A DNA stretch of 25,210 nucleotides from a virus: IMG/VR virus record IMGVR_UViG_3300009176_000876, positions 1-25,210 of that record; one strand, written 5' to 3'. Made by a program: the position numbers and the translations under genes. Position 1 is the first letter of the stretch, and each line of letters opens with the position of its first letter. The notes beneath the pieces are model-generated. The model did not search any database, was not told where the DNA came from, and saw only the letters and a list, made by a program, of their open reading frames with translations. Positions 1-25,210 of the stretch are shown here, in pieces.

Positions 1-161
1 GAGATGATCGTCGGGTTCCGATAGCCCCGCTCGATCTGCGTCACCCACGTGATGTGGACGTCAGCTCGCTCGGCGACAGCTTCCTGCGTCAGACCCCTGC
101 GCTCACGGATCTGCTTGAGCGCAGCTCCTACGGCTTTGGGGAGGTCATCGGGCGAGAGCAT
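1..161 (-). CDS. XRE-family helix-turn-helix repressor, N-terminal part (cut by window edge)
   Basis: The minus strand reads from an ATG at 161 into the window edge without a stop, giving 53 codons of a larger gene. Visible residues include LKQIRERRGLTQEAVAERA followed by a second helix ending TQIERGYRNPTI, the classic HTH_3/Cro-C1 pattern of two DNA-reading helices and the conserved 'IERG-R-P' tail. An in-frame stop lies a few codons upstream of the ATG, so the start is fixed unless a rare start is used. It is divergent from a winged-helix gene starting at 255, with two dyad sites between them. Family knowledge says such proteins are phage repressors or regulators. That this one governs lysogeny is inference, and the rest of the protein is not in view. 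Confidence 0.85.
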   Translation of the reverse strand, partial: MLSPDDLPKAVGAALKQIRERRGLTQEAVAERADVHITWVTQIERGYRNPTII

Positions 162-194
162 GGGTGGCCGAGCAAATCCGCCTCCCTATGCCGG

Positions 195-206
195 CGTCTA
201 TAGACG
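195..206. promoter_or_regulatory. 12-bp perfect palindrome, candidate operator
   Basis: CGTCTATAGACG is its own reverse complement and lies between the divergent regulator genes. Its core TATAGA also makes a plausible minus-strand -10 for the XRE gene, about 35 bases before that ATG. Operator function is inferred from position and symmetry only. Confidence 0.45.
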
Positions 207-213
207 ATGTATC

Positions 214-227
214 AGGTACCGTTACCT
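214..227. promoter_or_regulatory. Inverted repeat AGGTA-N4-TACCT overlapping a plus-strand -10
   Basis: Two five-base arms flank CCGT. The hexamer TACCGT at 217-222 sits inside the dyad and matches the TACNGT form seen at other plus-strand starts here (1368, 1971, 6248, 7834). A protein bound to the dyad would block that promoter, so the winged-helix or XRE protein could act here. This is inference. Confidence 0.4.
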
Positions 228-254
228 CCTTGAATCGACTTGAGCAGAGGGAAG

Positions 255-599
255 ATGGCTGACCGAGATAAGGCCGAGGAGGAAGCGCACTCGGCCATCC
301 AGCAGATCGCCGACCTCTGCAAGGCACTCGCCCACCCGCTCCGCATCGAGATCCTCGACGCCCTTGACGCCGACCCCAGACGCACCCTCTCGGCCTCCAG
401 GTTCGCCAACACAAAGGACGCCGACCTCTCCCGCGTCTCCTACCACGCCATCCGTTTGAAACAGGCGGGCGTGCTGGAGGTAGCCACCGAGCGGAAGGTC
501 CGAGGAGCCACCGAACGCTCTTACTCGCTGACGGGCCCACGGGCGAGACTCGCACTGGATGTCATTGCGATGGTCCGGGCTGGCAGCGCTCCGTCCTGA
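255..599 (+). CDS. ArsR-like winged-helix transcriptional regulator
   Basis: The product is 114 residues from the ATG at 255, which follows AGAGGGA at short distance; a TTG at 240 would add five residues but has no ribosome site. The stretch LAHPLRIEILDALD near residues 25-38 is the typical first-helix signature of ArsR-type winged helices. It is followed by a recognition-helix segment (LSRVSYHAIRLKQAGVLEV) and a wing-like region rich in Arg and Glu ending RSYSLT. No metal-binding Cys pair is seen, so a metal sensor is unlikely. It is divergent from the XRE gene and its promoter overlaps a dyad, suggesting autoregulation or cross-regulation. The ligand and targets are unknown. Confidence 0.8.
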   Translation: MADRDKAEEEAHSAIQQIADLCKALAHPLRIEILDALDADPRRTLSASRFANTKDADLSRVSYHAIRLKQAGVLEVATERKVRGATERSYSLTGPRARLALDVIAMVRAGSAPS

Positions 600-615
600 T
601 CGGCCCCAGAACGAC

Positions 616-653
616 AAAAAGGCCCGCCACCCCACTGAAGGGATGACGGGCCT
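616..653 (-). terminator. Rho-independent terminator of the Rpf-like lysin gene
   Basis: Read on the minus strand, AGGCCCG (647-653) and CGGGCCT (620-626) form a 7-bp stem with a 20-base loop, followed directly by TTTTT. It lies about 45 bases past the lysin stop codon at 699. The opposite-strand regulator gene ends at 599, so the site serves the lysin transcript. Confidence 0.7.
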
Positions 654-698
654 GTACGTACCCCCGGGTTGACCGGGTATGAAGGTGGTGAGGCTAGC

Positions 699-1259
699 TC
701 AGCCGCAGACCCAGGGTCCGGCTCCAGCATCGACGTAGAGACGGTGCGCGGCTCGATCTTGGTCTCGCTTGGACCAGTCGCAAGAGCGGCAGTAGGTCGC
801 GTAGGTGGTGTCGAGCAGCTGGTAGGCGCCGCGGGCGCTCGAGGTCGGGTTCTGCGCGCCGTAGTCGCCACCGCTCTCGCAGTCGACGATGTAGAAGGGG
901 ATCGCGTAGCAGCGGCCGCCTTCGCAGTAGGGGGTGACGCGCGAGCGCCAGAGTTCACCGCGGCGGTGCTTGTAGAAGATCCGGCGGTAGAGCGCCCACG
1001 AGCGCTTCATCGCCTTCCGGTCGCCGGCACCGGCCGCACACGTGAACCGGTGGTGCGCTGCGGCGATCGTCACCGCCTTGGGCTTCTCCCTCTCCCACCG
1101 AGACTTCTTCCAGGTCTTCTGGGCGAAGGTCTCAAAGGCTGGGGCGGTGAAGCCCTGGCCGTGGCAGGGGTCTACTGGGTGGGGCGGGATGTTGGGTCGC
1201 AGAGCCTCGGTCGGACTCGCAAGGAGAAGCGCGAGCAGGACGATGGCCCCGATGATCAT
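699..1259 (-). CDS. Secreted Rpf-like transglycosylase/lysozyme-fold wall lysin
   Basis: The product is 186 residues from ATG 1259. Residues 1-19 form a hydrophobic export segment ending SPTEA. The C-terminal part (about 118-186) reads AIPFYIVDCESGGDYGAQNP, then GAYQLLDTTY and AAHRLYVDAGAGPWVC, the order found in resuscitation-promoting-factor-like and transglycosylase domains. Glu128 in CESGG is the expected catalytic acid. Several Cys residues suggest disulfides outside the cell. The best ribosome site (AAAGGAG, 1286-1292) is too far from this ATG but five bases from an in-frame ATC at 1280. That start would add MRRATPP and give the signal peptide a positive n-region. It probably cuts peptidoglycan glycan strands at lysis or entry, but a moron that modifies the host wall is also possible. 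Confidence 0.78.
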   Translation of the reverse strand: MIIGAIVLLALLLASPTEALRPNIPPHPVDPCHGQGFTAPAFETFAQKTWKKSRWEREKPKAVTIAAAHHRFTCAAGAGDRKAMKRSWALYRRIFYKHRRGELWRSRVTPYCEGGRCYAIPFYIVDCESGGDYGAQNPTSSARGAYQLLDTTYATYCRSCDWSKRDQDRAAHRLYVDAGAGPWVCG

Positions 1260-1285
1260 GGGCGGGGTAGCGCGGCGGATGCCGG

Positions 1286-1316
1286 CTCCTTTCGTTGGGG
1301 ATAGAGCTGCCCAACG
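1286..1316 (-). promoter_or_regulatory. Stem-loop plus Shine-Dalgarno leader of the lysin gene
   Basis: On the minus strand CGTTGGG (1310-1316) pairs with CCCAACG (1293-1299) around a 10-base loop, and AAAGGAG follows at once. The string CGAAAGGAGCCGGCA here also precedes the endolysin gene, where it leads to an ATG. Here the matching position is ATC (1278-1280). Confidence 0.5.
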
Positions 1317-1339
1317 TCGGCCGAGCTAGAGCCGGTGGG

Positions 1340-1379
1340 CCTTCAGGTGAAGGTCGGAATCGGTTGCTACCGTCAGCCG
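1340..1379 (+). promoter_or_regulatory. Leaderless promoter of the HNH gene with dyad in the -35 region
   Basis: TGC followed by TACCGT (1368-1373) looks like an extended -10. Its last T lies exactly six bases before the ATG at 1380, placing +1 on the start codon. No Shine-Dalgarno is present, so the mRNA is probably leaderless. CCTTCA-GG-TGAAGG at 1340-1353 is a near-perfect 14-bp dyad in the -35 zone and may be an operator. Confidence 0.5.
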
Positions 1380-1940
1380 ATGGCGCAGTGGGAACATCGA
1401 CCCTGCGGCACCGTCCATGAGGCTGGCCCGGTGCCGCCCGAGGAGTGCGACTTTTGCCGGGGAGTGCTGGTTCGGGTTCGACCGGGACCGCCGGGCTGGA
1501 AGACGGTTCACGGACCCTCGGCCCACGTACACCAGGTGGCGAAAGGCTGCCGTGGCTGGGAATGCGCGCGCTGCGGACACACCGTGAAGCGCAAGAACTC
1601 CCCAGGCATCTGCGAAAACTGCCGGCGCCTCAAGGGCTACGTCCCGAACTTCCGCGAAGTGCAGATGACGAAGCGCGCGATCCGCAAACACACGCATGGC
1701 CCCGAAGGGCAGACGCCGAGTCGCCGAGATGAAGTCTTCGCTCGGGACGGCTTCCGCTGCGTGCAGTGCGGGGAGGCAGACCGAAAGCTATTGACGCTGG
1801 ACCACATCGTGCCCAAATCGAAGGGCGGCACGAACGCAGCCAAGAACCTTCAGGTCCTCTGTCGCGCCTGCAATAACCGCAAGGCAGACATCGTGCCGCC
1901 GCCGGGGCTCACCTACCCGCCCGAAGTTCTCGCTGCCTGA
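1380..1940 (+). CDS. HNH endonuclease with N-terminal zinc-binding region
   Basis: The product is 186 residues from ATG 1380. A GTG at 1335 would add 15 residues but lies upstream of the likely transcription start. The C-terminal HNH domain (about 114-170) shows [23 protein letters not shown], then [15 protein letters not shown]: two structural Cys pairs, the DH pair of the beta-beta-alpha-metal fold, and the conserved Asn. The N-terminal half holds three further CxxC pairs (CDFC, CARC, CENC), so it probably binds zinc. Such nucleases nick or cut DNA and in phages often sit near packaging or replication genes, or act as homing enzymes. Role here is unproven. It stands alone on the plus strand with its own promoter. 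Confidence 0.85.
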
Positions 1941-1965
1941 TCACCCTCGCGAGCAGTCAGGGGGT

Positions 1966-1982
1966 GGCGCTACAGTGGGGGC
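1966..1982 (+). promoter_or_regulatory. Leaderless promoter with GGCGCTACAGTGGGG block
   Basis: TACAGT (1971-1976) ends six bases before the GTG start at 1983, the same spacing as the promoter at 1368. The 15-base string at 1966-1980 recurs exactly at 6243-6257 before another plus-strand gene. An 8-bp palindrome CTCGCGAG lies at 1946-1953 in the -35 zone. Confidence 0.5.
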
Positions 1983-2180
1983 GTGGAAAGGGTCCGGTTA
2001 ATCGCGGAATGCCGGAAGGTCGGCTTCGACCCCACGCCGGGGCAGCTCCGTTTTCTGGCGTCGATCGACGAGTTCGGTCAGCGAGCGGGGCGGGAGTTGA
2101 GCCGCGAGGTCACGACGTGCCTGCGCCGCGCCGAATCGCAGTACGCCAAGGCTCTCTTGCGAGAGATGCAACTGCGCTGA
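1983..2180 (+). CDS. Small hypothetical protein (65 residues)
   Basis: The GTG at 1983 coincides with the predicted transcription start of the TACAGT promoter, so translation is probably leaderless. The product is soluble, charged and predicted helical, with no Cys, signal or membrane segment. It begins MERVRLIAECRKVGFDPTPG and ends with a basic helix. Its TGA overlaps the ATG of the next gene by one base (TGATG), a coupled two-gene unit. I do not recognise the family. A DNA-associated small phage protein is possible but not shown by any motif. Confidence 0.6.
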   Translation: MERVRLIAECRKVGFDPTPGQLRFLASIDEFGQRAGRELSREVTTCLRRAESQYAKALLREMQLR

Positions 2181-2356
2181 TGGCTCGCGGCCCCATCCCA
2201 GACAAGCCGAGGAAGGGCGGGCCTATTACAGGCCATCGAACCGTTCTCGCGCCAGCCGAGATCATCGACACGCCGGAGCGCGCCGAACAGCTTGGCCTTA
2301 CTGCTGATGCGCGTCGGATGCGACGCGAAGTTCGCGAGCAGCGTCAGGCTCGCTGA
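2180..2356 (+). CDS. Small hypothetical protein (58 residues), coupled to upstream gene
   Basis: The ATG at 2180 shares its A with the upstream TGA. The product starts MARGPIPDKPRKGGPITGH and ends with an Arg-rich helix (DARRMRREVREQRQAR). The N-terminal style resembles the first residues of some phage small-terminase-like proteins, but it is far too short for one and I make no functional call. Its 3' end overlaps the convergent minus-strand zinc gene by 59 bases, so the two transcripts are antisense there. Confidence 0.5.
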   Translation: MARGPIPDKPRKGGPITGHRTVLAPAEIIDTPERAEQLGLTADARRMRREVREQRQAR

Positions 2357-2501
2357 GCCACCGCCGCAACTCCTCCGCGCACCCCTCGCACAAGTAGACC
2401 CAATCCACCCGCTTCATCGGCCTGCAGAACCCGATGACGTAGCGCTCTTGGTGAGGGTCGATGCGGTTGGGGCATCGGGAGCAGGAGAGCGTCTTGCTCA
2501 A
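2298..2501 (-). CDS. Small zinc-binding protein (67 residues)
   Basis: Residues 6-9 (CSRC) and a later CEGC form a two-pair zinc-ribbon pattern with about 30 residues between, in the context LSCSRCPNRI and VYLCEGCAEEL. The start is TTG at 2501, whose TG overlaps the TGA of the RusA fusion gene (TTGA), with GGAG eleven bases before. This suggests translational coupling to the resolvase gene, itself rich in zinc ribbons. The C-terminus is charged. A nucleic-acid or protein-binding accessory role is likely for such folds, but nothing more specific can be said. Confidence 0.6.
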   Translation of the reverse strand: MSKTLSCSRCPNRIDPHQERYVIGFCRPMKRVDWVYLCEGCAEELRRWLSEPDAARELRVASDAHQQ

Positions 2502-3304
2502 CGCCGATGGCTCCGCCGCTGGATCCTGCCCTGCTCTTCAAAAGCAGCGACAATCTCGTCTTTCGATTTGCCCTTCGGCGCCTCACTCAGCCAACACGCC
2601 CGACACAAGGTCGCGTTTTTCCGCTGCAGCTTGACGCCGCAGAGAAGGCATTTGGGTCGAGCATCGGAGCGCCGCGCTGCAGCGATCTTGCGGCGGGTCT
2701 CGACGGACTTGGATGCGCAGCCCTTGCAGCAATAGCGCTGTTGATGGTGGCGGGGCTTGAAGGACCCCCCGCAATGCTCGCACGGCCGAGGCCGCGTTCC
2801 AACGCAAGCTTTTGAGCAGTAGGTCTGGCCGTTTGGCTTGCTGTCGTAAGCGCGCGACGAGAAGGTGTTGCCGCACGATGGGCACACCCTCTCTTCCACC
2901 GCTTCCTCACCGCGTGGCATCGAAGTCGAGCAGGGGCCAACGAAAATCTCCGTACGGGGATTCTGTGGATCTAGCTCAAGTCGAGCCCCGAAATTCACCA
3001 CCTGTACGTCGTCGACCCAGACGACCCCATTGGCTGCATCGAAAACGGCCTTGACGAGATTGTCCAAATCGATCCGTTGTCGGTTCGAGCGGTAGAACAC
3101 CATCCCAACCTCTAAGCCCGCCCTAAATGGCGACCTTCCTCCCATTGCGATCTGGAAGTGGCGAGCGAGGAGTTCTTCGTGCTCGCTGCTCTTTCGATCG
3201 GAGTAAACGGTGCCGCTCTGTCGGTTGAAGCGATGCCGCGCCTTCGAGCGAGGCTCCGTGGCGACGGTCACCTTGAGTGCTGCCGCTGGCGCCGCCGTCG
3301 TCAC
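2498..3304 (-). CDS. RusA-type Holliday junction resolvase fused to three zinc ribbons
   Basis: Counting from the GTG at 3304 (268 residues), residues 10-125 form a RusA domain. It opens LKVTVATEPRSKARHRF, and the acidic signature IDLDNLVKAVFDAANG...WVDDVQV supplies Asp79, Asp81, Asp89, Asp98 and Asp99 plus Lys85. RusA resolves four-way DNA junctions, which helps packaging of branched DNA. After it come three Cys modules: C141/C144 with C163/C167, C175/C178 with C192/C193/C196, and C219/C222 with C234/C237. Ordinary RusA proteins are near 120 residues, so the zinc tail doubles the length. The start is uncertain. GTG 3304 overlaps a TGA in another frame (GTGA); a TTG at 3451 would give 317 residues, but the extra part lacks coding-like third positions. 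Confidence 0.8.
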   Translation of the reverse strand: MTTAAPAAALKVTVATEPRSKARHRFNRQSGTVYSDRKSSEHEELLARHFQIAMGGRSPFRAGLEVGMVFYRSNRQRIDLDNLVKAVFDAANGVVWVDDVQVVNFGARLELDPQNPRTEIFVGPCSTSMPRGEEAVEERVCPSCGNTFSSRAYDSKPNGQTYCSKACVGTRPRPCEHCGGSFKPRHHQQRYCCKGCASKSVETRRKIAAARRSDARPKCLLCGVKLQRKNATLCRACWLSEAPKGKSKDEIVAAFEEQGRIQRRSHRR

Positions 3305-3428
3305 GAGCGGCTCGGCCAGGGAGGCGTTCCCGGGATCTCGAGCGTGGCCCGGAGCGGTGCATCGGCTGAAGCCACGCCGCCGTGTCGTTGATCCCGTAGC
3401 GCTCCCATCGGGTCCTTGCCTCGTCCAA

Positions 3429-4964
3429 CTACGGCCGGTAGCCGGCTTCAAACGGCAGACTGACCGGCTTGTAGTTGACCGTGTCGACCCAGCTCGGTTT
3501 CCAGTTCTTCACCGAGTGGGCACCGCCAGCTGAGCCGTCCTCGCTGACGTTGTAGTCGTAAGTCCCGAAGGAAGCAGCCCGACCCTCAGTCGAGATGTCC
3601 GCGCCTTCCTCGGTCCCCACGAAGACGTTGTGGTCGACCTGGTAGCCCGAGCCGGCAGCCTGGTTCGAGTAGTCCCGGAATAGGCAGCCCCAGTGCGAGT
3701 TGACGATCGTGTTGGCCCGGAAGACCAGCCCCGTGCCCTGGTAGATCTGACAGGTATAGCCGTCTGAGTCGTTGTCGAACAGGTTGTTCGTGACCGAGAC
3801 GTTGGAGAAGGCGCCTTCCTGGAACAGCAGGGACTCATGCGTCCCCGTGTTCCGAGCGACGTTGCCCTTGAAGACGATGTTCTTGCCGCCACCGAAGATC
3901 TGCCAGAGGTCCTGATGGACCGTCGAGTGGGCGTAGCGCAGGCTCGGGCCGAGGAAGGTATTGCCTTCGACCGTGAAGTTCACCGGTGAGGCGGACTGGA
4001 TGTAGTCGTTGGCGACTTCCTTGATCGTGTTGCCGCGGATCGTGAAGCCTTCGACGCCATCGGACGCGGTGATCCCGTAGCCGTTGGCAACTCCCTCAGC
4101 CCCGGTGAAATCGAGGCCGTGGAAGTAGTTGCCTTCGATCAGGACTTCGGAGACCTTGGAGCCGGAGACCGAGTGAGCTTCGCCGCCGGCGTGGATTCCG
4201 AAGGTGCCGGTGAATTCGCTGCCGACGATCTGCACGTCGCGGGTGGCGCCGATCAGGTCGAGCCCTCCCGTGAAGTGCAGGCCGACCAAGCGGACCCCGC
4301 TGGACTTGTTGAGGATCGAATAGCCCAGGGTGCCGGGACCCCGCAGGGTGACGTTCGTCTTTTTGACCTGCGAGAGGCTGAGGGATCCGCTGGCGCCCTT
4401 GAGACAGAGGACCGCGTTGGCGGGCGCGTTGGAGACCGCGGTGCTGATCGAGCCGGTGACGGTCGACGTGCATTCGGCCGGCGCCGGGGGTTCGGGTTTG
4501 GGTTCCGGTTCAGGAGTCGGCGGGATTACGGGCGGCACTTCGATCACTTCGCCGTCCGGTCCCTGGATGCCCTGCGGACCTTGAGGACCTTGTGGGCCGA
4601 CTGGACCCTGGATCCCTTGCGCCCCCTGTGCGCCGGTCGCTCCAGTTTCCCCACGTTCTCCTCGTGGGCCAGCTTCGCCGCGATCACCCTTGTCGCCTTT
4701 GGGGCCAGCGGGACCACGCTCACCAGGCGGCCCCTGTTCGGGAGCAGGCCGGGCCTCGAGCGCGGCAACTCGTTCTGTCACTGCGGCCAGCGCCGAGGTC
4801 AAGGTCGCCAACTTCGAATTCGTCGCCGTCTTGAAGCTGGCGAAGTTTTGCTGGAGGGTCTGGAATTGGGTGAGGGTCGGACCGCTGACCGCCGCCACAG
4901 CACTCGGCGTTACCGAGGCTGCAGCGATGACCAGGGCGAGGAGGAACAGCGGCGGGCGGCGCAC
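3429..4964 (-). CDS. Secreted collagen-like / right-handed beta-helix protein
   Basis: The 511-residue product begins at GTG 4964, four bases after the holin-like gene's stop, with GAGG upstream. Residues 1-25 are a signal peptide ([12 protein letters not shown], then SAVAA). Residues 28-75 form a predicted coiled coil, and 78-137 hold twenty unbroken Gly-X-Y triplets. A Pro/Glu-rich linker follows, and about 165-500 carry repeated 'V.I.GN.F' and 'N.I.' beta-helix rungs ([29 protein letters not shown]), as in pectate-lyase-like folds. Coiled coil, collagen stalk and beta-helix suggest a trimeric fibre with a sugar-binding or sugar-cleaving head. A signal peptide is odd for a tail fibre assembled in the cytoplasm. 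It may instead be a prophage-encoded secreted surface or adhesion protein. I see no clear catalytic residues. Confidence 0.75.
4554..4733 (-). repeat. Collagen-like Gly-X-Y repeat tract (20 triplets)
   Basis: Codes residues 78-137 of the fibre-like protein: perfect Gly in every third residue, with charged GER/GDK/GDR triplets first and Gln/Pro-rich GPQ/GIQ triplets last. Such tracts form collagen triple helices and vary easily in number by recombination. Confidence 0.85.
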
Positions 4965-4968
4965 TTGG

Positions 4969-5202
4969 CTACGCCTCGTCCTTCACCCGAGCCGGGATGC
5001 CGCGGGCTTCGAGGAAGTAGTTGACGTACTTCGCCCCCTCGCCGACGACGGCGCCAGCGAGCAGGCCGCCACCGACGACGATCCAGGCGGTGAGGTCGGC
5101 CGGTGGGTGGATCACGCCTAAGGTGCGCAGCAGTGCGAGAACACCGGTGACGATGAAGGTCGCAACGACCTTGCGGGAAACCGGCACGGTGATGAGGGGC
5201 AT
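4969..5202 (-). CDS. Two-helix membrane protein, holin candidate
   Basis: The product is 77 residues from ATG 5202, preceded by AAAGGAAGGG. A longer reading from 5250 lacks a ribosome site. Two hydrophobic segments are clear: about residues 12-31 ([20 protein letters not shown]) and 38-58 ([20 protein letters not shown]), joined by a short Pro-containing turn. The charged C-terminal tail ends with VKDEA. Small size, two spans and position directly after the endolysin gene fit a class II holin that releases the endolysin through the membrane. Other actinophage lysis regions use several small membrane proteins, so an anti-holin role is also possible. Confidence 0.6.
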
Positions 5203-5210
5203 GAGCCCTT

Positions 5211-5247
5211 CCTTTCGTTCGGTATGGAGCGCCCGGAACGCGGGCGC
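5211..5247 (-). promoter_or_regulatory. Stem-loop and CGAAAGGA ribosome site before the holin gene
   Basis: GCGCCCG (5229-5235) and CGGGCGC (5241-5247) form a 7-bp stem with a five-base loop between the endolysin stop and the holin start. The CGAAAGGA core follows about 12 bases on. It could reduce read-through or delay holin translation, which is inference. Confidence 0.45.
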
Positions 5248-5266
5248 CAAGAGGTACTGCGGTGGG

Positions 5267-6175
5267 CTACTTGCCCTTGGGCTCCCAGATCAGGCAGCGA
5301 TAGAGGCCGTCGCCGAAGAGGTTGACCACGCCAGCATCAACCGGAGCGGAGCCATGGCCGATCGTCCCGTCTCCTCCTTCACCGACATACCCCTCGGTGT
5401 GGTGGCCCACGGTGTCCGACCAAGAGGAGATGTAGACGACGATCCCCCAGCCCTTCGCGCGCATCTCCTTCTCGGTGACGATCTTCCAGCCGTTGTGCTG
5501 GCCGAGAAGCGTGCCGGTGTAGCCGCCGGTGAATCGAGCTCCGTTGGGGTCCGGAAGCTGGGCCGACCAGCAGATGCCGGTCACGAACTGCGAGCAGTCC
5601 GAGCGCTCCCCGTACTGAGGACCGGGCTTGATCTCGTGCTTGCAATCCCAGCTGCCCGACTGCGAGTAGAAGTTGCGGCGCTTGTTCGTGGCGCAGTTCA
5701 CTGCGGCGGTCTTCGCGGCGAGGATGAAGCGCTCGCCCGGATCCCCATCGTCCACGCGGTTGCCATCCACGTGCGGACCGGCCTTGGCGATTTCGCGTTC
5801 GAGCTTTCCGACGTCGGTGGAGATGCCTTCGATGCGCTTCGTCAGCGCCCGAGCCCGGCCGCGCCAGAAGACGGCACGGTGAGATTCCTTCGTCGCCTTC
5901 GCCTGAAGCTTCGCGACCTTGCCGTCCTTGCGCTGGGCCTTGCGCAGCTTCGCTTCTCCCCGGGTCTGATCCTCGTTCGGCCCGTAGGTCAGCAGCGTGT
6001 GGGCTTCTGCCCGCAGCTTGTCGGCGACCTTCATCGCCGCCTTCGCCTGCCGTTCGTAACCCTTCTGGGCAGCGTGGCGTTTCTTCATCTTCCGCACAGC
6101 CCGATCCCTCAAGGCCGTCTGGATCCCAAGGGAGTGCGAGAGCGAACCGAGGCGCGCTCGTAGCTTCGCCAGCAT
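5267..6175 (-). CDS. Endolysin: coiled-coil N-terminus plus NlpC/P60-like peptidase domain
   Basis: The product is 302 residues from ATG 6175, with AAAGGAG eight bases before. Residues 1-135 are Lys/Arg/Ala-rich and predicted coiled coil. Residues about 145-300 resemble an NlpC/P60 cysteine peptidase: Cys194 in RSDCSQFV as nucleophile, His258/259 in GHHTEGYVGEG as the paired base, and His274 in TIGHGSAP as the third member. Such enzymes cut peptide bonds in peptidoglycan stems. No signal peptide is seen, so release needs a holin, consistent with the gene 64 bases downstream. The basic coiled-coil half may bind the wall. Catalytic assignment is by motif position only. Confidence 0.75.
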   Translation of the reverse strand: MLAKLRARLGSLSHSLGIQTALRDRAVRKMKKRHAAQKGYERQAKAAMKVADKLRAEAHTLLTYGPNEDQTRGEAKLRKAQRKDGKVAKLQAKATKESHRAVFWRGRARALTKRIEGISTDVGKLEREIAKAGPHVDGNRVDDGDPGERFILAAKTAAVNCATNKRRNFYSQSGSWDCKHEIKPGPQYGERSDCSQFVTGICWSAQLPDPNGARFTGGYTGTLLGQHNGWKIVTEKEMRAKGWGIVVYISSWSDTVGHHTEGYVGEGGDGTIGHGSAPVDAGVVNLFGDGLYRCLIWEPKGK

Positions 6176-6242
6176 GTGCCGGCTCCTTTCGATTGGTGGT
6201 TCTATGGAGCCGCGCTCTTACTCGGCGGCGAGGTCTTGGATG

Positions 6243-6284
6243 GGCGCTACAGTGGGGTCACTGCAATCCCACTACTCGGAGGGG
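6243..6284 (+). promoter_or_regulatory. Promoter and ribosome site of the 126-residue plus-strand gene
   Basis: GGCGCTACAGTGGGG at 6243-6257 is identical to the block at 1966-1980 and contains TACAGT (6248-6253). Unlike the leaderless cases, a strong GGAGGGG (6278-6284) sits nine bases before the ATG at 6294, so this transcript has a short leader. Confidence 0.5.
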
Positions 6285-6293
6285 AAGCCCGAG

Positions 6294-6674
6294 ATGGAAG
6301 AGATGCACGCAACGCTGACGCGGGAGATCCACTCAGCGGAGGCCGAGGACCGACCCGTCGCCCAGATCCGCGTCACGCCGGATGCGATCCAGGGGTCAGT
6401 GACGACGGCCCCAATGACGCCCGAGCGCGCTCGCGTCCTCGGTCGGCTCTTGGCAATGCCAACCGTTCCGCCGTGGCCGGGCGGGATCCGAGGACTCGGG
6501 TCGTCCACCGACGAGGTGGTTGCCTTCGGCGACCCGAGTAACGAGCGGCTGCTTGAAATCCTCGTTCACCCCGACGACTGGCGGCAACTGCTCGCCGAGG
6601 TCGACAACCTCTGGATGCTCGACATGGGCGGTCCGATCAAACGAGTCGCCGGAGTGCCGGTCTCAGGGACTTAG
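6294..6674 (+). CDS. Hypothetical protein (126 residues), lone plus-strand gene in lysis block
   Basis: The ATG at 6294 is chosen because GGAGGGG precedes it at proper spacing and the promoter lies after all earlier in-frame starts. The product begins MEEMHATLTREIHSAEAE and is acidic and soluble, with no signal, membrane span or Cys. A central Pro/Gly stretch (PTVPPWPGGIRGLG) separates two mixed alpha/beta halves; the second contains HPDDWRQLLAEVDNLWMLD. I do not recognise it. It is transcribed opposite to the lysis genes on either side and has its own promoter and terminator, the layout of a moron, possibly expressed in lysogens. Confidence 0.65.
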   Translation: MEEMHATLTREIHSAEAEDRPVAQIRVTPDAIQGSVTTAPMTPERARVLGRLLAMPTVPPWPGGIRGLGSSTDEVVAFGDPSNERLLEILVHPDDWRQLLAEVDNLWMLDMGGPIKRVAGVPVSGT

Positions 6675-6710
6675 CGGGCCAGCTTCCCCGCTACGCCCGC
6701 TCTGCGCAAC

Positions 6711-6729
6711 GGCCCGCTTCTGGCGGGTC
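6711..6729. terminator. Hairpin between convergent genes
   Basis: GGCCCGC (6711-6717) pairs with GCGGGTC (6723-6729), one G-U, around TTCTG. It lies between the stops of the plus gene (6674) and the minus gene (6737), so it can serve both. GCGGGCC at 6674-6680 could pair with the same left arm. No long T run is present. Confidence 0.45.
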
Positions 6730-6736
6730 GTCTGCG

Positions 6737-7486
6737 TTAAGGAGTCGGGCAGTGCCCAAGCAGCTGGCAGCCGGTGTCCTGCACGCCGCCAACCACTTCG
6801 TTCGCTGCTCCGTTCACACCGGAGACGACTTCTGAGGCAGCACCTTTCACGCCTTCCAATGCTGGGACGAGTGGACCGGTCGGTTCAGGTCGAGCCCCCT
6901 CCCCACCCTGCGGCTGTTCCTGTTCGGGCTGGGTAGCCGTGGGCGACGACGACGTTTCGGGCGCGCTGTCCGGCGCCGAGCCACCTTCGCTGCCACCTGG
7001 TGCCGGCGCCGCCCCTCCCCCGCTGCCGTGGTGCTGAGGCTGATGGGTGGATCCGTCGCCGTGGCGTGGGCCGAGCGCTTCGCTACCGCGGGTTGACGGA
7101 GAGGTCGCGCCGCCGCCCGCCGCTCGGGTCGGGCCGTGTTCCAAGTTTTGGACGGACTTGGAGTTGCCTTGGACTTCGCGCCGTTGAGCCACCCCGCACT
7201 TCGTCAGCCGCAGCAGCCGCTCATTCCGGTCGACCTTGCGGAAGGGGACGCAGGCATCCTGGACCGACTGCTGTTCGTCGGATTCCCGCTTGATCCGCTG
7301 GCATTCCTTGCCGTCTGGATTCACGGCACAGGCGGAGCGGGTGATGATCGAGCGCGTTTCCTCGCCCCGCAGGGCAACCCCGACGACCGCCACCGTGGCG
7401 AACGCTCCCAGCCCCAACGAAACCAACATCACGGTCATTGGGTTGGCTTCCATCCAGAGGTAGCCGCGGTTCAAGATCTGCTTCAC
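6737..7486 (-). CDS. Membrane-anchored low-complexity protein in the lysis block
   Basis: The product is 249 residues from GTG 7486, whose bases overlap the upstream TGA (GTGA) and which follows CGAAAGG. One membrane span lies at about residues 18-40 (TVMLVSLGLGAFATVAVVGV). After it come a Cys-containing region (SACAVNPDGKEC, DACVPF, LTKCGV) and a long Gly/Ser/Pro/Glu-rich segment (about 115-205). A short tail has two imperfect repeats (VKGAASEVVSGVNGA, ANEVVGGVQDTG) and ends CQLLGHCPTP. The shape, an anchor plus an extended periplasm- or wall-spanning region, would suit a spanin-like or wall-crossing lysis factor, but no family is recognised. Paired Cys residues suggest an oxidising location. 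Confidence 0.6.
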   Translation of the reverse strand: MKQILNRGYLWMEANPMTVMLVSLGLGAFATVAVVGVALRGEETRSIITRSACAVNPDGKECQRIKRESDEQQSVQDACVPFRKVDRNERLLRLTKCGVAQRREVQGNSKSVQNLEHGPTRAAGGGATSPSTRGSEALGPRHGDGSTHQPQHHGSGGGAAPAPGGSEGGSAPDSAPETSSSPTATQPEQEQPQGGEGARPEPTGPLVPALEGVKGAASEVVSGVNGAANEVVGGVQDTGCQLLGHCPTP

Positions 7487-7566
7487 GTCCAGAACCTTTC
7501 GATCGCGATGCAGAGACCGAGCAGGGTGAGAGCAGCGGTCATCGGCTGTTCCTCGAGCAGCCTCAT
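7483..7566 (-). CDS. 27-residue membrane microprotein
   Basis: ATG 7566 overlaps the TGA of the 64-residue gene (ATGA), and its own TGA overlaps the GTG of the 249-residue gene (GTGA). The product starts MRLLEEQPMTAALTLLG and continues LCIAIERFWT, one short hydrophobic helix with charged ends. Perfect nesting between two membrane-protein genes argues that it is translated by coupling. It may modulate the holin. Size alone prevents a homology-based claim. Confidence 0.5.
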   Translation of the reverse strand: MRLLEEQPMTAALTLLGLCIAIERFWT

Positions 7567-7757
7567 CGGAAGGGGAAGTTCCTGTCGATCGTCTGACCCG
7601 CCCAGAAGAGCGCCAGTACGACGAGTGCCCCCAGTAGCCCCGGCTCGATCGAGCCCGACTTCAGCTGGCTCTGCACCGCCAGGGCCAGCAGCACGACGGT
7701 GATCAGCACCGCCAGCCAGGGCCGCGGCTTGCGTTCGGGCTCTTGCGCGTGCGTCAA
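7563..7757 (-). CDS. Small two-span membrane protein, second holin-like candidate
   Basis: The product is 64 residues from TTG 7757, with GAGAGGGG eight bases before. Two hydrophobic segments are visible: about residues 14-29 (WLAVLITVVLLALAVQ) and 41-54 (LLGALVVLALFWAG). A polar start (THAQEPERKPR) and a basic end (DRNFPFR) flank them. It heads a three-gene overlapping unit of membrane proteins. Actinophages often encode two or more small membrane proteins next to the endolysin that act as holin and partner. Which of this gene and the one at 4969-5202 is the pore former cannot be told from sequence. Confidence 0.6.
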   Translation of the reverse strand: MTHAQEPERKPRPWLAVLITVVLLALAVQSQLKSGSIEPGLLGALVVLALFWAGQTIDRNFPFR

Positions 7758-7812
7758 TCAACTGGCCCCTCTCAGTGGTCACGGAGCGGACTAAATTCGG
7801 ATGCTGAACCCG

Positions 7813-7839
7813 GCTGTAGCGCTCGGGATCGGTTACGGT
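7813..7839. promoter_or_regulatory. Divergent promoter pair between membrane-gene unit and lipoprotein gene
   Basis: Plus strand: TACGGT at 7834-7839, about 36 bases before the lipoprotein start. Minus strand: GCGCTACAG at 7814-7822, part of the motif seen at 1968 and 6245, though its hexamer TACAGC lacks the final T. Functional assignment is inferred. Confidence 0.35.
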
Positions 7840-7874
7840 GCTCGCGCTTCTGGAACTAGAGAAGGGGAGAGCGT

Positions 7875-8126
7875 TTGCGCCGTCAGAAACCGATGTTGTT
7901 CGTCCTCACTGTCATCGTCGCGGGCTCGCTTGCGACGCCGCTACTCGGTTGTGGGGGCAGCGGCAACCCGACCATTGAAAAGGCGAATGCGAAGGCCCAC
8001 GGCGAGTACGAAGTTTGCATGGAACAGGCTGAAGAAATCGCGAATCAGCAAGGTGCCGACGCAGGCAGCGAACACATGGATCAGTGCGTCAACAATCTCT
8101 CTCACGAAACTTACGTCGAAGAATGA
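7875..8126 (+). CDS. Small lipoprotein
   Basis: The product is 83 residues from TTG 7875, with GAAGGGGAG a few bases upstream. The N-terminus MRRQKPMLFVLTVIVAG continues SLATPLLGC: basic n-region, hydrophobic core and a lipobox with Cys24 as the lipidated residue. The mature part is acidic and helical (ANAKAHGEYEVCMEQAEEIA) with two further Cys that could pair. It belongs to a plus-strand cassette with the repeat protein at 8218. Phage lipoproteins carried this way often block superinfection at the cell surface. That function is plausible here but not shown. Confidence 0.7.
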   Translation: MRRQKPMLFVLTVIVAGSLATPLLGCGGSGNPTIEKANAKAHGEYEVCMEQAEEIANQQGADAGSEHMDQCVNNLSHETYVEE

Positions 8127-8138
8127 CCCCGAACGCGC

Positions 8139-8206
8139 TACGCTCCCCTGACCATAAAGACGCCCCGGCAGCGATGGAAGCGCCACCGGGGCTCGCACCA
8201 GAGAGG
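8139..8206 (+). promoter_or_regulatory. Leader of the repeat-protein gene: possible -10, stem-loop, ribosome site
   Basis: TACGCT (8139-8144) may be a weak -10. GCCCCGG (8162-8168) pairs with CCGGGGC (8186-8192) in a 7-bp stem with a 17-base loop. GAGAGG (8201-8206) precedes the ATG at 8218. The stem may end the lipoprotein transcript or form a leader structure. Confidence 0.4.
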
Positions 8207-8217
8207 ATGAGTCCCTG

Positions 8218-9006
8218 ATGCAAGCCAAGACTAATCGTCGCCCTCGGCGGCTCCCGAGCTACTCCGCAGTCACCTCGACGCTCGCCCTGATCTTTGCCCT
8301 CGCTGCGTTCTGCGTAGGCGGGGCAATGGCTACTGGAGTACTCGTCACCTCGAAGCAGATCAAGAACGGATCGATCCTCACGCAGGACATCCACAAGAAC
8401 GCGGTCACTGACAAGAGCATCGGCAGCAACGCCGTCACGTCCACGGACATCAAGAACGATGCGGTGGGAGCCGAAGACATCGGTGCCGGCCAGGTCGACT
8501 CAGAAGCGATCGGCACGGGCCAGGTTTCAAGTTCCGACATCGGCAACGGTCAGGTGACGCCGCAGGATGTGACGATGCCTGGCCCCGAGCAGATCAAAGA
8601 CTCGGACGTGGCGAAACTCGCCCCCGCTTCGCTTGCCTTTCAGAGGCTAGATGAGGTTGGCTCCTATACCAAGGAAGACCCCGACTCAGCCCTACAGGTC
8701 GAATGGACCGGGTCGGTCGATGGCCATAATGAGGGCGAAGCTTCTGGGTGTGTTTTTCAGCTTCGTGTCGATGGGCAGCCGCCACAGGGCGGTGGCGGCG
8801 AAGTCTTCGGGCTCGGGGTCGTCAGCATCGCTGACTCCGCGCTCTTCTCCGGCTTGGGCTCGGGTCCGCATGCCATCGAAATCTGGGCACGTCTGGCCCA
8901 GTTTGAACCCACTCCGATGGGTGGCCCGAATGCCAATAGCTGCACCGTGGGGCCGGCCGCCGCGGGAATTAGCCAAACGATCGTCGTCAGCGAGCTGGTG
9001 ATCTAA
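8218..9006 (+). CDS. Membrane-anchored surface protein with five-residue I/V repeat domain
   Basis: The product is 262 residues. A basic start (KTNRRPRRLPSY) and a hydrophobic segment at about 17-40 (STLALIFALAAFCVGGAMAT) give an uncleaved anchor or signal. Residues 46-118 repeat every five residues with Ile or Val central (KQIKN, GSILT, QDIHK, NAVTD, KSIGS, NAVTS, TDIKN). After a linker, residues about 145-262 form a beta-rich domain with two Cys. I recall repeats of this 'DIxNGxV' style as common in Thermoleophilia proteins, so this is probably a host-derived or host-adapted surface protein. Its TAA shares bases with the TAG of the convergent tail gene. Role unknown; a lysogenic-conversion gene is likely. 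Confidence 0.65.
   Translation: MQAKTNRRPRRLPSYSAVTSTLALIFALAAFCVGGAMATGVLVTSKQIKNGSILTQDIHKNAVTDKSIGSNAVTSTDIKNDAVGAEDIGAGQVDSEAIGTGQVSSSDIGNGQVTPQDVTMPGPEQIKDSDVAKLAPASLAFQRLDEVGSYTKEDPDSALQVEWTGSVDGHNEGEASGCVFQLRVDGQPPQGGGGEVFGLGVVSIADSALFSGLGSGPHAIEIWARLAQFEPTPMGGPNANSCTVGPAAAGISQTIVVSELVI
8353..8571 (+). repeat. Pentapeptide-like tandem repeat (about 14 units)
   Basis: Codes residues 46-118 of the surface protein. Each five-residue unit has Ile or Val in the middle, and pairs of units make a ten-residue (30-base) pattern such as SDIGNGQVTP. The regular hydrophobic centre suggests a beta-solenoid. Confidence 0.7.
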
Positions 9007-10634
9007 GGGAGGTTCGCGGCTTCCCGCCCATTCGCCGCCCGGGCCATGTATGCCGAGAGCAACTGGTAGCCGTTGTCAACTGAGATTTGAAGCGTTTTGC
9101 CATCCTGGTCCCAGTTGGTCTGGGTTATGAGGCGAGGCGCATCGTTGGGGTGGTTGACGAGGGCGATCGTTTCGCTTGAGCGAGGCTTCCAACCCTGGTG
9201 CCAGTGGCCCTCAGCATCGCGGATGTAGCCCCCCGCGATGCTGATCGTGCCCGGCGCCTTTGGTCGGTTGTACTCAGCCAGGTAGGCACGCCCAATCTGA
9301 AGGGCTTCGCCGAGGTTGCAGGGGAATGGCGCGGTGTATTCCGCCCATAGGTCGACGCCGTGCCGGTTCGCAGGATTGCCTTCAGCTTCGTCGCGGAGTT
9401 CGGCGAAGTCGCTCGGGTAGAGCGTCTGCGTCCGACCACTGAAGTCGGTGAAGGTGACTTCCACCCCGTTGGCGAAGGACTCGATCGAGTCGCCCTGGAG
9501 GGGCGTGAAGCGGACTCCCGGATCATCGGTGCGGACGATCCAATCGGCTTTGGTCAAATCAGCCGGGTAGTAGAGGAATTTCTTTTCCTCATAGACGGCG
9601 GTCTCGAGGAGGTCGAAGTCGTTCAGGGTTTTGATCGCGTCGTCCGGCTTCACGCCCTTGAAATTGGCCTGGCCAATGGGGTAGCTCGTCGGGTTCCCCG
9701 CCCACGTAAGGGGCGTAAAACGATTGATGATGTCCGCGAGCATGTCCGATGCGAAGAACCCTTCTTCACCGGCCGGTCCCTGCTTAGTCAAGCCATGGCG
9801 CCCAAAGATGCGGGGATTTAAGGCTCCGTGGGCAATGTTGTAATCCCCGATACTGGGCCCTAGGTAGGCGTCCTGAAGCAGGGCGTACTTGTAGCCAGCG
9901 CCGTTTGCGACTGCCGCGAGGTTTGCAACCGCTTCTTGATGGCTCGGCGTCGAGGCAACAACCGAGCTGGTTACATCATCGGGCGAGAGGAAGCCGCACT
10001 CGGCCCAGTTCGTGTCTGGGCTGCCGCCGCTGAGCGTAGCCACGTCAAAACGAAGTTCCCCGATGTCAACTCCGCCGCCCCAATACCACGCCTCCTGCAA
10101 CTCGATATAGGAGGCTTCGAAGTGGTTGAAGGTAAAGACGATCCCGGGCGCGGTTGCGCCAGCCCCGCGCCACCCGTTGATGTCGGGTTCGGCCACAAAC
10201 CGATACCCAGCGGGGATGACCTGAGCCCGCCTAGCGGTTGAGGGGCCACCCCAGTTCGCAAGGGACCGATCAACGTAGATCTCGGAGAATTTTCTAAATC
10301 GCGTCGCCGCATACCAGCCGACCAAGGTCACCAGGAACTGCTGCACTGGATCGTTAGTTCGGCCGAAATCGTGGTTTAGCCCCTCGTAGGCAACTGACCC
10401 GTCCTTGCCAACGAAGCGATGCGTGTCGATGAGGCCGAGATCCTCGTAATCGCGCATCGTTTCTCGGGTCAGTTTGAAGCTCCCTGGGCCGCATCCTTCC
10501 CCGCGCTGGGTCGAGTGGCTGATCGACTGCGGCCGTTTCGATGCCCTCCGAGAGGTCGCATCGAGCCTATAGAGGGTGCCGTCCGCCGTCTCCACCTCGA
10601 CGTCGAGCTCCAGGGGGGGTTTCGTATCGGCCAT
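9003..10634 (-). CDS. Tail-tip/baseplate-hub-like minor tail protein
   Basis: The product is 543 residues from ATG 10634, which overlaps the stop of the preceding gene by one base (ATGA). No signal or membrane span is present. The N-terminus (LELDVEVETADGTLYRLDAT) and following beta-rich part resemble the first ring-forming domain of siphovirus tail hubs. Position supports this: two genes after the tape measure, where hub and receptor-binding proteins lie. The C-terminal part ends with LAYLAEYNRP-like and GYIRDAEGHW segments. I do not recognise a peptidase or lectin motif. It is the last gene of the tail operon, and its stop codon touches that of the convergent surface-protein gene, with no terminator between. 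Exact family is unsure. Confidence 0.6.
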   Translation of the reverse strand: MADTKPPLELDVEVETADGTLYRLDATSRRASKRPQSISHSTQRGEGCGPGSFKLTRETMRDYEDLGLIDTHRFVGKDGSVAYEGLNHDFGRTNDPVQQFLVTLVGWYAATRFRKFSEIYVDRSLANWGGPSTARRAQVIPAGYRFVAEPDINGWRGAGATAPGIVFTFNHFEASYIELQEAWYWGGGVDIGELRFDVATLSGGSPDTNWAECGFLSPDDVTSSVVASTPSHQEAVANLAAVANGAGYKYALLQDAYLGPSIGDYNIAHGALNPRIFGRHGLTKQGPAGEEGFFASDMLADIINRFTPLTWAGNPTSYPIGQANFKGVKPDDAIKTLNDFDLLETAVYEEKKFLYYPADLTKADWIVRTDDPGVRFTPLQGDSIESFANGVEVTFTDFSGRTQTLYPSDFAELRDEAEGNPANRHGVDLWAEYTAPFPCNLGEALQIGRAYLAEYNRPKAPGTISIAGGYIRDAEGHWHQGWKPRSSETIALVNHPNDAPRLITQTNWDQDGKTLQISVDNGYQLLSAYMARAANGREAANLP

Positions 10635-12664
10635 CAGCGTGGGGCCAGAAACCGTTCGGCAACCTTGACTTCGACTTCCTGGTTGTTCGTCACGCTGGAA
10701 TCAGCCTCAAGGTCAACATCGTTGGGGCGCGTCTTCACAACAAGACGACCGATCCGCCCGGAGTCGCCCGCGGTGGGTATCAGTAGTCGAGCCCCTCGGT
10801 AGCTTGGGGGCGGTCCGTAGTACGTGCCGCTCGCGTCCTGACGCTGAAGGGGATCGTCGACATCGGCCCTGAGTTCCGCTTTCCTGCCCGAGTAAAGGAC
10901 CCGCCCCGCTTCGATGCCGGCGTTGAGGACGAAACTTGACGCACTGCGGGTACATGCCGTTGCCGAAGTCCACGCGTCATAGATTCCGGCTCTGCCCGAC
11001 ACAAGGGTGCCGCCCGTCGCCAGATCCACATCCTGTCCATAGATGGAATTGCCGAGGGCAGATCCAGGAGTAAATGCCCAACCCTGGAACGTCCCGTCTG
11101 CGGCCGCGGTAAGTCGTACAGTGACGCCGCTAGATAGGGCGGGAGACGGAGCGACAATTCGACCAGAAGCACCGATAGAAGACACCGTTCCTGCGACCCG
11201 TTTGAATATCCGCAAGAAGGGGAAAACGCCCGAGTCTGCGGACTCGTAGGTCAGCGCAGCGATCAACCAGTTTTCTACGTTCACATATCTGGCCAGGACC
11301 CCCAGGCGAATTTTTCCTTCGAGTAGGAGGCTGGACTTAAACGTAGCCTGAATTTGCATGGTGCTATATGAGCTAGCCCCAGCTAGTGCGAAGCAACCAG
11401 AGTTCGGGTCTGCATCACTGACGGTGGTCCTCTGCATCCGGCGTTCGCTGGAATTGAATACAAAGCCATTTGCACCGGTTTTGCCAGTCTCAGACCATGA
11501 GCCGCCAAGATTGAGTGCTTGGCCTTCAATGTTTCCGGTCTTCCCTTCGCAGAGATCGAAGGCGAGTAACTGTGCCGCAGCAGTTGAACTGGTGCCGCGG
11601 CCCTTGCCCCACCCCGCGCCGGTCGGGATCAACTCGATGTAGTTGATCTCTGGTTCGGAGGAGCCTTCCGTGGTGAAGGCTTCGATCCAAGCGATTCCCC
11701 GCTGCGTTCCCGCAACGACTTCCTCAAAGGTGAATTCGCCGAGGTCGATCTCTGCGAATCCGTTAATTACAGGCGGCGCGACTGCGGAAAGCGTCTTCAG
11801 CGGGCCGTCACCGGTGCGGTAGGCGAGCTGGTAGCGGACGACGGTACTGGTCACATAGACTCGGGCCTTCATTCGGTAGGAGCCGAGGAGCGACAGATTG
11901 CCCGTATTGCAGAGCGGCGTCGGCGTCGTGAGGGCGGTGCCTTTTATGACTTTTTCTGAGGCGTAGGCCCCCGACCGCGTTTTCACCGCGCCCGTTGAGC
12001 CGGTGACGCTGAGGCTCGCCGCGGTGATCAGGCAGGCACCGCTGTTCTGATCCAGCCCCCACTCCAGGTGTCGGCGATCCTTGGTCGCTTTGTCGGTGAG
12101 GACCATGCGTCCCTCCGCCGGCACATCGCCACCCACTTCTTTCAGTTCGACTTGCTGAAGCGGAGTTGCATCGGCGACCGGGCCGAGTATGGGTCGCTCA
12201 GGCGTATAGCCGAAAGGTCGACAGGTGATCTTCACGGGGACGAGCGGCGCATTGAGGAACCAGCCAGCCTGGTCACCAGCGATCGCGACAGGCAGATCAA
12301 TCAGTTCGCCGAGTAGCGCGTACCACGTATAGGTCCTCGAGCTGTTCGCCGGCGTCCAGACCAATGGAATTCCGCCTTTGTCGCGCAGCGTCGACGCCTT
12401 TTGGAGCTTGGCCTGGATTGCCCCGAAGGCCGCCAAAGCCCCATCCATGGCGGCGTGCGGTGCGACCCGAATCGAGAAGGCAAATTCCGCGTTGGTGTAG
12501 TTGGGCTCGTAGGCGAGCGCAGCCCCGTCGGCATCGGGGTTGTCGACCCACTGTGGAACCTTTTTGGCTGGAGTGAAGGCGAAGGTGCCATCGACGATTT
12601 CGAAGTTCGTCCCATCGTTCAGTGCCAGCCCGTCCAGGACGATCTGCTCGAATTCCGATGGCAT
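10634..12664 (-). CDS. Distal-tail-like minor tail protein with carbohydrate-binding-like C-terminus
   Basis: The product is 676 residues from ATG 12664, overlapping the tape-measure TGA by one base. Residues 1-150 (FEQIVLDGLALNDGTNFEIV to VKITCRPFGY) have the layout of distal tail (Dit-like) proteins that join the tail tube to the tip. The larger C-terminal part (about 170-660) is beta-rich with jelly-roll-like blocks, for example SYRMKARVYVTSTVVRYQLA and GKIRLGVLARYVNVENWLIA. These resemble laminin-G/lectin folds used for surface sugars. It is directly downstream of the tape measure, as expected for Dit. Domain names are by resemblance, not search. A role in host attachment is inferred. Confidence 0.65.
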   Translation of the reverse strand: MPSEFEQIVLDGLALNDGTNFEIVDGTFAFTPAKKVPQWVDNPDADGAALAYEPNYTNAEFAFSIRVAPHAAMDGALAAFGAIQAKLQKASTLRDKGGIPLVWTPANSSRTYTWYALLGELIDLPVAIAGDQAGWFLNAPLVPVKITCRPFGYTPERPILGPVADATPLQQVELKEVGGDVPAEGRMVLTDKATKDRRHLEWGLDQNSGACLITAASLSVTGSTGAVKTRSGAYASEKVIKGTALTTPTPLCNTGNLSLLGSYRMKARVYVTSTVVRYQLAYRTGDGPLKTLSAVAPPVINGFAEIDLGEFTFEEVVAGTQRGIAWIEAFTTEGSSEPEINYIELIPTGAGWGKGRGTSSTAAAQLLAFDLCEGKTGNIEGQALNLGGSWSETGKTGANGFVFNSSERRMQRTTVSDADPNSGCFALAGASSYSTMQIQATFKSSLLLEGKIRLGVLARYVNVENWLIAALTYESADSGVFPFLRIFKRVAGTVSSIGASGRIVAPSPALSSGVTVRLTAAADGTFQGWAFTPGSALGNSIYGQDVDLATGGTLVSGRAGIYDAWTSATACTRSASSFVLNAGIEAGRVLYSGRKAELRADVDDPLQRQDASGTYYGPPPSYRGARLLIPTAGDSGRIGRLVVKTRPNDVDLEADSSVTNNQEVEVKVAERFLAPR

Positions 12665-15600
12665 CAGGCGGTCCCCACCTTTCCGATCCCAGTAGCCAGC
12701 CCGGCCCGGTACACGCTCGGCCCGAGCTTGCCTTCAACTACTTCCGCAAGTGCCCTGAGCGCTTCCCTTGCGGTGATCGACTGGCTCGATCGTTCAACTT
12801 CCTGCTGTTCCTTCAGCGTCTTGTTCAATTCCTGGAGCGTCGTCTGCAGTTCGCTCTGGGACTGTTCGACGCCTTCAAGGGAGTCACGCAGCCCTTTGAC
12901 TTTGTGCGCCGCTTCGATGTCATCGCGGGGATCAGGAGTCGCAAGGGCTTCCTGGAGTTCCTGTTCGGCGATTGCGAGAAGCTGGTGCAGGGCTGCTAGA
13001 TCATCAGCCTTACCAGCGGTGAGTTCGGCGAGGGCCAGTTCCCGGTTCGCCCAGTCTTCGGCGGTCGGGGTTGCGTCCCTCAGAGCTTGGGCGGCTGCGG
13101 TCAGATTGCGGGTAGCTTCGGCGATCTCCTTGGGGTCGCCAGACTTTTCGGCACGCTCTAGTTCCTTCTTCGCCAGATCTTCCAGGTGCTGCAGTGCTTT
13201 GAGATCGTCTTCTTTGCCCGGCGTCGCTTCGGCGCGGGCCATCTCCAGATCGGCTGCCGCTGCCTCGGGATTTTCGGATTCTTCGTTCAGGCCTTTACGG
13301 GTTGACCGAACCCCGGAGAGGCTGCCCTGCACTGAGCCGAGTTCTTCTCGGAGGTGAGTGGCTTTGCCAAGGAGACGTTTCTGCTCAGCCGGACTGCGAA
13401 CGACCTTCAGCTTCTCTTCAACCTGGGTGAGCTTGCGCTTCAGCTCTTTCTGGCGCGCGACAAAGAGCATTTCCTGGTAGTTCAGGACGGCTTCGTCGTC
13501 AGCTTTCGTCGTCGTGTCTTCCGCTTGGGAAAGGGCGAGTTCGGAGACGCCAACTTTGCCTCCGTAGCCGATGCCGGGAGCGCGCAGCAGTTTCTTGACC
13601 GTCGGCGCTAGACCTCGGGCTGCCGGCGGCAGAGCAGTCGGCTTCAGCGGCGGCGCCCAGATCGCCTTGCCCGACTCGATCTTGGCGGCCTTGATTGCCT
13701 GCCGACGTTCTTCGCGGCGGTCTTTTACGGACTGGCCGGCGGTTCCTTTCCCCCGCTTCGACCCGAGGCTCTTGACGGCATCGGCCACGGTATGGCCCAT
13801 CCATTCGACCTTCGCCGGCGTATCGGTGATCCCTAGCGGCGCGCCGATCTTGCGGAGCCCTGCTTCCGTGAAGTCGATCGATCGGCCGGTCCAGGACGCG
13901 GGGCCCCAGTCGATGTGCTGGAGGAGACCAGATGCACCCCCGACCGTCGCCCAAAACCAATCCCCGAGCGTTGAGTCGTCTCGGATAGCAAAGCCCGGAT
14001 CTTCATCGGTGTGGCTTCCGTCGGCCGTCGCGTTGCCAGTGCCGCCCTCATAGGACGCCTTGCCAGAGACGACAAGGCCGCCCGACTGGAAACCTCTCTT
14101 CTGTTTCTGTCCCCTCCCCCGTCGACCCGTATTTGCTCGGGCCATTGCCTGCTCCGAGAAATCGGCATGGCGGATCGTGAAGCCCGGGCGAAACGTGTAG
14201 CCATTGATCCACCCGAAGCCACCTCCGGGATTCTCGCTCGACGTGCCGATCGCGCCTTTCCCGTCAACGACGGCGTAGACGTGCTCGGAGTTCGCCAGCA
14301 CCGAGACATCGCCCTTACCGGGTAGTCCCCAATTCGTAAAGCCCCCGGAGACCATCGGTGGGAAATTCCAGCCCGCGCCGTCGAAGAGCTCGGAGATACC
14401 GCCGCTGCAGTCCCAGGGGCCGCTGGTGGATGCCGTGGCTCCGTGGCCGCCACCCCAGAGGTATGGCTGGTGCAGCGCGTCCATCCGGCTGCCGTTGGCG
14501 ATGACGCGCGCCTTGCCGTTGTGCTGGTTGTAGTAGCGGGTCGCTGCTTTGAAGACCTGATGGATCGCGTGCTGGCCGGCTCCGTGTAGGGGTTCGGTGC
14601 CACCTAGCTGTGGTTCGGCGCCAAGGGGACCGCCCTTCTGGAACCGCGGGGCCATCGAGAAGTTGAGGCTGTCCAGCGTCGAGGTCCCAATTGCCCTGAC
14701 GGCGTTGCGATTCAGGACGTACTCGCCCTTCTCGAGCATCGCCGGCACCGAGTCACCCGAAGGGGCTCCGAGGTCGATCGTGCCGCCGCGCTGTTTCTTG
14801 GCGAAGGCGACTTCCTTCACGCCGAGGGAGGAGAGAGTGTTGTTCAGCCGGGTAATGACGTCGGCCATCGAGCGCGACGTGACGTGGTCGAAGGAGGCGA
14901 CGTCACCTTTGGCTCGACCGCTCTGCGTGTGGAAGACATCGGTGAAATGCCCAAAGGCTTGTTCGGCACGCTGGGTCGCGGTCTGCGTCGCGTGCCCAAG
15001 GCTTGGCATCTGGTTGACCAGACCGCGGAAGTGCTTGCCGAATGCGGCCTGCGTATCGCTCATCCGTTCCAGCGAGCGGGCGAACTTCGGCCCTGACTTC
15101 GTCGCCGCTTCTTCGATCAGGTCATTGAGGTGCTTTTTCGAGCCGCTAAGTTCGCGTTCCTTGCCCACCAGCCTTTCGAGAAGCTGGTAGTTGTTCTTTT
15201 CTTGCCCGTACTGCTTCTGAAGATGGGTGACCATCCGCTGAAGGCCGGGAATCCGCTGCTTCTCCGAGGCGACCGCTTCAACGGTTCGGTGCTGATAGAG
15301 GCGAAGTTCATTGCCAGCGAGCTTGTGTGCGTCCTTAGCTTCCTTGGCGGTCTCGGCGTCCTTGTGCTGGGCGCGCGCAAGACGGAGCTCCGCTTCATTG
15401 GCCTGCTGAGAGGCCGGCCCGAATTTGCGGATCGCCGAATTCAGTTCCTCATGCGCCCGCTTTACAGCCTGAGTCGAGCGCTGGTGCCGATGGTTGGCCT
15501 GCGAGAGGGCGTCCTGTGCGTTGCCTAGCCCGCGGGCAGCATCCGCCTGCCGCTTGAATGCGTCGGCAGCATGGGCCGCCATGTCCCGGAGGGACTTCTG

Positions 15601-17223
15601 TAGTGGGGTTAGACGCTTCTCGGAGTCAAAGAGATTCCCGACGAGCCCGCCGAGGAAGGATCCTGCGCCGACCCCTACGGCAGCGCCTAGGGGTCCGCCG
15701 AGGAAGGCGCCTGCGATTCCGCCCACCAGCGCGCCGCCCGCCTTGAACCCCGCCTGCTTCATGTCGCCATCGGTGGCGGACGAGATGATGTTCGCGATGC
15801 CCGCTCCCGCGATGGCCAGCGGGATCCCCGTTTTCAAACCGGTGACGAGGGCAGACGCGCCTTTCCCGCCGGCGATCTGGAAAGAGCCGAGAAGACCCTG
15901 CCCCGATGCCAGGCCAGTACGAAAGATCGAGAATCCTTCGGCGAGAGCCTGCCCCAGCTTCATCGCCTTCAAGGCTCCGGCCGCCTTGACGAGACCGCCG
16001 ATGCCGGTCGTCAAGGCGCCCGCCACTCGGATCACTGGCCCCAGCGCCACGGCGAACAGTCCGACCTCGACGATGCCCTTTTGGACTCCCCCCGGCAAGC
16101 CGAGGAAGGTCTTCACCATCCCTGCCACCGATTGCCCAACCTGACGCAGGAGGGGGATCAATTTGCCCCCCATCTCGATGCCCAGCGTCGCTGCTTCTGC
16201 TTTCAGCTTCTGCCACTGAAAGGCAAGAGATTTCGACTGCTCTTTGAAGACCTTCGCCGTGGATCCGGTGTCGTCGCCGAAGGCCCGAAGGTCGGTACCA
16301 GCCATGCGTGCGCTTTTGCCAGTCAGGCCAAAGACGGCCCGCATGGCTCGGACGTTGCCGAAGAGGTCGCCGATCGCTTCTTCCCCCCCACCCACTGCCT
16401 TGGTCACCGTTTCCAAGGCACCCTGAAAGCCCTTCTGATCAACGAGTTGTTTAGACGTCTCGTAGCCCAGTTCGCGGAGAACCGCATGCATGGCTTTTGA
16501 GGGCTTGATGAACGCCGTGACGGCCTGGTTGATGTTGGTCACGGCCGTTTCGCCGGACTGCCCCTCCTTGGTCAGGGTGGAGATCGCCGCACCGACTTCC
16601 TTGATGTTGATCCCCATCGTCGAAGCCGCCGGCAGGACGTAGCCGATCGACCCTGCGAGTTCGTCGAAAGAGACGACGCCGCGATTGACCGTTTCGAAAA
16701 GGTCGTCGGAGACCTGGCGGGCAGCTTTCGCGGGCCGGTGGTAGGCGTTCAGCGCCGCCGCCACGGCTTTCGTCGAAACCTCCGTGGTCGTCAACCCGGC
16801 AGTCGCCGCTTTCGCCGAGGATTTGAGTACGACCAGCGATTCTTTGGCATCGAAGCCGGACGACACAAGGTCGTAGAGGCCATCGGCAAGGGTTTTGGGT
16901 GCCTGCGCCGTCGGGCCCGCCAGGTGCTCGACGGATTTGCTCAGCCGTTTAAAGGCGGGTTCGGGGAGCTGCGCGATGGAGTTGACGTTGCGCATCGACT
17001 TTTCGAAGTCGATCGCCGTCTTGACCGCGACGGCGCCGATCGCCGCGACCGGTAGGGAGACATTCCGGCTCAGGGTCCGGCCGGCACTCGACATCCGAGC
17101 GCCGGCCTGCTGGATCCCCATGCCGGCGGCCTCAAGCTCATTGCGGGCTTTCTTGCCTGCCGTCCCCGCTCGTGCGAAGGCACGCTCGAGAGCGACGCTG
17201 TCACCGGTTAGGCGGACCTCCAA
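12664..17223 (-). CDS. Tape measure protein with embedded NlpC/P60-like peptidase
   Basis: The product is 1519 residues from TTG 17223. An in-frame ATC at 17238, eight bases after AGGAGG, would give MATRTLEVRLTGDSV and is the better-placed start. Residues about 70-370 match the TP901-type tape-measure core (IDFEKSMRNVNSIA, LVSSGFDAKES, GINIKEVGAAISTLTKEGQS). Residues 465-530 are hydrophobic, Gly/Ala-rich and may insert in the host membrane. DSVPAMLEKGEYVLNRNAV (824-842) is a common tape-measure motif. Residues about 885-1020 look like a cysteine peptidase: Cys939 in WDCSGG and His981 in SEHVYAVVDG. Residues 1230-1490 are coiled coil. It sets tail length and probably cuts the wall during DNA entry. 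At about 3 bases per residue and 1.5 Å per residue, the tail would be near 230 nm. Confidence 0.9.
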   Translation of the reverse strand: MEVRLTGDSVALERAFARAGTAGKKARNELEAAGMGIQQAGARMSSAGRTLSRNVSLPVAAIGAVAVKTAIDFEKSMRNVNSIAQLPEPAFKRLSKSVEHLAGPTAQAPKTLADGLYDLVSSGFDAKESLVVLKSSAKAATAGLTTTEVSTKAVAAALNAYHRPAKAARQVSDDLFETVNRGVVSFDELAGSIGYVLPAASTMGINIKEVGAAISTLTKEGQSGETAVTNINQAVTAFIKPSKAMHAVLRELGYETSKQLVDQKGFQGALETVTKAVGGGEEAIGDLFGNVRAMRAVFGLTGKSARMAGTDLRAFGDDTGSTAKVFKEQSKSLAFQWQKLKAEAATLGIEMGGKLIPLLRQVGQSVAGMVKTFLGLPGGVQKGIVEVGLFAVALGPVIRVAGALTTGIGGLVKAAGALKAMKLGQALAEGFSIFRTGLASGQGLLGSFQIAGGKGASALVTGLKTGIPLAIAGAGIANIISSATDGDMKQAGFKAGGALVGGIAGAFLGGPLGAAVGVGAGSFLGGLVGNLFDSEKRLTPLQKSLRDMAAHAADAFKRQADAARGLGNAQDALSQANHRHQRSTQAVKRAHEELNSAIRKFGPASQQANEAELRLARAQHKDAETAKEAKDAHKLAGNELRLYQHRTVEAVASEKQRIPGLQRMVTHLQKQYGQEKNNYQLLERLVGKERELSGSKKHLNDLIEEAATKSGPKFARSLERMSDTQAAFGKHFRGLVNQMPSLGHATQTATQRAEQAFGHFTDVFHTQSGRAKGDVASFDHVTSRSMADVITRLNNTLSSLGVKEVAFAKKQRGGTIDLGAPSGDSVPAMLEKGEYVLNRNAVRAIGTSTLDSLNFSMAPRFQKGGPLGAEPQLGGTEPLHGAGQHAIHQVFKAATRYYNQHNGKARVIANGSRMDALHQPYLWGGGHGATASTSGPWDCSGGISELFDGAGWNFPPMVSGGFTNWGLPGKGDVSVLANSEHVYAVVDGKGAIGTSSENPGGGFGWINGYTFRPGFTIRHADFSEQAMARANTGRRGRGQKQKRGFQSGGLVVSGKASYEGGTGNATADGSHTDEDPGFAIRDDSTLGDWFWATVGGASGLLQHIDWGPASWTGRSIDFTEAGLRKIGAPLGITDTPAKVEWMGHTVADAVKSLGSKRGKGTAGQSVKDRREERRQAIKAAKIESGKAIWAPPLKPTALPPAARGLAPTVKKLLRAPGIGYGGKVGVSELALSQAEDTTTKADDEAVLNYQEMLFVARQKELKRKLTQVEEKLKVVRSPAEQKRLLGKATHLREELGSVQGSLSGVRSTRKGLNEESENPEAAAADLEMARAEATPGKEDDLKALQHLEDLAKKELERAEKSGDPKEIAEATRNLTAAAQALRDATPTAEDWANRELALAELTAGKADDLAALHQLLAIAEQELQEALATPDPRDDIEAAHKVKGLRDSLEGVEQSQSELQTTLQELNKTLKEQQEVERSSQSITAREALRALAEVVEGKLGPSVYRAGLATGIGKVGTA

Positions 17224-17235
17224 AGTGCGCGTTGC

Positions 17236-17252
17236 GATGGATCAGCCCTCCT
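17236..17252 (-). promoter_or_regulatory. Ribosome site with in-frame ATC for the tape measure gene
   Basis: AGGAGG (17247-17252, minus) is followed after eight bases by ATC (17236-17238), in frame with the tape measure. The annotated TTG at 17223 lies 23 bases from the site, too far for normal initiation. No ATG, GTG or TTG lies at proper spacing in this frame. Confidence 0.5.
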
Positions 17253-17415
17253 CCCGGCGTTCCGCCAACTCCTTCGAGATGCCCTCCAGCAGCAGGTCGA
17301 CCTCCCAGCTGGGCAACTCCTCGATCACTTCATGGGCCGAGACGCGGCAGTAGCGCCTCAGCAGGTAGAGCGCCTGTTTCTCGTTGGCGCTTAGATAGGG
17401 CGGGGTCCAGAACCC
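17242..17415 (-). CDS. Tail assembly chaperone -1 frameshift extension (T part)
   Basis: An open minus-strand frame overlaps the end of the 115-residue chaperone gene and ends at TGA 17242-17244, just before the tape measure. It has no start codon with a ribosome site. From the shift region it reads FWTPPYLSANEKQALYLL, then a segment ending ELPSWEVDLLLEGI and a charged tail (56 residues). Siphoviruses make G and G-T proteins by -1 slippage before the tape measure, and this fits. The likely slip is at GGGGTTC (17410-17416). The heptamer is imperfect, so exact position is uncertain. Confidence 0.7.
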   Translation of the reverse strand, partial: GFWTPPYLSANEKQALYLLRRYCRVSAHEVIEELPSWEVDLLLEGISKELAERREEG

Positions 17416-17738
17416 CGCGACATGATCTGCTCGGCTAGGGCGAGCACATGCCCATAGCCGATGTTGTCGGCGTCGAGCTCCCGCTTGACGACGGTTTTGA
17501 CCTTGGTCTTTTTGCCGGCCTCGTCGGGAATCGGTTCGGTCAGCGTTTCCATGAACTCGAGGAATTGCGGCAGGGCGTCTTCGACGGTCTCCTCAGAGTT
17601 TTCTAGCCGCTCCCACTCCTCACTTGCCTGCTTTTCAAGTGAGCGAGTCATATCTTTGAGGCGGAACTTCGCTCCCCAGAGGTCGATATGCACCTCGTCG
17701 AACAGCTCGGCAGCCTTGATCGTGCGCGCTCGCGCCAT
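17391..17738 (-). CDS. Tail assembly chaperone (G-type)
   Basis: The product is 115 residues from ATG 17738, with GGAAGGAA before it. It is acidic and helical, with KAAELFDEVHIDLWGAKF near the start and ENSEETVEDALPQFLEFMET in the middle, typical in size and style for siphovirus G-type chaperones. The zero frame ends in a short SRGSGPRPI tail right where the -1 frame opens, as expected for a protein made mostly without shifting. Chaperones of this kind coat the tape measure while the tail tube grows. It is separated from the upstream tail gene by a strong stem-loop. Confidence 0.75.
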   Translation of the reverse strand: MARARTIKAAELFDEVHIDLWGAKFRLKDMTRSLEKQASEEWERLENSEETVEDALPQFLEFMETLTEPIPDEAGKKTKVKTVVKRELDADNIGYGHVLALAEQIMSRGSGPRPI

Positions 17739-17771
17739 GTCATTCCTTCCCTGCGATGGGAGTGCGATGGT

Positions 17772-17809
17772 GTGCGGCGCCGCGGCCCATCGCCAACCGG
17801 GCGCCGCAC
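17772..17809 (-). terminator. Strong 10-bp stem-loop between gp10-like gene and tail chaperone
   Basis: GTGCGGCGCC (17772-17781) and GGCGCCGCAC (17800-17809) are perfect complements around an 18-base loop, six bases past the upstream stop codon. There is no T run, so partial termination or mRNA protection is more likely than full termination. Confidence 0.5.
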
Positions 17810-17815
17810 GTCTAT

Positions 17816-18238
17816 TCAGCGAAACTGGTACCGAGAGACGATGGCCTCGAGGAGGACACCTAGACGCTCCTCAGTGCCCTCGCTTGCCGCGATGACCTCT
17901 TTGGAGATGAACTCGGTCCGGGGGATGTCGATCGGCACGCCACGCGGTTCGATTCGACCACCCCAATGCCACACTGCCGCATCCGGCTCGGTGGAGTAGA
18001 GGGAGATCTTGCCTCCCCGAACCCCCGTCTTCACCGACTTGCGCTTGCGCCCGATCTCTCCCTTGGAGTCAACCGGCCCATAGGGGCGGTCGGTCGAACT
18101 TCTAACTCGATCGCGCGCATCGTTGCCGATGTCCCGCAACTCTTTAACGAGCGAAGCCCCTAGCCGTTTGTCGATCTTGCGGAAGTCTCGGAGCAGATCT
18201 CCGATCCCGCCCGTATCGATGGCTGAGGACTTCGCCAT
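17816..18238 (-). CDS. HK97 gp10-like / neck or tail-completion protein
   Basis: The product is 140 residues from ATG 18238, seven bases after the major tail protein stop. The N-terminal helix (GDLLRDFRKIDKRLGASLVK) and the basic middle (EIGRKRKSVKTGVRGGKISL) followed by AVWHWGGRIEPRG match the style of HK97 gp10-like proteins, which join head and tail or complete the tail. Members often carry the 'HWGG' type segment seen here. Its place after, rather than before, the major tail protein is less usual. A function specific to the tail cannot be excluded. Confidence 0.65.
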   Translation of the reverse strand: MAKSSAIDTGGIGDLLRDFRKIDKRLGASLVKELRDIGNDARDRVRSSTDRPYGPVDSKGEIGRKRKSVKTGVRGGKISLYSTEPDAAVWHWGGRIEPRGVPIDIPRTEFISKEVIAASEGTEERLGVLLEAIVSRYQFR

Positions 18239-18245
18239 CGGTCAG

Positions 18246-19232
18246 TTAGAGCGTGGCGTCGACGCTCATGTATTCGATCGAGATGGGGGCTTCCGTCCCG
18301 TTGTCGAACACTTCAAACGACCAATCCGGGATCAGGATGTCCGGCCCGCCGACCTGGGGGGTGTCCCCCGTGAAGTGGACGGCCGGCATTTCGATCTTGA
18401 ACGTCTCTTTGAACGATTCCGCGATCGTGGCTCCCGTGAAGCCCAGGACCACTTTCACCGAGTCGCAGTTGGTGAAGTGGTTGTACTGGGTCAGCCCGCT
18501 GAACTCCATCGACATCGAGCCGGTCGGCCGGATGTAGTCGTTGGGGAGCGGCTCCGCGGCGAGGGCGCCACTGCCGAGACCGAAGCGATCGACTTTCTGC
18601 GGCAGCGGGATCGTCAGATTGGCGGAGGGCACGATGGCCAACGTGTCAGCACCAACTTTGATTTCCCCGCTGACGAAGTCGAACGAGGTGATCCCGGTCG
18701 GGTAGCTAGCCACTGCTAGCGCTTCGGCCGTCACTACATCGCGCGCGTTGAGGCTGAGCGTGGCCATCAGCTCGGCCCCCGTGTCGCAGGAGAAGACCGC
18801 CTGCGTGATCTTGGTGCCGATGTAGCTGAAGGGCTGAACCGTGCCGGTGACATCGGGCTTGCCGACTTGACAGGTCAGCGACTTGCCGAGCGGCGCGGAG
18901 GTACCGATCGCATGGACCTGTTTGTAGGCGGCCGTCGAACCCTGTTTGGCTGGCGTGACGACGTTTCCGTGAAGCAGATTCAGCCAGCGCCCGAAGCCCT
19001 TGTTGGGGACCTTCATCACGACATCGCCCGTGCCAGAGCGCGTGGTCGGCTTGTGCCGCAGGACCGGTGCCGCCATGCGCCCGGCCTTCAACCCGGTCGA
19101 CGTCAGGTACTGCTGCTGGCGCGTCAGGGTCTCCGAGTCGAACTCGAAGAACATGTCCGGAACTTTGTAGGTCCCGAAGGCTTCCTCGGTCTTGATACCG
19201 AGCTGGGCTGCGAGCCCGCTGGGGATAGCCAT
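18246..19232 (-). CDS. Major tail tube protein
   Basis: The product is 328 residues from ATG 19232, with AGGAGGAG upstream. It begins MAIPSGLAAQLGIKTEEAFG, the common opening of phage tail tube proteins ('xxGIK.E..fGT'). The rest alternates beta strands with LTRQQQYLTSTGLK and later NDYIRPTGSMSMEFSG. It ends EAPISIEYMSVDATL. Position between the tail terminator region and the chaperone/tape-measure genes supports the call. The protein forms stacked rings of the long non-contractile tail. At 328 residues it is on the long side, which may allow an extra surface domain. Confidence 0.75.
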   Translation of the reverse strand: MAIPSGLAAQLGIKTEEAFGTYKVPDMFFEFDSETLTRQQQYLTSTGLKAGRMAAPVLRHKPTTRSGTGDVVMKVPNKGFGRWLNLLHGNVVTPAKQGSTAAYKQVHAIGTSAPLGKSLTCQVGKPDVTGTVQPFSYIGTKITQAVFSCDTGAELMATLSLNARDVVTAEALAVASYPTGITSFDFVSGEIKVGADTLAIVPSANLTIPLPQKVDRFGLGSGALAAEPLPNDYIRPTGSMSMEFSGLTQYNHFTNCDSVKVVLGFTGATIAESFKETFKIEMPAVHFTGDTPQVGGPDILIPDWSFEVFDNGTEAPISIEYMSVDATL

Positions 19233-19234
19233 GC

Positions 19235-19414
19235 TTACTTCTCCTCCTTGGTCTTGCCGCCGCCCGGCGCCTTCCAGATATCCACCTGCTCGAGCAGGCC
19301 CTTGGCGATCTCAGCCGGGAACTCAGCCGGCTTACCTCGCTCTGCAACAACGACCTGCCCATCAGGCAGGGGGACTTCAACCTCCGGCTGGGGACCGTCA
19401 TACGTGACCTTCAT
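19235..19414 (-). CDS. Small head-tail region protein (59 residues)
   Basis: A complete short gene: ATG 19414 preceded by GGAGG at five bases, stop TAA at 19235. The product starts MKVTYDGPQPEVEVPLPDGQ and ends WKAPGGGKTKEEK. The opening resembles small actinophage proteins of the type 'MKV.Y.GP...VEVPLP.G' found near tail terminator and major tail genes. It ends two bases before the major tail protein start, so the two are probably translated together. Function is unknown; a beta-rich adaptor piece is possible. Confidence 0.7.
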   Translation of the reverse strand: MKVTYDGPQPEVEVPLPDGQVVVAERGKPAEFPAEIAKGLLEQVDIWKAPGGGKTKEEK

Positions 19415-19431
19415 GTCGCCTCCTACTGGCT

Positions 19432-19860
19432 TTAGATGCGTGCTTTGGCGGAGAGGGTCATCACGACCTCACAGCCCCGTTTACGGTCGAAGAGAAAGGG
19501 GGTCGGCTTGACCTTCGAGACCCAGTGGAATCGGACGGTTTTGTTCAGCGTCGTCTGCTGGGCCAGCGCTTTCTCTGCAGCATTGGCGATCTCGAACGCT
19601 CGGTCTTCAGACGGACGCAGCTCGTCGGTCCCCCGCATCGCAACTACACGGAGGGTGATTTCGATGTCCTCGTCGAGCTTGGGCGGTTGACTTCCGATTC
19701 CGGCGAAATCCCGGTTGGACTCCGCTTTCCAGATCCAGATGTACTCGGTAGAACGCTCGGGCTCCCGATCGTCGCTGACCTCGATGCCACTCAAGGCTTC
19801 AGCCCCCTTGAGGATCTCGGTAACGGCATCCCTCACGTCGAGAATCGCCGACGCCGCCAC
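19432..19860 (-). CDS. Tail terminator-like protein
   Basis: The product is 142 residues from GTG 19860, directly next to the TAG of the connector gene. It opens with a helix (ILDVRDAVTEILKGAEAL), then strands EYIWIWKAES and DIEITLRVVAM, a helix FEIANAAEKALAQQT and a last strand CEVVMTLSAKARI. This alpha-beta order, length and location between connector and major tail protein fit tail terminator or tail completion proteins, which cap the tube and join it to the head. Assignment rests on context and predicted fold. Confidence 0.6.
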   Translation of the reverse strand: MAASAILDVRDAVTEILKGAEALSGIEVSDDREPERSTEYIWIWKAESNRDFAGIGSQPPKLDEDIEITLRVVAMRGTDELRPSEDRAFEIANAAEKALAQQTTLNKTVRFHWVSKVKPTPFLFDRKRGCEVVMTLSAKARI

Positions 19861-20745
19861 CTACGCCACCGTCACGTAAGCGTTGTCTTCGACAAAGGCA
19901 TTGACGCTCGGCAGTGGGAACCGCGCCCCGCGCACCCCGGGAAGCACGATCGAGTAGGTGCCGATGTCGGTGGTGACTGACGTAGCCCTCTCCTCGACAT
20001 CTGACGGCGCCGGCGTCAGACGAAAGGCGGCTAGATCGCGGACGGGAGATGCGGCCTGCGGGAAGCTGCCATAGCCATGGACGTAAGCCACCACTATGTT
20101 GCCCGAGCCCACGGGCCAGTTAGCCGAGCCCGAGACGATGCCCTGAGCGGTGACCCTTAGCCCGTCGAGATCCATCTCTTCACCAGCCACCGTGACGCTC
20201 AGCAGCTTCACGGCCTGGGGGTGGGAGAGCAGGAGATCGGTGGTTCCGGGCCCGTCCAGCGCCTCACGTGAATAGCGGTTACGGAAGGCGACCCCACAAG
20301 CGCCTTCTATGTCCCGCAACGCGATCTCCCGCTCCATCGCCACTTCCGGTTCGGGCGCCACGGTATCGGTGCCGAGCTTCTTGGAGATCGACCGCAGCGA
20401 CGTCACAAAGCCTCCGACTACCTCCGTGTAGGTCGTGACGCTCGTGGCGCCGTCACTCCATACCGCAGTGAGAAGGTCGACCTCCGGGACTTCGTCGCCT
20501 TTGATGTCGACGACGAAATGGGCGATGTCGTCTTCGGTGGCGGCAACTTCGGCCGCTTCGACTTCTTCCAGGACCTTCGCCTCATCCGAATCGCGGGTAA
20601 CCGTCACCTTCGGGATGCCCGAGAAGGTCGCGGGGTCCTCCCCGTAAGCCGGGAAGCGGATGCTCGAGGTGACGCCGCGCTGGATCTCGCTGAGCCCGCC
20701 GGCAGACCCCTGCGCACTGATGTCGGTGAACGTTTCGACCGGCAT
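19861..20745 (-). CDS. Head-tail connector with N-terminal Ig-like region
   Basis: The product is 294 residues from ATG 20745, one base after the upstream stop. Residues about 40-115 form a beta-rich Ig-like part (KVTVTRDSDEAKVLEEVEAA, AVWSDGATSVTTYTEV). Residues about 140-270 resemble gp6/head-completion connectors: IEGACGVAFRNRYSREALDG, then LLSHPQAVKLLSVTV and GNIVVAYVHGYGSFP. Such connectors bind the portal and receive the tail. The added N-terminal part makes this longer than typical family members (about 100-170 residues). Position before the tail terminator supports the call. Confidence 0.65.
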   Translation of the reverse strand: MPVETFTDISAQGSAGGLSEIQRGVTSSIRFPAYGEDPATFSGIPKVTVTRDSDEAKVLEEVEAAEVAATEDDIAHFVVDIKGDEVPEVDLLTAVWSDGATSVTTYTEVVGGFVTSLRSISKKLGTDTVAPEPEVAMEREIALRDIEGACGVAFRNRYSREALDGPGTTDLLLSHPQAVKLLSVTVAGEEMDLDGLRVTAQGIVSGSANWPVGSGNIVVAYVHGYGSFPQAASPVRDLAAFRLTPAPSDVEERATSVTTDIGTYSIVLPGVRGARFPLPSVNAFVEDNAYVTVA

Positions 20746-20746
20746 C

Positions 20747-21100
20747 TCAGGGACCCTCGTTGTTGTCGACGATCTCGAAGCTTGGCTTCGGGTTCTTGTT
20801 GGGGAAGAATTGGATTCTGGGAGGCGTCGAGCTTTCGTCCCAGGTCACCTTGATTTCGACGTCGTATTTGTCGCCGACGTTGTCGAGGTCTCCTTCGTTC
20901 CAGACGTAGCGGGCGTTGAATTCGTCTTCGTCGGGCGGCGAGATCGCTTCGACGTCACCGCGGATCAGATTGACGCCATCGAAGATCAACGCCTCGGCTT
21001 TATCGGCCGAGGCGATGTCGACGAGCTCACCCTTGTCGTCCTTGAGCTGGAATCGTTCAGGCGGCCAGGTTTCGCCCTTCGTGCGGGTGCTGTCAGCCAT
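20747..21100 (-). CDS. Small structural protein with BppU/Ig-like fold
   Basis: The product is 117 residues from ATG 21100, starting eight bases inside the end of the preceding gene. Sequence such as DVEAISPPDEDEFNARYVWN, then DVGDKYDVEIKV-type strands and RIQFFPN, resembles the small beta-sandwich used in BppU-type and other phage surface proteins, with the usual order 'W..GD.d..G.Y...v.v....G...tFPN'. It lies among head-connector genes. It may decorate the capsid or neck. No enzyme motif is seen, and the name is by resemblance only. Confidence 0.55.
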   Translation of the reverse strand: MADSTRTKGETWPPERFQLKDDKGELVDIASADKAEALIFDGVNLIRGDVEAISPPDEDEFNARYVWNEGDLDNVGDKYDVEIKVTWDESSTPPRIQFFPNKNPKPSFEIVDNNEGP

Positions 21101-22325
21101 CTAGGCCCAACTCCGTGGAAGGGGCGTCAGGGACGAGGCGGCTGCTTGGAGACTCCGGTGCAAGGTCACTGGTCGGTCCCTCCGTCGTCAGGGTGTTGGA
21201 GACGCCGCCCTCCAGCTCGAGGCCCGTGCTCGGCCCTTCAACCATCAGGGCGGAGGCCGAGACGCTCGCTACAAGGGAGGTCGGGGCGCCGGACAGGGTC
21301 AGCTTGGTCGGGAGATCGGAGAGGGGCGCTTCCCGGTCACCGATGACCACTTCGGGCACCGGCATGGCCGCGAGGATGACCGCGGATGGAGCGACCACCG
21401 TGAGATTTATGCCGGCTGCTGCTGCGCTCACGACAGCCACGGCGGCTGGGCTCTGCAGGCCGATGCTCGCGGCCGGGGGTGCTGCTCCCGCGGACGCGCT
21501 ACCCGCCGGCAGGGACACAGTGGCGCCCGGCGTCGGGGGGTCCGCCCCGGCGGTGGCGCCGGCAGAGGCCGCCGTCACCGTGACGCCCAGCGCCGGGCCA
21601 ACCCCAGACGCGCTGGCCCCACCCGCCGTGGTGGTAATCGAGGCAGAAGGCGTCGGCGCTGATGCTGCGGCGGCAATGGCGCCGGACGGAGCGCTGAGGT
21701 TGATGGTCGGCACGGCCGCCGAGGCCGAGAGGATCGCCACGGCGGTCGGAGCGGCGACCGTCACGTCTTCGGTCAGCGCCCCACCGTAGAAGTCGTCCCA
21801 AGCAATACCGGTGCCGCTCCCGGCGCAACCGATGAACCCTTCACCGCTGACCGTCGAGTTCGTTTTTTCGATGACGGTGGTTTTGACCCCGGCCGCCGTT
21901 TCGTGGACGCACTTGATCGTCGTGCCGTTGCATTCCAGCCAGAGCTTGTCGCCGACCGCGATCGTCTTCGTGCCGGTGCCCACCGTCGCTTCGACGCCCG
22001 CTTTGACGCTCCCCAGTTCCCAGGCGCCCGCCGTCGTGACGGCGAGGTAGTAGCAATTCAGGGTCGACAGGCCAGGATTCTGAATCCGAGCCGTCAGCTC
22101 GAAGGTGCGGCTGGTCGTGGTCGCTGCGACCGTGACGCGCACGACCTGATTCGCTGCGAATTTCGTCGCCCAGTAGGAGTTCGACCAGGCGTTTTCGGAG
22201 TTGGCGAACCGTTCGCTGGTGAGGGCGACCTGTTTGTCGCCGTTGAAGACGGGCCCTTTCCACGCGCCCCCGTTGTTGAGCGGGGTTTCGTTGGCGCGGT
22301 TCGCGTTGTCGAGAAGGGTCGCCAC
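21093..22325 (-). CDS. Repeat-rich virion decoration/fibre protein with lectin-like N-terminus
   Basis: The product is 410 residues from GTG 22325, with AGAGG five bases before. Residues 1-185 are beta-rich and resemble laminin-G/concanavalin-type domains (ATLLDNANRANETPLNNGG, then WELGSVKAGVEATVGTGTKT and GEGFIGCAGSGTGIAWDDFY). Residues about 190-330 repeat an Ala/Ser/Pro-rich unit of roughly 20 residues. Residues 345-410 repeat a shorter unit of the form 'PSTxLxxE' about four times. Codon third positions stay GC-rich, so this is a real protein. Location between capsid decoration and connector genes suggests a head fibre or appendage. Sugar binding is inferred from fold resemblance. Confidence 0.6.
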   Translation of the reverse strand: MATLLDNANRANETPLNNGGAWKGPVFNGDKQVALTSERFANSENAWSNSYWATKFAANQVVRVTVAATTTSRTFELTARIQNPGLSTLNCYYLAVTTAGAWELGSVKAGVEATVGTGTKTIAVGDKLWLECNGTTIKCVHETAAGVKTTVIEKTNSTVSGEGFIGCAGSGTGIAWDDFYGGALTEDVTVAAPTAVAILSASAAVPTINLSAPSGAIAAAASAPTPSASITTTAGGASASGVGPALGVTVTAASAGATAGADPPTPGATVSLPAGSASAGAAPPAASIGLQSPAAVAVVSAAAAGINLTVVAPSAVILAAMPVPEVVIGDREAPLSDLPTKLTLSGAPTSLVASVSASALMVEGPSTGLELEGGVSNTLTTEGPTSDLAPESPSSRLVPDAPSTELGLDG

Positions 22326-22337
22326 GCGAGCCTCTAA

Positions 22338-22787
22338 CTACGGTTCGACTTTGGCGTACAGCACCCCCGACGCGGCCCATTCGACCGTGAATTTCCCGCC
22401 GCCCGGAACCGTCATGCTTGCCCCGAAGTCCACGTACCCGGCCAGCGGCGACGTCGAAGAGATGCCGGTCGACTTATAGACGATCGCGTAGCGGGCGGTG
22501 ACGCTCGATCCGGTCACGGTCCAGACGGCATTCGCCGCTTTCAGCCGGGTTTCAAGTTCTTTCTGTTCGACTTCGCAGCTCGCAAGCGCGAGGCCACCGG
22601 CCGTGTAGCCGTTTTCGGTGCCCAGCTCGTTCGTGATGTCGCTGAAGAAGGCGTGCGTTTTCTGGTTCGGCGTATAGCTCGCCGTGCAGAGCGCCAGCTT
22701 CATCGTGTCCGTGTCGAAGTCAAACGGCGGGCTGCCGTTGAAGAAGCCTTTGAGGGGGGCGGCATACCACTTCGCGCTGACGGCCAT
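22338..22787 (-). CDS. Phage head-region structural protein (conserved type)
   Basis: The product is 149 residues from ATG 22787, directly after the TAG of the upstream gene. It contains the recognisable order FDTDTMKLALCTASYTPNQK, FFSDITNELG, YTAGG, RYAIVYKSTG, LAGYVDFG and FTVEWAASGVL. This pattern ('w.tDtiKv.L.t..YtpnqdtH.f..Di.nE....gYtaGG') recurs in many siphovirus head operons, where it is annotated as a structural protein. It probably decorates or stabilises the capsid. It sits between the small gene after the capsid gene and the fibre-like protein. Confidence 0.7.
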   Translation of the reverse strand: MAVSAKWYAAPLKGFFNGSPPFDFDTDTMKLALCTASYTPNQKTHAFFSDITNELGTENGYTAGGLALASCEVEQKELETRLKAANAVWTVTGSSVTARYAIVYKSTGISSTSPLAGYVDFGASMTVPGGGKFTVEWAASGVLYAKVEP

Positions 22788-22958
22788 CTATCGATCCTCC
22801 TCGCGGCGCTCGGCGCCTAATGCTTTCTTTGAGACAGCGTCGCTCGCCCGGCCGACAGGCGGTTCGGCAATGATCTCCGCTTCGCCTCGTTCGACCAGTT
22901 CCTGCGCCACGGAAGCCTCGACTTCGTAGATGCGCCCGTCCTTACCCTTGACCTTCAT
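22788..22958 (-). CDS. Small head-region protein (56 residues)
   Basis: The start is ATG 22958 with GAGGAG eight bases upstream; longer readings to 23069 run through the capsid stop region and lack a site. The product begins MKVKGKDGRIYEVEASVAQE and continues with an acidic helix (LVERGEAEIIAEP), ending in a charged AERREEDR tail. Small proteins of this style follow capsid genes in many phages. They may act as Rho-like or head-tail joining factors, but no function is certain. Confidence 0.65.
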   Translation of the reverse strand: MKVKGKDGRIYEVEASVAQELVERGEAEIIAEPPVGRASDAVSKKALGAERREEDR

Positions 22959-22976
22959 CGAAGTCTCCTCGCACGA

Positions 22977-23010
22977 GGGGGCGGGCGAGAGCCGGGGCCC
23001 CCGCCCGCCC
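22977..23010 (-). terminator. GC-rich stem-loop just after the major capsid gene
   Basis: GGGCGGGCG (22979-22987) pairs with CGCCCGCCC (23002-23010), nine base pairs around a 14-base loop containing GGGGCCCC. On the minus strand it begins six bases after the capsid stop. There is no T run, so partial termination or 3'-end protection of the capsid message is likely. Confidence 0.5.
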
Positions 23011-23016
23011 GAATCG

Positions 23017-24213
23017 CTATTCAGCGCACTGAGCCGTCTTGAACGCGTTCTGGTCGATGATCCGACCATCGGTGCGCAGGACGCCGCGCCATGCCACCTG
23101 GCCTTTGTCCGCGTACCGCTCGGTCAGCACCCGGATCGTGACGCCAAGGGCATCGCGGATCAGGTAGGCCCGTTTCACGTCGCCGAACCCGACGACGACC
23201 TTTTTGCTGCCGACTTCTTCGACGTCCGGGTCCGAGTAGACCGGGTAGCCGAGGATGCGGTCCGGCTCGCCAAGCTGAAGGCTCGGCTGCCAGAGGTACT
23301 GTTCGTTTTTGTCCTTCAGTTTTCGGACGATCGCCAGGGTCTTGTCCGCGATAAGCCAGGAGGCATTCGCCCGGTAGGGACGGATGACGGAGTGCTCGAG
23401 GTCGATCAGGTTGTCCCCGGTCGGCCCTGCGGTTTTCGAGACACCCGAAAGCCCGACGACAGATTTCGCCATCAGACCTTCAGGCTGTTCAGTGCCAGAC
23501 CCCGCGACATAGCCTTTGTTGGTCGCACGACCCAGCTGGAAGCCCAGGCGGCGACCGACGAAGCCAGCCACGTCGAAGAGGGCGTCCTGCACCATCTCCT
23601 CGGAGGCGAGGGTCATGCGCGCGTACTTGAACGCACCGACCAGTTTCTCTCCGAATTCGTCCGCGTCGTCCGGAGTCGTTTCCGCCTCTTTGACGACTTT
23701 CGGGTCTTCCGCATACGTTTTCACGTAGGGAATGTGGAACGAAGCACCGCTCTCCGTGGTGATCACCTCGGCAAGGCCACGAACCGTTCCGAATTCCAGG
23801 AGCGATTCATGCAGCGCCCCCCATTCCTCAGGGACGGCCAAGCCGCCTTCTTCGTCGGAGCCGACTTTGAGGGTAGAGCGCTGCTCGGCACTCAATTCCC
23901 GTTTGGCGGCATAGGCGTTCAGGGCCTCGCGGTACTCATCCGAGCTTCGGTCGAGCGTCCGTTCCTCGGCCCCGCCATCCTCAGGCGCGGAGCGTTCCTC
24001 CGCGATGGCGCGGATATCCAGCCCCTCGTGGCCCTGGGTTTTTTCGTGGCGACGGATTTCGGCGGTCACGTCATCGACCCGCGAGTCAATGCGGTCGAAC
24101 TCCTGGGACTCCTCGGAGGACAGCTCGCGCGTCTCTCCTGCTGCTTTGTCGAGAATGCCGCGCTGCTCAGTAACGAGTTTCGCGCGCTCCTCGATCAGGT
24201 CACCAATAGGCAT
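23017..24213 (-). CDS. Major capsid protein, HK97 fold, with N-terminal delta domain
   Basis: The product is 398 residues from ATG 24213, with GAAAGGA six bases before. Residues 1-60 form a coiled coil (IGDLIEERAKLVTEQRGILD) like the HK97 delta/scaffold domain that the prohead protease removes. LKVGSDEEGGLAVPEEWGAL (about 136-155) is the typical entry to the HK97 shell fold. The C-terminus has the family pattern AYLIRDALGVTIRVLTERYA, then RGVLRTDGRIIDQNAF. The upstream gene pair and the protease at the window edge match this role. It builds the icosahedral head. Final cleavage site cannot be fixed from sequence alone. Confidence 0.9.
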   Translation of the reverse strand: MPIGDLIEERAKLVTEQRGILDKAAGETRELSSEESQEFDRIDSRVDDVTAEIRRHEKTQGHEGLDIRAIAEERSAPEDGGAEERTLDRSSDEYREALNAYAAKRELSAEQRSTLKVGSDEEGGLAVPEEWGALHESLLEFGTVRGLAEVITTESGASFHIPYVKTYAEDPKVVKEAETTPDDADEFGEKLVGAFKYARMTLASEEMVQDALFDVAGFVGRRLGFQLGRATNKGYVAGSGTEQPEGLMAKSVVGLSGVSKTAGPTGDNLIDLEHSVIRPYRANASWLIADKTLAIVRKLKDKNEQYLWQPSLQLGEPDRILGYPVYSDPDVEEVGSKKVVVGFGDVKRAYLIRDALGVTIRVLTERYADKGQVAWRGVLRTDGRIIDQNAFKTAQCAE

Positions 24214-24229
24214 GGCGATTCCTTTCGAT

Positions 24230-24251
24230 CGGATTCGTTTTGTCGAATCCG
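24230..24251 (-). promoter_or_regulatory. 5' stem-loop of the major capsid message
   Basis: CGGATTCG and CGAATCCG form a perfect 8-bp stem around a six-base loop, ending three bases before the GAAAGGA ribosome site of the capsid gene. Such leaders can shield the mRNA 5' end or tune loading of ribosomes. No promoter is clear upstream. Confidence 0.5.
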
Positions 24252-24448
24252 CGAGGGCGCGCTGACCAGCTACGGCGCTAGGCCGTCCAAGTCATCGAGT
24301 CCCCGTCGAGCAGCACACATCCGTTCCCGTCAGGCTTGGGCAACCATCAGCCGCCGGCTAGCTGGGTGCTCCCGGCGACGGCTCTCCCGCCTGTCAGTGA
24401 TGCTTCTCTACGCGGTGGTGCCGGTCGCTTGGACCGGCGGGGTGAAGA
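24252..24448 (-). other. Non-coding gap before the capsid gene, with one hairpin
   Basis: No convincing gene is present. GCCGGTC (24420-24426) pairs with GACCGGC (24432-24438) around five bases, eleven bases past the stop of the zinc protein, and could end or slow the upstream transcript. A short minus-strand frame in the gap is broken by TGA and is not called. Confidence 0.45.
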
Positions 24449-24667
24449 TCAATCGTCGCCGGCAGTCGCGCCGGTATCCCCACGGCGCTCAGCGACAAGG
24501 TATTGGTAGTGCGGATAGACGTCCCGCGGATGTGGTGGGTTATCACGGTCTCCACCCGCAGCGACGAAGCCGTCCAAGTAGCCATGACCCTCGCACCAGC
24601 CTCGGTGAACGCCGCTGAGATCCGGTATCTCATCGCCGCAGATGGGACAGGTCAGCACCGCTGGCAT
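24449..24667 (-). CDS. Small zinc-finger protein (72 residues)
   Basis: ATG 24667 overlaps the protease stop by one base (ATGA). The product reads LTCPICGDEIPDLSGVHRG, then WCEGHGYLDGF. Cys7, Cys10, Cys25 and His28 make a CCCH-type zinc site. An acidic tail ends TGATAGDD. It lies between protease and capsid genes, an unusual place for a zinc protein. It may act in head assembly or be an inserted accessory gene. Family is not recognised. Confidence 0.65.
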   Translation of the reverse strand: MPAVLTCPICGDEIPDLSGVHRGWCEGHGYLDGFVAAGGDRDNPPHPRDVYPHYQYLVAERRGDTGATAGDD

Positions 24668-25210
24668 CAGGCCACGAACTCGCGCTCGCGCATCTCGAGA
24701 CGGCGGCGTATGAGGTCGACGCTCCGGTGCGTCTCCGCCTCCTCGCTCGCTCCGCCCTCGGCGGCAGTCTCAACGTCGGTGTCGCCTTGCTCCTGAATGC
24801 GTGCTGCGGCGCGCTCCACGGCCTCGGTGTCTCCGTCGATCTCGAGGCTTAGCTCGCGCCCCCGACCGGCGTCCTCGTCAGCAGGGGCCGTCTGCTCTCC
24901 GCTGCGGGCATGTACCCGCTCACGCTGCCATGGCGTCAGGGTGTCCAGCTTCTCGGCCGCTCGCTCCAGCTCCCGCCGCTCTGCCCGGGTTGCCTCGAGG
25001 TCTCCCCCATGTACCCGTTTGCAGACGGTGGCGAAGAGTTCGGCGTCCAGTCGACCCTCCGGTGACGCGATCGGCTCGCCCGCAATCATGCCGCGGACGC
25101 CGATCTCAGTAGCCGGGTAGGCCGGGAAGGTCACGACAGAAACGTCGAACAGCTCCGAGACCTCGTAGATGACCCGGCGCGCTGGCTCTTCGGGATCATC
25201 GGGGAAGAAC
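24667..25210 (-). CDS. HK97-type prohead protease, C-terminal part (cut by window edge)
   Basis: The frame is open to the right edge, so the start lies outside the window. The first visible residues include RRVIYEVSELFDVSVVTFPA followed by YPATEIGVRG, the hallmark end of HK97/U35 prohead protease domains. The Ser of DVSVV is the expected nucleophile. About 140 further residues are charged and helical (RAERRELERAAEKLDTLTP, DGDTEAVERAAARIQEQG) and may act as scaffold. The enzyme cuts the capsid delta domain during head maturation. An internal GTG at 25134 inside the conserved motif is not a real start. Confidence 0.85.
   Translation of the reverse strand, partial: FFPDDPEEPARRVIYEVSELFDVSVVTFPAYPATEIGVRGMIAGEPIASPEGRLDAELFATVCKRVHGGDLEATRAERRELERAAEKLDTLTPWQRERVHARSGEQTAPADEDAGRGRELSLEIDGDTEAVERAAARIQEQGDTDVETAAEGGASEEAETHRSVDLIRRRLEMREREFVA

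What the first reader, a model, noticed from the sequence alone, without database searches (positions are those of the whole stretch)
3429..4964. Exported collagen-stalk beta-helix protein within the lysis block
Signal peptide, coiled coil, 20 Gly-X-Y triplets and a long beta-helix make a trimeric fibre design. A signal peptide argues against ordinary tail assembly, so the infected cell or lysogen may display or secrete it. It could be a surface adhesin, a receptor mask or a biofilm-degrading enzyme, none well known for phages of this host group.
Basis: partly seen in the sequence, partly recalled or inferred. Interest (0 to 1): 0.65.

Follow-up and report, generated by a model that had tools for sequence, protein, structure and literature searches.

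The report
Host-derived exported sugar-binding lysis-block protein
A virus of soil bacteria carries, right behind its cell-lysis genes, a gene for a probably secreted protein related to its host's own slime-polysaccharide proteins, perhaps used to loosen or cover the host's sugary coat as new viruses are released.

Summary
In detail: window 3429-4964 (-) encodes 511 aa with a Sec-type signal peptide, coiled coil, 21 uninterrupted Gly-X-Y triplets, a Pro-rich linker and a C-terminal right-handed parallel beta-helix (AlphaFold2 pLDDT 88.9). It starts 4 bp after a holin-like gene.

Signal peptide and coiled coil are kept; the collagen is missing. (2) The helix is a host domain. Solirubrobacterales genomes encode secreted or membrane-anchored versions beside exopolysaccharide genes; MAG G002 has at least three in tandem. 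(3) G001's contig ends in 1.6 kb of chromosome 89% identical to G002, so it is apparently a prophage of a relative of G002. Its helix resembles G002's (75%) more than the window's. (4) Top structural matches include alginate epimerases, PL6 lyases and RbmB, a secreted matrix lyase.

Best explanation: a captured host exopolysaccharide protein with a trimer stalk, exported late in infection and acting on surface or matrix polysaccharide. Export is well supported but only predicted; cleavage versus binding is open. New variant of a known kind (soluble phage depolymerases such as PghP, LevP).

The parts
3429..4964 (-). whole gene, 511 aa, GTG start
   Evidence: full-length relative in phage G001
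4893..4964 (-). predicted Sec signal peptide, residues 1-24 (AVA|AV)
   Evidence: kept in G001 as MRGLRLFLALSVAALLIGPNAIA|AT
4749..4877 (-). coiled-coil-like segment, about residues 30-72
   Evidence: weak Matrilin_ccoil match; the G001 relative also has a heptad-like segment here
4545..4733 (-). collagen-like stalk, 21 Gly-X-Y triplets, residues 78-140
   Evidence: absent in the G001 relative
4473..4544 (-). Pro/Glu-rich linker, residues 141-164
   Evidence: sequence; PEPEPEPEPP in G001
3432..4472 (-). right-handed parallel beta-helix domain, residues 165-511, four cysteines
   Evidence: host relatives
4969..5250 (-). holin-like small membrane protein directly upstream (4 bp gap)
   Evidence: position and hydrophobic sequence; no family match above cut-off
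5267..6175 (-). endolysin candidate (302 aa)
   Evidence: position; no Pfam or NCBIfam match; the G001 block holds VanY + PG_binding here
9003..10634 (-). tail-tip protein; its homologue in G001 is fused to LamG and a second, diverged beta-helix

Best explanation
The gene encodes a soluble exported beta-helix protein captured from the host's exopolysaccharide-associated proteins and placed at the end of the phage lysis operon. Late in infection it is made with the lysis proteins, leaves the cell by the Sec pathway, forms a trimer through its coiled coil and collagen-like stalk (about 18 nm if triple-helical), and engages the host's own surface or matrix polysaccharide with the beta-helix, most likely cleaving or otherwise modifying it. 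The benefit would be that progeny leave the coat or matrix and do not stick to debris. Shown by computation: gene layout, export signal, fold, host homology, exopolysaccharide-locus context of host copies, host group of the sister prophage. Inferred: trimer, timing, target polymer, catalysis, benefit.
For: Same gene in the same slot after the holin-like gene in two phages, with start/stop overlap in G001. The helix domain is under purifying constraint (dN 0.31 vs dS 0.82 to G001). Host relatives: MAG G002 has at least three tandem genes at 59, 58 and 49% identity, two of them with TSP3-like and Ig-like parts, beside UDP-sugar dehydrogenase, GT2, hexapeptide transferase, DegT aminotransferase, GT28 and polysaccharide deacetylase genes; further copies beside glycosyltransferase-type genes in G078, G133 and G343, and beside acyltransferase or asparagine-synthase-type genes in G067 and G124. 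G001 ends in chromosome whose PntB is 96% identical to G002's (next best 89%) and whose 1,644 bp align at 89% to G002, breaking inside a TadE-like gene; G001's beta-helix is 75% identical to G002's but 64% to the window's. Fold: AlgE6 Z 28.5, PL6 lyases 28.4, RbmB 28.1, AlgG 26.3; profile hits to PfbA (E 1.5e-10) and PL6 AlyF (E 8e-7). RbmB is secreted, has four cysteines and sits in a matrix gene cluster (PMC11637428). Precedent: phage phiNIT1 PghP and LevP, apparently host-derived exopolymer enzymes; PghP seems not to be a virion part and is released at lysis (PMC6966330).
Against: Right-handed beta-helices in general match these enzymes, so the fold alone does not show catalysis; the best sequence match in the PDB is the adhesin PfbA. 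Catalytic residues could not be mapped. A related beta-helix sits in G001's tail-tip protein and one in the late region of phage L014, so this domain type can be virion-borne. Only two phages carry the exported form. Direction of transfer is not settled by the tree (71/90 support for the two phage rows). The signal peptide was judged by a simple rule only.
Confidence: 0.5

Rival explanations
1. Exported but non-enzymatic: the trimer coats the host polysaccharide or another receptor (receptor mask or superinfection exclusion), displayed by infected cells or lysogens.
For: Best sequence match in the PDB is the surface adhesin PfbA; collagen-stalk resemblance to Scl/Lcl adhesins; G001's own tail tip carries a related beta-helix, so an exported copy could compete for the same ligand; G001 is apparently a prophage.
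Against: No LPXTG, lipobox or other anchor is visible in the sequence; tight linkage to the holin-like gene suggests late lytic rather than lysogenic expression.
Confidence: 0.22
2. Tail fibre or spike: the signal-like N-terminus is not used and the protein is assembled into the virion as a side fibre.
For: Collagen part matches PHROG tail-fibre families; beta-helix tailspikes are common; related beta-helix in the G001 tail tip and one in L014's late region.
Against: PHROG matches centre on the collagen-like residues; the G001 relative without collagen has no PHROG match at all; predicted signal peptide kept in both phages; no shared virion-adaptor domain seen at the N-terminus; gene separated from the tail genes by the lysis block; Cys1/Cys23 of exported and host copies are missing in the two virion-type copies.
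Confidence: 0.17
3. Lysogenic-conversion gene: the prophage adds a matrix or adhesion protein that changes biofilm behaviour of the lysogen, as the host homologues may do.
For: Close host homologues in an exopolysaccharide locus; apparent prophage context of G001.
Against: No promoter-like site found between the holin-like gene and this gene, though the scan covers one promoter type only; same strand as, and tightly linked to, the lysis genes.
Confidence: 0.1

Closest known systems
phiNIT1 PghP and LevP (soluble phage exopolymer enzymes; PMC6966330)
   Same: apparently host-derived; PghP seems not to be a virion part, is made late and released at lysis; both act on the host's exopolymer
   Different: no sequence relation tested; here a signal peptide, a likely trimer stalk and a beta-helix, directly behind the holin-like gene
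RbmB, Vibrio cholerae matrix lyase (PMC11637428; PDB 9ozl)
   Same: parallel beta-helix (Z 28.1), signal peptide, four cysteines; its family, like the host copies here, is encoded in a matrix polysaccharide gene cluster
   Different: 16% identity; bacterial not phage gene; no collagen stalk; catalysis not shown here
PL6 alginate lyases and AlgE/AlgG epimerases
   Same: fold (Z 26-28); weak profile match to PL6 AlyF
   Different: 10-19% identity; active site not mapped
PfbA, pneumococcal surface adhesin
   Same: beta-helix, best sequence-profile match in the PDB (E 1.5e-10), surface exposed
   Different: annotated as a cell-wall anchored protein; no anchor here
Bacterial collagen-like adhesins Scl1/Scl2, Lcl
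   Same: signal peptide and collagen stalk layout
   Different: scores far below the NCBIfam cut-offs; C-terminal beta-helix instead of wall anchor
Phage collagen-containing tail fibres and beta-helix tailspikes
   Same: collagen and beta-helix building blocks
   Different: signal peptide, lysis-block position, host-type cysteine pattern

Membership tests
secreted beta-helix polysaccharide lyase or epimerase (PL6, RbmB, AlgE/AlgG) | right-handed parallel beta-helix fold | tested here: met
   (Z 26-28 over about 275-316 residues)
secreted beta-helix polysaccharide lyase or epimerase (PL6, RbmB, AlgE/AlgG) | catalytic and calcium-binding residues in the groove | not testable with these tools
   no coordinates or residue-level structural alignment available; invariant H350, Q355 and Asn residues have no assigned role
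secreted beta-helix polysaccharide lyase or epimerase (PL6, RbmB, AlgE/AlgG) | secretion signal | tested here: met
   rule-based screen, (no dedicated predictor)
secreted beta-helix polysaccharide lyase or epimerase (PL6, RbmB, AlgE/AlgG) | cleaves or epimerises a polysaccharide | not testable with these tools
   needs an assay
soluble non-virion phage depolymerase (PghP/LevP kind) | of host origin | tested here: inconclusive
   host copies in Solirubrobacterales; phage-host identity (75%) exceeds phage-phage (64%) for G001; direction not proven by the tree
soluble non-virion phage depolymerase (PghP/LevP kind) | late expression and release with lysis | tested here: inconclusive
   operon position behind the holin-like gene in two phages; no expression data
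soluble non-virion phage depolymerase (PghP/LevP kind) | absent from virions | not testable with these tools
   needs virion proteomics
tail fibre or tailspike | family-level homology to a tail fibre outside the collagen repeats | tested here: not met
   25 best of 40 PHROG matches shown, centred on the collagen region; the collagen-free G001 relative has none
tail fibre or tailspike | cytoplasmic protein without export signal | tested here: not met
   predicted signal peptide in both phages
NosD | Pfam or NCBIfam score above cut-off | tested here: not met
   18.4 vs 23.6 bits; 17.6 vs 300
collagen-like adhesin Scl/Lcl | NCBIfam equivalog score and wall-anchor motif | tested here: not met
   64 of 325 and 57 of 500 bits; C-terminus ends ...LPFEAGYRP without a membrane tail

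The most novel reading that the evidence does not exclude
Some phages of polysaccharide-coated actinobacteria carry a dedicated extra lysis function: a Sec-exported trimeric enzyme taken from the host's exopolysaccharide-associated proteins that opens the sugar coat at release, playing for the coat the part that spanins play for the outer membrane.
Probability: 0.27. Interest if true: 0.75.

Novelty: new variant of a known kind. Interest (0 to 1): 0.55.

Why it matters
Phage depolymerases are mostly discussed as virion parts used for entry. Here a domain of host proteins from polysaccharide loci appears as an exported protein tied to the lysis genes, and in a sister prophage a related domain also sits in the tail tip. 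If true, it points to exit through the coat as a selected step and to exchange of surface-protein modules between Solirubrobacterales and their little-studied phages. The host copies also mark a family of possible matrix-modifying proteins in a soil group.

Tried and rejected
No relative of the full protein by tblastn in 50,697 phage records. The first genome-contig scan used a helix pattern and a PE-rich pattern and found nothing; a viral scan with the full-length alignment returned only matches to the collagen/stalk region, L008-L013, not used. No single-sequence PDB match to the beta-helix. No PADLOC match for the protein. NosD was rejected on score. Strand-by-strand conservation did not single out one face of the helix as a groove (means 0.56, 0.55, 0.60 over 13 rows; 0.83, 0.73, 0.84 in the close set), so I make no active-site claim. 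The tree left most deep branches open and had long branches meeting, so direction and number of captures are not claimed from it. A search for more phages of this group through the tail tip gave only G457, which lacks the beta-helix. Paper searches found precedents for soluble phage exopolymer enzymes and for exported endolysins, but no phage lysis-block beta-helix protein with a signal peptide; most subscription journals are not covered.

Full report
The window is a 25,210-base virus record with a siphovirus-type late region on the - strand: capsid (23017-24213), tail genes, tape measure, distal and tip proteins, then small membrane genes, an endolysin candidate, a holin-like gene and the gene in question, then RusA.

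The protein of 511 aa has a Sec-like N-terminus with an A-x-A site, a heptad-like segment, 21 uninterrupted Gly-X-Y triplets (shuffles reach 6), a Pro/Glu linker and a beta-helix. My signal-peptide screen is a simple rule; it passes 3 of 30 window genes and about 4% of shuffles of this N-terminus. The beta-helix model made from 13 related sequences has pLDDT 88.9 and pTM 0.91.

A full-length phage relative was found once in IMG/VR: L002, in a 57,684-base contig I call G001. It has signal peptide, coiled coil, PEPEP linker and beta-helix (64% identity in the domain) but no collagen. Its TTG start overlaps the stop of the holin-like gene; in the window the gap is 4 bp. The block before it holds a VanY + PG_binding endolysin. 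So the slot and the export signal are kept while the stalk varies. In a third related phage, G457, the beta-helix is missing and the gene before the holin-like gene is a VanY + PG_binding + GH25 endolysin with its own signal peptide, so export from the lysis block is not unusual in this group; exported endolysins are known elsewhere (PMC6116005).

The domain is also a host domain. A second genome-contig scan reached a Solirubrobacterales MAG (G002, contig JAJKHV010000057.1) with at least three tandem genes carrying the same beta-helix at 59, 58 and 49% identity; two have signal peptide, TSP3-like and Ig-like parts in front. The neighbours are a UDP-sugar dehydrogenase, GT2, hexapeptide transferase, DegT aminotransferase, GT28 and polysaccharide deacetylase. 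More distant relatives in the order and class lie beside glycosyltransferase-type genes (G078, G133, G343), or beside acyltransferase or asparagine-synthase-type genes (G067, G124). The family is sporadic: 6 of 232 genomes of the order, 6 of 399 of the class, 2 of 396 sampled in the phylum at the thresholds used.

Host link. G001 ends in a pntB gene 96% identical to that of G002; the next best is 89% in the class sample, and 78% or less in the phylum sample. The final 1,644 bases align at 89.1% to G002 contig 117 and stop inside a TadE-like gene. This reads as a prophage in a relative of G002 interrupting that gene, unless the contig is an assembly chimera; only this one junction was seen. G001's beta-helix is 74.6% identical to a G002 host copy but 64.3% to the window's. 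That fits capture from, or exchange with, such hosts; the tree leaves direction open. For the window itself the host is inferred from this kinship and from a second gene whose N-terminal part has relatives in 70 of 121 genomes of the order.

Compartment. In the window, G001 and host copies with an intact start of the domain, Cys1 is always present and Cys23 in all but one (G078); the close group adds Cys241 and Cys263. The tail-tip copy of G001 and the L014 copy lack Cys1 and Cys23. This fits a protein folded outside the cell, as with RbmB, whose authors obtained soluble protein only after routing it to the periplasm for disulfide formation (PMC11637428).

Function. The best structural matches are AlgE6 (Z 28.5), PL6 alginate lyases (28.4), RbmB (28.1), AlgE4 (28.0), PfbA (27.5), phi29 gp12 (27.4) and AlgG (26.3). 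Z differences under 1 are ties, and a shared fold shows no function. By profile, PfbA (E 1.5e-10) and PL6 AlyF (8e-7) lead. What raises polysaccharide action above a generic beta-helix guess is the exopolysaccharide context of host copies. Whether the domain cuts or only binds is not known; invariant H350 and Q355 stand out but cannot be assigned.

The same domain type also reaches tail proteins: G001's 1192-aa protein carries LamG plus a beta-helix 29% identical to the window's, joined to a C-terminal half homologous to the window's tail tip; host gene G073 has LamG-like, beta-helix, LamG-like segments (read from the sequence). So module exchange with host surface proteins may have happened more than once. 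If the tail reads the coat polysaccharide, an exported protein acting on the same coat at lysis would free progeny from debris and matrix; this last step is inference.

Verdict: a real, probably exported, host-related protein of the lysis block. In its logic a new variant of the soluble phage depolymerase kind; not shown to be one in activity.

Noticed in passing
window 7875-8126 (+): Small lipoprotein-like gene (LLGC lipobox-like motif) on the opposite strand inside the late region; moron-like, not in the same place in G001. Possible superinfection-exclusion lipoprotein.
   Followed up: partly
window 8218-9006 (+): 262-aa protein with N-terminal hydrophobic segment and SKQIKNGSILTQDIHKNAVT-type repeats; its N-terminal part has relatives in 70 of 121 genomes of the Solirubrobacterales MAG's order.
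   Followed up: partly
window 699-1259 (-): Transglycosylase-like (Rpf-like) protein with N-terminal hydrophobic segment; a relative-looking gene lies in G001 (L002:14991-15497).
   Followed up: partly
L007:16041-17684: Right end of G001 is host chromosome (pntB, TadE-like gene) with a sharp break, giving one side of a possible prophage junction; no tRNA found there.
   Followed up: yes
L002:11493-13004 and window 21093-22325: Repeat-rich proteins sharing the N-terminus MATLLDN.NRANETPLNNGG lie behind the beta-helix gene in G001 but behind the capsid gene in the window; the block has moved.
   Followed up: partly
L015:9312-10400: Third host beta-helix copy looks mosaic: diverged first part, later part much like copy b, suggesting recombination between tandem copies; cut by the contig end.
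   Followed up: no
L014:9287-10630: Another phage has a PEPDPE linker plus beta-helix without signal peptide between a phrog_644 gene and a repeat protein; matches tail spike phrog_2234.
   Followed up: partly
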